Position numbers and translations under genes: made by a program | Shown: positions 1 to 53,417 of the stretch, piece after piece | Numbering within the stretch: the first letter of the stretch is position 1 | Layout of the letters: each line of letters opens with the position of its first letter | Source: Chlorobiota bacterium | GTDB taxonomy: Bacteria > Bacteroidota > Ignavibacteria > OLB7 | DNA: 53,417 nt | Assembly (NCBI GenBank): GCA_016788565.1 | Contig: JAEUSP010000132.1 | Location: forward strand, 1 to 53,417 | Direction of reading: 5' to 3' | The notes under the pieces: generated by a model | What the model saw: only the letters and a program-made list of their open reading frames with translations | What the model was told of the DNA's origin: nothing | Database searches by the model: none

Positions 1-182
1 CAGGAATGGCAGTTTCATGCTGGTCAGAAGAAGTGGTACAATCGGTTTTGTTTGGAGAAATCGGGGCAAAAATGGAGGAATGGCGGTAGATGACAAAGAG
101 AATTTTTTGCTGCCTGCCCTGGCCCAAGCGGGTGATGGTGCCGATTGCCTCACGTTCGTCGGGTGGGAGAGGGAGCCAAAGC

Positions 183-222
183 GAAGAGTGAGATGGGAAG
201 AGTGAAGAGTGAGATGGGAAGA
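183..222. repeat. 19-nt direct repeat, two copies
   Basis: The unit GAAGAGTGAGATGGGAAGA occurs at 183-201 and again at 204-222, a 21-nt period. It is directly followed by the palindromic element at 238. No function is visible. Confidence 0.7.
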
Positions 223-237
223 ATGCCGAACCCAGAC

Positions 238-275
238 CTCCGCTCATGCAAAGCTCCGCCGAAGGATGAGTGGAG
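238..275. repeat. Dispersed palindromic repeat, copy 1
   Basis: CTCCGCTCAT (238-247) faces ATGAGTGGAG (266-275), an imperfect inverted repeat with one G/T position. A second copy lies at 35987-36024. The two share arms and much of the loop, including a CGaCGAAG-type stretch and a GGAGCCA tail. This is a REP-like intergenic element. Similar elements with a CTTCGAC...CTCA core are common in environmental bacterial genomes (recollection). Confidence 0.6.
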
Positions 276-372
276 CCATAGCACTGGTTGCGGAAGAGGG
301 GCGGGGGGTGAGGTTGCTCGGGCGGGGTGGAGGTCAATTCTCCCACAATTCCGGCCTATATTACCCCTCTCT

Positions 373-1257
373 ATGTCACACTGGTTCCTTCTGCTGCTGC
401 TTGCGGCTTTATGGTCGCCGTCATTTTTGGCGATTAAAATTGGGCTTCAGGATATTCCCCCGCTGTCGCTGGCGGCGGCGCGGCTGGCTATTGCATCGCT
501 GCTTACCTACGGGCTGATGCGTTGGCGGGGAAACTCCCTCCCAATCACGCTTGAGTTCTGGAAGAAATTTGCCGTGATGGGCTTGTTTGCCAACGCGCTC
601 CCGTTTGCCCTGCTGATGATTGGCGAGACGCTGGCCAGCAGCGCGCTTGCCGCCATTGTCAGCGGTTTCACCCCGGTGGGAACTGCGGTGATTGCACACT
701 TCGCTATTGAAGGGGAACGCCTGCGCGGACGGACGCTGATCGGCATCGCCATGGGGTTTGTGGGAATTGGCGTTCTGTTCCTTCCAGCATTATTGAGCCA
801 GCCGGGTGGGCAGCATGATGAAAACAACGTTCTTCTGGGGTTGATTGCCTTTGCGGTGATGGCCCTCAGTTACTCCGTTGCTGGGGTTTATGGCCGGAAA
901 ACTTTGCGTGGATACCCGCAGTTTGTGAGCCCAACAGCGCAGCTGATTGCTGCCACGGTGCTGCTGCTGCCGTTTGTTCTGGTGTTCGAGTGGAGCCAGC
1001 TTCGCGTTCCCGCAGCCCCTGCATTTGGGGCGGCGTTGTGGTTGGGGGTGGTGGCAACGGGGTTTGCGTATGTGGTCTATTATCGTTTGCTGGAAATTTC
1101 CAGCGCAACGTTTCTCTCGCTGGTCACATTTCTGCTCCCTCCGTTCGGCGCGTTGATTGGTGTGATTTTTTTGGGGGAACATCTTGCATGGAATGCAATG
1201 GTTGGTTGCGGGATGATTCTTGCCGGAGCCGGGTTTGTGCGGAACACAGAGGAGTGA
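373..1257 (+). CDS. EamA/DMT-family transporter
   Basis: Inner-membrane protein of 294 residues, probably an exporter of small metabolites or amino acids (drug/metabolite transporter superfamily). The start at 373 (MSHWFLLLLL) gives the usual EamA layout: about ten hydrophobic helices in two similar halves. The first half opens with a LWSPSFLAIKIGL helix like the family's W/G-S-N/S-F signature, and the second half has the FAYVVYYRLLEISSA and LPPFGALIGVIFLGEHL stretches typical of the second EamA repeat. The frame is open back to 145, but that extension crosses short repeats and has no domain. No substrate can be read from the sequence. The gene stands alone, 150 bp before nadA. Confidence 0.85.
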   Translation: MSHWFLLLLLAALWSPSFLAIKIGLQDIPPLSLAAARLAIASLLTYGLMRWRGNSLPITLEFWKKFAVMGLFANALPFALLMIGETLASSALAAIVSGFTPVGTAVIAHFAIEGERLRGRTLIGIAMGFVGIGVLFLPALLSQPGGQHDENNVLLGLIAFAVMALSYSVAGVYGRKTLRGYPQFVSPTAQLIAATVLLLPFVLVFEWSQLRVPAAPAFGAALWLGVVATGFAYVVYYRLLEISSATFLSLVTFLLPPFGALIGVIFLGEHLAWNAMVGCGMILAGAGFVRNTEE

Positions 1258-1410
1258 GGAACAACCTGCTGTTTTCCCGTCACCGATTGCAGAAACTTCG
1301 GTGCTGGCAGGAACCGAAGAAAGGAATAGTTTAGCAACACCCTGAACGGATGATGGCTGTGGTGAACATAGCCACGCAGGGCACTCACGGATTTTTTTGA
1401 AGGTGACACC

Positions 1411-2436
1411 ATGATGACCCAAATTCAGCCATTAACCACCCCAATCGCTCGCGCAACCGAAGAGCGTGGAACCATTACTATTGATCAGGTTGATCTGCGG
1501 CTGGACCTTGAATCGGAAATCCAGCAACTGAAGCGGCAGATGAACGCTGTTATTTTGGCGCATTATTATCAAGAATCGGAAATACAGGATATTGCCGATT
1601 ACATTGGCGACTCGCTGGAGCTTTCGCGAAAATCACAGACCACGAACGCCGATGTCATCATTTTTGCTGGAGTTCATTTTATGGCCGAAACAGCAAAAAT
1701 TTTGAACCCAACAAAGCAAGTCCTGGTTCCAGATATGGCGGCGGGTTGCTCCCTTGCAGCGGGTTGTCCTCCCACCGAATTTCGCAAATTCCGCGAAGCT
1801 CACCCCGATCATATTGCCGTCACCTACATCAACTGCTCGGCCGAGGTGAAAGCGTTAAGCGACATCATCTGCACCAGCAGCAGTGCCGAGGCAATCATTA
1901 ATAAAATTCCACGCGGCCAAAAAATTATTTTTGCACCCGACCGTAATTTGGGCCGCTACCTGATGCGAAAAACCGGGCGTGATATGTTGCTGTGGCAAGG
2001 TGCCTGCATTGTTCACGAAACTTTCAGCGAACGGAAAATACTGGAACTGAAAGCGCGCCACAGCAAGGCATTGCTGATTGCTCATCCTGAATGCGAGGAA
2101 ACATTGCTGGCACATGCCGATTTTATTGGATCCACCAGTGCCTTGCTGAAGTTCACGCACGACGCGATTGCCGATGAATTTATCGTTGCCACCGAATCAG
2201 GGATTATTCACCAGATGGAGAAACTCTCCCCGGGCAAACGATTTATTCCCGCACCGCCAGAAAGTGAAAATTGCAACTGCAACCACTGCCCTTACATGAA
2301 ACTGAACACCATGGAGAAAATCTACCTCTGCATGGTGAACCGCTCGCCAGAAGTGCTGATCCCGGAAGATATTCGGAGCAAAGCTCAGTTGGCGTTGGAT
2401 AGAATGCTAGAAATGAGCAAAGTGGCGCAGGATTAA
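1411..2436 (+). CDS. nadA: Quinolinate synthase NadA
   Basis: Cytosolic [4Fe-4S] enzyme of de novo NAD synthesis. It condenses iminoaspartate with dihydroxyacetone phosphate to quinolinate. The 341-residue length suits the family. Cluster ligands are visible as C113 (AAGCSLA), C199 (GACIVHETF) and most likely C293 ([11 protein letters not shown]). The substrate motif [14 protein letters not shown] (about 50-63) is intact. The start is ATGATG at 1411, preceded by GAAGGTGA, one of the few recognisable Shine-Dalgarno sequences in the window. The usual partners nadB and nadC are not nearby. The Smr gene follows after 47 nt and may be cotranscribed. Confidence 0.96.
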
Positions 2437-2483
2437 AAAAACAAGGCCAATAATGGGGAATTATCCATCCTCCCCAACACTCC

Positions 2484-2738
2484 ATGAAATTAAAACTTGA
2501 CCTTCACGAAATCTTCAACAAAGGACGCGATATTGACCGTGCCTTGCATGATATTATTCGCCAAGCGGTTGAAAAAAAAGCCCCGTTGGTGGAAATTATT
2601 CCCGGCAAAGGATCGGGTCAGCTAAAAAAACACGTGCTCCGGTTTCTTGAACAAAAAGAAATTAAAGCACTGTACCACCGGATCGAGAAGGACAGCAAGA
2701 ATTTTGGTCGAGTATTTGTGCATTTCCGCTGGAAGTAG
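2484..2738 (+). CDS. Small Smr-domain protein
   Basis: 84-residue stand-alone Smr (small MutS-related) domain. It carries the LDLH motif at residues 4-7 and the IIPGKGSG loop at about 38-45, the two hallmark segments of Smr domains, which bind or cut nucleic acid (family knowledge). It has no MutS2 or other fused domain, so it is a minimal Smr protein of unproven role. The gene lies 47 nt behind nadA on the same strand and is followed at once by a strong rho-independent terminator, so nadA and this gene probably form one transcript. Confidence 0.82.
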   Translation: MKLKLDLHEIFNKGRDIDRALHDIIRQAVEKKAPLVEIIPGKGSGQLKKHVLRFLEQKEIKALYHRIEKDSKNFGRVFVHFRWK

Positions 2739-2749
2739 CTGGATTGAGT

Positions 2750-2805
2750 AAAACCACAGAAGCGTCAGCATCCTTTTTTGCGGGACTGACGCTTCTGTGG
2801 TTTTT
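2750..2805 (+). terminator. Rho-independent terminator after nadA-Smr
   Basis: A perfect 19-bp inverted repeat: AAAACCACAGAAGCGTCAG (2750-2768) and its complement at 2786-2804, with a 17-nt loop and a T5 tail at 2801-2805. It begins 11 nt after the Smr stop. The A4 start lets it work in both directions. Confidence 0.9.
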
Positions 2806-2817
2806 CATCGTGTCGGT

Positions 2818-3240
2818 CGGCAGCTTCTGTGTGTGGTGGCCTTTTTTCTGTACCCGTGGCCGTGTGCTGCCGTGCTGTTCATCTTTTCCTCCGCCCGTGT
2901 GCCTTGCGGTCAACTGGTGTGGGCGGCCTGCTCATCGTGATGTTGTGGTGCTCTCTCTTTTTCCTCTCTCTTCTCTCTGGCTGATACTCTCCCTCCTTTC
3001 TTCCTCTCCGCTTTGTGTGGTGTCTTTCCGCTCGCAGATTTTTTCTCTCTCGTTTTTTCTCTGCGAGCGGCCTACTCATCGTGTGATGTTGTGGTGTTGC
3101 TCTCTCTTTTCTCTCTCATTTTTTTCTCTCCTTTCTCCCTCGCCACTGTATTTGTTATTCCTCCGCCCGCAGGTTTTTCTCACTCATTTCCCTCTGGTTT
3201 TTTTTCTCTCTCATAATTCCTGCGGGCGGCCTGTTCATCT
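2818..3240. repeat. Pyrimidine-rich array of four hairpin units
   Basis: The region to about 3300 is non-coding and strongly C/T-rich on the plus strand. It holds four hairpins, each followed by the same tail. Unit A: CGGCAGC 2818-2824 with GCTGCCG 2866-2872, tail GTGCTGTTCATC. Unit B: CCGCCC 2891-2896 with GGGCGG 2921-2926, tail CCTGCTCATC. Unit C: CCGCTCGCAGA 3028-3038 with TCTGCGAGCGG 3060-3070, tail CCTACTCATC. Unit D: CCGCCCGCAGG 3163-3173 with CCTGCGGGCGG 3219-3229, tail CCTGTTCATC. Units C and D differ at two stem positions, and both changes are matched on the other arm. Units B and C are also followed by a near-copy of GATGTTGTGGTG plus CTCTCTTTT. The 185-codon open frame across the area (2744-3301) is low-complexity and not a gene. 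Confidence 0.75.
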
Positions 3241-3327
3241 ATTTTCATCATGGCTCATCATTGTTCATCATTTCGCGTCATCTGCTCATTTTCTGGCTTG
3301 ATGTTTTTTTCAGAAGTACTCCTTCCG

Positions 3328-3861
3328 CTAGATTTTTTTGCTTGTCGCCAAATCGTAGCTGGCTTTGATTGTCACCGAGGTGGCTGGTTGCTTCAGCTCA
3401 TAGAGTGTTGGCGAGGACTTATCTATCCGTTTGGTGATCGTGAATGGTTTGTGCTGCCGTTTCCCGGTGGGTAGCCCGCTGGCGGCATCGCGTGGCTTTA
3501 TAACATCACCGGAAGCAACGCTGGAGCGTTCCAGAACGTGGGGGAGCACAAAGGTTTTGCGGGATTCGGCGGTTCCGTCGTCATCTAGGTCGGCGGGTTG
3601 CACGTTCAGCGTCAGTTGGCCGGTTCCTTCCAGTGCCCCACCGCTCCGCTGCTTGATGGTGAATTTGTAGTTCCCGACCGGCAAGTCTTGCAGTGTGATC
3701 TCGGTGCTGTTGTCGTTAAAAGGGACCACTTGCTTCCCTTTGGGGCCATCAATTTCCAGTAAGTAGTCGCTGGCGGCAAGCGCGGTTGTGTGTGCAATCA
3801 GCCCAAGTGCCAGTGCAAGCGTTGCTGCGAACAGTGTGCGGAAGTTGCGTGTCGTTGTCAT
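3328..3861 (-). CDS. Exported Hcp-like protein
   Basis: 177 residues with a signal peptide (MTTTRNFRTLFAATLALALG, cleavage near ALAAS at about 30). The mature part begins SDYLLEIDGPKGK and later has GKRQHKPFTITKRIDKSSP (about 132-150). Both resemble the opening strand and the HKPFxITKxxDKSSP signature of Hcp-fold (DUF796) proteins, the type VI secretion tube family, which also includes secreted orphan members (recollection). The middle, with LPVGNYKFTIKQ and a DLDDDGTAES stretch, is not typical. No other T6SS gene is in the window, so a T6SS role is not implied. A GGAGA Shine-Dalgarno precedes the start. It could equally be a lineage-specific exported protein. Confidence 0.55.
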   Translation of the reverse strand: MTTTRNFRTLFAATLALALGLIAHTTALAASDYLLEIDGPKGKQVVPFNDNSTEITLQDLPVGNYKFTIKQRSGGALEGTGQLTLNVQPADLDDDGTAESRKTFVLPHVLERSSVASGDVIKPRDAASGLPTGKRQHKPFTITKRIDKSSPTLYELKQPATSVTIKASYDLATSKKI

Positions 3862-4316
3862 GGTCGTGTCTCCTGTTGGATTGTGTTGTTATTGGTTTTA
3901 CCGTCTGTGTTGCAAGAGAATCAGGTTGCTGTTTTGTTGATTTGTTGGCGGCGTTGGCCGTTGTTCAATCAACACTAACCAACCTATGATTCGGGCTTAA
4001 AGGGTTCTTAAAAGGGAGGAAGGGGGCGCAAAAAAAAATGCTAACTGAGCTGGCGGGCTTGTTGGCGGGGGGTGGGGGAACAGGGCAATCGCGAAAAAAA
4101 TGGCTGAAATCGCTTCAAATTCACCGTTTCTCTTCCGAAAATGAGAGATATTTTTTTCCGTGCGGCAACGGCAAAAAAAATCGAGTTGGAAATTGGGGAT
4201 CCATTTTACACTTCGCCACCACGGAGTTCGTAACCCTTTCGGGGATTTGTGTTCTTATCTTTGGCCGACGGCACGTCCGTCCCTTCCGCAACGCACCGAA
4301 TCCAGACCAGCTTCGC
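3862..4316. other. Divergent intergenic region, no gene seen
   Basis: 455 bp between the leftward exported-protein gene and the rightward outer-membrane gene. It should hold promoters for both, but I see no convincing sigma-70 pair, hairpin or repeat. An open frame continuous with the downstream gene runs back to 4038 but has no recognisable content. Confidence 0.5.
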
Positions 4317-5246
4317 ATGAAATCACACATTTCCTTGCTGCTTGTTCATTTCCGGCTCCCAATTCTTTTGCTCTGCTCCGTTACCATGCTCCCAACGTTA
4401 TCGTGGGCTGGCGGCTGGACGCAGGAGTTGGGAAAGATTTATGGAAAGATCACCTACGGCACGTCGTCGGCAAATGAAGTTTACCGGTTCGATGGTGAGC
4501 TAAAATTCCCGACCGACAACGCTCCCTACACCGTCCGCGACTATCCTTTGGCCGACCGCAGTTTGTTCCTGTACGCCGAGTACGGCTTGCGTGATGACCT
4601 GACCTTGATTGGCAATCTTGCCATGAAGCGTTCGATCATCACCACCCCGGTGGAGCGGACCGAGACGCAAGGGATTGCCGACATCGGCCTGGCCGCCAAG
4701 TACCGCGTTTGGAAGGATGATGCTCACGTGTTATCGGCCACGCTGGGGGTGGCAATCCCCACCGGCTACACCCGCGACCTTACGCCGCCGCTTGGTTCGG
4801 GGAATGTGAACCTTGAGCTTGCCGCCAACTACGGTTATTCGCTCTGGCCGCTTCCGGCGTATGCCACCGCTTCGGCTGGGTATCGGTTGCGCCCCTCAAT
4901 CTTTGTTGGCAGCACCGAAACCGCTACCTACCAGGACCCCAACTACGCCGATGAATTGTTCATGGATGCCGAAGCTGGCTACACCATTGCCGACCTTGTG
5001 TTGATCCATGGCGTGGCGCGGTTTCTGAGCAGCACCCGAATTGGCACCAACGACTTCGATATCCAGCACCCACCGGAAACCCAGCAATACCTGAAAGTTG
5101 GCGGCGGGGCAATCGTGAAGTTGCCGCAAGGGTTCGAGCTTGGTGCCGACCTGATGGTGACACCAATGGGGAAAAAAGCCAGCAACAGCCTTGATCTGAT
5201 GATCGGCATCGCCTGGAGCGGAAACATTATCGGCGATGGCAACTGA
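4317..5246 (+). CDS. Outer-membrane beta-barrel protein
   Basis: 309 residues. The start at 4317 (MKSHISLLLVHFRLPILLLCSV) gives a signal peptide ending near LSWA-GGW. The remainder alternates short amphipathic strands with turns (YGKITYGTSS, YAEYGLRDDLTLIGNLAMKRS, IADIGLAAKYRVW, LSATLGVAIPTGYT, LELAANYGYSLW, FELGADLMVTPMGKKASNSLDLMIGIAW). This is the pattern of the broad outer-membrane barrel families used as porins or uptake channels. It lacks a TonB box or plug. Its substrate is unknown. The molybdoenzyme starts 41 nt downstream after a repeat, so the two may share a transcript. Confidence 0.72.
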   Translation: MKSHISLLLVHFRLPILLLCSVTMLPTLSWAGGWTQELGKIYGKITYGTSSANEVYRFDGELKFPTDNAPYTVRDYPLADRSLFLYAEYGLRDDLTLIGNLAMKRSIITTPVERTETQGIADIGLAAKYRVWKDDAHVLSATLGVAIPTGYTRDLTPPLGSGNVNLELAANYGYSLWPLPAYATASAGYRLRPSIFVGSTETATYQDPNYADELFMDAEAGYTIADLVLIHGVARFLSSTRIGTNDFDIQHPPETQQYLKVGGGAIVKLPQGFELGADLMVTPMGKKASNSLDLMIGIAWSGNIIGDGN

Positions 5247-5287
5247 CCACTGGCAACTGACCACTGACTACTTGACCACTGACAACA
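5240..5287. repeat. CAACTGACCACTGAC-type short repeats
   Basis: Imperfect tandem copies of an (A)ACTGACCACTG(G/A)C unit fill the gap between the outer-membrane gene and the molybdoenzyme, overlapping the former's stop codon. The same sequence vocabulary returns on the other side of the molybdoenzyme at 6480-6526. Confidence 0.7.
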
Positions 5288-6439
5288 ATGCTTGACCGCA
5301 GAACTTTTTTGAAAATGGGGGGCGTTGGTATTGCTGGCGTTGTGCTGGTTCCGCTCCTTGACGGTTGCGAACAGCACACCGTGACACCGTTGATGGCACC
5401 CGAATTGGTTCCGTTTTTAACGCCGCAATCAAGCCTGTTTGTGCAGCATGGTGGCGAAGGGAGCATCCCAACGTGGGCGATGCCAGACATCAAGCAGGAT
5501 GAATGGAAGCTGGAAATTGGCCGACAGCTGGGGGCCAACTTCTCGGAAAACCTCACCATTACCTTTGCCGACCTGATGCAGGCAAAAGCCGACGGGGCCG
5601 AGATCACCTTCCTGAAAACCATGCAGTGCATTCTGGAAAGCCCGTTGCGGGTGTCGGCAACCGGCTACACCGGCAACGCCTACTGGACTGGAATCCCGCT
5701 GAAGCATTTCCTTGATAAAGCTGGGATTGACTACAACACCAACCGCCGCATCCTGCTGTACGGGGCCGATAAGCCTTCCAACGGTTCGCGCCAGTTTGGA
5801 TTTATCAACAACCTGACGGTAGATCGAATCGTTAATGGTGAGTCGCAAGGGTTGTTCCCCCCGATGTTGGCGTATGCCATGAACGGCGAACCGCTCACCC
5901 GCGAACACGGCTTCCCGGTGCGGTTGATTGTGCATGAGATGTACGGATTCAGCAACGTGAAATGGCTGGTTCGGGCGGCGGCCACCACAGTAAACACCGA
6001 CACCGGAACCTATCAATCCGAAGGCTACACCGAACGGGTGATGCAGGCCAGCAGCCGTGGGACATCAATCCGCCAAGAAGCCGTGATTCCCAGCGGGGCA
6101 ACAATCATTCGTGGTGTTGCAATCAGCGGCCACGCGGCCATTGAGAAAGTAGAGATCAGCATTGATAACGGGGCTTTCGTCCCGGCCACGCTGACACCGC
6201 TCACCGAAATCCAAGATCAAGAAAGTCTGCCCCCCTCCATCCAGCAATTATCGAAAGGGACGGCCTACCCGTACCAGGGTGTCTGGACCCCGTGGACCTT
6301 CCAATGGAATGCCCCGGCGGGGGATCACACGATTGCTATCCGCGCCACCGACAAAGCCGGCAACACCCAGCCAGACCCCGACGACAGCATCAGCGACGGA
6401 CAAAACGGCGTGGTGAAATACAAGGTGAAAGCCAACTGA
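5288..6439 (+). CDS. Sulfite-oxidase-like molybdopterin oxidoreductase
   Basis: 383-residue periplasmic molybdoenzyme. The N-terminus has a twin-arginine signal (RRTFLK, residues 4-9) followed by a hydrophobic stretch ending LLDGC27, so it may also be lipid-anchored. The Mo-binding domain of the sulfite oxidase fold follows. The likely Mo-ligand cysteine is C114 (KTMQC), and GNAYWTGIPLKHFL (about 128-141) and GFPVRLIVHEMYGFSNVKWL match the family. From about residue 265 comes the Ig-like Mo-co dimerisation domain (GVAISGHAAIEKVEIS). The context after C114 (ILESP) differs from the usual AGN, so the substrate is open. A lipoprotein cytochrome c follows and is a natural electron acceptor. The gene is bracketed by related short repeats. 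Confidence 0.88.
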   Translation: MLDRRTFLKMGGVGIAGVVLVPLLDGCEQHTVTPLMAPELVPFLTPQSSLFVQHGGEGSIPTWAMPDIKQDEWKLEIGRQLGANFSENLTITFADLMQAKADGAEITFLKTMQCILESPLRVSATGYTGNAYWTGIPLKHFLDKAGIDYNTNRRILLYGADKPSNGSRQFGFINNLTVDRIVNGESQGLFPPMLAYAMNGEPLTREHGFPVRLIVHEMYGFSNVKWLVRAAATTVNTDTGTYQSEGYTERVMQASSRGTSIRQEAVIPSGATIIRGVAISGHAAIEKVEISIDNGAFVPATLTPLTEIQDQESLPPSIQQLSKGTAYPYQGVWTPWTFQWNAPAGDHTIAIRATDKAGNTQPDPDDSISDGQNGVVKYKVKAN

Positions 6440-6479
6440 GGAAGTATGGCGATGAAGACGCAGGGGAGGTCAGTGGTTC

Positions 6480-6526
6480 GTTGTCAGTTGTCAGTTGCCG
6501 ACTTCCAACAACTGACAACTGACAAC
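6480..6526. repeat. 18-bp perfect inverted repeat
   Basis: GTTGTCAGTTGTCAGTTG (6480-6497) and CAACTGACAACTGACAAC (6509-6526) form a perfect hairpin with an 11-nt loop in the spacer between the molybdoenzyme and cytochrome genes. There is no T-run after it, so it is not an obvious terminator. It belongs to the same CAACTGAC repeat family as 5240-5287. Confidence 0.85.
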
Positions 6527-6531
6527 CAACA

Positions 6532-6569
6532 TCCGATTCCCGACAACCGATTCCCGATTCCCGACAACC
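6532..6569. repeat. CCGATTCCCGA(CAA) short tandem repeats
   Basis: About four copies of a CCGATTCCCGACAA-like unit, some shortened, lie directly before the cytochrome start. A cognate GATCCCCGACCTCC-type tandem lies at 31271-31316. Confidence 0.7.
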
Positions 6570-6908
6570 ATGAAAACGATAGCTGCCCTATTCTTGACCT
6601 TGCTTCTTTGCGGCTGCGATGCCTTGAACCCCAGCCCAGAAGCGGTGATTACCAAATCAGGGGGCGACGCACCGCTGGAGCAAACCGGCAAAGCATTGTA
6701 CGAGCGCAACTGCGCCAACTGCCACGGGCTTGATGGCATCTCCGTCACGAACGATGTCACCCAGATGAAAGGCTGGGCGCATACCCCCACCGGCACGTTT
6801 GGGAAACTTGACACCGCCATGATGCAAGGCCCCGGCGGAATGCCACGGTTCGACACGCTGAACACGGAGGCCCGAATGAAAATTTATGAACACATGAAAA
6901 ATTTCTAA
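6570..6908 (+). CDS. Lipoprotein c-type cytochrome
   Basis: 112 residues. A lipoprotein signal (MKTIAALFLTLLLCGC, lipid cysteine C16) is followed by one class I cytochrome c domain. It has the haem motif CANCH at about residues 49-53 in the context GKALYERNCANCHG, and the distal methionine is probably in MMQGPGGMPRF. It would carry single electrons in the periplasm from a membrane anchor. The preceding molybdoenzyme is the likely donor by position. A clear hairpin ends the transcript 22 nt after the stop. Confidence 0.9.
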   Translation: MKTIAALFLTLLLCGCDALNPSPEAVITKSGGDAPLEQTGKALYERNCANCHGLDGISVTNDVTQMKGWAHTPTGTFGKLDTAMMQGPGGMPRFDTLNTEARMKIYEHMKNF

Positions 6909-6929
6909 CCCTCAACAAAAACGTAGCAA

Positions 6930-6965
6930 GCTGGCACAAGTGTTGAGCTTGTGCCAGCATTGTTT
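6930..6965 (+). terminator. Hairpin after cytochrome c
   Basis: GCTGGCACAAG (6930-6940) pairs perfectly with CTTGTGCCAGC (6948-6958) over a 7-nt loop, followed by ATTGTTTT. This is a moderate rho-independent terminator closing the molybdoenzyme-cytochrome unit. Confidence 0.75.
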
Positions 6966-7029
6966 TCACCCCTTGCCTCCCTATTTTTCGCCACAACTGT
7001 TCTTCCATTTTTAGCTGCCAATCCCCACT

Positions 7030-8883
7030 CTGAACCGCTCATTTCAACAACGGCTTGCCGATGGCCCTATCCTGATGGATGGCTCCATCGAATCCACCCT
7101 GCGCGCACGTGGCCACCACGAGCACCCAGTGGAACTCTACAACCTGAAAAATCCCTTCCTGATCGAGAAACTTCACCGTGAGTTTTTGGAGGCTGGGGCG
7201 GAGATTATTCAAAGCAACACCGCCGGGGCAAACGCCCTGACGCTGGCAACGCACGGGCTGCACGATAAGGTGTATGAGATAAACCGCAAAGGCGTTTGGC
7301 AGGCGCGGCAAGCTGCCGTGGGGCGCGCCTACGTTGCCGGGGTGGTTGGCCCCGTGGGAAAATTTCTGACCCCGATTGGGAAGCTCCATCACGAAGATGT
7401 CCGCGAATCAGCAATGGCGCAGCTTCACGCATTGCTGGATGGCGGCTGCGATCTTCTTCTACTGAAATCCTTTATTGAGATTGAGGAGCTGGAGATTGTC
7501 CTGGAAGCCGCGCGGCATATCTCACCCGATATTCCCATCATCGCCCACAAAACCTTCCCGGAAGATGCCGCCGTGCTGGCCACCGATTTCCCCCGCCAGA
7601 TTGCGGCCCGAATCGCACGGCATGGCGTTGCGGCAATCGGGTCCAACGGAACCGTTGGGCCAAACCGGATGCTCACCATCGTCCGCTCCCTTGCCGGGCT
7701 TGACCAACTTCAGCCCGGGCTGCACCTTTCGGCACAACCAGATATTGGAATCCCAACGCTGGTGGATGGCCAGCCAGTCTATAACGCCACCATTGACTAC
7801 GTTGCCAACTCGGTAAAAGCGTTGGTGGCAAACGGCGTGACGGTGGTTGGTGCCGATGGCGGCGCGCTTCCCGAACATATCCGCGCCATTCGCCAGGCGA
7901 TTGATGGAATGGAGGTGGGGAAACCGGAGGTGAAAACAAAAAAACGGAAAGAGCCAGCCGAACAGCACGACACCACAACACAACAAGGAAGCCGTTTCCA
8001 GCAATCGCTTGGCCGAAAATTTCTTGTGACGGTGGAGCTTGACGTGCCGCGTGGTGTGGAGATGGATCACTTGTTCGAGTCGGCGGCCTACTTGCACCAG
8101 CATGGGATTGATGCGGTGAACATCAGCGACGGTGCGCGGGCGCGGCTGCGGATGAGCCCCATCACCATCAGCCACCTTATCACCCAGCGAACCGGAATGG
8201 AGTGCATCACCCACCTTTCCTGCCGCGACCGGAACATGGTGGGGTTGCAGTCGGAGCTGCTGGGGGCGCACGCGCTTGGCTTGCGGAACATCCTTGCTGT
8301 CACCGGCGATCCCACCCACATCGGCGATTACCCCTACGCCACCTCAGTCTATGATGTGGACTCCGTTGGGCTGATCCGAACACTGAGCCGGATGAACAAC
8401 GGGGAGGACCTGATGGGAAACCCAGTGGGGAACGGCGGAACAAACTTCATGGTGGCCTGTGCGGTGAACCCAATGGCGTTCGACATCAATCGGGAGATTG
8501 CGCGGCTGGAACGGAAGGTTGCCGAAGGGGCACACGTTGCGTTCACCCAGCCGATTTTCGAGGCCAGCACCGTCCGCCAGTTTCTTTCACAAACCGAGCA
8601 TCTGAACATCCCGATAATGATCGGCGTGATGCCGCTACGGAGCGCGCTTCATGCCGAGTTTCTGCATCACGAACTTCCCGGGATGTTCATCCCGGAAGCA
8701 ATTCAACAGCGGATGCGAGGGGCCGCGCAGCCGTTGGAGGAAGGGGTGGAGATCACCGTGGAGTTCCTGCAAAGCATCGCCGACCTTCGCCAGCGGATTG
8801 CTGGGATGTATATCATGCCCCCCGGCAAGCGGTTCGATATGATTGTGGAGATTTTGCGGCGAATGTGGGAAGAAGTCCAGTAG
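7030..8883 (+). CDS. Homocysteine methyltransferase-like/MTHFR fusion
   Basis: Fusion like Bacillus YitJ. The first part (to about 7910) has the homocysteine S-methyltransferase barrel; after a charged linker, methylenetetrahydrofolate reductase begins at about 8020 (RKFLVTVELDVPRG, THLSCRDRN, VTGDP, FTQPIF), apparently intact. In the first domain the three zinc cysteines of the family are absent: the usual GxNC reads GSNG (about 7639-7650), and the usual GGCCGT reads GADGGA (about 7849-7866). Methyl transfer to homocysteine by the usual mechanism is therefore doubtful. The first ATG is 7075, but homology (FQQRLADGPILMDG) continues upstream of it. The frame is open from a stop at 7012-7014 and contains only CTG (7015, 7030) as start candidates. 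I list CTG 7030; ATG 7075 is the conservative choice. ppx starts 23 nt later. Confidence 0.8.
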   Translation: MNRSFQQRLADGPILMDGSIESTLRARGHHEHPVELYNLKNPFLIEKLHREFLEAGAEIIQSNTAGANALTLATHGLHDKVYEINRKGVWQARQAAVGRAYVAGVVGPVGKFLTPIGKLHHEDVRESAMAQLHALLDGGCDLLLLKSFIEIEELEIVLEAARHISPDIPIIAHKTFPEDAAVLATDFPRQIAARIARHGVAAIGSNGTVGPNRMLTIVRSLAGLDQLQPGLHLSAQPDIGIPTLVDGQPVYNATIDYVANSVKALVANGVTVVGADGGALPEHIRAIRQAIDGMEVGKPEVKTKKRKEPAEQHDTTTQQGSRFQQSLGRKFLVTVELDVPRGVEMDHLFESAAYLHQHGIDAVNISDGARARLRMSPITISHLITQRTGMECITHLSCRDRNMVGLQSELLGAHALGLRNILAVTGDPTHIGDYPYATSVYDVDSVGLIRTLSRMNNGEDLMGNPVGNGGTNFMVACAVNPMAFDINREIARLERKVAEGAHVAFTQPIFEASTVRQFLSQTEHLNIPIMIGVMPLRSALHAEFLHHELPGMFIPEAIQQRMRGAAQPLEEGVEITVEFLQSIADLRQRIAGMYIMPPGKRFDMIVEILRRMWEEVQ

Positions 8884-8906
8884 TTTCCTTTTTTTGACTT
8901 GCAGCA

Positions 8907-10478
8907 ATGCTACCAGAAACCCTTGCAGCGATTGACGTTGGCACCAACAGCTTCCACTTAATTGTGGTCCGCTTGATCCGTGGCCGGAAATTCTCCGTCA
9001 TCGCCAAGGAAAAAGTGGTTGTTCGGCTGGGGGAAAGCCCGTCGCAAATCAAACACTTGAGCGCGCCGGCAATGCAGCGGGGTATCCAAGCAATGCGGTT
9101 GTTCCGCGACATTGCCGACCGGCACGGCTCCGCAATTCGTGCGGTGGCCACCAGCGCCGTGCGCGAGGCATCCAACGGTGAGGATTTTATCGAGCAAGTT
9201 CAGCAGGCAACGGGCATTGAGATCGAGGTGATTTCTGGGTTCGAGGAGGCGCGGCTGATTTATCTGGGGGTGATGCAGGCGTTGCCGGTCTATAATCGCC
9301 GTGTTGCACTGTTCGATATTGGCGGCGGAAGCACCGAGTTTCTGGTTGGCGAACGGGGCCGGGTATCCTATGCCAACAGCTTCAAGATTGGAGCAATCCG
9401 CATGACCCAGCGGTTTTTCCCGGACGAACGGATCACCCACGGCCAGGCCGATGCGTTGCGGCTGCATATCCGTGGCGAAATCTATCACGCTGCCCAAGCC
9501 ATCCGCGCCAGCAAGCATTCCCTTGCGATTGCCACCAGCGGAACCGCGCAAACAATCACCGCAATGGCCCTTGCCGCACGTGACGGAACCGCGCCAGAAG
9601 TGCTGAACGGCCTGCGGATTTCCCGCGAGGAAGTAAGCCGCGTGGCCGAGCGTGTGTTGCGGGCGAACAGTTTCCACGAACGTTCCCAGCTTCCCGGGGT
9701 GGACCCACGCCGTGCCGACATCCTTGCCGCCGGGTGCGTCACCTTCCAAACAATTTTGGATGAATGTGGATTCCAAGAATTAACCATCAGCAGCTACGCC
9801 CTGCGTGAGGGGGTGGTGTTGGACACCATCCACAAACTGCAAGAAGAGGAGGAGCAGGAAGGAGTGGCGCACCTATCGGACCTGCGATACCAGACGGTGA
9901 TGAAAATTGGGAGGATGTACCAGTTCGACGAAGGGCACGGGCTGCACGTTGCCAAGCTATCGCTGCAGATCTACGATGCCTTGCGTCCGCTGCACAACTT
10001 GGGGGCCGCCGCACGCGAACTGTTGGAAGCCGCAGCAATGCTGCATGATATTGGCTACTACATTTCGCACGCCGACCACCACAAACACAGCGGCTATTTG
10101 ATTCGCAACAGCGAGGCGTTCGGATTCACTAATGCGGAGATTGCGATTATCGCCAACATTGCCCGCTACCACCGGAAATCGCACCCCAAAAGCCGCCACC
10201 CCGAGTTTGCCGCATTGGACCGCGCCGACCAGCAAACCGTGCGGGTTCTTTCGGGAATCCTGCGCGTCGCCGACGGCTTGGATCGCACCCACAAACAGGT
10301 TGTGGCATCTGCAGAAACCACGTTCACCCCGCAAGCAATCACCCTTCGGCTCACCTGCTCCGGCCTAGCCGATCCAACGTTCGAGGTCTGGAGCGTGGAG
10401 CGGAAAAAGGGGTTGATGGAAGAGGTGTTCGGAAAAAGCGTTGTGGTGATCCCACCGGTTCCGGTGGAGGTGGTGTAA
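8907..10478 (+). CDS. Ppx/GppA phosphatase with HD domain
   Basis: 523 residues. The N-terminal actin-like Ppx/GppA domain has both phosphate loops: AAIDVGTNSFHLIV (about 8-21) and FDIGGGSTEFLVG (about 138-150). The C-terminal half carries an HD-type helical domain with LHDIGYYISHADHHKHSGYLI (about 384-404). This is the architecture of long exopolyphosphatase/guanosine pentaphosphate phosphatases, which degrade polyphosphate or pppGpp in the cytosol and so tie to stress signalling. Which substrate dominates cannot be read from sequence. It follows the MTHFR fusion after 23 nt and may be cotranscribed. It converges with the radical SAM gene. Confidence 0.92.
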   Translation: MLPETLAAIDVGTNSFHLIVVRLIRGRKFSVIAKEKVVVRLGESPSQIKHLSAPAMQRGIQAMRLFRDIADRHGSAIRAVATSAVREASNGEDFIEQVQQATGIEIEVISGFEEARLIYLGVMQALPVYNRRVALFDIGGGSTEFLVGERGRVSYANSFKIGAIRMTQRFFPDERITHGQADALRLHIRGEIYHAAQAIRASKHSLAIATSGTAQTITAMALAARDGTAPEVLNGLRISREEVSRVAERVLRANSFHERSQLPGVDPRRADILAAGCVTFQTILDECGFQELTISSYALREGVVLDTIHKLQEEEEQEGVAHLSDLRYQTVMKIGRMYQFDEGHGLHVAKLSLQIYDALRPLHNLGAAARELLEAAAMLHDIGYYISHADHHKHSGYLIRNSEAFGFTNAEIAIIANIARYHRKSHPKSRHPEFAALDRADQQTVRVLSGILRVADGLDRTHKQVVASAETTFTPQAITLRLTCSGLADPTFEVWSVERKKGLMEEVFGKSVVVIPPVPVEVV

Positions 10479-10531
10479 GGGTGGTGAAGTAGCATCATGC
10501 GGAAATGGGAAGAAAACTATTCCCACTCCAC

Positions 10532-11584
10532 CTACTCCCCAAACAACTCCATCTGCCCTCCCGCAGCCGGGCGGCGGAAATTGGCGGTGGTGAGGGGGAA
10601 AGTATGGCGATTAAATCCGTAGCGGGCGGCGTGGGTTTTGAACAGTTGAGCAATCACTTCGGCCCGCGCCCCGGTTCCGCGCATCCGTGCGCCGAACTCT
10701 GTCAGGTTCAATTTTCCATCCCGCATTTCCTCCAGCGCGTGCCGCACCTTCAATGCCCGAGCGGGTTCCTCACGGTCTAACCAATCCAGAAAAATTGGGG
10801 CCACGGCAAGGGGAAGCCGCAGCAGCGTTCGCCCGGCAACGGTGGCTCCGGCATCGGCAGCTAATTTCAGGATTGCAGGAATTTCCTCATCGTTCAAACC
10901 AGGGATTACCGGCGCAATCATCACCCCGGTTGGCACGCCAGCATCGGTCAGTTTGCGGATTGCTTGCAGCCGCAGTTCCGGTGTCGAGGTCTGCGGCTCA
11001 AGGCGGCGGGCAAGGTTCCGATCCAGCGTGGTGATGGAAAGCAGCACCGCCGCGCACCGATGCTTGGCAAGCTCCGATAAAAGATCAACATCGCGGGCAA
11101 CCAGTGCGTTTTTGGTGACCACCACCACTGGGTTACGGAACTCTATCATCACCTCCATCACCCCTCTTGTCAGTCGGAACTTCCGTTCGGCAGGCTGGTA
11201 CGGGTCGGTGACACCGCTCATGGAAACCACCGTTGGCTTCCATGATTTCTTCATCATCGCCTGCCGTGCCAGGGCGGCCACATCCCGCTTCACCATGATC
11301 TTCGTCTCAAAATCCAATCCGGCATTGAAGCCCAAGTACTCATGGGTGGGGCGGGCGTAGCAGTAGCTGCAACCGTGGCTGCAACCACGGTACGGATTGA
11401 TGGAGTGAGTAAACGGAATGTCGGGGCTGTTGTTGGTGGCAAACGCCGTTCGTGAGCTGTCGTCAAGAAATTGCGTTCCCGGGTCGGGGTCAGGGCCGAA
11501 GCTCTCCCAGCCATCATCGAACGGCAGGCTGCTTCCGCGCAGGAAGCGGTTTCCGGTGTCAAGTGTGGTTCCTCGTGCAGTCAT
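10532..11584 (-). CDS. PA0069/Rv2578c-type radical SAM protein
   Basis: 350-residue radical SAM protein. The cluster motif is CSHGCSYC (about residues 66-73, CX3CX2C), followed by YARPTHEYLGFNAGLDFETKI, the signature of the PA0069/Rv2578c family related to SplB-type repair enzymes. The barrel continues with VSMSGVTDPYQPAERKFRLTRG, SITTLDRNLARRLEP and GVMIAPVIPGLND. The C-terminus (MRGTGARAEVIAQLFKTHAARYGFN, GGQMELFGE) matches that family. Its reaction is not established in the literature I know; a DNA or nucleotide repair role has been suggested for relatives. It is monocistronic and convergent with ppx. Confidence 0.88.
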   Translation of the reverse strand: MTARGTTLDTGNRFLRGSSLPFDDGWESFGPDPDPGTQFLDDSSRTAFATNNSPDIPFTHSINPYRGCSHGCSYCYARPTHEYLGFNAGLDFETKIMVKRDVAALARQAMMKKSWKPTVVSMSGVTDPYQPAERKFRLTRGVMEVMIEFRNPVVVVTKNALVARDVDLLSELAKHRCAAVLLSITTLDRNLARRLEPQTSTPELRLQAIRKLTDAGVPTGVMIAPVIPGLNDEEIPAILKLAADAGATVAGRTLLRLPLAVAPIFLDWLDREEPARALKVRHALEEMRDGKLNLTEFGARMRGTGARAEVIAQLFKTHAARYGFNRHTFPLTTANFRRPAAGGQMELFGE

Positions 11585-11757
11585 GGCGGTAATTATATGA
11601 ACACCTTCAACTTAGCAATTTCAACCGATCCCAAAACAAAAAATTATGGTGAATGAAATTGTTGGCCATGCCCCACACGCCGCGCTAACTATCCCCCTTC
11701 AACTCCCTATATTCGCCGACCAGAAACCAAGGCTACCGACCGAAAACGATTGACCAC

Positions 11758-12675
11758 GTGAACGCGCTGATACCTCATCCCGATATCTACACCCGCCGCC
11801 AGCGGATTGCCGCCTACCGCCACGAACTTGCCACGCTGTTTGCCGAGCGGCTGGAACTGAATTTTGAGGAGCTTCCCCGGCTGCGCCAAACGTTTGCCGA
11901 GTTGTTTGGGGACTTGGAGCGGACGATTCAGGAGCGGACGTTGGAGATGAGTGAACGCCGCCGAATGGTGGAACTTTTTTCCATCAAGCTGGATCGTGGA
12001 CAGCGGGTGGATGCGCGGATGGTGGAGTTGGTGATGAAGGCTGTCCACAACGAATTTGGCCGCGTCCGGAAACGGATGCGGCATGAGATGGAGGCGAACG
12101 ACTTGCCACACGGTGGGTTCCGAATCCACAAGCGGCGAGCCGCAACCGCAGCCGACACCCCGCCTCGCGAGGCTGCGCAGGAACTTCAGCGGCTGTATCG
12201 CCAGCTTGCAAAGCGGCTGCATCCAGATATGCAGCGTGGGAACGATCAGGCAACCGCCATCTGCTGGGAAGTGGTTCAGCAAGGGTATCACCATGGTGAT
12301 CTTGCAATGCTTCGCACCGTGGCCAACGTGCTGGAAGCAACCAACGGAGCTTGCGTGCCGCTGGCCAACACGTCCGAAATGCTGGCCGCCGACGAGCGGC
12401 AAATTCTTGCAGCACTGAAATCGGAGCGGCGCGTGGTGGGGGCCATGAAATCGCAGGAACCGTACTCAATCCGCGAAGGGTTGGCCAACCCGCAATGGAT
12501 TACAGAACGCCGCCAACAAATGGAGCAAGAGTTAGCGGAAATTGAGGCGGAAATTGCCAAATGCGACCGGTTTCTTACCCCGGTTCTTTCTGCAGTTCAC
12601 CACACCGCTTCTCCTGAAATCGTGCAAACGATTTGGTCCAATTTTGTGGAAGCGATGTACGTGAACAGCAGGTAA
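11758..12675 (+). CDS. J-like domain protein, function unknown
   Basis: 305 residues from a GTG start; no ATG gives the full N-terminus. The first 120 residues are highly charged, helical and probably coiled-coil (RQRIAAYRHELATLFAERLELNFEELPRLRQTF). Residues about 142-158 (ELQRLYRQLAKRLHPD) match helix II and the HPD tripeptide of J-domains, which stimulate Hsp70. Helices around it are short or altered, so this is a degenerate or partial J-domain. The C-terminal part is again coiled-coil (ERRQQMEQELAEIEAEIAKCDR). No DnaK partner is nearby. A co-chaperone or a structural protein that has kept only the fold are both possible. Confidence 0.55.
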   Translation: MNALIPHPDIYTRRQRIAAYRHELATLFAERLELNFEELPRLRQTFAELFGDLERTIQERTLEMSERRRMVELFSIKLDRGQRVDARMVELVMKAVHNEFGRVRKRMRHEMEANDLPHGGFRIHKRRAATAADTPPREAAQELQRLYRQLAKRLHPDMQRGNDQATAICWEVVQQGYHHGDLAMLRTVANVLEATNGACVPLANTSEMLAADERQILAALKSERRVVGAMKSQEPYSIREGLANPQWITERRQQMEQELAEIEAEIAKCDRFLTPVLSAVHHTASPEIVQTIWSNFVEAMYVNSR

Positions 12676-12725
12676 GAATGCTGATGTAATTTCCCACTTG
12701 ATTATTCATCACTAACTAACCCGCT

Positions 12726-13529
12726 GTGCCAAATTCTCAATCATCAGTCGTCTCTGCTCGGCTTCCAATTTCGGTCTGCATTGTTGCCCATAACGAGCAG
12801 GAGAATATCGTGCGGACGCTCCGTTCGGTGGTTGGTTGGGCTGCGCAAGTTGTTGTGTTGGATTGCGAAAGCAGCGACGCAACCGCAGCGTTAGCCGAAG
12901 CCAACGGGGCGGAAGTTCACCACGGGCCAAACAACTATCCCGAAGCCAATAAAAATCATTGCTTCCACTATGCTCGTGAGGAATGGATTTTGATTGTGGA
13001 TGCAGATGAGGTTATTCCTGAAAGGGTGAAACAGGAGGTTGAAAAGGTTATATCAACGAACCTTGCCCACACAGGGTTCCGGTTGCCCCGTCGCAATTTT
13101 TACTTTGGCACCCCATTGATGTATGGGGGCAATTATCCTGATCGCCAACTGCGTCTGTTTCGGCGAGGGAAGGGGAGTTATCCAGGGAAAGGGTATCACG
13201 AAACCTTAGACATAGATGGAACTGTTGGCAATCTTACCGAACCGTTCGACCATTTCACCTACCCTACTTTCGAAGAATGGTTCAAAGAATTCAATCGCTA
13301 CACCCGCTACGAAGCCGAAGTCTATCAGAAGCAAGGCATCCCAATCACGAAGTGGGCTATCTGGAAATACATGATCTTGCGCCCGTTGCGCCGGTGGTTC
13401 AAACGGCTGTTTCTGAAGCAAGGCATCCGCGACGGTGTGCCAGGCGTGCTTGCTGCAACGTTCGATTTAATGACCAAAGTAGTGGGGTTTGGAAGATATT
13501 GGGAGATGACAAAAAACAAAAAAGGGTAG
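12726..13529 (+). CDS. Family 2 glycosyltransferase
   Basis: 267 residues from a GTG start. GT-A fold family 2 enzyme: ISVCIVAHNEQENIVRTLRSV (about 15-35), VVLDCESSDAT, and the metal-binding DADE of ILIVDADEVIPE (about 88-99). Later NYPDRQLRLFRRGKGSYPGKGYHE resembles the LPS core glucosyltransferase subgroup (WaaE/KdtX-like). The C-terminus is basic with an amphipathic segment for membrane contact. It likely adds a sugar during envelope glycan synthesis. It is not in a polysaccharide cluster. Its last codons lie inside the terminator hairpin of the convergent TonB receptor gene. Confidence 0.85.
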   Translation: MPNSQSSVVSARLPISVCIVAHNEQENIVRTLRSVVGWAAQVVVLDCESSDATAALAEANGAEVHHGPNNYPEANKNHCFHYAREEWILIVDADEVIPERVKQEVEKVISTNLAHTGFRLPRRNFYFGTPLMYGGNYPDRQLRLFRRGKGSYPGKGYHETLDIDGTVGNLTEPFDHFTYPTFEEWFKEFNRYTRYEAEVYQKQGIPITKWAIWKYMILRPLRRWFKRLFLKQGIRDGVPGVLAATFDLMTKVVGFGRYWEMTKNKKG

Positions 13530-13566
13530 AGTTGTAGCATCGAAATATCTCTGCTACAACTCTACC
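13525..13566 (-). terminator. Terminator of TonB receptor gene
   Basis: GGTAGAGTTGTAGCA (13525-13539) pairs perfectly with TGCTACAACTCTACC (13552-13566). Read on the minus strand the stem is followed by CTTTTTTGTTTTTT, a good U-tract, so it ends the leftward TonB receptor transcript. The left arm includes the stop codon of the glycosyltransferase on the other strand. Confidence 0.85.
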
Positions 13567-13587
13567 GTACAGAACTGGGCGTTGCGA

Positions 13588-15801
13588 TTACAGCCGAACC
13601 CCTACTGTCAGCGAAAAACTCCTCCCATCCGACGACCACACACCGGGGCCGGGATAAAATGCAGGGCGTTTCGTGAAGTATTGTTTGTCGGTGACATTGT
13701 TCGCATTAATTCGGACATTTAGCGCGTTCGTTACCTGAACCGTAGCGTTAAGGTCCAGCACGCCATACGCTGGCACAAGGCCAACCGAGCCAGTTGCGGA
13801 AGGGATCACCGTGTTCAATGCATCAGCGTACGAATCCCCCACATAGCTGTACAACATCGAGCAACTAACGCTGCTGAATTTTAGCGTCAGGCCGTTGCGG
13901 GTAATAATCTCAGGAACCGTTTCTACCTTGTTATTGCTCACATCAATGTTGGTATTTCCTGATTTCACCGCAGCATTTTCATATCGCCCATCCATCACGG
14001 AAGTGGAGGTGAACAACGATGCGGTGATGTCATCACTCAGGGGAACATTCGCTTCAATAAATGCTTCAGCGCCATTCACGTACGAATCGCCGATGTTGGT
14101 TCGATACAGCAGAAACGTTCCGCTGGAATCGGTTGTGGATAGGTTGCCCATCCGGTTATCGCACCGAAGTTGGAAAAGGCTGATATCCCACTTCAAAACA
14201 TCCCATTTTCCACGATAACCGATGTCAAGGTTGTAGCCACGCGCATCCTTCAAATCTTTATCCACTCTCTCATATATCGAAGATGGGATAATATCTTTGA
14301 AAACAACCGGACGGTATGCTTGCGAGAAGCCCGTGTAGATGTTTGAATTTTCATTAAGCCTATACTCTATACTTCCACCAAACAGAGCAAATTTGTGGTT
14401 GATCGTGTTCGGGATTTCATTTTCGGAAATATAGACAATAGAGCCTGACATCTCCGATTTCCCAGACTCAACTCTTACCCCAGTATTCACCGAAAGGTCA
14501 TTCGAAATTTTCAAATGATTTTCCACAAAGAAGGCGATGTTCGCCGTTTTAAGGTGAATATCCCTTCCCCACCCAGGCTGCACAAGTTCCATATCGAAAT
14601 CGCTTCCGGTGCTTCCTTTCCCTAATTGCTGGCGGTGAAGATCGTTGTTCATGTATTGAACACCGGCAACAACCGAGCTATGCTGATTCAATAGGTCATA
14701 GTATTGTAGAAAACGCAATTCGTTGGTGTAGCTGTGGAAATGGTCAACATCCACCTGACGATTATTGTACAGCAGTGTGGCTGCGTTCACTGTGTCGCGG
14801 ATATTTGCGGGCTTGTCGAACTGGATGCTGTTCCGATCGCCCAGCACTGCCGAGGAAAGAAAAGAGAGGTGGGAATTTGAATTAATTTTCCAATCAAACG
14901 AAATAGAGGGGATGTAAATCGCCGGATTGAAATAATTCCTTGACCGCGTTGATTGACGGGGGTTTTCGCGGAACATGCTGTCGGTTAATGGCCCAGGTAT
15001 TTGATAGAGGTAGCTCGATCTTGATAATTCGGCACGGATCACAGCATCCTTCCAGAGTTCACGGCTGATGGTGATTTGTTCGGCATCGCTTACGGTGCGG
15101 GCGTTGTCACGGTATCCATCCGATCCCCGTTTGTTGACGTAGGCTTGGTAGGTGGTTCCATTAATTTTGCCGCCAACAGATATGTGGGTGCTGAATAATC
15201 CGAAGGAGCCAATGGTGTTTACAACCTCACTTCCAAATTCCCTTGTGGTATCTACGGCTTTCGTGATGTAGTTAATCATTCCCCCGAACTGGGAACCGTA
15301 CTGCAACGATCCCGTCCCCCGAACGATTTCAATTTTTTCAATGGACTCCAACGGCACGCTAAAATGGCTGGCGGGATAACCGTAGATATCGGAGTTAGTA
15401 ATAATGCCATCCTTGCGGATGTTGAACTCCCACCCCCGGTGCGGATCCAAACCGCGTGTTGATATATTCACTTGGTTTCCTGACCCGTCCATGTCATAAA
15501 CAAATATCCCGGGAACTTTGGCAAACACCTGTCGGCCAGTTTTTTCTGGCAAGTTGGCCCCGGTGTTCACCAGGTTAATTACTTCGCTTTTCTTCCCGGA
15601 AAAAATATATGTCCCCTGAATCGGCTCTAATCTTCCTACTTCGGGAATTCTTTCGCCAACAACTATCACATCCTTCTTTTTTAGAACAACTGACGTGTCA
15701 ATTTTTGATGGCTTCGTTGCCGTATCAGCTTTGGTTTGCCCATGCAGGCTGATTGCTGTAAGATGCAGGAGCAGAGCTAAGGGGAGTATGGTTTTTCTCA
15801 T
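13588..15801 (-). CDS. FecA-like TonB-dependent receptor
   Basis: 737-residue outer-membrane receptor. Signal peptide (MRKTILPLALLLHLTAISLHG), then a plug domain with a TonB-box-like DVIVVGERIPE (about 44-54). The stretch STRGLDPHRGWEFNIRKDG (about 114-132) with SDIYGYPASHFSVPLE and IEIVRGTGSLQYGSQFGG closely follows the FecA (ferric citrate) plug. The barrel closes with the usual aromatic end (FSLTVGVRL). It probably imports an iron chelate or similar ligand with TonB energy. It has no FecR-type signalling domain. It lies 61 nt behind a WYL regulator on the same strand. It is visibly lower in GC than its neighbours, which may mean recent acquisition. Confidence 0.9.
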   Translation of the reverse strand: MRKTILPLALLLHLTAISLHGQTKADTATKPSKIDTSVVLKKKDVIVVGERIPEVGRLEPIQGTYIFSGKKSEVINLVNTGANLPEKTGRQVFAKVPGIFVYDMDGSGNQVNISTRGLDPHRGWEFNIRKDGIITNSDIYGYPASHFSVPLESIEKIEIVRGTGSLQYGSQFGGMINYITKAVDTTREFGSEVVNTIGSFGLFSTHISVGGKINGTTYQAYVNKRGSDGYRDNARTVSDAEQITISRELWKDAVIRAELSRSSYLYQIPGPLTDSMFRENPRQSTRSRNYFNPAIYIPSISFDWKINSNSHLSFLSSAVLGDRNSIQFDKPANIRDTVNAATLLYNNRQVDVDHFHSYTNELRFLQYYDLLNQHSSVVAGVQYMNNDLHRQQLGKGSTGSDFDMELVQPGWGRDIHLKTANIAFFVENHLKISNDLSVNTGVRVESGKSEMSGSIVYISENEIPNTINHKFALFGGSIEYRLNENSNIYTGFSQAYRPVVFKDIIPSSIYERVDKDLKDARGYNLDIGYRGKWDVLKWDISLFQLRCDNRMGNLSTTDSSGTFLLYRTNIGDSYVNGAEAFIEANVPLSDDITASLFTSTSVMDGRYENAAVKSGNTNIDVSNNKVETVPEIITRNGLTLKFSSVSCSMLYSYVGDSYADALNTVIPSATGSVGLVPAYGVLDLNATVQVTNALNVRINANNVTDKQYFTKRPAFYPGPGVWSSDGRSFSLTVGVRL

Positions 15802-15862
15802 ACCTGTTGGTGATTTGTGATTGAAACGGAGAGGAGGTAACTGGCGTTGAACATAACGACTT

Positions 15863-16816
15863 TCAAGTGCGGGAATGGTATCGTTCTGCTAACTCACTCA
15901 TCCATCTTCCTAAAAGGCTGCGTAATTCTTGCGGCTCTATCACCTCCGCGTGTTTCACGAAGGATAAAATCCACCCGGCAATCCATGTTAGCGATGGGAC
16001 GTAGAACAGCATCTCGATCCCCCCTTCCACAACGTTCTCCTCGGCAAACCCGAATTTGTACCGCTCCCCGGTAAACCGTGCGCCCTCGTGCGTGAACCGG
16101 ACGCGCACGGCGTGCGTTGCCGCGGCTCCGTTCATCGTGTGTGCCACGTGGTCGCCGATAGAGAACCCGTGCCGCTCGTGGAATGTTTCTCCCAAAGGGT
16201 GAATCGCCATAATTCGGTCGCTGCGGAAATCGCGAACGTCGGCACGCAATCGGCACCAAGCGATTAGATGCCAGTGGCTGGCGTAATACACCAATCCCAA
16301 CGGCTCAACCATTCGCTTGGTTTGCTCCCTGTTGATGTTTTGGTAGGCAATTTCCACAACGGTGCGGTGGGCAATCGCTTCTTGAATCAACGCCAAATGA
16401 GCATGAGGAGCAAACGTTGGTTGCGGGGCCGGAATATGCACCGCCGTTGCCTTTCCAACCCGTTCAATAAATTCCTTCCGTTCCGCCGGAAGCACGGCGC
16501 GGATTTTCATCAGTGCCGAGCGTGCGTGCCCGCGCAGCGATTCATCGGTGAGGCGTTCGGTAAATTCGCCGCCAAGAAATAACGCGGCGGCTTCCTCCTT
16601 TGTGAACATCACAGGGGGAAGATGATAGCCCTCAACCAGGCTATATCCCTTTCCAGCTTCGGCATAAATCGGAAGCCCAGCTTCTTCCAACGCCCGTAAA
16701 TCGCGATAGACGGTGCGGACGCTGATGCCGAAATCATCGGCTAAATCTTCGGCCCGCACAACGCGGCGGCTTTGCAATCGAAGCGTGATGGCGACCAAGC
16801 GGTTCAAACGATCCAT
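15863..16816 (-). CDS. WYL-domain transcriptional regulator
   Basis: 317-residue YafY/DeoR-type regulator. Residues 1-60 form an HTH_11 winged helix (LADDFGISVRTVYRDLRALEEAGLPIYAEAGKGYSL). A PCI-like linker (KEEAAALFLGGEF) follows. The WYL domain spans about 140-225 with YYASHWHLIAWCRLR and DFRSDRI, the residues that bind ligand or nucleic acid in this family. A C-terminal extension follows. It sits directly upstream of the FecA-like receptor, same strand, 61 nt apart, so it may control its own transcript and that receptor. What it senses is unknown. Confidence 0.9.
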   Translation of the reverse strand: MDRLNRLVAITLRLQSRRVVRAEDLADDFGISVRTVYRDLRALEEAGLPIYAEAGKGYSLVEGYHLPPVMFTKEEAAALFLGGEFTERLTDESLRGHARSALMKIRAVLPAERKEFIERVGKATAVHIPAPQPTFAPHAHLALIQEAIAHRTVVEIAYQNINREQTKRMVEPLGLVYYASHWHLIAWCRLRADVRDFRSDRIMAIHPLGETFHERHGFSIGDHVAHTMNGAAATHAVRVRFTHEGARFTGERYKFGFAEENVVEGGIEMLFYVPSLTWIAGWILSFVKHAEVIEPQELRSLLGRWMSELAERYHSRT

Positions 16817-16842
16817 AGTGTGTGGCAGGATGTGCTGGTGGT

Positions 16843-16958
16843 TATACTCAGAGCAAATTGGTTTGCGAAATTCTACTCAGCCAGGTGTGGTATGGATTCC
16901 CGCTTTCGCGGGAATGACAGTGATTAAGTTTTTCGCAAACCACTCTGTTTGGAGTATA
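16843..16958. mobile_element. 116-bp MITE-like palindromic element
   Basis: Composite inverted repeat between divergent genes. The outer arms are TATACTC-N9-TGGTTTGCGAAA (16843-16870) and the exact complement of both blocks at 16931-16958, with the two N9 segments different. In the centre is a perfect ATTCCCGC-TTTC-GCGGGAAT hairpin (16896-16915). It has no ORF. The central ATTCCCGC/GCGGGAAT palindrome resembles widespread REP/dRS3-type repeats. It is probably a non-autonomous element or a nested REP. No clear target duplication is seen beyond a shared GT at the edges. Confidence 0.65.
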
Positions 16959-17068
16959 GTTGCAAGCAAAACAGTATCATGGGCTGCTGGTGCGCGGGCG
17001 CATCGGCAGCAACGGCAATGGCTGTAAACTAACCAACAACCAGAAATCAACTTCCACAGCAAAACCCC

Positions 17069-17959
17069 ATGATCCCTTTTTTCCGCTGCCCGAACTGTGG
17101 CAGCCAATGCCAGCCCCAAGCCGAAATGCTTATCTGCCCCGATTGTGGATATGCAGCCTCACCTTCCGACGGCATCTATGATATTTTTACCGCCGATTCG
17201 CTCCGTCATCATCAAGGTTTTCTGGATCACTATCATCGCATCCGCCGCAGCGAGAAGCGTGGCTCGGAACAGGTCGCGTGGTATTTGGGGCTGCCAACTG
17301 TTCCCGAAGATCACCCTTTCAGAAAGGAGTGGGAGCAGCGCAGAGCCAGCATGGAATGGCTTCAGAAATTTTTAGCGGAAAACTTCCCCAACCGCAACCT
17401 TGATGTGTTGGATGCCGGGGCCGGAAACTGCTGGCTAACCAGCCACCTTGCCCAATGGGGCCACCGCGCCGTTGCGTTGGATATTGATAACGACCCACGC
17501 GACGGGCTTGCCGCCGGAAGGCATTTTCTTCAATCGCTTCCAATCAGCTTCCAACGTGTCCGGGGCGACTTTGCCCAGCTTCCGTTTGTGGCGGGTGCGT
17601 TCGATGTGGTGGTGTTCAACGGCGCGTTCCACTATGCCCTTGAGCAAGGCCAGCTATTGGATGAAGCATTGCGCGTGGCACGCCCCGGCGGCGCGGTTGT
17701 GGTGATTGACTCCCCAGTTTATACCACTGCCGAAGATGGAGAAAAAATGATGTCCGAACGCACCGAACAGGGGCGCGCCCGCTACCTGACGATAATGGGG
17801 CTGAACGATTTGGCAAACGCCCGTGGGCTGAAGCTGCAAGTCTTCACGCCAAGCATCGGTTTTTTTGGCTGGCTGCGCCGGCAGGCAACGGAGATACGCC
17901 GCGGGCGGGAGATTGCGATCATGGATAGGATTGTGTTCAGCAAACCAGAAATGGAGTAA
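17069..17959 (+). CDS. SAM-dependent methyltransferase with zinc ribbon
   Basis: 296 residues. The N-terminus has two CxxC knuckles (FRCPNCGSQC and ICPDCGYAA, residues about 5-30), a rubredoxin/Trm112-like zinc ribbon. A class I methyltransferase follows: motif I VLDAGAGNCWLTSHLAQWG (about 111-129), the acidic residue in AVALDIDND, and the post-motif FDVVVFNGAFHYALEQGQLLDEALRVARPGGAVVVID. The substrate is unknown; this architecture is seen in ubiquinone/menaquinone-type and rRNA-type methyltransferases as well as natural-product enzymes. It is convergent with the next gene, 33 nt apart. Confidence 0.85.
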   Translation: MIPFFRCPNCGSQCQPQAEMLICPDCGYAASPSDGIYDIFTADSLRHHQGFLDHYHRIRRSEKRGSEQVAWYLGLPTVPEDHPFRKEWEQRRASMEWLQKFLAENFPNRNLDVLDAGAGNCWLTSHLAQWGHRAVALDIDNDPRDGLAAGRHFLQSLPISFQRVRGDFAQLPFVAGAFDVVVFNGAFHYALEQGQLLDEALRVARPGGAVVVIDSPVYTTAEDGEKMMSERTEQGRARYLTIMGLNDLANARGLKLQVFTPSIGFFGWLRRQATEIRRGREIAIMDRIVFSKPEME

Positions 17960-17992
17960 CGCCCCGCCACCCGCCCGGCGATTGTGCGGCCA

Positions 17993-19060
17993 TCACGTTG
18001 ACCGGAACAGCCACCATCCGCCACCGAGGTCTTCAAGGTAGTAGTATTCTTCTGGCGAGATGAAGGGGGAGTCGTTGGGGCAATAGATGTAGCCAAAGAC
18101 GTTATCAAATTGCCCATCAACCGTGAACTGCACGGCATTGCTCCAGGGAAGTTTTGCGTTGATAAACTTCACCCGAAGCTCCTTCATCGTGGCGGTGATG
18201 GAGTCCAGCCGGGGAACGGGAAGGCGGTAGGTGCGGGCAATTTTGGTAAGCGTGTCGCGCCCGGCTTTCCGCAATCGTTCAACGTACCGAAGCTGCGTCT
18301 GCATCTGCTTCCGCTGGGCTGGGGTTGCCGTGGCCAGATACTCATCCACCACCTCCTTCGGGGTCTCCTCGGTTGCGGCATCCCACAAGATTGAGTGGTA
18401 ATTCAGTTGCGACATCTTATCGCTGCTGCGCCCAACCATCAACAACGAATCGCCACGCTGGAACTGGGCAAGCAGTTGGTTGAACCGCTCGCGGTGCTGC
18501 TGGAAATTCTCCCGTACTTGCTGGTTGTTCAGCAACAGCGTCCCCCATTCCCGCGCCATGATTGGCTTCAGTTTTTCGGGGAAGTCAGTAGTAGCCGCCA
18601 ATGTGGATAGCCGCTTCTGAACTTGTTCGGTTCCCACTTGCCGCCGCACCGCGCCGATGCGCCATGTTGCGGAATCTACCTTGCGGAACAGGAAGACAAA
18701 ATCAATGGTGAGCGGCCCAAGCATTGCGGCTGTGTCGCCAGTGGCCACAACGGTCACAACACCCAGCGAGTCGCCGTTGCCATGCGCGGAAAACGCCCGC
18801 TGCACGGCGTAGTTCAGCGACTTGCTGAACATCAGCGCGCCGCGGTCGCCGTTGGTTAGTTGGTTGGCAAGCTCATCGGTGGCGTAGGCATCAATGCTGT
18901 CGTAGTTCATCCATTGCCCCCGCGAAAGTTCGATGTAGCGTTCGGCCATTCCGCTGATGATGATGGAGTCCATCACGTTGCGGAACGGCGCGGGGCGTTG
19001 CGCTTTCGTGGCAGTTGCAAGCGTCAGCAGAAGCAGTGTGCAGAATAAGAAGAAGCGCAT
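17993..19060 (-). CDS. Exported protein of unknown function
   Basis: 355 residues from the ATG at 19060, which gives a signal peptide (MRFFLFCTLLLLTLATATKAQ). An upstream start at 19123 would add 21 residues before it. Residues about 25-150 (MDSIIISGMAERYIELSRGQWMNYD ... VFLFRKVDSATWRIGAVRRQ) look like an NTF2/SnoaL-type cone fold, but I do not recognise the family. The middle is helical and charged. The C-terminus ends in EEYYYLEDLGGGWWLFRS. It follows the DUF445 gene by 65 nt on the same strand and is probably cotranscribed with it. No function can be assigned. Confidence 0.7.
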   Translation of the reverse strand: MRFFLFCTLLLLTLATATKAQRPAPFRNVMDSIIISGMAERYIELSRGQWMNYDSIDAYATDELANQLTNGDRGALMFSKSLNYAVQRAFSAHGNGDSLGVVTVVATGDTAAMLGPLTIDFVFLFRKVDSATWRIGAVRRQVGTEQVQKRLSTLAATTDFPEKLKPIMAREWGTLLLNNQQVRENFQQHRERFNQLLAQFQRGDSLLMVGRSSDKMSQLNYHSILWDAATEETPKEVVDEYLATATPAQRKQMQTQLRYVERLRKAGRDTLTKIARTYRLPVPRLDSITATMKELRVKFINAKLPWSNAVQFTVDGQFDNVFGYIYCPNDSPFISPEEYYYLEDLGGGWWLFRST

Positions 19061-19125
19061 GCTGTATGAAGTGTTCTGTGTAATGGAGTAATCGTGAAAA
19101 ATCGGGGTGAGCAGAGTTCCCACAT

Positions 19126-20388
19126 CTAACCTTTCATCAAGTGAATCAGCACCCCCACAATGCCGCCGATGAACGTCCCGTTCAGCCGGATGTATTGCAG
19201 GTCGCGCCCCAAGTTTAGTTCAATTTCCCGCGAAAGCCGCTGGCCATCCCACGAGTCCACAATGCGGCTGATAACGCCGCCAATGGCACTGTGGTGATTG
19301 CTCACCACACTGATGACCGCCGACCGAAGTTTTGTGTCAATCGTCTCCCGAAGCTCCGCATCCTCCGTTAGCCGGCGGTGGAACGATTCAATGCCCCGCA
19401 GCGCGTACCCTTTCATGGCCGAGTCATCGCTGGCGGCATCGGCCAGCAGCCATTGTTTCAGCGAGGTCCAGAGCCCGGCGATGTAGTCCCGCACGTTCGG
19501 GTTCCCCACCAGATCGTTTTTCCACGTGTTCACTTTCTCCCCCAACTCATCATCTTCTTTCAAGCGATGCACCCATTCTTCGGCGCGGCTGTTCAGGTCT
19601 TCGCGCATTGGGTGGGCGGGGTCGGCGGCGGCTTGCTGAAGCACCTCAATCAATGCGGTCAGAACCTGGTCGGTGGCCCGCTCCACAACGGCATCGGGAA
19701 CAAGTTTGCTCCCCCATTTCAGCGTCCGCTGCAGCGAGCGTTCGATGAACTCACGGATCATGTCGCGGCGGGTTGGCGCCCACTGGGCCAAGTAGGTGAG
19801 TGCCGAGTCAATAATCTGCTGGTGGCGGCCACTTTGGACGATCAACTCTAAGCCATTCCCCAGCAGTTCGCTGGCATCCAGATCTTTCAGCTTGCCGGTT
19901 GCGGCCTCGGCAATGGTGGATTGCACCTGTTCATCATCAAGCTGGCGGACGATGGTTGCAATCGCTTCGGTCAGCAGCTCGGCAGCGCGTTGGCGATGCT
20001 CCGGTTGGGCCAAGTAGCCCACGGCAGCGTTGGCCGCCGAGAACCGCCCGATCTCGGTCTGCAAATTTTCCACCGAAAGCAATCGGGTTTCCACGAAATT
20101 TCCCAGGTTGCGGCCAATCTCATCTTTTTTGTGTGGGATAATTGCCGTGTGCCAAATCGGGATGCCCAGCGGGTGGCGGAACAGAGCCACCACCGCAAAC
20201 CAATCGGCCAGCGCGCCCACCATTGCTGCCTCGGCAAAAGCATTGATATGATCCCAGCGAATCACCCAAGCAATGGTTTGGTTGCCCAAGTGGTTGGTTG
20301 CAAAAAAGATTGCCGTCATCAGCAGGAAAGCTCCGGTGGCAATCATCTTCATCCGCCGCAGCGCACGGACTTTGTCGTCGGTCATCAT
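19126..20388 (-). CDS. DUF445 membrane protein
   Basis: 420 residues. It has an N-terminal transmembrane helix (GAFLLMTAIFFATNHLG) and then the family block AFAEAAMVGALADWFAVVALFRHPLGIPIWHTAIIPHKKDEIGRNLG, the hallmark of DUF445 proteins. A long helical, charged periplasmic or cytoplasmic part follows. It ends with a second hydrophobic segment (NGTFIGGIVGVLIHLM), so both ends are membrane-anchored. The molecular role of DUF445 is unknown. The start is ATGATG at 20388. It heads a likely two-gene transcript with the exported protein at 17993-19060. Confidence 0.88.
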   Translation of the reverse strand: MMTDDKVRALRRMKMIATGAFLLMTAIFFATNHLGNQTIAWVIRWDHINAFAEAAMVGALADWFAVVALFRHPLGIPIWHTAIIPHKKDEIGRNLGNFVETRLLSVENLQTEIGRFSAANAAVGYLAQPEHRQRAAELLTEAIATIVRQLDDEQVQSTIAEAATGKLKDLDASELLGNGLELIVQSGRHQQIIDSALTYLAQWAPTRRDMIREFIERSLQRTLKWGSKLVPDAVVERATDQVLTALIEVLQQAAADPAHPMREDLNSRAEEWVHRLKEDDELGEKVNTWKNDLVGNPNVRDYIAGLWTSLKQWLLADAASDDSAMKGYALRGIESFHRRLTEDAELRETIDTKLRSAVISVVSNHHSAIGGVISRIVDSWDGQRLSREIELNLGRDLQYIRLNGTFIGGIVGVLIHLMKG

Positions 20389-20611
20389 CAAAAATCGGGT
20401 TCACTAATCGGAAATCGTGGGGGCAAGCTACATCACAACCACCGCACAGCCAAGCCCAGCGGAAAGCCCCAGATGCAAGGGAGTGTGTGGGGGGGAAGCA
20501 GCTATCTTCTTGTGGCCATCATTTCTTCCCCGCCCCCCCTTCCAATCATTTTCATCATCTTGCCGTTGCCTTCCCTTTTCTCTTCAATCTCCTATCCTCT
20601 CGATTCTTCCT

Positions 20612-21976
20612 ATGGCCGACAACTACGAGCGCGAACTGACAACCGACCTGGACGATAAAACCCCCGACAAACCACGCGGGATGGCCCTCCATAATCGCAT
20701 CCTGATTGGCCTGGCAATCGGTGTGGCTGCGGGGCTTGCGGCCAACGGGATTTTGGGGGATGAACACCCAACGGTTGAGTGGATTATTGCCAACATCACC
20801 GACCCGGTTGGCAAGCTGTTTCTGCGGCTGTTGATGATGATTGTGATCCCGCTGGTGTTCAGTTCGCTGGTGGTTGGGGTGGCGGGGGTGGGGGAAATTC
20901 GCAAGCTGGGGCGCGTGGCCGCCAAGTCGTTTGCCTACACGATTGCCATTTCCGCAATCTCGGTGGTGATTGGCCTGACACTGGCAAACACGATTGAGCC
21001 AGGGAAGAAAGTTGATCCGGTGGTGGCCGAAAAAATGCGGGAAAAATTCAGTGGCGATGCCGCCAGCCGGGTGCAGACCGCACAGAAAGATGCTTCCAGC
21101 AGCGATACCCCGTTGATGACTGTTGTGAAAACCATCGTCCCGGTCAATCCGCTGATGTCCATGGCCAGCGACCCGCCGAATATGCTTCACATGATGTTCT
21201 TCGCGCTGGTTATTGGGGTTGCCGCAACGCTCCTTCCCCGGCGTGTTTCCGACCCCTTCATCGGCGCGGTGGATGGGCTGTACCAGATCACCGCAAAGCT
21301 GGTTGATTTGATTATGCGCTTTGCCCCCTATGCCGTTGCCGCGCTGTTATTCACCAACCTTGCCCGTTTTGGGGTTGACTTGATGGTGGCGCTTGGATGG
21401 TTTGTGGTGGTGGTGCTGCTGGGATTGTCGTTGCACATGTTTGGGGTCTATTCACTCTCCCTTCTGCTCCTCTCCAAACTGAACCCGATTGAGTTCTTCC
21501 ACCGTGTGAAAATGGTGATCCTGACGGCCTTCTCCACCAGCAGCAGCAACGCCACGTTGCCAACGGCCATTCGGGTAAGCGAGGAGAATTTACAGGCCCC
21601 GCGGGAGATCAGCAGTTTTGTTTTAACGGTGGGGGCAACCGCCAACCAAAACGGAACCGCACTCTACGAAGGGGTGACGGTGCTGTTCCTTGCACAGCTT
21701 GCCGGGGTGGAGCTAACGCTGATGCAGCAACTGATGGTGGTCTATCTGGCGATACTTGGCGGGATTGGGACCGCTGGGGTCCCCTCTGGTTCCATCCCGT
21801 TTATCATTGGGGTGCTGGCAACGGTTGGCGTGGAGCCAACGCTGATCGCCATTATTCTTGGGGTGGATCGCGTGCTGGATATGTGCCGCACCACCCTGAA
21901 CGTGGTGGGTGATTTAACCGCCGTCACCTACGTTGCACACTCGGAAGGATATGCGTTGATGAAGCAGGAGGGATAG
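20612..21976 (+). CDS. Dicarboxylate/amino acid:cation symporter
   Basis: 454-residue inner-membrane symporter of the DAACS/SLC1 family (GltP, DctA). The start at 20612 (MADNYERELTTD) was chosen over an open upstream extension with no domain. Family features include the serine-rich hairpin TAFSTSSSNATLPTAIRV (about 306-323) and the substrate/cation motif GATANQNGTALYEGVTVLFLAQ (about 339-360). Also present are GGIGTAGVPSGSIPFI and ILGVDRVLDMCRTTLNVVGD, where the conserved Asp and Asn bind the amino or carboxylate group. An extended polar loop between helices 3 and 4 (EPGKKVDPVVAEKMREKF) is common. It takes up glutamate, aspartate or C4-dicarboxylates with Na+ or H+. Confidence 0.95.
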   Translation: MADNYERELTTDLDDKTPDKPRGMALHNRILIGLAIGVAAGLAANGILGDEHPTVEWIIANITDPVGKLFLRLLMMIVIPLVFSSLVVGVAGVGEIRKLGRVAAKSFAYTIAISAISVVIGLTLANTIEPGKKVDPVVAEKMREKFSGDAASRVQTAQKDASSSDTPLMTVVKTIVPVNPLMSMASDPPNMLHMMFFALVIGVAATLLPRRVSDPFIGAVDGLYQITAKLVDLIMRFAPYAVAALLFTNLARFGVDLMVALGWFVVVVLLGLSLHMFGVYSLSLLLLSKLNPIEFFHRVKMVILTAFSTSSSNATLPTAIRVSEENLQAPREISSFVLTVGATANQNGTALYEGVTVLFLAQLAGVELTLMQQLMVVYLAILGGIGTAGVPSGSIPFIIGVLATVGVEPTLIAIILGVDRVLDMCRTTLNVVGDLTAVTYVAHSEGYALMKQEG

Positions 21977-22014
21977 CCCGGCTGAGGTTATCCCTTCACG
22001 GCTTCGTTGATCGT

Positions 22015-22848
22015 TTATCGCTGCGTTGTTGCCCGTATCACCTGTTCGATCATCGTGGTCATTTTTGGTTCGGCGGCGTTGGCGGCGGCGATGATTTCGG
22101 CAATGTTTGCCGGGGCAAGATTGTCGGGGAAGCATTCATCGGTGATGATGGAGATGCCGAACACCTCAATCCCCAAATGGCGGGCGGCTATCACTTCCGG
22201 GACGGTGCTCATCCCAACAACATCAGCACCAATCGTCCGCAGGAATCGGTACTCGGCACGGGTCTCCAAGTTTGGCCCCGAAACAGCAACATAGACCCCT
22301 TTTTGCACTTTAATTTTTTCCTGCAAGGCAACCTCTTCGGCAATGGCAATCAGCCGCCGGCTGTACGGTTCGGACATATCGGGGAATCGGGGGCCAAGCG
22401 TGTCGTCGTTCGGGCCAATCAACGGGTTGTCGCCAAGCAAGTTGATGTGGTCCTCCATAATCATCAAATCACCACGGCGGTAGTTGGGGTTCATTCCGCC
22501 GCAAGCGTTCGAGACGCAGAGCATCGAAACCCCCAGCGCGCCCATGACCCGAACCGGGAAGACAATCTGGCGCATGGTGTAGCCTTCGTAGTAGTGGAAT
22601 CGCCCCTGCATTGCCACCACGTCACGCCCCCCTAATCGCCCCAACATCAGCCGCCCGTGATGCGACTCGACGGTGGAGATTGGGAAGTGGGGAATGTCGT
22701 CGTACTCAATCGTTGCCGCCACCTCAATCTGCTCGGCCAACCGGCCCAGCCCGGTCCCCAGAATAATCCCGACCGATGGTTGAAAAACGCTGCCAGCTTT
22801 TTCCTGAATTACGGCAACGGCTTGGGCTATCTGGTCACGAAGGGTCAT
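22015..22848 (-). CDS. punA: Purine nucleoside phosphorylase
   Basis: 277 residues from ATG 22848, the usual length for the trimeric class. The frame extends to 23004, and starts at 22911 or 22932 would add a Ser/Thr-rich tail. It splits guanosine and inosine with phosphate for purine salvage. Signatures: VGIILGTGLGRLAE (phosphate loop), ESHHGRLMLG, QGRFHYYEGY, NACGGMNPNYRRGDLMIMEDHIN and GPNLETRAEYRFLRTIGADVVGMSTVPEVIAARH, the last carrying the catalytic Glu/Met/Asn region. Convergent with the symporter. No salvage operon is visible. Confidence 0.93.
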   Translation of the reverse strand: MTLRDQIAQAVAVIQEKAGSVFQPSVGIILGTGLGRLAEQIEVAATIEYDDIPHFPISTVESHHGRLMLGRLGGRDVVAMQGRFHYYEGYTMRQIVFPVRVMGALGVSMLCVSNACGGMNPNYRRGDLMIMEDHINLLGDNPLIGPNDDTLGPRFPDMSEPYSRRLIAIAEEVALQEKIKVQKGVYVAVSGPNLETRAEYRFLRTIGADVVGMSTVPEVIAARHLGIEVFGISIITDECFPDNLAPANIAEIIAAANAAEPKMTTMIEQVIRATTQR

Positions 22849-23033
22849 TGGTGTTGAGGTTGAAGTAGTTGGTTCTGGTTGAGTATTCTGTGATGCCGAT
22901 TGCAGCACCATCCGCATGATGGAGGGGATCATACTGATTTCTGGATTGTGTGAAATGGGTAGATCGCATTCATGAATCCGGTGGCCAATATAACGCCCGA
23001 ACAATAGCCGCCAGCAATTTCCCGGGCGCGCTG

Positions 23034-23924
23034 TTAGTGCAACGGGCGTTTTTTAATCATCCCCCCTTTTGTGTCGTTGATGCTGTGCTGAATCACAAAG
23101 GCATCGGGGTCAATCAGGTCAATCTCCTGTTGAAGTTTGGATAACTCCAACCGCGTCACCACCGTGAAAACGATGTCAATATCCTTTTGCGCATCCCCCC
23201 GCTTGCCGTATCCCCCTGCGCCGCGGTAGATCGTCACCCCGCGCCCAATTTTCTCGATAATCGCAACGCGGATTGGGTCGCTGTACTGGTGCGAGATGAT
23301 GGTCACGCCAACATATTCCTCGATACCTTCAATGATAAAATCCACCGTGCGGGAAGCCGAAAGGTAGGTGAGCATGGCGTAGAATGCCGTCTCGAGGGTA
23401 AGCAGCAGCGCGGCGGTGCTGAAGATCAGCACGTTCAGCAGGAAGATCACATCGCCGATGGTCATGCTGGTTTTGCGGCTGATGAACAGTGCCAGCACTT
23501 CGGTTCCATCAATCACCGCGCCGCCACGCATTGCAAGCCCAATGCCGCACCCCAAAAAGAACCCGCCAAAAACTGCAATCAGCAATTTATCGGTGGTGGC
23601 AACGGGGTAGGGGATCAGCAACAAACAGAGCGACAGCCCAACGATTGCCAGCGCGGTTTTAACCGCAAAATTGCGGCCAACTTGAAAATACCCCATGGCA
23701 ATAAACGGGGCATTCACCACACAGATCAGCAGGGCGATATCCCACCCGGTGAGTTTGTTCAGCAACAGCGAGATTCCGGTGACACCGCCATCCAAAAAAT
23801 GGCTTGGCAGCAGAAAACCTTTTAACCCAAGCCCGGCACTCAGCACCCCAATCGTGATAAAAATCCCGCTTCGCACTGCCTGCCCCAAGCGTGGTTGAAT
23901 TCTAGAAAGTTGAGGTTGCTGCAT
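23034..23924 (-). CDS. YitT/DUF2179 membrane protein
   Basis: 296 residues from ATG 23924. The frame is open to 24005, but residues before MQQPQLSRIQ lack the domain. Five or six hydrophobic helices make up the YitT part (GIFITIGVLSAGLGLKGFLLPSHFLDGGVTGISLLLNKLTG, GCGIGLAMRGGAVIDGTEVLALFI). A soluble C-terminal DUF2179 domain (VAIIEKIGRGVTIYRGAGGYGKRGDAQKDIDIVFTVVTRLELSKLQQEI) follows, which may bind a small ligand. It is an inner-membrane protein of unknown transport function. It is 185 bp upstream of the phosphorylase gene on the same strand. Confidence 0.88.
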   Translation of the reverse strand: MQQPQLSRIQPRLGQAVRSGIFITIGVLSAGLGLKGFLLPSHFLDGGVTGISLLLNKLTGWDIALLICVVNAPFIAMGYFQVGRNFAVKTALAIVGLSLCLLLIPYPVATTDKLLIAVFGGFFLGCGIGLAMRGGAVIDGTEVLALFISRKTSMTIGDVIFLLNVLIFSTAALLLTLETAFYAMLTYLSASRTVDFIIEGIEEYVGVTIISHQYSDPIRVAIIEKIGRGVTIYRGAGGYGKRGDAQKDIDIVFTVVTRLELSKLQQEIDLIDPDAFVIQHSINDTKGGMIKKRPLH

Positions 23925-24124
23925 GGAGTTGCCCAAGTAGAGTATGATGTGAGTTGAAGAAGAAGTCGCTTGCCAGAAGATCGAAATTTTCTTCCGTTTC
24001 ACCACCTTCCCGATAAGTTTCCCGGCCTGTTACCGTACATTCTATTTCTGGATCACACACGTATCACACAGCACCGACTGGTACTCCTGCCTGCCAGCAA
24101 TCATTAGCATCACAGAAACGCTCC

Positions 24125-26494
24125 ATGAACACAAAACGAAGCAGCAACATCATTGCCATTGCCTTGCTGGGGATCACGGCAGCAGCAACCGCGCAGAAAC
24201 TCCCGATGGAGATGCGCCGCAGCGACGACGGACGGATGATCCTTACCGGAAACCAGCCAAACGGCGGCTTGTACGACCAGTCGCTGATCCGAACAGTTCG
24301 CCTAACATTTGCCCAACCAAACTACTGGCAACTGCTGCAACAGAACTACCAAGCCGAGATTGAAATTCCGGCAACGATGGAGGTGGATGGAGTAACCTAC
24401 GATAGCGTCGGGATTCGCTTCCGTGGGCAGACTTCGTACATGCAAATCCAAAACTCGCAGAAAAAATCGTTCAACGTTGCCGTTGACTTCGTCCACGAAG
24501 ATCAGCGCCTGATGGGGTACAAAACCTTGAATCTTCTGAACTGCTTCGATGACCCTTCTTTCATGCGCGAGGTGTTTTTTCAGCATCAGATTAAGCGGCA
24601 TATCCCTGCGGCAAAATCGGCCTACATCCACCTGTACATCAACGGCGAAGATTGGGGGCTGTACCCCAACGTCCAGCAACTGAACAAGGATTTCTACAAG
24701 GAGTGGTTCCTAAGCAACGACGGCACCAACTGGAGGGCCGATGTCCCCGACAGCTTATCCGGCACTGGGCCAGGAGGTGGGGGGGGGAAATGGGGTGATG
24801 GAACCGCAGGGCTGAACTATCTGGGGGCCGACACCGCGCTCTACCAGAAATACTACACCATAAAAAGCACTGACCGCGAACGCCCCTGGGATGATTTAGT
24901 GCGGACCTGCCAAGTTCTGAATCAAACCCCGTTGGACTCACTTCCCCACGCGCTGCCGGCGGTGATGGATGTTGACCGCGCACTCTGGTTCATCGCCAGC
25001 GAGCTTCTGTTTTCCGACGACGACGGCTACGTCAACAAAGGGAAGATGGACTACTACCTCTACTGGGAAGCCGAGACCGGGCGGATGACCCCGATTGAGT
25101 ACGATGCCAACAGCGTGATGAAACGGAGAAACCAAAACTGGAGTCCCTTCTTTCACGAAACGAACGTGAACTATCCGTTGCTGAATCGGGTGCTTGCTGT
25201 GCCGCAGTATCGCCAGCGGTATCTGGCGCACATGCGGACACTGATTGCCGAGCTGCTGGACACCGCAACCACCCACGCCACGCTGCGGAGTTACTACGCA
25301 ATGATTGATTCAGTAGTCCAGAAAGACCCCAAAAAACTGTACTCTTACCAGCGTTTCACCACCGAGATTGACACGCTGAAGGGCTTTATCCAGCAACGGA
25401 GAAGCTACCTTCTGAGCAACACCGAAATTGCCCAAGCCAGCCCAACAATCGCCGATGTGGAATACCTTGTTGGCGGGCAATCTTGGACTCCACCAACGGC
25501 AAACCAACCGGCAACTGTGAAGGCTTCGGCAAGCCACCCGCAAGGGATGAAAGGGATGAACCTCTACTTTGCCACCGGGCTTGTGGGGAACTTCACCAAA
25601 GTGGAAATGGCCGACGACGGACAGCATGGTGATGGCGCCGCCAACGATGGCCTCTACGCCGCCGAAATCCCCGGCCAACCCACCGGAACGTGGATGCGAT
25701 TCTACGTGGAGGCCATGGCCAACAACAGCGCGGCCACCGCCAGCTACGCCCCGCCCGGTGCCGAACATGATGTTTACACCTACACCGTAGCCACCGAATC
25801 AGCCGCAAACGCGGCGGTGGTGATTAACGAGGTCATGGCCTCCAACTCCAAAACCGTTGTGGACAACGCAGAAGAATATGAGGACTGGATTGAGCTGTTC
25901 AACACAGCATCCGAGCCGGTGAACTTGGCAGGCTACCACCTTACCGACGACCCGACCAAAATGGATAAATGGACCTTCCCGGAAGGGGCGGTAATTCCGG
26001 CAAACGGCTACTACATCATCTGGGCCGATGAAGATCAGGAGCAAGGGGACAACCACTGCAATTTCAAACTCTCGGCCTCGGCCGAACAACTTCTGCTGAC
26101 CGATGCTGCGCTGGCCCTTGTGGACTCAGTCAGTTGGGGCCAGCAAACCGCCGATATAAGTTTTGCCCGCAAGCCAAACGGAACGGGAAGTTTTGTAATT
26201 CAGCCACCAACGTTCAACGGCACCAACGATGCGGCAACAACCGGCGTGAACCAAGAAGCAGCATCCACCGCGCTGCGTGTGTTCCCCAACCCAGCCCACG
26301 CACGGTTGCGGGTTATGCTGAATAATCCCGGGAACAACTCTGGAATGGAAACGCTGGTGATTACCAACACCGTGGGTCAGCAGATGTTCAAAGGGAGGGT
26401 GAGTGCTGGGATTGACCTTGACGTTTCAAGCTGGTCCGCCGGAATGTATTTTGTGCGGTGTGGGGCAATGCAAGTGAAGGTTGCGGTGCAGTAG
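24125..26494 (+). CDS. CotH-kinase/lamin-tail T9SS cargo protein
   Basis: 789 residues. A signal peptide (SNIIAIALLGITAAATAQ) is followed by a CotH-type spore-coat kinase domain (about 45-440). In it VGIRFRGQTSY, KKSFNVAVDF, GYKTLNLLNCFDDPSFMRE, IHLYINGEDWGLYPNVQQLNKDF and DYYLYWEAETGRMTPIEYD are recognisable. The last motif reads EYDAN where family members usually have a WDxD-like pair, so activity is uncertain. An Ig-like region and a lamin-tail domain (INEVMASN ... EDWIELFNTASEPVNLAGYHLTDD, about 566-700) follow. The C-terminus (VFPNPAHARLRV ... MYFVRCGAMQVKVAVQ) is a T9SS type A sorting domain. It is therefore secreted and surface-anchored. Confidence 0.85.
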   Translation: MNTKRSSNIIAIALLGITAAATAQKLPMEMRRSDDGRMILTGNQPNGGLYDQSLIRTVRLTFAQPNYWQLLQQNYQAEIEIPATMEVDGVTYDSVGIRFRGQTSYMQIQNSQKKSFNVAVDFVHEDQRLMGYKTLNLLNCFDDPSFMREVFFQHQIKRHIPAAKSAYIHLYINGEDWGLYPNVQQLNKDFYKEWFLSNDGTNWRADVPDSLSGTGPGGGGGKWGDGTAGLNYLGADTALYQKYYTIKSTDRERPWDDLVRTCQVLNQTPLDSLPHALPAVMDVDRALWFIASELLFSDDDGYVNKGKMDYYLYWEAETGRMTPIEYDANSVMKRRNQNWSPFFHETNVNYPLLNRVLAVPQYRQRYLAHMRTLIAELLDTATTHATLRSYYAMIDSVVQKDPKKLYSYQRFTTEIDTLKGFIQQRRSYLLSNTEIAQASPTIADVEYLVGGQSWTPPTANQPATVKASASHPQGMKGMNLYFATGLVGNFTKVEMADDGQHGDGAANDGLYAAEIPGQPTGTWMRFYVEAMANNSAATASYAPPGAEHDVYTYTVATESAANAAVVINEVMASNSKTVVDNAEEYEDWIELFNTASEPVNLAGYHLTDDPTKMDKWTFPEGAVIPANGYYIIWADEDQEQGDNHCNFKLSASAEQLLLTDAALALVDSVSWGQQTADISFARKPNGTGSFVIQPPTFNGTNDAATTGVNQEAASTALRVFPNPAHARLRVMLNNPGNNSGMETLVITNTVGQQMFKGRVSAGIDLDVSSWSAGMYFVRCGAMQVKVAVQ

Positions 26495-26520
26495 CAACAA
26501 AATTTTGGCAAAAACAACAA

Positions 26521-26554
26521 AGAGGGTATTGGGAATAATCGCCCAATACCCTCT
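26521..26554. terminator. Bidirectional terminator, CotH/HNH junction
   Basis: AGAGGGTATTGGG (26521-26533) pairs perfectly with CCCAATACCCTCT (26542-26554). On the minus strand it is followed by TTTGTTGTTTTTG, so it ends the leftward HNH transcript well. In the plus direction it has no T-run. Confidence 0.8.
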
Positions 26555-26555
26555 G

Positions 26556-27005
26556 CTATGTTATGAAGCCTACTATCAAATGCTGAGGCGGGTGCTCGCC
26601 AGCACCAACTAATAGCCTTCGTAGATTCACTATTGCTGTTCTATTTAACTGAAGTTTTTCAACTGTGGCACGCCCCGTAGGGGTTAATCCTATAATCTCA
26701 ACAAAATCACTACTCCAACTAAAATGAGTTTGCCATGTATCAAATCGGGGGTGAAAGAATGGAACTATGCTTCCGCTTACGGGGTCAATTCCTTCAGTGT
26801 GATTGTATTTTCTATTATTACATCCTTGGCAAGCAAATGCAAGATTGCTCAAATCACTTGCTCCTCCCTTCGAGCTTGGAATAATATGCTCAACAGAAAA
26901 TGGATCTGGAGAATATCGTTCTTGGCAATGGCAATACTCACAACAGTGCTGTGCTCGGTCAGCAACAATGGCTTTTTGCTTCGGTGACAAACGCAGATTA
27001 GGCAT
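26556..27005 (-). CDS. HNH endonuclease
   Basis: 149 residues from ATG 27005. It has a complete HNH nuclease core: zinc knuckle CEYC, then FSVEHIIPSSKGG with the catalytic His, SNLAFACQGCNNRKYN with the second CxxC and the Asn/His. The second half (FHPRFDTWQTHFSW, EIIGLTPTGRATVEKLQLNR) belongs to a widespread HNH family often found next to a small partner gene, notably in cyanobacteria (recollection). The ATG overlaps the partner's stop (TATGCCTAA), so the two are translationally coupled. The region is AT-richer than its surroundings, suggesting transfer. Its target is unknown; defence, toxin or mobile-DNA roles are all open. Confidence 0.9.
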   Translation of the reverse strand: MPNLRLSPKQKAIVADRAQHCCEYCHCQERYSPDPFSVEHIIPSSKGGASDLSNLAFACQGCNNRKYNHTEGIDPVSGSIVPFFHPRFDTWQTHFSWSSDFVEIIGLTPTGRATVEKLQLNRTAIVNLRRLLVGAGEHPPQHLIVGFIT

Positions 27006-27465
27006 AAACAGAAGGCGCAATTCCTAATTGTTCAACAAGTGTTGACAACGGCACATTCCTTAATTCTGCTAACTTCACTAAATAGCCTATCCGCTCAAGG
27101 TTCGCTAATTCGATAGCATCTGAGCAATCCACTATTTCTGCTTGTTCTTGATTGGTTAAGTTTGCGTTACGTCGTTTTGTTTGTAATTCGTGATAGCGAT
27201 TCCAAAAATCTGAAGGGAATCCTTTGTTTATTCTTTTCAATAATTCAGTCTCATCAGCTGAGAGATGATGATAGGCAACCTGTTGCTGGCTTTTCTCAAG
27301 CAAAACCCGTATTTCCTCATTAATCATCTTAGCTTTATTAAGCATAGTTGAATCAGGAAAACGTAGATTTTTTTGTGGCAATAGTTCTTTAAGAGAAAGC
27401 AATCTCTTGTATAATTCCTTCACCCATTGATGGGGGTCTTCGTATGTTTTTTTAAGCAGCTTCAT
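26998..27465 (-). CDS. HNH partner protein, 155 aa
   Basis: Soluble, strongly charged, helical protein. The C-terminal half (ELLKRINKGFPSDFWNRYHELQTKRRNANLTNQEQAEIVD, then IELANLERIGYLVKLAELRNVPLSTLVEQLGI) matches a family I recall as a frequent upstream neighbour of this HNH type. No enzymatic motif is seen; an antitoxin, inhibitor or targeting subunit is plausible by position only. The stop overlaps the HNH start by 8 nt. The start overlaps the end of a truncated antitoxin-like reading frame by 14 nt (27452-27465). Base composition is visibly AT-rich. Confidence 0.75.
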   Translation of the reverse strand: MKLLKKTYEDPHQWVKELYKRLLSLKELLPQKNLRFPDSTMLNKAKMINEEIRVLLEKSQQQVAYHHLSADETELLKRINKGFPSDFWNRYHELQTKRRNANLTNQEQAEIVDCSDAIELANLERIGYLVKLAELRNVPLSTLVEQLGIAPSVYA

Positions 27466-27541
27466 GTTTTTCAGATGTACGAGGTTTCATTTCTTGTATT
27501 GGCAGCAACGCTATTTCCTGAAGCAATTCTTGTCGGCTCAT
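27452..27541 (-). pseudogene. Truncated antitoxin copy fused to new 3' end
   Basis: A 29-codon frame. Its first 17 residues (MSRQELLQEIALLPIQE) are identical to the intact gene at 27668-27907 and have the same AGGAG Shine-Dalgarno upstream. After the duplication boundary at 27491 it continues with MKPRTSEKHEAA and stops at TAA inside the start of the 155-aa gene (ATGAAGCTGCTTAA). It may serve as a translated leader that couples ribosomes to the HNH cassette rather than as a protein. Confidence 0.7.
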
Positions 27542-27648
27542 TGTAGCTCCTCAAATCTAAATTCCGTACCGAGCATGACGATTCTCCGCGCCCTCTTCTT
27601 GCATCCTACTCTTCACTCACCACCTACTTCTCCGCAATCTCTTCGGAA
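27491..27648. repeat. Direct duplication, copy 1 (partial)
   Basis: 158 bp matching 27857-28015. The first 103 bp (27491-27593) are identical; the remaining 55 carry several substitutions and a 1-nt gap. On the minus strand it contains a decayed copy of the end of the helicase gene (EEIAEK, then TAG where the real gene has TGG), the intergenic spacer, and the start of the antitoxin-like gene. It marks one edge of the HNH cassette. Confidence 0.92.
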
Positions 27649-27667
27649 TTTCGACACAGAACTCTGT

Positions 27668-27907
27668 TCATGGATATTTCTCCGATAAATACTTATCGCG
27701 CATTTTTTGAAGGTCTTCATCACGTAATTCCCCAAGCTCACGCAGCACTCCATGCAGACGCTCCACCGCTGTTGGATCGAACAGGGTATCCGCCGTTGGC
27801 GGTTCTTTCAATTCTGCTTGCAACGATTGCGCTACTGCTTCAAGCAACAGCAATTGTTCTTGTATTGGCAGCAACGCTATTTCCTGAAGCAATTCTTGTC
27901 GGCTCAT
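27668..27907 (-). CDS. Antitoxin-like small protein
   Basis: 79 residues: MSRQELLQEIALLPIQEQLLLLEAV then a charged helical tail ending RDKYLSEKYP. The N-terminal helix pattern (ELLxEIxxLPxxEQLxLLExVxxSL) is that of the small addiction-module/antitoxin-like proteins found before RelE- or PIN-type toxins. No toxin of those types follows. Downstream instead comes the duplicated segment and the HNH cassette. The start has a good AGGAG site 5 nt upstream. It lies 65 nt behind the helicase gene. An orphan antitoxin is my reading. Confidence 0.65.
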   Translation of the reverse strand: MSRQELLQEIALLPIQEQLLLLEAVAQSLQAELKEPPTADTLFDPTAVERLHGVLRELGELRDEDLQKMRDKYLSEKYP

Positions 27908-28015
27908 TGTAGCTCCTCAAATCTAAATTCCGTACCGAGCATGACGATTCTCCGCGCCCAGTTCTTGCATTCTTACTCTTCGCTCACCACCCACTTCTCC
28001 GCAATCTCTTCGGAA
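27857..28015. repeat. Direct duplication, copy 2 (parental)
   Basis: The functional copy: the 3' end of the helicase gene (from its stop at 27973), the intergenic spacer with the Shine-Dalgarno, and the first 17 codons of the antitoxin-like gene. See copy 1 at 27491-27648. Confidence 0.92.
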
Positions 28016-30036
28016 ATATCGGCGATAAAACGGGAGGGCTTCGAGAGCACCATCCCGCTTTCGCGGTCGAAAATGTTGATCGGGTAGGTGATGAGTAAAC
28101 GATCTTTTGCGCGCGTGGTGGCCACGTACATCAGCCGCCGCTCCTCCTCCATCTGGTCCAAACTTCCTGCGGCCCAGGTGCTGGGGAATCGCCCATCCAA
28201 CGCCCAAATCACAAACACCGTGTTCCACTCCAGCCCCTTTGCCGAGTGGATTGTGGAAAGGATCAACTGCTCATCCTCGTTCCCGTCCTCAATTCCTGTC
28301 ACCGATTCGGTGGGTGGCTCAAGGGCCATGTCGGCAAGGAAGGAGTTCAGCGAGCGATACCGCCCAGCAATCTCGCCGAACATCTCCAAATCTTTTTCGC
28401 GCTTGATGTAGTCGTCGTACTTCCCCCGCATGATCGGCTTGTAGTAGCGGATCAACAAATCTACTTTTTCCGGAACCGAGAGCTTTTCCGGCAGCAGCGT
28501 CAGCAGCATATCGAACAACTCACCCACGGCAGCGTTCCCAAGTTTCCGCGCAGATTCGGCCCCCTGGCGGGTGATCTCCAAACGTCCATCGGCAATCTCA
28601 TCAACAACGCGCTGTGCGGTTCGCGGGCCAACGCCTTCCAGCAGCAGCAGTATCCGGTTCCAACTGACAACATCGCGTGGGTTGTGCACCACCCGAAGGT
28701 GAGCAATCAAATCTTTCACGTGGGCTGTCTCGATGAACTTAAATCCTCCCATCTTCACGTAAGGGATGTTGGCTTTGGCCAGCTCAATCTCCAAATCAAA
28801 CGAAAGGAAGCTGGACCGGAACAACACCGCAATCTCGTTCAGCTCAATCCCCTGCTCACGCAGTTCCAAAATTTGCTGCACGATGAACTCCGATTGCAGA
28901 TGCTCATCGGCGGTGGAAACCACCATTGGCAGCGCGCCACCTGGGCGGCGGGTGTACAAGTTCTTCTCGTACTTCTCAACAGCATGGCGCAGCACCTCGT
29001 TGGTGAAATTCAGGATGGGCTGAACCGAGCGGTAGTTCTCTTCAAGGGTGATGACGGTGGTGCCGGGGAAGCCACGGGGGAAGTCCATGATGTTGCGGAA
29101 ATTGGCCCCGCGAAAGCTGTAAATGGATTGCGAGTCGTCGCCAACAACCATCACGTTTTGGTGGCGTTCGGCAAGCAACCGCACAACCTCATGCTGAAGT
29201 TTGTTGGTGTCCTGGTACTCATCCACCATGATGTAGCGGTGGGTTTCGCCAAGCCGCTGGCGTAGTTCGGGATGCTTCTGAAGCAGCAGTGCCATGTTCA
29301 CCAGAAGGTCGTCGTAATCCATCAGGTTGTGCATCCGCTTGTATTCCTGGTAGCTGCGGGCCAGCTTCTCGATTTCTTCAACATCGCGGCGGTACTGCGG
29401 GTAATCTTCTTCGATGATTTCGCGGATGGGAATCATCCGATTGATGGAGGCGGAGACCATGCTGGCAAGGGTTTGCTTGCGCGGAAACCGGCGGCCTTTG
29501 GTGTCGAACCCCATGCGGGCGCGAAGCAGGTTCACCACATCCTCGCAATCTCCCTGATCCAAAATGGTGAAGGTGCTTTGGTAGTTCAGCAGTTGGGCGT
29601 ACTTGCGGAGCGTGAGGTTGGCAAAGGAGTGGAAGGTCCCGCCGTTCACCTGTTCGGCGCGCCCGCCAACCAACGCCGCAGCGCGCCGAAGCATCTCCTG
29701 GGCCGATTTTCGGGTGAAGGTCAGCAGCAGAATCTGCTCCGGTTTTATCCCCATTTCAATCAGCCGCGCCACCCGATAGACCAGCGTGCGGGTTTTGCCG
29801 GTTCCGGCCCCGGCAATCACCAGCACTGGCCCTTCGGTTTGCTCCACGGCCGCAAGCTGCGATGCGTTCAGTTCATCGGCGTAGCGGATGCGGAAGTTGG
29901 CCGTGGCGGCTTCGGCATCGGCTTTGCGGCGGAGCACAAAGGTTTTCCGTGCCGGAGCTTTTTCGGGCTGTTCCGGTTTGGTCAGGTCGGTTGATGGAGT
30001 ATCGGAGGGAGTATCGGGAGGTTGGCTGTTGGTCAT
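27973..30036 (-). CDS. UvrD/PcrA-type superfamily 1 helicase
   Basis: 687 residues from ATG 30036. ATP-dependent 3'-5' DNA helicase for repair and removal of stalled complexes. Motifs in order: Q-motif region LNASQLAAVEQTEGPVLV, Walker A AGAGTGKTRTLV (about 75-86), Ia LLLTFTRKSAQEM, motif II VDEYQDTN, motif III GDDSQSIYSFRGA, motif IV LEENYRSVQPIL, motif V LSTIHSAKGLEWNTVFV, motif VI EERRLMYVATTRAKDRL. An extra proline/charged N-terminal tail of about 45 residues precedes the domain. The C-terminal Tudor-like tail of PcrA is missing or very short. Part of a leftward run starting with msrB. Confidence 0.95.
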   Translation of the reverse strand: MTNSQPPDTPSDTPSTDLTKPEQPEKAPARKTFVLRRKADAEAATANFRIRYADELNASQLAAVEQTEGPVLVIAGAGTGKTRTLVYRVARLIEMGIKPEQILLLTFTRKSAQEMLRRAAALVGGRAEQVNGGTFHSFANLTLRKYAQLLNYQSTFTILDQGDCEDVVNLLRARMGFDTKGRRFPRKQTLASMVSASINRMIPIREIIEEDYPQYRRDVEEIEKLARSYQEYKRMHNLMDYDDLLVNMALLLQKHPELRQRLGETHRYIMVDEYQDTNKLQHEVVRLLAERHQNVMVVGDDSQSIYSFRGANFRNIMDFPRGFPGTTVITLEENYRSVQPILNFTNEVLRHAVEKYEKNLYTRRPGGALPMVVSTADEHLQSEFIVQQILELREQGIELNEIAVLFRSSFLSFDLEIELAKANIPYVKMGGFKFIETAHVKDLIAHLRVVHNPRDVVSWNRILLLLEGVGPRTAQRVVDEIADGRLEITRQGAESARKLGNAAVGELFDMLLTLLPEKLSVPEKVDLLIRYYKPIMRGKYDDYIKREKDLEMFGEIAGRYRSLNSFLADMALEPPTESVTGIEDGNEDEQLILSTIHSAKGLEWNTVFVIWALDGRFPSTWAAGSLDQMEEERRLMYVATTRAKDRLLITYPINIFDRESGMVLSKPSRFIADISEEIAEKWVVSEE

Positions 30037-30106
30037 CAATCAATGTGTGTGAGAACGGTTGCGGGTTGGTGCCGGGCAATGCAAACTGCCGCGCCAATAT
30101 GCGGAA

Positions 30107-30613
30107 CTATCCCCACGCAGAAAACAGGTTTGCCGGGTGGTCGCGGGTTTCCCCGTTGCCGATGATGTGGCGAACCTCAACGCCCCGCGCCACCAACGCA
30201 TCGGAAACCCAAAATCGGTGGCAGTGGGCGGGGTCCGATTCGGCACACATCAGCGCAAGTTGTTCCCGCTTGGCCATCGCCAACACTTGCTCGATTCCTT
30301 CCTGAAAAATTGCGGTGGCCATGTATTCGGCAAACCCGCGCGAGCGTTCGCTGCAGGAGCGGGCGCGTTCCATCACCTCCTTCGGCGGTCGGGTTCCCCC
30401 CAGCGATTCTACGTGCTGGTAACGGATTCCGCTGGTGCGGTACGCCCGCTGCATCTCCTGGCGGTTGAACTGCGGGTTGTGGCGTGAGTAAGGGATTGCG
30501 CGAATATCAATCACGGCCTGCACGCCATAATTTTTCAGCAGCTCCATCAAGGCCTCCTGCGAGCGGGTGGAGTGGCCGATTGTGTAGATAAGCATGGGGG
30601 AGGTTTGCCTCAT
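30107..30613 (-). CDS. DUF488 family protein
   Basis: 168 residues. The domain starts LIYTIGHSTRS and contains IDIRAIPYSRHNPQF (about 36-50), a RYQHVESLGG stretch and ALMCAESDPAHCHRFWVSDAL, the CxxxxxxCHR pattern typical of DUF488. The biochemical role is unproven; relatives occur near DNA-processing or stress genes. The ATG at 30613 overlaps the msrB stop (TGATG), so translation is coupled; an internal ATG at 30595 is the alternative start. The helicase gene follows 70 nt later. Confidence 0.88.
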   Translation of the reverse strand: MRQTSPMLIYTIGHSTRSQEALMELLKNYGVQAVIDIRAIPYSRHNPQFNRQEMQRAYRTSGIRYQHVESLGGTRPPKEVMERARSCSERSRGFAEYMATAIFQEGIEQVLAMAKREQLALMCAESDPAHCHRFWVSDALVARGVEVRHIIGNGETRDHPANLFSAWG

Positions 30614-31155
30614 CACTGCTTCGCTAACTCAATCGCGGCGGAGTTGATGCAGTAGCGCAGCCCGGTCGGTTCCGGGCCGTCGTCGAAGACGTGGCCTAAG
30701 TGCCCGTTGCAGCGGGCGCACACCACTTCCGAACGCACCATCCCGTGGCTGCCGTCGGTCTGTGCAATCACTGCTGTTGGAGCAATCGGCTGATAGAAAC
30801 TGGGCCAGCCGGTTCCGGAGTTGAACTTGGTTTGGCTGCTGAACAACGCTAACCCGCACCCCGCGCAGCGGAACACTCCCGAATCATGGTTATCCCAGTA
30901 CTTGTTGCGGAACGGCGGCTCGGTCCCCTTTTGCCGCAGCACGTAGAATTGCTCCTCGGTTAGTTGCTTCTTCCACTCTTCATCGGTTTTTACCACTTTC
31001 TCAACCGGCGCGGCCGCTTGCTTTGCGGTGTCGGGCAGTGTGGTTTGGGATGCTTGCTTCTGGATGCTGCTCCTCCCTTCCGCCCCCTGGGAATTGCCGC
31101 AGCCAACGGTGGCCAGCAGCAGCATGGAAAGGATAATTTCTGCGATGCGAATCAT
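30613..31155 (-). CDS. msrB: Lipoprotein methionine-R-sulfoxide reductase MsrB
   Basis: 180 residues. A lipoprotein signal ([13 protein letters not shown], lipid cysteine at 19) and a Ser/Gln/Ala-rich linker precede the MsrB domain (about 58-178). The domain has both zinc CxxC pairs (CAGC and CARC), [10 protein letters not shown], and the catalytic cysteine in [13 protein letters not shown]. It reduces methionine-R-sulfoxide in proteins. The lipid anchor places it in the periplasm rather than the cytosol, so it likely protects envelope proteins and needs a periplasmic thiol donor, not seen here. First gene of the leftward run that includes DUF488 and the helicase. Confidence 0.95.
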
Positions 31156-31270
31156 GGTTGTTTTTTGGTTGTTGTTGCGCGCGCCAATGCTTCAACGCAC
31201 GCTTGCCTAAACGAACGAACCAACCACCGTAGTGGATTGCATCCCCCCCGTCTCTCTCTTCCTCCCCCTT

Positions 31271-31316
31271 CCCGACCCCCGATCCCCGACCTCCGATCCC
31301 CGACCTCCGACCTCCC
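31271..31316. repeat. GATCCCCGACCTCC tandem repeats
   Basis: Three imperfect copies of a CCGA(T/C)CCCCGACCT unit lie in the divergent region between msrB and the giant T9SS protein gene. They resemble the CCGATTCCCGACAA tandem at 6532-6569. Confidence 0.7.
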
Positions 31317-31423
31317 CGAAAAAAAATCCATCCACATCCGCCGCCGTTGTTCGGAAATCGCATAAGTTGTTGCCCACCCCCACGGCTCCTTTCCGCTTGC
31401 TGTTTTTGTTGATTGTGAAGGCT

Positions 31424-34400
31424 ATGATGTTACTCCATTTCCCATCTTCCCTCCAACTTCTTCCCTGCGTGGTGGGGCTGCTGTTGCTTGCCACCGCGTC
31501 GGCCAGTGGGCAAGTGATGAATTGGACGAAGCTCCCCGGAATCACCTCACCAGTTCCCGACCTCTACTCAGTCTATTTTTTCCAGAAAGATACCGGCTTC
31601 GTTTGCGGAAAAAGTGGAACCACACCCCAAGTGGGAAGGCTCTACAAAACAGAAAACGGCGGCAACACGTGGGCCGCCGTCACACTCCCCGGAACGCCAG
31701 GCCCGCTGAACGACATCTTCTTCCTTCCCAACAGCAATTTCGGCGCGGTGGTTGGCGACAGCAACTACGTGGCCACCACCACCGACCGCGGCGCGACGTG
31801 GACCCAGCAGAACCTAAGCGGGACGTGGCCGGACAGCACCGATATCAACGCCGTGTTTTTCACCAACGCCAGCGATGGGTTCATTGTTGGGAACGTGGCT
31901 GGCGGCAACGGCCCCCGCATTGCCCGCACGGCCAACGGCGGGGCAACATGGAGTGCCGTTCCGCAAACCGGACCGGCCAACAACCTGTACGATCTCGATT
32001 TTTTCACCCCGATGCGTGGCCTGTTTGTTGGCACCGGAAACCCGCCACGCAAGGGAGTAACCACCGACGGCGGAACTACCTGGGAAGCCAACTCCACAAT
32101 CCCACCCAGCGTTGGGGCCAGCCTAAGTTTTTACGGGGTTGATGCCGTGCCGGGAACCGGGACTGCGTTTGTGGCGGGTGGGAAAATTGCGCCCCCCTGG
32201 GGGCCGTTCTATCCCGAAATCCGAAAAACCACCGACTACGGCGCGACCTGGACCCAGACCGGACTGAGCGGAAGCGGAACCGGCTTCACCAACCCCGCCA
32301 GCGACATCCTTGCTGTTAGCCCGCAAGTTTTGCTGGCATCGGGGCAGAATGCCACCATCTACAGAAGCAGCAACGGCGGAGCTTCGTGGGGGACGGAAGC
32401 GATTCCCGCCGGGGTTGGCACGGCGGACCTTCGGAAGTTCAGCATGACCGCCGATGGAATCATCTACTTGGTGGGATTAAACAGCGTGATCCTTGCCAGC
32501 AAAACAGCCCCGAACGCCACTTTCAGCCGCGATACTGTCTATTTCGATACCCTTTGCCCCGGGCAGCAGAAAACCATCTACATCAGGATTGGAAACAACG
32601 GAACCGACACGCTGAAAATTGATTCGGCAACGGTGCTGCTGGCCCAGCAGAATTGGTTGCTGTTCGGCTACAAACGGAACGGCGATAAGATCCCGCCGGG
32701 CGGGGCCGACTCGATTGCAGCAATCGTGACCGCCGCCGCGCAAACCCCGCCGGGACGCTACGAGGCATACCTCCGGATCTACACCAACGATGAGAACGGA
32801 ACAGGCGGCGACACCGTGAAAGAAATCCCCCTGATTGTGTTTGTGCCGGAGAAAAAATTGGCCAACACCGCAGGGGCAACGTTGCTTGATTTCGGCACGG
32901 TTCGGCTTGGGCAAGCCAGCACGGCAACCTTCGATACGTTGCTGAAAAATCTCTCACCGTGTGATCTGCGGATTGACTCGATCCGGCTTGCTGTGGGGAG
33001 CGATTTTGGCATCACCACACCCACAAACGGGATGACGCTGGCCGGTTGGGAGCGGCTTCGCGTTGGGCTGCGGTTTGCGCCGCAAACGCCCTGTGGCCAC
33101 CGCGATACCTTGCTGCTGTTTCACAACGGGGCCGGCTCGCCAACGCGGGTTCCGGTGGCGGGGAACGCTACCGAATCGGCCTTCCGCCCAACCCCCATGG
33201 ACACGCTCGATTTTGGCAGCGTGGAAATTCTCACACCCGCTTCCGCCAAGCTGACAATCGGCAACCGCAAAGCCAACACCTGCCTTGACACGTTGCGGGT
33301 GAGCAGCTTCAGCACCGTGGGGCCAAACGCTGCGGAGTTCACAACTCCATTCGTTCTGAATCCCGCGCCACTACTTCTGCGGCCCGATATGGATACCGCG
33401 CTCACCTTCACGGCAACGCCAACGGCGGCGGGGAAGCGGGTGGCCCACGCCATTTTTACTCACGATGCCGCAACCACTCCCGACACGGTGGTGCTTGTTG
33501 TTCGCGGGGTGATGCCGGAGCTGACGACAGCAAGCGATGAGATTCTGTTCGCGCTGACCCCGCTGAACACCCCGCGCGACACCACTGCCCTGAATTTTCT
33601 TCGGAACCTGAGCAGCAACCAGGTGACGATCACCAAAGCAACGATCAGCGGAGCGAACCCAGCGGCATTCAGCTACACCGATGCGGCAACGTTCAGCATC
33701 GCCAGCAAGGCCAGCCGCCTGTTGATGACGCAGTTCCGCCCAACCGCTCCGCTTCCGCCAAACGGACGCTACGAAGCGGTGCTGACGCTGGAAACGAACA
33801 TCGCTTCCCCAATCGTGATCCGGCTTGTGGGGACTTCTGGAAGTGAGATGATTGACTTGGGTGGAACCGAAGTTCAGTTTGCCGCCACCCCTGCCAACAG
33901 TTGCCGCGACACACTGCTGCAGCGGTTTATCCGGAACACCGGAACGCTTCCGCTTCGCATCTACCAGCTCCAAATTATTCCCGACCCCACTGGCGTGGCT
34001 GCCGATGTTTCGGCCTTCGCTGTGGTTGCGCCAACCATTCCGCCGCAAGGGTTGGTGGTGGCACCGGGGGACTCCATCGGGGTGACGCTTCGGTTCTGCC
34101 CGAACCGTGTGGGCGATCTTTCGGCACGGTTAGAAGTTGGCTCGGGGGCCGAGCCGCCGGCGGGGTTTGTGGCACTTCGCGGGACCGGAATCCCGAACCA
34201 GCTGACCGATGTGGACTCCATCGGATTTCCCGCAACCCGCGTGGGCCGCACCAGCCAGCGTTCCATCTCACGGTTCATCATCAACCGCACCGCACAACCG
34301 GTGCAGATTGACTCAATCAGGATCACCGGGGCCGATGCTGCGGCGTTTGCAGCAATCGCTCCCGCGCCGGTGTTTTCGGTTGCGGCTGGGGCGGATACTT

Positions 34401-35893
34401 CCATCACCCTGAGTTTCCAACCAACGCGGCGTGGCCAGCATGATGCTTTGTTGAATTTGTTCACCTCCGTTGGGCCGGTCAGTGTGCGGCTTGCGGGGCG
34501 GGGAATCTATCCGGTGCTGGAGGTTGCCGCCGCCGATTCCGCGCCGATTCGCCAGCGGGTTGGCCGCCAGCGGACGCTTGGTTATTGGGTGCGGAATGTG
34601 GGGGATGACACTTCAACCATCAGCCGAATCGCAATCGCAACTTCGGCCAGCTACACCAACCCCCTGCTTCCGGGAACGCCCGCAACGATTCCCCCCGGCG
34701 ACTTACTCAGCTTCAGCATTGATTTCACGCCAACGGTGTTGTGTGAGCAAAGCACCACCATCCAACTGAACGGCGAGGGGGTCCAGAGTTACTACGTTCC
34801 CGCCGACACCGCCTTGCCGATCACCGCACTGGGGGTTGCTCCGGTTGTGACGCACCATGCCGACACCATCAACTTCGGCACGGTGACGGTTGGCGGCGTG
34901 CGCGATTCGGCAATGGCCGCGCTGCTGCTGAACGGCGACACCCTTTCGGTGCGGGCAATCTGCCTTGACGGGACTCAGCTTGATTCGGCAATCATCACCG
35001 GAACCGATGCCGGGGCGTTTGCGGTGGTGGGGCCAACGGCTGCAGAGTTCCCCGCAGCAATGCCCGCCGGGGTTGCGCTGCCGGGGTTGCTCCGTTGCTC
35101 ACCGCTGGGGGAAGGTGCTGTTCGCGCCGATCTTCGCCTCTATTTCGATGGCAACCGTGACTCCGTTCGGCACATTGTGTTGTTGGCAACGGGCGAGCGT
35201 GGGTTGAAAGCGAATTTGGGGGATGGGGCCACCATCAAGCCCCGCCAAACCGTCGCGGTCCCGATTGTTTTTGAGGGTGATGTGGCCGCGCTCGGTTTGG
35301 ACACGATGGAGGTTGCGCTCAGCTACCGCAACACCATTCTGGATGCCCGTGGCGTAACCGCAACCGCCGCAGGGCTAACCGCAACCGCCAAGGCAATGGG
35401 GCAAACCGGCCGCACCGGAAGCGTGGCGATAACGCTTGCAGGCTTGCGCAGATTTGGCGCGGGGAAAGCAGCAGAAGTGGAGTTTTTTGTGTTGATGGGG
35501 GACTCGGTCAGCACGGTGGTTCGGTACGATTCCATCACCGCGCCCGGCAGGCCGGGGCTGCGTGTGGCCACCACGCCAACCACGCTGACCTACGCCGATG
35601 AGTGCGGAATCCGGAGCGGACTTGTGGGGGGCGGTGGATTGCTGAAGGTGGTGGAAGGGAGCAACCCCTCGGGGCAAGATTTCATCATCGAATATCACCT
35701 CCCCGCCGATGGCCCGGCCAGCCTTGCGGTCTATTCCACTTCGGGAAAACGGGTTGCACACCTTGCCGAAGGTGAGCTTGCCAGCGGAACGTACCGCGCA
35801 ACATTCCAAGCGGCCAACCAGCCCGCCGGCACTTACTACTGCGTGTTGCAGTTTGGGGAGCGAGGGCAAGTGCTGGAGTTGGTGGTGAAGTGA
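31424..35893 (+). CDS. Giant choice-of-anchor D T9SS cargo protein
   Basis: 1489 residues from ATG 31424; an open extension to 31232 crosses tandem repeats and is rejected. Signal peptide (LLPCVVGLLLLATASASGQ). Residues about 30-370 form a YCF48/BNR-like propeller (YSVYFFQKDTGFVCG, VATTTDRGATWTQQ, IYRSSNGGASW, each with the NGGxTW or DxGATW motif). About eight choice-of-anchor D repeats follow, each with an LDFGTV-type strand and DTLRIDSxxxxG...F (about 370-1240). A cohesin-like module (VAVPIVFEGDVAALGLDTMEVALSY) and a T9SS type A sorting domain (about 1410-1489, LAVYSTSGKRVAHL ... AGTYYCVLQ) close the protein. A surface or extracellular structural role is likely; no enzyme motif is seen. Confidence 0.85.
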   Translation: MMLLHFPSSLQLLPCVVGLLLLATASASGQVMNWTKLPGITSPVPDLYSVYFFQKDTGFVCGKSGTTPQVGRLYKTENGGNTWAAVTLPGTPGPLNDIFFLPNSNFGAVVGDSNYVATTTDRGATWTQQNLSGTWPDSTDINAVFFTNASDGFIVGNVAGGNGPRIARTANGGATWSAVPQTGPANNLYDLDFFTPMRGLFVGTGNPPRKGVTTDGGTTWEANSTIPPSVGASLSFYGVDAVPGTGTAFVAGGKIAPPWGPFYPEIRKTTDYGATWTQTGLSGSGTGFTNPASDILAVSPQVLLASGQNATIYRSSNGGASWGTEAIPAGVGTADLRKFSMTADGIIYLVGLNSVILASKTAPNATFSRDTVYFDTLCPGQQKTIYIRIGNNGTDTLKIDSATVLLAQQNWLLFGYKRNGDKIPPGGADSIAAIVTAAAQTPPGRYEAYLRIYTNDENGTGGDTVKEIPLIVFVPEKKLANTAGATLLDFGTVRLGQASTATFDTLLKNLSPCDLRIDSIRLAVGSDFGITTPTNGMTLAGWERLRVGLRFAPQTPCGHRDTLLLFHNGAGSPTRVPVAGNATESAFRPTPMDTLDFGSVEILTPASAKLTIGNRKANTCLDTLRVSSFSTVGPNAAEFTTPFVLNPAPLLLRPDMDTALTFTATPTAAGKRVAHAIFTHDAATTPDTVVLVVRGVMPELTTASDEILFALTPLNTPRDTTALNFLRNLSSNQVTITKATISGANPAAFSYTDAATFSIASKASRLLMTQFRPTAPLPPNGRYEAVLTLETNIASPIVIRLVGTSGSEMIDLGGTEVQFAATPANSCRDTLLQRFIRNTGTLPLRIYQLQIIPDPTGVAADVSAFAVVAPTIPPQGLVVAPGDSIGVTLRFCPNRVGDLSARLEVGSGAEPPAGFVALRGTGIPNQLTDVDSIGFPATRVGRTSQRSISRFIINRTAQPVQIDSIRITGADAAAFAAIAPAPVFSVAAGADTSITLSFQPTRRGQHDALLNLFTSVGPVSVRLAGRGIYPVLEVAAADSAPIRQRVGRQRTLGYWVRNVGDDTSTISRIAIATSASYTNPLLPGTPATIPPGDLLSFSIDFTPTVLCEQSTTIQLNGEGVQSYYVPADTALPITALGVAPVVTHHADTINFGTVTVGGVRDSAMAALLLNGDTLSVRAICLDGTQLDSAIITGTDAGAFAVVGPTAAEFPAAMPAGVALPGLLRCSPLGEGAVRADLRLYFDGNRDSVRHIVLLATGERGLKANLGDGATIKPRQTVAVPIVFEGDVAALGLDTMEVALSYRNTILDARGVTATAAGLTATAKAMGQTGRTGSVAITLAGLRRFGAGKAAEVEFFVLMGDSVSTVVRYDSITAPGRPGLRVATTPTTLTYADECGIRSGLVGGGGLLKVVEGSNPSGQDFIIEYHLPADGPASLAVYSTSGKRVAHLAEGELASGTYRATFQAANQPAGTYYCVLQFGERGQVLELVVK

Positions 35894-35986
35894 GACGGGG
35901 TAAGGGTGGCGCGCTGGATAAATTCTAGCTCATCATAGAGTAATAGAGTTAGTGTGCAAAGTATCATCCAAGCCCTCGAGCATCGT

Positions 35987-36024
35987 CCCCGCTCATGCTG
36001 GGCCCCGTCGAAGTATGAGCGGAG
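35987..36024. repeat. Dispersed palindromic repeat, copy 2
   Basis: CCCCGCTCAT (35987-35996) faces ATGAGCGGAG (36015-36024), followed by CCACCGAACTG. It is related to 238-275 near the start of the window, where the same arms and a CCATAGCACTG continuation occur. Confidence 0.6.
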
Positions 36025-36129
36025 CCACCGAACTGAGAAGTACCCGATGCCCTTCCCCTTCGCGTGCTAACTTGAGATGAGCCACAGGGGTTTTGCGTCA
36101 GGTGAGATATTCTTAACTGCAGATAACCC

Positions 36130-36177
36130 AAAACGCCCTTCGGATTGCTGGCAATCCGAAGGGCGTTTTGATTTTTT
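36130..36177. terminator. Strong terminator between convergent genes
   Basis: AAAACGCCCTTCGGATTGC (36130-36148) and its exact complement (36151-36169) form a 19-bp stem. In the plus direction it runs into TTTTGATTTTTTT; in the minus direction into TTTT. It likely serves both the giant cargo gene and the rhodanese gene. Confidence 0.9.
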
Positions 36178-36203
36178 TCAGCCTGTTGATGTGGGCTTGT
36201 TAT

Positions 36204-36650
36204 TTAGCTGTTGCTGCTCCAATCGGCCCAGCCACCTTTATAGACCATCACGTTGGTGTAGCCTTGTTCCACAGCTTTCTTGGCGGCCTTGCCAGCGGCT
36301 GGGCAGCGAACACCACCGCAGTAGAACACCAGTGCGGCATTCTTATCGGCTGGAAGCTGAAGCGATGCAAAATTTACTGCGCCATCAATGTGGCCAGCGG
36401 CGTAGCTGTCGGCATCGCGGGCATCCACCACGGTTGTGGCGTTGGTTTTCAGCATTGCGGTCAAGTCATCCTTGGTGACCTCTTTGATCTGGCCAATGGA
36501 TGGTTGTTGGTTGTTCATTTTCTTTTTTGCGCAGCAGGAGCCTGCTTTCTCGCCGTCGGAGCAGGATTTCTCGCCTTGCTGGGCGTGTACGGTTTGTGCG
36601 CCAACGAACATCGCTGCCGCAGTTGCCATCATTACAAGTCGTTTGAGCAT
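36204..36650 (-). CDS. Exported rhodanese-domain protein
   Basis: 148 residues from ATG 36650. Signal peptide (MLKRLVMMATAAAMFVGAQTVHAQ), then a short cysteine-rich segment (CSDGEKAGSCCAKKK) and a single rhodanese domain (about 55-145). The domain has VVDARDADSYAAGHIDGAVNF and the active loop FYCGGVRCPAAGKAA, whose first cysteine is the usual sulfur carrier. A periplasmic sulfur or redox relay is likely. The extra cysteines before the domain could bind metal or form disulfides. It is 94 nt behind clpS on the same strand and ends at a strong hairpin. Confidence 0.9.
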   Translation of the reverse strand: MLKRLVMMATAAAMFVGAQTVHAQQGEKSCSDGEKAGSCCAKKKMNNQQPSIGQIKEVTKDDLTAMLKTNATTVVDARDADSYAAGHIDGAVNFASLQLPADKNAALVFYCGGVRCPAAGKAAKKAVEQGYTNVMVYKGGWADWSSNS

Positions 36651-36744
36651 CGGAGGGTTCTCCAAAGTTGGTTAAGGTTGGTTATGAATGAGTTGTTCGT
36701 TGAACGGATAGCTGTTGGCTGTTATTGTTGGACTTGGGCTGAAT

Positions 36745-37029
36745 TTACAATTCCACCGCTGTGTTCAGGGCGATTTCTTCCAGAACACCGCTGACTTTCA
36801 GGCACTCCACCATCTCACCTTCATACACACACGCCAATCCACGAGTGTGGACTTCGTGGGCATATTCTTCGGCTTGACCCGACGAGCAGTGCGCCGCTTT
36901 CACCAGTTGTACGATCACTTCATCGAACGTGTGAATCTGATCGTTGTAGAGGATCACTTTGGCCGGAAGCAGAACCTCCACATCATCCATCAGGAGTGTT
37001 TCGGTATCGGGCGCGCCTAACGCGGTCAT
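36745..37029 (-). CDS. clpS: ATP-dependent Clp protease adaptor ClpS
   Basis: 94 residues from ATG 37029, the usual ClpS size, preceded by a G-rich AGGGGGGGA stretch. The frame is open to 37140, but the extra 37 residues have no homology I recognise. ClpS delivers N-degron substrates to ClpA(P). The core is intact: VILYNDQIHTFDEVIVQLVKAAHCS, then the VHTRGLACVYEG segment and CLKVSGVLEEI. Normally the first motif reads NDDxxT/xF; here NDQIHTF keeps the Asn that holds the substrate amino group. No clpA gene is in the window. Confidence 0.93.
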   Translation of the reverse strand: MTALGAPDTETLLMDDVEVLLPAKVILYNDQIHTFDEVIVQLVKAAHCSSGQAEEYAHEVHTRGLACVYEGEMVECLKVSGVLEEIALNTAVEL

Positions 37030-37283
37030 GCTGAAATCCCCCCCTGCTATTCCGATTGGGGCCACAAAGTTGCTTCCCATAAACGCGCGGCGCATGGTCT
37101 GGATAATGCCGCGTGATACTGTTTTCATTCTGCCAAACATTGCGCTGGTCTGTGTTGTGTGTTGCCAGTTAGTTGCTGCAAAAATAGGGAATTAGGGAAA
37201 GCCGATTGTCAGTAATCTGCAATTCAGTGGCCTTTGCCCAGTGTAGGATCTGGCGGCTGATCGTTCGCCCTTTTCGCTTTGGC

Positions 37284-38588
37284 TTACTTACTGAACGCAT
37301 AGATAACGCCGTTTACGTCGTCGGTGACGTAGAACGTATTTCCATCGTTGGAAATTGCAACCCCCACCGGCCGCGCCCAAATTGCGCCGTCGGCTTCGCG
37401 GAAACCGGTTACGACATCGGCTTGCACGGCTCCGGTTCCGTCGCTGTTTGCACGCAGGCGCATCACTTTGCAGCCTTCGGTTGTGCCAGAGATTTTCCGT
37501 TCGCCGTAGCTGGTCATCAGCAGTGCGTTGCGCCAGTCGGAGCCGAACGCTGTTCCGGTGTAGAAGGCCATATCGGTGATTTCAAGGTGCGATTGCAGTT
37601 CGGCCACCGGCGTTGTTAAGCCGCTTGTGGGGGATTTATCCTCGGTGCGGTCGGGGTCAACAAGGTTTTGTGAGTAGAGTTTTGGCCAGCCGTAATGCTT
37701 GTTTGGCTTCAGGATATTCAGTTCCTCGGGCGGGTTATCCAGCGACATGTAATCTGTCCCGTTATCAATCCCCCACATCTCTCCGGTTTCGGGGTGGACA
37801 GCCATGGCCACGGTGTTCCGCAGTCCACGGATTGCCGTCACGGGAAGGTCCCCTTTTTTGTCGTTCATCCGCAACACCACTGCGCTGGAGAGGTCATCTT
37901 CCGGCGTGTTGTTGGTGGTGGAAGTGACGGAGATGTAGATTTTTTTGTCGGCTGGCATCCAGCGGATTGTGCGGGTGTAGTTGTAGCCACCATCGGTGAT
38001 TTTATCGGTCAGCATGGTGGCCGTTCCCGTTACCGCAGTCGGCCCCGAAAAATCGAATCGGAACACTCGGTTTTCATCACAATAGTACAGCACCCCTTGG
38101 TGCATATCTAAGCCAAATGGGGAGCTTAACCCGTCGGCAATCATGGTTTTTGTGCCGTCGGGGGATAGCGCCATTATTTTGCCGCCGTCCATATCGCTGA
38201 AGAAGATCGTCCCATCATCCCGCAACACAATGTCCGCTGGGCGGCCAAGATCGTAGGCATACACCCGCGCTTTGAACCCTGGCGGCGCCATCAATTTGCG
38301 GGGTTGATCGAACGGCGGAGCCGTCAGTCCCGATGGAATTTCCAGCGAAACCTCGCGCAGCCCCAGCATCTCCACCGGTGCCAGCTTCACGGTACCGTTG
38401 GTGCTGTCTTGTGGGTTTTGCACTGTGGTGCGTGTGCTTCCGCCAGCAATCGTGTCGCGGCGGATTGCGGGGGTGTTTCGGTTCTGGTACAAAAACTGTG
38501 CAGCACCACCGCATCCTTCCAGCAGCCCTGCGGTCATCACGCAGGCCAGTGCAACGGTGGGGAAGAGGAATCGTGTGAGTACGGTCAT
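37284..38588 (-). CDS. Sugar dehydrogenase-like beta-propeller lipoprotein
   Basis: 434 residues from ATG 38588; upstream in-frame ATGs add nothing recognisable. The N-terminus is a secretion signal with a possible lipid cysteine (ALACVMTAGLLEGC). From about residue 95 it is a six-bladed propeller of the glucose/sorbosone dehydrogenase (PQQ-type, GSDH/NHL-like) class. Telling strands are FKARVYAYDLGRPADIVLRDDGTIFFSD, GLSSPFGLDMHQGVLYYCDENRVFRF, GLRNTVAMAVHPETGEMWGIDNGTDYM and GAIWARPVGVAISNDGNTFYVTDDVNGVIY. Whether it binds PQQ is not provable here. It is likely a periplasmic sugar or aldehyde oxidase, or a non-catalytic relative. Confidence 0.82.
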   Translation of the reverse strand: MTVLTRFLFPTVALACVMTAGLLEGCGGAAQFLYQNRNTPAIRRDTIAGGSTRTTVQNPQDSTNGTVKLAPVEMLGLREVSLEIPSGLTAPPFDQPRKLMAPPGFKARVYAYDLGRPADIVLRDDGTIFFSDMDGGKIMALSPDGTKTMIADGLSSPFGLDMHQGVLYYCDENRVFRFDFSGPTAVTGTATMLTDKITDGGYNYTRTIRWMPADKKIYISVTSTTNNTPEDDLSSAVVLRMNDKKGDLPVTAIRGLRNTVAMAVHPETGEMWGIDNGTDYMSLDNPPEELNILKPNKHYGWPKLYSQNLVDPDRTEDKSPTSGLTTPVAELQSHLEITDMAFYTGTAFGSDWRNALLMTSYGERKISGTTEGCKVMRLRANSDGTGAVQADVVTGFREADGAIWARPVGVAISNDGNTFYVTDDVNGVIYAFSK

Positions 38589-38954
38589 GGTCAAGGGAAA
38601 AGCCAAGTTGAACATCCAGCAGTTGTGCAATCCACCACAGGAAGGGTTGCAACGCTCCGTTAGCAGAAGCGGCAACAGGTGGTAGAGGGCTTGCAATCTA
38701 ACCGATTCTGGCGGGTTAGCAAGGGGGGACACGGGGGATGATGAACTGGAATTGGGATACGCTTGGAATCACGCGGTTGGCAAAAACTCTAATTACGCCA
38801 AACACTCAACCTTATTGACAGCAAAGGGCATGGGCGAGGGGCGCGATGGATACTGCTGAATCGCGAATCATAATGCCGGATTCTCCATAATTCTGAAAAA
38901 ATCGCCACTTTTGGCTAATTCTGGCTAATTCTGGCTAATAAGGTTTTGTATGAA
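38589..38954. other. Intergenic region, no gene seen
   Basis: 366 bp between two leftward genes. It contains a small hairpin (CTAACC near 38698 with GGTTAG near 38715) and a 10-bp tandem repeat at 38911-38940. No reading frame with a recognisable product and no RNA gene was found. Confidence 0.55.
38911..38940. repeat. GGCTAATTCT tandem repeat
   Basis: Three copies of GGCTAATTCT (the last ends in ATA) at 38913-38940, just after the stop of the leftward lipoprotein gene at 38955. Too short for a CRISPR or VNTR call. Confidence 0.8.
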
Positions 38955-39674
38955 TTATTCTCCCAGCCCCTTCCCGTCATCGTTCCACTGGAACTCACTC
39001 AGGATTGCATCAATCCTCAGCGCGAAATTCTTCTCCCCTTTCTTCTGCACCACTGCCACGTAAAACGCCTTTGTGGTGGCATGAACGTTCAGGCAGGCGT
39101 ACCCCTCCTTTTCCTTCCCGGCAAAAGCGTAGGTTTCGGCCCCCCAGGCGCAATGGGGGAATGGCTGCGGCGGTGCTGTCACCTTGAACTTGTACTGCTC
39201 GGCTAATCCATCCGAACCAAGCAGCGCGCCGGTCATATCCATCAAGGTGGTCGGCTCGTTCGGGACGTAGATTTCGGCCCACGAGCCCCGATCAACCTTC
39301 CCGTTTGGTGCGTTGTAAATCCGTACTTGTGTTCCTTTGGGGTTGGCGGTGTCACGCTCGGTAACCATGTCTTTGGGGATGTACAGGCTGTACGGAATGC
39401 CCTTGTACATCAGCGTCATGGCAACGGTGATGGAGCCGTTGGTCGTTGCAATCGTTCCGCTTTTGGTGTCAGGCCGTCCAGGGTGCCACTCCCCCTGCTT
39501 CCCCGATGCGCTGCTGGTGCGCCCTCCCCTGCCGGAATCGGTTTGGGCTTGGGGTGATGTCTTGGATGATGAAGACGTGCTTTTTGGCGCGTCCTCCTTG
39601 CTGCATCCAGCAAGAAGCAGACAGCAGACCAGAAACGATGCGGTTATTCTGAAACTCATTCTGAAAGATGACAT
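38955..39674 (-). CDS. Lipoprotein of unknown function
   Basis: 239 residues from ATG 39674 (MSSFRMSFRITASFLVCCLLLAGCSK). Lipobox LLAGC is clear, so the mature protein is lipid-anchored. A Ser/Thr/Lys/Gly-rich linker of about 50 residues is followed by a beta-rich domain (GSITVAMTLMYKGIPYSLYIPKDMV, TQVRIYNAPNGKVDRGSWAEIYVP, AEQYKFKVTAPPQPFPHCAWGAETYAF, TTKAFYVAVVQKKGE). I do not recognise the family. The start at 39878 would put 68 extra residues before the signal and is rejected. It lies divergently next to the ABC ATPase gene. Confidence 0.75.
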   Translation of the reverse strand: MSSFRMSFRITASFLVCCLLLAGCSKEDAPKSTSSSSKTSPQAQTDSGRGGRTSSASGKQGEWHPGRPDTKSGTIATTNGSITVAMTLMYKGIPYSLYIPKDMVTERDTANPKGTQVRIYNAPNGKVDRGSWAEIYVPNEPTTLMDMTGALLGSDGLAEQYKFKVTAPPQPFPHCAWGAETYAFAGKEKEGYACLNVHATTKAFYVAVVQKKGEKNFALRIDAILSEFQWNDDGKGLGE

Positions 39675-39898
39675 TGCTTGATTGGTTGGTTTGCTGCGCA
39701 AATTGCATATCGGCACGGTAGCAATGCAAGCCCTGGGGAAGAATGGGGGTATTTTGGAAGGCAGGAAAAGGAAGAAGTTCACGCAAAGACGCGAAGAAGA
39801 AGGGAAAGAATGAAGAACGAGGAGAGTTCCGGGGTTAGGAGGTTTGCGAAACAGTAACGTGGGGTCTCCCCACATCACAGGCTGAATATCTTTACACC

Positions 39899-40690
39899 AT
39901 GATCGCTGTCGAGAATCTTCATAAATCGTTTGGCCCTAAACAAGTGTTGCGGGGGGTCTCCTTCAGCATCGAGACGGGGGAGACGGTGGCAATTATCGGG
40001 CGATCCGGTACGGGAAAAAGTGTGCTGCTGAAGCTGATTGTGGGGCTGCTTCAGCCCGACCAAGGGATTGTGACGCTGGATGGAAAACGGGTGGATCAGA
40101 TGAGCGAGAAGGACCTGTACGAAATGCGCCGAAGCATCGGCTACGTGTTCCAGGGAGCCGCCTTGTTCGATTCGCTTACCGTTGCCCAGAACATTGTGCT
40201 TGGGCTGCATGAACATGGCGAACGCGACCAGCAGTTGCTGGATCACGAAATACGCCGCAACCTGATGAACGTTGGCTTGCTCCCCGACCCCGAGCGGGTT
40301 CCCGCCGACCAGTTTGAGGAAGCCTACCGAATTATCGCCAACAAAAAACCAGCCGAACTTTCCGGCGGAATGCGGAAGCGGGTTGGCGTGGCGCGCGCAC
40401 TGGTTGGCCAGCCACGCTACATCTTCTACGATGAGCCTACCACGGGGCTGGACCCTATCACCAGCGAGCAGATTGACAACCTTGTTCGGGACCTTGCCAG
40501 CAAGTTGGATGTCACCTCAGTCCTGATCACTCACGACCTCTTCTCGGTGTATAAAGCTGCCGACCGCGCAATTTTTTTGGAGGAAGGATTGATCCGGTTT
40601 ATCGGCACACCGGATGAGTTGCGGAACAGCGATGACCCCGTTGTTCGTGAGTTTATCGAGCGGTACAACGTGCAGGGGGCGGCGGCCTAA
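39899..40690 (+). CDS. MlaF-type ABC transporter ATPase
   Basis: 263-residue ATP-binding subunit. Walker A GRSGTGKSVLLKL (about 37-49), Q-loop in GYVFQGAALFDSLTV, signature AELSGGMRKRVGVARAL (about 152-168), Walker B YIFYDEPTTGLDP and H-loop SVLITHDLFS. The GRSGTGKS and FQGAALFDSLTVxxN stretches are those of the MlaF/Mkl group, which moves phospholipids between the membranes with MlaE permease and MlaD. Neither partner is adjacent, so the gene is solitary and must work with a distant permease. No Shine-Dalgarno is visible. Confidence 0.92.
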   Translation: MIAVENLHKSFGPKQVLRGVSFSIETGETVAIIGRSGTGKSVLLKLIVGLLQPDQGIVTLDGKRVDQMSEKDLYEMRRSIGYVFQGAALFDSLTVAQNIVLGLHEHGERDQQLLDHEIRRNLMNVGLLPDPERVPADQFEEAYRIIANKKPAELSGGMRKRVGVARALVGQPRYIFYDEPTTGLDPITSEQIDNLVRDLASKLDVTSVLITHDLFSVYKAADRAIFLEEGLIRFIGTPDELRNSDDPVVREFIERYNVQGAAA

Positions 40691-40938
40691 ATCCCGTCTA
40701 AATCCCGTTGGATTGCTCACAGCGTATTACCGAAATGTCATTCCGCGTGGGCTATCTGGCGCGTGGGTGGCTTGTAACTTTGGCCCGCTTGCAAGTGTAG
40801 TTCCCGTGGCCGTAATGGATATGCCGCACGTTTCTTTGGCTGGCTTGTGCGCGCTCCCTTTCCCCACGTATCCCATTTCTGTGACTTGCCACCCGATTGT
40901 GTGTTGTTGGTTCAAGCCGTTCTATCCCGAATACACCG

Positions 40939-43900
40939 ATGCGATTTTTGCGATTCCTCCTTTTATCGTTAACACTGATCCCCCTTCTGGGCGAACTCCA
41001 TTCCCAACAACGCCCGCCCCAATTTGCTACCGCAGCAACGGGAACGTTCATCTTTGCCGAAAACGTTGGGCAGTGGACCGGTGAGGCCTTGTTCCAGGGG
41101 CGCGCCGATGCTGCCAGCTTCCGGTTCCGCCGCAACGGGGTGGATTTTTTTTACATCACCGACTCGCTCCACCACCGCCGCACTGAATCCACGGCCAACA
41201 GCCGCCACCGCACGCTATCCGGCTATCTGCTGGCCACCAATTTTGTTGGTGCACGTGCCGATGTTCAGGTTGTTGGCCAGCATCCAACGGCAACCCGATT
41301 CAACTACTACGGGCTTGCCGGAAACCCAGGCCAACACTCCCAAGCCAGCGGGTTCCAGCAGGTTCGCTACCGCAACTTGTACGATGGAATTGATGCCCTC
41401 TACTACGGCCACGATGGCGCGATGAAATACGACTTCATCCTTGCCCCCAACAGCAATCATCGCCAAATCTGCTTGCGGTATGATGGGGCCGATAGCCTGA
41501 CGGTCAATCAACAAGGGGAACTGGAGGTTCACACTCCGTTCGGTGTGGTTCGCGAGGCACCGCCATACTGCTACCAGCAAGTTTCCGGGAAGCGTGTGCA
41601 AGTTCGCGGCCAGTATCGGCTGATCGGGAAAAATCAGTACGGGTTCACCATCGGCAGCTACCGCCCCGACCTCCCGTTGGTGATTGACCCCTGCCTTTCG
41701 GTGGAGTACGTCAGTTACTTGGGTGGCGGCGGCTACGATGTCATCTCCGCAATGGCGATTGACTCCAGCGGCAACACCTACGTCACCGGCTTCACCAACG
41801 CCCCCGATTTCCCCCTGCGCCCGGGTTCCGGCACGCTTGCGGCTGGGAACTACGTCTTCGTCAGCAAACTCAGCAGCGACGGTAGCCAGCTACTCTACTC
41901 CACCGTTGTTGGCCGTCCGTACCGTGGCAGCTACATCGTCACGGGGTTGGGGGAAGTTTTTTACGAGGCGATTGGGGAGGACGTGGAAGTCACCTCCGCT
42001 GGGGAAGCCGTTGTGGGTTTCACCACCAACATCCCCGGCCTAGCCACCACCTCCGGCGCTTGGAGTCCCATAAAACAACCGAACGACCTTGACACCCGCT
42101 GTGGCCCACCGATCACCGAAAACTTCGACTTCTACGTTGCGCGATTGACCACCACTGGTGAGTTGAAATGGGGAACATATTTTGGGGGGAAACAGAACGA
42201 TTATTTGGCCGACCTTGCCCTGGATAACAGCGGCAACGTCTGCATCACCGGAACAACCTACGCGCCGGAGTGCGGCAATGGCGACACACTGCTGTTCCCC
42301 TTCACGGCCAGCAAAAGTGACTTCAGCTCCAGCGATCAATTCAGCGGATTCCAGGCCGTTGCGGTGCGGCTTAGTGCCAACGGGAACACGCTTCAGTTTA
42401 GCGCGCCGCTGGGGGGGCGTGGCAACGAGTTCGCCGGGCGGATTGCCGTGGATCAATCGGGGAACATCATCACCCTGGGGAGCACCAACTCCAACAACTT
42501 CCGCACCACGGCAAACGCTTTCCAAGCCACCGCGCCGGCGGGAATTGGCGGCGGTGTGTACGACCTCTATCTGACCCAAATCAATCCCACAACCGGGGCG
42601 TTGCTCTACAGCACCTACATTGCCGACAACGGCGCGGGAAGAACCGGGCTGGGGTTTGGTGGATATACGCCACGCCAACTTGAGCCACTGTTGGGATACG
42701 GAGACCAAGCCCGCCGGCAAGGATTGGCGATAAGCACCAGCGACGGGACCTTGTTGATTGGCGGAACCACCCGCAGCCGGGCCCTTCCGGTAAGCCAGGG
42801 GGCGTTCCAGTCGGGCGCGCCGGGGGGTGCAAACGCTTTTGCGATTCGGTTCGATATCCCCACCAACCGCATCGTTGCCGCCACCTACGTGGGTGGTTCG
42901 GATGACGATTTCTTGGGGGGCATTGGGTTCGATCCGTTCGGCGATGTTGCCGTTGCGGTCTCCACCGCATCGAACGATTTCCCGATCACCAACGTGAACG
43001 TCCAATCGCGGCTAAGCGGCATCAGCGACGCTGCGTTGGTGATTCTGGGGCGCGGGTTGAACGGGCTATCCTACGGCACATTTATCGGCGGCGCAACGCC
43101 ATCGGGAAGCACACGCGACTCCTACTTGTGGGAGCAATCGGTCAGCGGGTTAATCACCGCCCCGCGCGAAGGTGGGATATATCTGTACGGCGCAACCTCA
43201 TCGCGCAATCTTCCCGTCACCGCGCGCGCCTTGCAGCGGAACAACGACTACTACAGCGGCTACATCATCAAGTTTGCCGGGCCGAACAATCCCCGGCTTG
43301 GAACCAGCTTGGCCGCCTACTTCCCAGAAAACGCTTGCGGCACCGAAGAGGTCATCTCCCACCTTGTCTTCAACTCCGGCTTTGCGCCGCTGACGATTGA
43401 CTCGGCCACGGTTCTTACCGGCCAAGATTTCCGGGTGCTGAACGCCGGGCGGTTCCCCATCACGCTGGGGCCGTGCGACTCCACCTACATCACCCTTGCC
43501 TTCAAGCCGAACGATGAAGCACTCTGCGACCGCAACCTGCGCGACTCACTGCTGATCTACTCCGCCAACGCTTCCCCAAACCGCACCGCCGTCTATCTGC
43601 AGGGGATCAAGCGTTGCATCCGGTTCAACTTTATTGATACCGTGGTGAACGACCCCCGTTACTGGCTGGGAAGCACCGTCCAGTATCACTTCAGCGCGGC
43701 GGTTCAGGGGGATGTTCCGCAGTACCTCACCATCACCCCCGACCCCGGCAACAAAGGAATTTTTGTGCCGGTGCCGCCGGTGGTGAACCGCCCACATCTG
43801 CAGGGGACCGCGTTTGTTGATTTCGAGATTCGCGCCACCGACACTGGCTACTACTGCGAGACCTTCACCGCAACGATTGAGCCGTGCGGGCGCTCGCAAA

Positions 43901-44961
43901 AACTGAGTATCTGCGCCTACGTGAAAAGTGGGTTTTTCCAAGCCGACGACACCATCAACTTGGGGGTGTTGGAGTGCCGCCAGCAACCGATTCCCATCAG
44001 CATCTACAACGGCGGCAACGACACGCTCCGCTGGCGGCTGTGGTTTGTTGGTGGCGAACACGGCGGCGATATCCAATATGACCAGCAAGCACTGATGTTT
44101 GCGCGTCCACTCCCCAACCGGGATTCCGTCACCTTCAACGTCCAACTGCGGCCAACTGGGGTGGGGAAACGGGAAGCCGTTCTGGTGTTTGAAACCAACG
44201 AACTGCTGAACCAACGCCCACGAATCGTTGTGCTATCCGAGCTGGACACCGTCAGTTTCCGGCTGGGGCATCAGGGGTTCACCGGCGGGTTTGGCGAAGT
44301 CTATTCCATGCCAATCAGCTACCAGCCAATCCGGCAGGGGCGCGTCCCTTCCACCGAACTCACCTTCCTTGTCAAGTTCAATACATCCATGCTTGCTGTG
44401 GATGGAATTGATGGAGCCGGAACCATGACCGAAGGGTGGAGCATTGTTGAGAAGCAGGAACTGTTCAACGGGGGAACGCTTCTGCGGATTGCCGCCGGAA
44501 CAACCGGCAAACCGCTGCGCGGGGCCGGCGTGCTAACACGGCTGAAGCTGAAAGTGCTTCGGGGGGATAGCGTAGAATCGCCGTTGCGGCTGGAGCTTTC
44601 CGGCATCAGCAGCCTTTGCATGAACGCCGAAGCCGACACCACGCAGATGTTCCTGCTGAGCGAAGAATGCCGCGCACACAACCGCCTGCTCTTCACCAGC
44701 AACCGCCTGCTGAAGCAAAGCCTTCCGAACCCAACACGTGGGGAAACCGTGATCCCGTTTCGGGTTCCGCAAGCCGGCCATGTTCGGCTGACGATCTACG
44801 ATGCCATTGGCCGCGAAGTCCTGCGGCTTCTGGATGCACAACGCCCGCAAGGAGCCGAGGAGGTGAGCTTCGATGCCACGCTTCTTCCGTCGGGACGCTA
44901 CTACTACCGCATCACCATTGATGACGTGCTGAGCGACACGCGGGAGATGGTGATTGAATGA
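40939..44961 (+). CDS. SBBP-propeller T9SS cargo protein
   Basis: 1340 residues from ATG 40939 (MRFLRFLLLSLTLIPLLGELHSQ, a good signal peptide). The N-terminal region (ENVGQWTGEALF ... VRYRNLYDGIDALYYG ... YDFILAPNSN) is the domain that normally precedes SBBP repeats. SBBP beta-propeller blades follow (SYLGGGGYDVISAMAIDSSGNTYVTGFT, LALDNSGNVCITGTT, IAVDQSGNIITLGST). Then come a choice-of-anchor D unit (HLVFNSGFAPLTIDSATVLTG), further Ig-like and cohesin-like parts, and a T9SS type A sorting domain (PNPTRGETVIPFRV ... GRYYYRITIDD). Secreted and surface-bound. Its stop overlaps the next gene's ATG by 4 nt. Confidence 0.87.
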   Translation: MRFLRFLLLSLTLIPLLGELHSQQRPPQFATAATGTFIFAENVGQWTGEALFQGRADAASFRFRRNGVDFFYITDSLHHRRTESTANSRHRTLSGYLLATNFVGARADVQVVGQHPTATRFNYYGLAGNPGQHSQASGFQQVRYRNLYDGIDALYYGHDGAMKYDFILAPNSNHRQICLRYDGADSLTVNQQGELEVHTPFGVVREAPPYCYQQVSGKRVQVRGQYRLIGKNQYGFTIGSYRPDLPLVIDPCLSVEYVSYLGGGGYDVISAMAIDSSGNTYVTGFTNAPDFPLRPGSGTLAAGNYVFVSKLSSDGSQLLYSTVVGRPYRGSYIVTGLGEVFYEAIGEDVEVTSAGEAVVGFTTNIPGLATTSGAWSPIKQPNDLDTRCGPPITENFDFYVARLTTTGELKWGTYFGGKQNDYLADLALDNSGNVCITGTTYAPECGNGDTLLFPFTASKSDFSSSDQFSGFQAVAVRLSANGNTLQFSAPLGGRGNEFAGRIAVDQSGNIITLGSTNSNNFRTTANAFQATAPAGIGGGVYDLYLTQINPTTGALLYSTYIADNGAGRTGLGFGGYTPRQLEPLLGYGDQARRQGLAISTSDGTLLIGGTTRSRALPVSQGAFQSGAPGGANAFAIRFDIPTNRIVAATYVGGSDDDFLGGIGFDPFGDVAVAVSTASNDFPITNVNVQSRLSGISDAALVILGRGLNGLSYGTFIGGATPSGSTRDSYLWEQSVSGLITAPREGGIYLYGATSSRNLPVTARALQRNNDYYSGYIIKFAGPNNPRLGTSLAAYFPENACGTEEVISHLVFNSGFAPLTIDSATVLTGQDFRVLNAGRFPITLGPCDSTYITLAFKPNDEALCDRNLRDSLLIYSANASPNRTAVYLQGIKRCIRFNFIDTVVNDPRYWLGSTVQYHFSAAVQGDVPQYLTITPDPGNKGIFVPVPPVVNRPHLQGTAFVDFEIRATDTGYYCETFTATIEPCGRSQKLSICAYVKSGFFQADDTINLGVLECRQQPIPISIYNGGNDTLRWRLWFVGGEHGGDIQYDQQALMFARPLPNRDSVTFNVQLRPTGVGKREAVLVFETNELLNQRPRIVVLSELDTVSFRLGHQGFTGGFGEVYSMPISYQPIRQGRVPSTELTFLVKFNTSMLAVDGIDGAGTMTEGWSIVEKQELFNGGTLLRIAAGTTGKPLRGAGVLTRLKLKVLRGDSVESPLRLELSGISSLCMNAEADTTQMFLLSEECRAHNRLLFTSNRLLKQSLPNPTRGETVIPFRVPQAGHVRLTIYDAIGREVLRLLDAQRPQGAEEVSFDATLLPSGRYYYRITIDDVLSDTREMVIE

Positions 44962-47012
44962 TGAAATCATTTATGCAACGACCTCTGTTCGGCTGCCACG
45001 CCAACGCTATCGGCACTGCTTTCTGGACTGCCGTCGGCACCGGGATTGCGCTGCTATCGGCGGTGCTGCCAGCCCAGCTTCGCGCCCAGGAATCCGACAG
45101 CTTGCCCGCGCCAACACGCTTTGCTGTTGGCGCGTTTGCGGGGGCTGGCGGCCACCTCTATTTCGGTTCGGTTGATCTTGGCACCAGCTCCAAATTTGGC
45201 GCGGGAAACTGCGGTGTGTTCAACAGCGGGTTTGGGCTTGGCGGGGTTGCTGGCGTGTTGATTGAGTACCGCCTAACCGACGACCTCACGTTAGGATTGC
45301 GCGGAATCTACAACGGAAGCAACGGCACAATGCAGACCCCAAACGCCGCCGGTGCCCAATTCCGCAACCCCGATGGATCGCTGGCCACGGTGGAAAGCGA
45401 ACACAGCTACCTGATAACAAATCCCTCGGTTGGCGGCGAACTGTACGCCGCGCTCCGCCCCTTCGATCTTCCACTCACCCTGCGTGGCGGCCTCCGTTTG
45501 GCACAGCCGATGGATGCCACCTACCAGCTTCAGGAGGAGATTCTTGAGCCTTCGGATGCCTACTTCGACAACGGAACGCAATCGCGCCAGTATGGAGCAG
45601 GAAGCCTGAACGATGGAACCGAGATAGGGGTGATTGCCGGGGCCGGTTGGCCGCTAAAAATTGGCCGGATGTTGGAGTTGATTCCAGAGCTAACCCTTTC
45701 CACCACACTCACCAGTTTCAGCCCGGTGGGAACTGGGTCCGTGGCATCGTTGCAACCAACGGTGGCCGTTCGCTACACCTTCCCAACTCCAGCGCCGGAA
45801 CCGCCGCCACCTCCTCCACCTCCACCGCCACCTCCACCTCCTCCACCGCCGCCACCGTCAGCACCTCCAGTGCTGGCAGCAACGGTGCAGGCTGTTGGGA
45901 TTGCTTCCGATGGAAGCCCGCAAAACCGCGTGGCGGTGCAAGTCACAGAGGTGGTTCGTGTTCGGGAGATTGCGGCGTTGCCGTACATCTTCTTCGATGA
46001 AAACTCAGCCCAAATTCCCAGCCGATATCTGAACGCGCAGCCGGGCCAAGCCCGTGACCCACTAAGCCGTTACCGGACAATGTTGGCCACGCTTGGCGAA
46101 CGCCTTGCCGCCGCCCCGGATCAGCAGATCACGATTGTTGGAACCAACGCCAACGCTGGCAATGAAGCCGGCAACACAGCCCTTTCGCGCCAGCGGGCCG
46201 AAGCGGTGAAAGAGTACCTGGTGAGCAACTGGGGAATCGCTCCCGAGCGAATCCGCACCGAAGCGCGCGGCTTGCCGGAAGCACCGTCCAACAGTGCCTA
46301 CGCAGAAGGGCGCGAAGAGAATCGCCGTGCGGAGATTGTGGCCGACGGAGCCTTGTTGCGCCCGCTGCGGATTGGCGACACAACCCGCACAACAACCTCA
46401 CCCGGGTTCCAGTTCCAGAACAGCATCCGCGCCGAGGCTGGGGTGGCGGGGTGGGAGATTTCTGCTGACATCAATGGCCGCCAAATCCGGCGGTTGCGTG
46501 GCCAGTTGCAGCCCCCCGCAACGCTGAACGAGCAGTTCACCCCGGAAGAATTGGCGCGATTAGCCGAAGGTGGGAAAGCGATTGGATACAGCATGACGGT
46601 CAGCGACAGCGCGGGGCAGACCATCAGCACCGATGCTGGCACATTGCCGGTGGAGGTGAATCGGGCCAGCCGAGAAGAAGCGGGGGAGGGGGCAACGTTG
46701 CAGGAGCTTGGGGAAGTGGTGGTGTTTGATTTCAACAGCGCACGGCTGCGAACCGAGGGGCGGTTGGCACTGGCCCGACTGCGCGAGCGGCTGCCGAAAG
46801 GAGCCAGCATTGCCATCCGTGGCTATGCCGATGAAACCGGCGACCCGGCCGTAAACATGCGCCTTTCCACAGCGCGGGCGCGGGCGGTAGCGGCGGAGTT
46901 CCGCGACTTCACCGTCACCATCGAGGAACCTCAATCCAGCGTAACCCTTTTCCCGAACGACACCCCCGAAGGGAGGTTCTACTCCCGCACCGTGCGGGTG
47001 CGGTTCCAGTAA
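44958..47012 (+). CDS. Outer-membrane protein with two OmpA domains
   Basis: 684 residues, translationally coupled to the giant cargo gene (ATGA overlap). Signal peptide ends near QLRAQ. Residues about 50-275 form a beta-barrel-like region (YRLTDDLTLGLRGIYNG, LPLTLRGGLRLAQP, LELIPELTLSTTL). A run of 19 prolines (codons 45801-45857) is the linker. The first OmpA-like domain (about 340-470) has IFFDENSAQIP and LSRQRAEAVKEYLVSNWGI ... ENRRAEI. A beta domain follows, and a second OmpA domain (about 590-684) has VVFDFNSARLR, GYADETGDPAVNMRLSTARARAV. Two peptidoglycan-binding domains in one protein would anchor the outer membrane firmly. It may support the coupled T9SS cargo. Confidence 0.88.
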   Translation: MMKSFMQRPLFGCHANAIGTAFWTAVGTGIALLSAVLPAQLRAQESDSLPAPTRFAVGAFAGAGGHLYFGSVDLGTSSKFGAGNCGVFNSGFGLGGVAGVLIEYRLTDDLTLGLRGIYNGSNGTMQTPNAAGAQFRNPDGSLATVESEHSYLITNPSVGGELYAALRPFDLPLTLRGGLRLAQPMDATYQLQEEILEPSDAYFDNGTQSRQYGAGSLNDGTEIGVIAGAGWPLKIGRMLELIPELTLSTTLTSFSPVGTGSVASLQPTVAVRYTFPTPAPEPPPPPPPPPPPPPPPPPPPSAPPVLAATVQAVGIASDGSPQNRVAVQVTEVVRVREIAALPYIFFDENSAQIPSRYLNAQPGQARDPLSRYRTMLATLGERLAAAPDQQITIVGTNANAGNEAGNTALSRQRAEAVKEYLVSNWGIAPERIRTEARGLPEAPSNSAYAEGREENRRAEIVADGALLRPLRIGDTTRTTTSPGFQFQNSIRAEAGVAGWEISADINGRQIRRLRGQLQPPATLNEQFTPEELARLAEGGKAIGYSMTVSDSAGQTISTDAGTLPVEVNRASREEAGEGATLQELGEVVVFDFNSARLRTEGRLALARLRERLPKGASIAIRGYADETGDPAVNMRLSTARARAVAAEFRDFTVTIEEPQSSVTLFPNDTPEGRFYSRTVRVRFQ

Positions 47013-47032
47013 GTTGAGTAGAGGGTTTGGAG

Positions 47033-47082
47033 AACAAGCCAGCCGCCGCAGAAAGGTTTCTGCGGCGGCTGGCTTGTTTATA
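47033..47082 (+). terminator. Strong hairpin after OmpA gene
   Basis: A 22-bp perfect inverted repeat, 47033-47054 with 47057-47078, built around AGCCGCCGCAGAAA and its complement. TTTAT follows. It ends the 40.9-47.0 kb two-gene transcript; the T-run is short but the stem is very stable. Confidence 0.85.
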
Positions 47083-47297
47083 CTCCGAACAAAGAAGGCA
47101 AGGAGGAAGCGACCGTTGAACCGCTGGGCCGGCGCGAGATGCGGTGATTGCTGAGGCAGTGGGGGGAAGTGGGTGATGAGCAACCATTTTAATGCCGGCT
47201 TTTTCTGGAACTGTTGTTGAGCAGTTTGGCATAGGAAGGAAGAGGTGTTGTCAGTAAGTTCTCCCGTACCTCGAAAACCATTTCCAGCAGGCTACCG

Positions 47298-48977
47298 ATG
47301 AAACTCGTTTATAGTATCTATGCGCTTTTTCTCCTTGCAGTAGCAAGCAGTACCGTTGTTGCCCAAAGCAGCGACACAATCGTTCCCAACCCCCAAGCCG
47401 CCCAACTCCGCAAGGTCTGGGAAGTCACCGGACGACCGCTGAAGTATGATGAAGTCGGCTACGGTGCTGCACGGCTTCCCGATCTTACCGGTGATTCCAT
47501 CAATGAGTTCGCCGTCTATAAAGGCTCTACCAGCCAATGGTTCATCTATGCTGGTGGGCATTCACCGCTTGATCTGCAACCCATCCATGTTTTTGATTCA
47601 GTCACAGAATCTCCCAGCATCGGTGTTGGTGATTTCTTTGGCACTGGTCATCCCTGCCTTGCGTTCAGCCATTACTTTGATAGCACCGGAAGCGATAGCA
47701 TTCGGCGATTCCCGTATCAACTCTGGATTTATCGAACCGATTCAGGGGTACACAGCACTCCTGCGATGATCCTTGACCCTCGAACCATTGACCCAACACT
47801 TATGGTAGGAATACGGGGCATAGAAGGAGTGGATGTAGATAATGATTCGATAGATGATCTGGTGCTGCGGGTAGATGGGTCAAGCCGCAACGGGAAACCC
47901 TGGCAAGACAGTGGAGAAGTATGGATATACAAAGGCGGTAAAGAGTTTCAGGTAGAGCAGCCAAGTGTTCAGATACGTAGTATTGGAACAATGGAGCAAG
48001 GGACCCATAACGTGAGTTTTATACACTTAGACGGAGACCAGAAGTTGGACATGGTCATCGGCGCACGGCAGGCGGGGGGGGCACGGCTCAAGTTCTATTT
48101 CAGCGACGATAACTCCCCCTACTCCTGGGCTAACCGGCCACCAGATCGTGAAATATCCCTCTATCCTGCAACGAATCTTTATCTCAGTCACCGATTTATC
48201 CCCCTTGATCTTGACGGCGATCACCGCGCTGATTTCGTCGGTAAAGTCTATGCTACCACTGGGCCACCTCCTGCGATCTACCTCTTCCTCAGTGGTTCCG
48301 GCAAAGACTACCGCACACGACCCTTTACCCTTGATGATGCCGACCAGGTTCTCCCTACTCGAACCGATGCCTATTTGTGGCGTGCCGCCGGATACCTCAA
48401 CGATTCTTCCCGGCGATTCGAGATGCTTCCGCTGGTAGATCAGCTTGGTGACGGTGACGGTATGATGCTGTTGAGCGGCGGCAACCACGGCCCCAATCGT
48501 ACTTATGATGCCTACTACTTCTCACCCACCGATGGCATCATTGGCCGAGCAATGGGACCGCTGGGGGACGTGACCGGCGATGCATGGCCCGACATGATTA
48601 CCGGCGATGAACGCTGGGGAGCCTTTGTAGATCAAGGCATTGCAATGGTCCTGGCCGGTGGCCCCTACATCCCCACCGATGACCCAACCACCGATGTGCA
48701 AGAAGTGCCCATTGCCCAACGCAGTGGCGGGCTGTTTCTGTGGCCGAACCCAGTTCGCGAACGCTTGAACATCGCTTGGCGTGGCGACCTTCGCCCCATG
48801 CCAGAACGCTTTGAACTCTACGACACACAAGGCCGATACTGTGCTGGCGGCAATGTGGACCCTGCGATTGGATCGGCAATGTGGGAGCGTGGGGAAACCG
48901 CATCGGGAACCTACTTCCTTCGGGTGATGGATGCTGCAGCGAAGGTGATTGCTGTTGCACAAGTCTGTGTGGAGTAG
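47298..48977 (+). CDS. FG-GAP-like T9SS cargo protein
   Basis: 559 residues. Signal peptide (MKLVYSIYALFLLAVASSTVVAQ). The body has FG-GAP/VCBS-type blades with calcium-site motifs: LPDLTGDSINEF, GVDVDNDSIDDLVL, HLDGDQKLDMVIG, PLDLDGDHRADFVG, PLGDVTGDAWPDMITG. This is an integrin-like beta-propeller. The C-terminus (LFLWPNPVRERLNIAW ... TASGTYFLRVMDAAAKVIAV) is a T9SS type A sorting domain. It is secreted and surface-attached; a binding or adhesion role is likely. GC content is lower than in the preceding genes. It is followed by a 600-bp repeat-rich region. Confidence 0.85.
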   Translation: MKLVYSIYALFLLAVASSTVVAQSSDTIVPNPQAAQLRKVWEVTGRPLKYDEVGYGAARLPDLTGDSINEFAVYKGSTSQWFIYAGGHSPLDLQPIHVFDSVTESPSIGVGDFFGTGHPCLAFSHYFDSTGSDSIRRFPYQLWIYRTDSGVHSTPAMILDPRTIDPTLMVGIRGIEGVDVDNDSIDDLVLRVDGSSRNGKPWQDSGEVWIYKGGKEFQVEQPSVQIRSIGTMEQGTHNVSFIHLDGDQKLDMVIGARQAGGARLKFYFSDDNSPYSWANRPPDREISLYPATNLYLSHRFIPLDLDGDHRADFVGKVYATTGPPPAIYLFLSGSGKDYRTRPFTLDDADQVLPTRTDAYLWRAAGYLNDSSRRFEMLPLVDQLGDGDGMMLLSGGNHGPNRTYDAYYFSPTDGIIGRAMGPLGDVTGDAWPDMITGDERWGAFVDQGIAMVLAGGPYIPTDDPTTDVQEVPIAQRSGGLFLWPNPVRERLNIAWRGDLRPMPERFELYDTQGRYCAGGNVDPAIGSAMWERGETASGTYFLRVMDAAAKVIAVAQVCVE

Positions 48978-49580
48978 AGATCAATGCTTCGGCAAACTCA
49001 ACACAGAAACGACACCCAGAGCGGATAGACTCCCCATTTCCCCCAGGGCTGTTACGTGTTCAAAGGAGAAGTAGCTTGGGAGACAAAATCTCATAGAACA
49101 GACGCTGGTAGAGTATCTGCTCACCGTCCCAGATTCGACGAATGTCAGGCGAAGCCTGACAGAGAAAGAACACATTCCCCTCCTGTGGAGGGGTGGCAGG
49201 CGTAGCCTGACGGGGTGGTCGGACTAAGCACGAGGATCACCATGGCCGGGGTGCTTTCACCACCGAGCAACCACCCCGCCCTGGCGGGCACCCCTCCACT
49301 GGAGGGGAATCGAGGCGATGATTCGATCAAGTATGCAACGATCACCTTCGCCAACAACATCTCCTGCCTCCTTCAGCTTGTGATAACGTAACAGCCCTAC
49401 CATTTCCCCCCAACCTTGTGGGGACGCGAAGCTGCTTGCAGCGAAACAGGGGGGCAATGCCCCGACAAACAACAAGCATCGTGACAACAACCGTGCCCAG
49501 CAGGAAATTCTTCACCAGACCGGTGAGCCTGCTGGAGCATGACCTGTATAACCTACATCCCGTAAGGGGGAGGAACGACC
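48978..49580. repeat. Repeat-rich intergenic region of nested palindromes
   Basis: 603 bp without a gene. TGTCAGGC-GAA-GCCTGACA forms a hairpin at 49143-49161. A 137-bp composite inverted repeat runs from ATTCCCCTCC (49174) to GGAGGGGAAT (49310), with inner arms GGGGTGGT (49212-49219) and ACCACCCC (49270-49277) and an AAGCAC/GTGCTT pair inside. Each outer arm carries its own small hairpin; CAGGC-GTA-GCCTG at 49197-49209 repeats the first motif. At 49404-49463 three small hairpins follow in a row (CCCC..GGGG, GCTGC-TT-GCAGC, GGGGC-AAT-GCCCC). These look like REP/BIME-type or MITE-derived sequences. Confidence 0.75.
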
Positions 49581-51206
49581 ATGAATCACAGTCGAAGGAA
49601 CAGATTGCTTGCCAAGACCACAATGATCCTTGGCAGTTTGGTGGTGATGATGCTGCTCTCAAGCAGCAGTGCCCAAAGTCAATATCGGCAGTGGGTGGAT
49701 ACGACGTTGCCGAAGGTGGTGAAGCCGTATGGCGTTGGAGCCTCGGAGTTTTTGCTTGGCTCGTACAAGTACTTCTACACGAAAGACCGTCCGGTCACAG
49801 AGTTGTGGGATTACTACAACAGCATCGGCATCAGCACGGTGCTGTTGTGTGCATCGGATCATTACCGTTCGCAGTTTGACAGTTTTCTGTTGGCAACGAA
49901 TCGCCCACAGAACGGGCGGGTAATAGTAGCCGATGCGTGGAAGGTGATCCAAGCGACCTCGGCACGGGAGATTGAGTTTTACCCGTTCGATAGTTCACAA
50001 TCGCGGAAGTGGGGATACAACGAGTGTGTGGCGCTGAGCTATGATGATGATGTGACGCAGTTGAATGAAGAGTACGATCCAATGCTCCGTGAAGCGATCT
50101 ACGACGTATCGGATGCAGGGACCTTAGCGTTAGGTGACATCGCCTACAACTACCAGCCGTATCAGTTCTCCTCGTTTCGGCAAGTCGAAGCTGGGAGTGG
50201 GTGGCGGACGGTTCACCCCGATAGCGTTCTCAATCGCTATCAACTCTCGTTAGACACCATCGGCAAAACCTACTACATCGCCCTGACCGGGCATCTGTTC
50301 GAAGGTGGATCTGCAAGCCAGAACGCTCAACTGTTCCGCATTGAGGTTTGGCATGAGGTAAACAAAGGGGAACCCTACTTCCCGCAAGGCGATAGTGTGA
50401 TGCAGACGGCAACAGACAATCTCTCCTCACTCTATCGAACGGTGTATGTGCTGAAACAGGACCTTGATCGTAGTTCTTCCTCTGAACCGTACAACAAGTA
50501 CCACACCTTTTCCATCCCCATAAATCTTGGTGGTTGCAGCGGGTGCATGAGCGGGCCTTTACAGCATAGCAGCGCCGAGTCTCGCCAGTTCAACCTGAAG
50601 GTCTATTACGAAGGTGGGGAAAAAGTAGCCTTGCGATCGGTCGCCATCCGCGATTCGATTGCTGAGATGATGATTGGAACTGGAAACGAAAGTGTGCAAT
50701 ATCGAGACCTGCTGTTGGATAGCCTTACCACCTTGCTTCGCAACACCGATGGTTCGCTTCGCTCCCAGATCATCACCGTCTATGGGAAGGATGAACCCCG
50801 CTACGAATACTTTGCCGGGGCGCGGGAACTCAACAAGATGCTTCGCGCAAACTTCAACGTCGGGGGCGATAGCCTTAGCACTGAAACCGCCCTTGCAGTC
50901 CCCCACCACCAAGACCTTGGAACCAGCAACACGTTATGGTGGGAAACCTACGTGAACGAGCCGTTCGACAAAACATTAGGCTGGAGCGGAACAAATCTTG
51001 CCGAACGATTTGGGGTTGATCTTGACAGCCAACCTCCGGCATTAAAGGAGCATAATGGAGGGCGGTTCACAATCCCCGAGATGTTCTCGTTGGCCAACAT
51101 CCTCACTACTTCCTACACAACGCTTCAGCAGAAGATTGAGAGCTTCAATGAGATGTACAACCAGATGTACTGGGGACGATACACCCCGTATGAACCATCG
51201 TTCTAG
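49581..51206 (+). CDS. Exported protein of unknown family
   Basis: 541 residues. It has one of the best Shine-Dalgarno sites in the window (GGGGGAGGA, about 7 nt before ATG) and a signal peptide (TTMILGSLVVMMLLSSSSAQSQ). The mature protein mixes helical and beta segments (GASEFLLGSYKYFYTKDRPVTELWDYYNSIGIST, ISTVLLCASDHYRSQ, TVYGKDEPRYEYFAGARELNKML). One CSGC pair occurs in LGGCSGCMSG. No catalytic motif or known domain stands out. There is no T9SS sorting domain, unlike its neighbour, so the protein may be periplasmic or may have lost its C-terminal part. Lower GC than the surroundings. Confidence 0.75.
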   Translation: MNHSRRNRLLAKTTMILGSLVVMMLLSSSSAQSQYRQWVDTTLPKVVKPYGVGASEFLLGSYKYFYTKDRPVTELWDYYNSIGISTVLLCASDHYRSQFDSFLLATNRPQNGRVIVADAWKVIQATSAREIEFYPFDSSQSRKWGYNECVALSYDDDVTQLNEEYDPMLREAIYDVSDAGTLALGDIAYNYQPYQFSSFRQVEAGSGWRTVHPDSVLNRYQLSLDTIGKTYYIALTGHLFEGGSASQNAQLFRIEVWHEVNKGEPYFPQGDSVMQTATDNLSSLYRTVYVLKQDLDRSSSSEPYNKYHTFSIPINLGGCSGCMSGPLQHSSAESRQFNLKVYYEGGEKVALRSVAIRDSIAEMMIGTGNESVQYRDLLLDSLTTLLRNTDGSLRSQIITVYGKDEPRYEYFAGARELNKMLRANFNVGGDSLSTETALAVPHHQDLGTSNTLWWETYVNEPFDKTLGWSGTNLAERFGVDLDSQPPALKEHNGGRFTIPEMFSLANILTTSYTTLQQKIESFNEMYNQMYWGRYTPYEPSF

Positions 51207-51231
51207 TCCGTTGATAGAACCTCAATTTTTT
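51200..51231 (+). terminator. Terminator of the 541-aa protein gene
   Basis: GTTCTA (51200-51205) and TAGAAC (51215-51220) form a short stem followed by CTCAA and a T6 run at 51226-51231. The left arm overlaps the stop codon. Weak stem, good tail. Confidence 0.5.
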
Positions 51232-51261
51232 CTCCTGCTAATTTCCCCCTCCCAGCATCAG

Positions 51262-52218
51262 CTACACCTTCACTTCCCAGCGTTCCTCCCACAGCCTCAC
51301 AACCCAGGGGTACATCCAGAAAACCAGGAAGGCCAGGGCGGTTCCGGCCATCATATCTACCATGTAGTGGTAGCGGAGGTAGATGGTGGAGACCACCACA
51401 CTAACCCCACCAACGGTGACAAACCAACGCCAACGCGAACGAAGCCGCCACGCCATTAACATTCCCAACACCGACATCATCGTGTGACCGCTTGGCATAC
51501 AGTCGCGGTTGACAACGGCGTAGGGGTCGGTCATCTGGGGGGTGATGTTGTTGCCAGCATTGATAAATGCACGGAACGGCTCGGTGAGCAGCACCCCCGG
51601 AAGCTCGCGGTCAATAGAGTGGAAATCATGGACTTGGAACCGGGGGCCAATCGCCGGCATCGCGAAATAGCAAAGGTAGCTTAGGAAAAAACCGAGCAGC
51701 AGCACCATCGAATAAATGCGGAACTGGCGCATGGCGTTTTGGCGGTAAAACCCAACCGCCGGGAACACCAACATCAACTGGAAGAAGTTGTACCACACCT
51801 GCAAGTATTCTGTCAGGAATGGGTTGGCAAAGCGGTATATCCATTCGGTTGGATTTACGCCAAACAATGCACGATCCCACGCCGCCAAAACATCATCGTA
51901 GTTTACCGGGTGAACCAGCGGGATGTAGTTGTGGATTTGGGCGTAAAACATATACCCGATTGGCAACACGTAGAACGACCGGAAGATGTGCGCCAACCGC
52001 CCTCCCGTTTGGTCATACCAAAGCGGAATGGCAACCGTTGCCAGGGCAACAAGAAGGTTCAGTTGCAGGATTGCAAAGGGGGATGAAATCTGGGGAAGGA
52101 AGACCAAACAGAGCGTGGTATAAACCAGCAACATGAACAAGATCATGTACTCCGTGCTCCAGAGTGCGTGGCGCAGCGTGCCCCACAGATTTTCCCGCTC
52201 ACGGTTTCCCGCTGCCAC
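51262..52218 (-). CDS. PAP2-family membrane phosphatase
   Basis: About 318 residues with six or more transmembrane helices. The PAP2 phosphatase motifs are partly visible: CMPSGHTMM (motif 2, the catalytic His) and RYHYMVDMMAG (motif 3). Residues RFANPFLTEYLQVWYNFFQLMLVFP and LSYLCYFAMPAIGPRF mark the AUR1/inositolphosphotransferase-like subgroup. It probably dephosphorylates or transfers phosphate on lipids in the membrane. The start is uncertain. The frame is open to ATG 52326 (128 nt inside rsmA); GTG 52218, with AGGCGG before it, overlaps rsmA by only 20 nt and is my choice; ATG 52146 would begin at the first helix. Confidence 0.8.
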   Translation of the reverse strand: MAAGNRERENLWGTLRHALWSTEYMILFMLLVYTTLCLVFLPQISSPFAILQLNLLVALATVAIPLWYDQTGGRLAHIFRSFYVLPIGYMFYAQIHNYIPLVHPVNYDDVLAAWDRALFGVNPTEWIYRFANPFLTEYLQVWYNFFQLMLVFPAVGFYRQNAMRQFRIYSMVLLLGFFLSYLCYFAMPAIGPRFQVHDFHSIDRELPGVLLTEPFRAFINAGNNITPQMTDPYAVVNRDCMPSGHTMMSVLGMLMAWRLRSRWRWFVTVGGVSVVVSTIYLRYHYMVDMMAGTALAFLVFWMYPWVVRLWEERWEVKV

Positions 52219-53020
52219 CCGCTGCCGCCTGCGCGAATACGCGGGCGAGGCGGAGGAAGTCCTCGATGCTAAGTTCTTCGGCCCGTTGCTGGGGGCCAAT
52301 TCCTGCGGTTCTGAGAAGCTCTTCACGATGTTCTGGATTTCCGATCAATTGGGCTAACGAGTTGCGCAAGGTTTTTCGCCGCTGGCTAAACGCAGCGCGC
52401 ACAATCTGCCGATGCTGTTTTGCGATTCCTTCAAGCTCGGGCCGTTCGGTAAATTGCAACCGAACCACTGCCGAGTTCACGTTCGGTGGCGGGTGGAAGC
52501 AGCGCGGGCCAACATTGAACAGCTTCTTCACTTCGGCATGGGTTTGCAGCCCCACCGAAAGGATTCCATACTCCTTTGTGCGTGGCCGCGCCACCAAGCG
52601 TTCGGCAACTTCAAGCTGCATCATCAAGGTGGCATCACTAACGGTGGGGCAGGCATCAATCAGGTGGAACAGGATGGGGCTGGTGATGTAGTACGGGATA
52701 TTTCCAATAACCCGCAATCGTTCAACGCCACTGCCGGAAGCAATCTGCGCAAGGTCAACCGTCAGGAAATCTTGCTCAATTACCTCCACTTTCCCCTGGA
52801 ACTCTGTTCGGATTCGTGCGGCGGCGCGTGGGTCCAGCTCAACAGCAATCAGGCGGCATCCTTGTTCGGAAAGCAATCCCGTCAGCGCCCCTTCGCCGGG
52901 GCCAATCTCCACCACAACGTCTTCCGGCTTTGGGGCGAACTGGCTCACGATTTTTTCGGCGATGTTCCGGTCGCTTAAAAAATGTTGGCCAAGCGATTTT
53001 TTGGGGAGTATCCGTTCCAT
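52199..53020 (-). CDS. rsmA: 16S rRNA dimethyladenosine transferase RsmA (KsgA)
   Basis: 273 residues from ATG 53020, the usual KsgA length; the open extension to 53188 covers a leader region and is rejected. It dimethylates the two adjacent adenines in the 3'-terminal hairpin of 16S rRNA late in 30S assembly. The N-terminus KKSLGQHFLSDRNIAEKIV, SAM motif I VVVEIGPGEGALTGLL (about 35-50), the acidic VELDPRA and the catalytic GNIPYYITSPIL are intact. The C-terminal helical part has SQRRKTLRNSLAQL. It overlaps the PAP2 gene. It is preceded by a leader of about 265 nt with its own small ORF and hairpins. Confidence 0.96.
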   Translation of the reverse strand: MERILPKKSLGQHFLSDRNIAEKIVSQFAPKPEDVVVEIGPGEGALTGLLSEQGCRLIAVELDPRAAARIRTEFQGKVEVIEQDFLTVDLAQIASGSGVERLRVIGNIPYYITSPILFHLIDACPTVSDATLMMQLEVAERLVARPRTKEYGILSVGLQTHAEVKKLFNVGPRCFHPPPNVNSAVVRLQFTERPELEGIAKQHRQIVRAAFSQRRKTLRNSLAQLIGNPEHREELLRTAGIGPQQRAEELSIEDFLRLARVFAQAAAGGSGKP

Positions 53021-53097
53021 GATGCTTTGGGGCAAAATACCACATTGAGCAAAGGGGCGCGCACCGCCCAGAACAAAGCCCGCTACCGAAGCAACAC

Positions 53098-53130
53098 AAA
53101 GCCCCGCCCGGCATTGCCGAACGAGGCTTT
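53098..53130 (-). terminator. Attenuator-like hairpin in rsmA leader
   Basis: In minus-strand RNA, 53116-53130 and 53098-53112 form a 15-bp stem with a 3-nt loop. Three of the pairs are G-U, so the stem is complete only in the leftward transcript. It is followed by GUGUUGCUU rather than a clean U-tract, so termination would be weak; it sits 77 nt before the rsmA start. Confidence 0.5.
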
Positions 53131-53163
53131 TAATTCCGTAGCAGCTTCCTCCTGAAAACGGTG

Positions 53164-53205
53164 CTAGCGATTCAGGAAGGAGGCCCACGTCATACTATCA
53201 GACAT
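53164..53205 (-). CDS. 13-aa leader ORF MSDSMTWASFLNR
   Basis: ATG at 53205 to TAG at 53164. It is preceded 7 nt away by AAGGAGG within AAGGAGGTGATCC (53207-53219), the exact complement of the 16S rRNA 3' end, far stronger than any other start in the window. The coding sequence contains CCTCCTT (minus strand, 53177-53183), which can pair with the Shine-Dalgarno and hide it. The peptide has no known family. It looks like a regulatory leader ORF for rsmA. Confidence 0.55.
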   Translation of the reverse strand: MSDSMTWASFLNR

Positions 53206-53219
53206 GGGATCACCTCCTT
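53206..53219 (-). promoter_or_regulatory. Full-length Shine-Dalgarno, potentially masked
   Basis: AAGGAGGTGATCCC on the minus strand, a 13-nt perfect complement to the 16S 3' tail (GGATCACCTCCTT). A 7-bp pairing with CCTCCTT at 53177-53183 would sequester it. Next to that, TCCTGAA (53171-53177) pairs with TTCAGGA (53150-53156); the two helices share the base at 53177 and so compete at that point. Confidence 0.65.
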
Positions 53220-53293
53220 GTTTTGCAGGGAACCATGATTCGCGCCCGAAGCCTCCCTGACAGTACCCCCGGCGCAGCACAATTACGGGGAGC

Positions 53294-53322
53294 AATATAG
53301 CCCCAGCAATGCGGGAGCGCAA
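53294..53322 (-). promoter_or_regulatory. Predicted sigma-70-like promoter for rsmA leader
   Basis: On the minus strand TTGCGC (53322-53317), a 17-nt spacer and TATATT (53299-53294). Transcription would begin near 53286 and give a leader of about 265 nt before rsmA. A 6-bp CAGGGA/TCCCTG hairpin (53254-53259 with 53226-53231) lies in the early leader. Confidence 0.45.
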
Positions 53323-53417
53323 GGGGGGATGAAAAATAATTTTGCAATTCCCCACAATTATTTTTCTAACCGGTCATCCCAGCTAATCGGCTCCACCTCG
53401 CACAGCACCGACTCTAG

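Follow-up and report, generated by a model that had tools for sequence, protein, structure and literature searches.

The window (the whole 53,417-nt stretch analysed) carries rsmA near its end and, upstream of it, a peptidase-like gene with an HExxH motif whose stop codon lies at 53360–53358. Between these two neighbours, on the minus strand, lies an RNA with the following features.

53294–53322, minus strand: promoter-like hexamers TTGCGC-N17-TATATT, read from the sequence
53090–53287, minus strand: putative RNA gene of about 190–198 nt, from its likely start to the terminator end
53269–53275, minus strand: 5′ strand of a pseudoknot, GCGCCGG, covarying with 53242–53248 in 14 copies
53254–53259, minus strand: 5′ arm of hairpin P2, CAGGGA, from the alignment of copies
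53242–53248, minus strand: 3′ strand of the pseudoknot, CGGGCGC, in the P2 loop, from covariation
53226–53231, minus strand: 3′ arm of hairpin P2, TCCCTG, from the alignment of copies
53207–53219, minus strand: segment 1, an extended Shine-Dalgarno (SD) sequence, AAGGAGGTGATCC, able to pair along the entire 16S 3′ tail
53164–53205, minus strand: mini-ORF MSDSMTWASFLNR, 13 codons, with its ATG at 53205 and a TAG stop at 53166–53164
53177–53191, minus strand: segment 2, GACGTGGGCCTCCTT, within the ORF, masking the SD and the start codon according to the predicted fold and pairing tests
53145–53156, minus strand: segment 3, TTCAGGAGGAAG, 3′ of the stop codon, an alternative partner for the 3′ part of the ORF
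53098–53130, minus strand: terminator-like hairpin of 15 bp with a weak T-tract, from a terminator scan
52199–53020, minus strand: rsmA, a neighbour whose membership in the system of the RNA is not supported

A sequence-only reading had described many of these elements, and every element that it listed was recovered. The 13-nt match to the 16S tail is AAGGAGGTGATCC at 53219–53207, with the 13-codon ORF at the right distance behind it. No 16S match was found in the window's own assembly, and the 16S gene of another genus of the same family ends ...GGATCACCTCCTTTC. Within the 4.58-Mb assembly AAGGAGGTGATCC was found twice, the second copy lying in a coding frame. The minimum-energy fold (−87.4 kcal/mol, z −3.4) contains the proposed masking helix, in which CCTCCTT at 53183–53177 pairs with AAGGAGG at 53219–53213, and CCCATGTC pairs with GACGTGGG. 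The competing hairpin is also present and is conserved far beyond the window's genome. The stem noted 77 nt before rsmA does exist, but what had been called GU-paired is the 15-bp terminator-like hairpin. Similarly, the hexamers of the promoter placed at 53294–53322 are there but are missing from the list of a stricter consensus scan; the pattern TTG(A/C)xx-N16/17-TAxxTT precedes several copies of the RNA in families f1 and f12 at a distance similar to that in the window. At 53020–53050, just upstream of the rsmA start, TATTTTGCC followed by AAGC occurs, also in a sister species and in similar form in G004, and may be rsmA's own promoter. The final 141 bases of the window (53277–53417) are identical to the final 141 of contig C13 (L003), which puts the junction (or branch point) of the two contigs precisely where the RNA begins.

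Comparison with the sister species (L036, JADZEY010000087.1) showed few changes in the RNA. Its RsmA is 92% identical to that of the window and the aligned 2.2-kb block is 88% identical overall, whereas the roughly 190 nt from promoter to terminator differ by 3 substitutions and 2 small indels, one indel being an extra in-frame codon (3 nt) in the mini-ORF. These few changes at 88% block identity, together with a layout that recurs in 12 further genomes, indicate that the RNA is conserved beyond chance. This near-identity block, and the fact that other genera carry the RNA at unrelated loci, delimit the putative gene at 53090–53287. The sister species was deposited as 'Armatimonadetes', a name that looks doubtful given that the other named RsmA relatives found were mostly Ignavibacteriales.

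A covariance model built from four copies retrieved five more in a second family (f12) of the class, a family search added a sixth f12 copy (G391), and wider searches, covering the phylum and a second class, yielded G557, G583, G783, and G781. The RNA was thus found as 14 copies in 14 genomes of one phylum and two classes. It is sparse, occurring in 4 of the 5 genomes from the window's family, in 9 of the 391 class members sampled, and in 4 (accepted copies) of 244 from the second class; its absence is weak evidence, because the large searches used strict filters. Weak model matches in G130, G237, and G817 were rejected for having no SD/ORF layout, and matches to a loose class-wide pattern in G016, G060, G225, G309, and G361 were judged to be chance from the matched letters alone. 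A mobile element was not indicated: no match was found in phage or plasmid collections, nor for two patterns searched in viral contigs.

Within the same family, the RNA adjoins rsmA only in the two genomes of the window's genus. In G002, which belongs to another genus, it faces a convergent gene, and in G004, of the same genus as G002, it lies about 300 nt before an unrelated gene, behind a strong terminator; the regions upstream of rsmA in both genomes lack it. Among the 11 of 14 copies whose neighbours were read, rsmA was adjacent in 2 and convergent genes were faced by 3. The neighbours vary between genera and are stable within a genus; in one f12 genus (L090, L091, and L093), three species share the same neighbourhood, before a gene starting MNHSPGFLALV or MNHTPGFLALV. 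Thus, the conservation expected of the leader was found for the extended SD, the mini-ORF, and GCCUC in 14 genomes, but, among the copies with neighbours read, upstream of rsmA solely in the window's genus. Because the RNA sits at unrelated loci while rsmA there is without it, the sequence appears to be a stand-alone RNA gene and not an rsmA leader.

Every copy has the extended SD GAGGUGAU[C/U]C, a GCCUC at a fixed position within the ORF, and its own terminator-type hairpin. The ORF has 12–14 codons in all copies, with start and stop codons kept. Its peptides are VSSNLLGASGDAC, LNNTFMGASAAC, MSDSMTWASFLNR, and MSDSSMTWASFLNR in the window's family; LKTNIGASGEAW, LKINIGASGKAC (twice), LKSNIGASGEVC, LSTNIGASGEAR, and LNSHMGASGVAW in f12; and, in the second class, MSDMQKGASGDAC and three similar peptides. 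Most are GASGxAC-like, a pattern from which the ending in the window's genus, WASFLNR, departs. In the ORF frame, pN/pS was 0.18 in the second class and 0.45 in f12, ratios that come from a small sample and are confounded by RNA constraints; the other two frames contain stops and gave no low pN/pS signal. The mini-ORF therefore looks constrained as protein.

The RNA is also constrained in structure. In its 5′ domain, the loop of hairpin P2 pairs with a strand just upstream, forming a pseudoknot. Because MAFFT had put the 3′ arm of P2 in copy A6 one column off, an alignment made by hand served for counting pairs. Across the 14 copies, standard pairs filled 90 of 98 cells, compared with 82.8 ± 1.4 for shuffled partners, and none of 10,000 shuffles reached 90, a count that is not a probability because the relatedness of the copies persists under shuffling. 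In several pairs both partners have changed (C-G/U-A, G-C/A-U). Further downstream, GGAGCCUC inside the ORF pairs with the SD (the 1:2 helix, about −11 to −16 kcal/mol). The GGAGG:CCUCC core of this helix is nearly invariant, and the SD:GCCUC pairing consequently gives no covariation; its extension, UCCC:GGGA in one family and UCCUAU:AUAGGA in the other, is a compensated change. The true 1:2 pairing was slightly better than that of exchanged partners, 36 of 2,000 exchanges being as good. Alternatively, a GGCUCC-like segment after the stop codon can take GGAGCC (the 2:3 helix), for which true partners averaged −15.0 kcal/mol; exchanged partners averaged −13.6, none of 2,000 exchanges doing as well, and shuffled sequence gave −8.8. 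Pairing of the 5′ end with the region after the stop codon was also considered, but such a stem was not upheld across the copies.

We consider it fairly probable (about 0.62) that the RNA is an autonomous mini-mRNA of about 190 nt in which the ORF masks the SD and a 30S subunit whose anti-SD tail is free opens it. In the proposed mechanism, segment 1 would pair with segment 2, hiding the SD and the start codon; segment 2 could instead pair with segment 3 after the stop codon, freeing the SD; and a 30S subunit with an accessible tail would open the RNA, upon which the peptide would be translated. The presumed trigger is thus the exposed anti-SD. The computed SD:16S-tail hybrid amounts to −19.4 to −24.6 kcal/mol across the copies, and since a hybrid of −19 to −25 kcal/mol is stronger than the masking helix, a 30S subunit with a free tail should win. 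Sensing of such subunits is accordingly a possible role on energetic grounds, and the mini-mRNA is possibly also dual-function.

The same pairing strength, far above the usual need of initiation, would equally suit a non-coding ribosome decoy or sponge that holds free-tail 30S subunits, its ORF being incidental or merely timing the ribosome's stay. A GA that separates the two parts of the SD helix fits this as well: it has no partner in that helix, yet it does not vary in any of the 14 copies, which would follow if pairing to 16S is the property being conserved. However, synonymous-biased change and the in-frame indel point to coding, and the start and stop codons kept in all copies do not suit an incidental ORF, so we regard a pure decoy as unlikely. 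We likewise doubt that the 5′ domain is riboswitch-like or protein binding, with a ligand or ribosomal protein on the pseudoknot setting the 1:2/2:3 balance and the tail being secondary. A conserved, covarying pseudoknot only a few nucleotides before the SD switch speaks for it, but no Rfam riboswitch or ribosomal-protein leader matched, and the RNA has no constant gene under its control, just a 13-codon ORF. Lastly, the original proposal, an rsmA leader through which unmodified or free 30S subunits exert feedback, is very improbable: adjacency and co-orientation in two species, and the read-through into rsmA that the weak T-tract makes possible in the window's genus, are outweighed by the copies of other genera, which lie elsewhere and end in hairpins of their own.

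The RNA was also compared with catalogued RNAs. Rfam 15 holds no family for the RNA, with no match at or above a family cut-off in the window or the copies, and neither ARAGORN nor Rfam matched a tmRNA or tRNA-like domain. The best sub-threshold match was CC2171 (RF01867), at 21.7 bits (E 0.012) in the window and 26.5 bits (E 0.0005) in the G004 copy, with no listed match for the other copies; by the Rfam gathering cut-off of 75 bits, the RNA falls outside that family. Conversely, the model built here matched one CC2171 copy only marginally (14.1 bits, E 0.016). The extended SD, a mini-ORF carrying ASG towards its end, and a terminator were all found in common with CC2171, by a feature list read here from four CC2171 copies (two exceeding the Rfam cut-off, the others falling slightly short of it) and lying outside the Rfam definition. 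These copies, annotated 'sRNA' (L103–L106) on Methylobacterium, Azospirillum, and Skermanella replicons, have a conserved VSHC...ASG ORF behind an extended SD, which suggests that CC2171 is a small mRNA rather than purely non-coding. No functional study of CC2171 was found in the open-access literature, most subscription journals being outside the search.

In Bacteroidia, bS21, bS18, and bS6 hold the 16S tail, and when bS21 is missing, ribosomes translate rpsU via its exceptionally strong SD (PMC9976891). In Flavobacterium, exceptionally strong SDs are preferred by ribosomes lacking bS21, the published threshold for their mRNAs being below −13 (PMC9976891). Compared with this class in SD strength alone, the RNA here lies at −19 to −25 kcal/mol, and on this analysis it would be a natural reporter of ribosomes lacking bS21. 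Because Bacteroidota ribosomes normally hide the anti-SD, a conserved RNA with a full-length SD and a self-masking mini-ORF offers a ready probe for free-tail ribosomes. It is conceivable, if still rather less likely than an even chance would allow, that a widespread class of mini-mRNAs, in Bacteroidota and (as CC2171) Alphaproteobacteria, senses exposed-tail 30S subunits and either makes an ASG-motif peptide or traps the subunits. The ASG motif common to both groups gives a testable lead, and a family filed as non-coding is suggested to bear a conserved mini-ORF.

Among known systems, the rpsU (bS21) mRNA of Bacteroidota resembles the RNA in having an exceptionally strong SD, used by free-tail ribosomes, in a phylum with a hidden anti-SD, but its product is a ribosomal protein and it is subject to autoregulation (PMC9976891), whereas the RNA here has a 12–14-codon ORF, a masking hairpin, and a pseudoknot. 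Leader-peptide attenuators such as trpL share the short ORF and the mutually exclusive 1:2 and 2:3 helices; an attenuator was nevertheless rejected, since the RNA has no constant co-oriented downstream gene, its neighbours differing by genus and some being convergent, and its terminator hairpin is separate from the switch. CC2171 is likewise a short stand-alone RNA with a terminator and an extended SD (AAAGGAGGUGAUCC in the strongest copies). Its mini-ORF start, (G/A)UG-UCU, recurs in several copies of the RNA here, and in three of the four CC2171 copies read, ASG stands a few codons before the stop and GCCTC(C/T) in the ORF can pair with the SD. It differs in its ORF of 25–27 codons (stop included), which starts VSHC, in its helices, and in that the pseudoknot domain before the SD was not seen there. 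Common descent of the two is plausible, and part of the likeness reflects common constraint by the 16S tail. Judged by its sequence features, the RNA appears to be an undescribed stand-alone mini-mRNA-like RNA with a design akin to that of CC2171.
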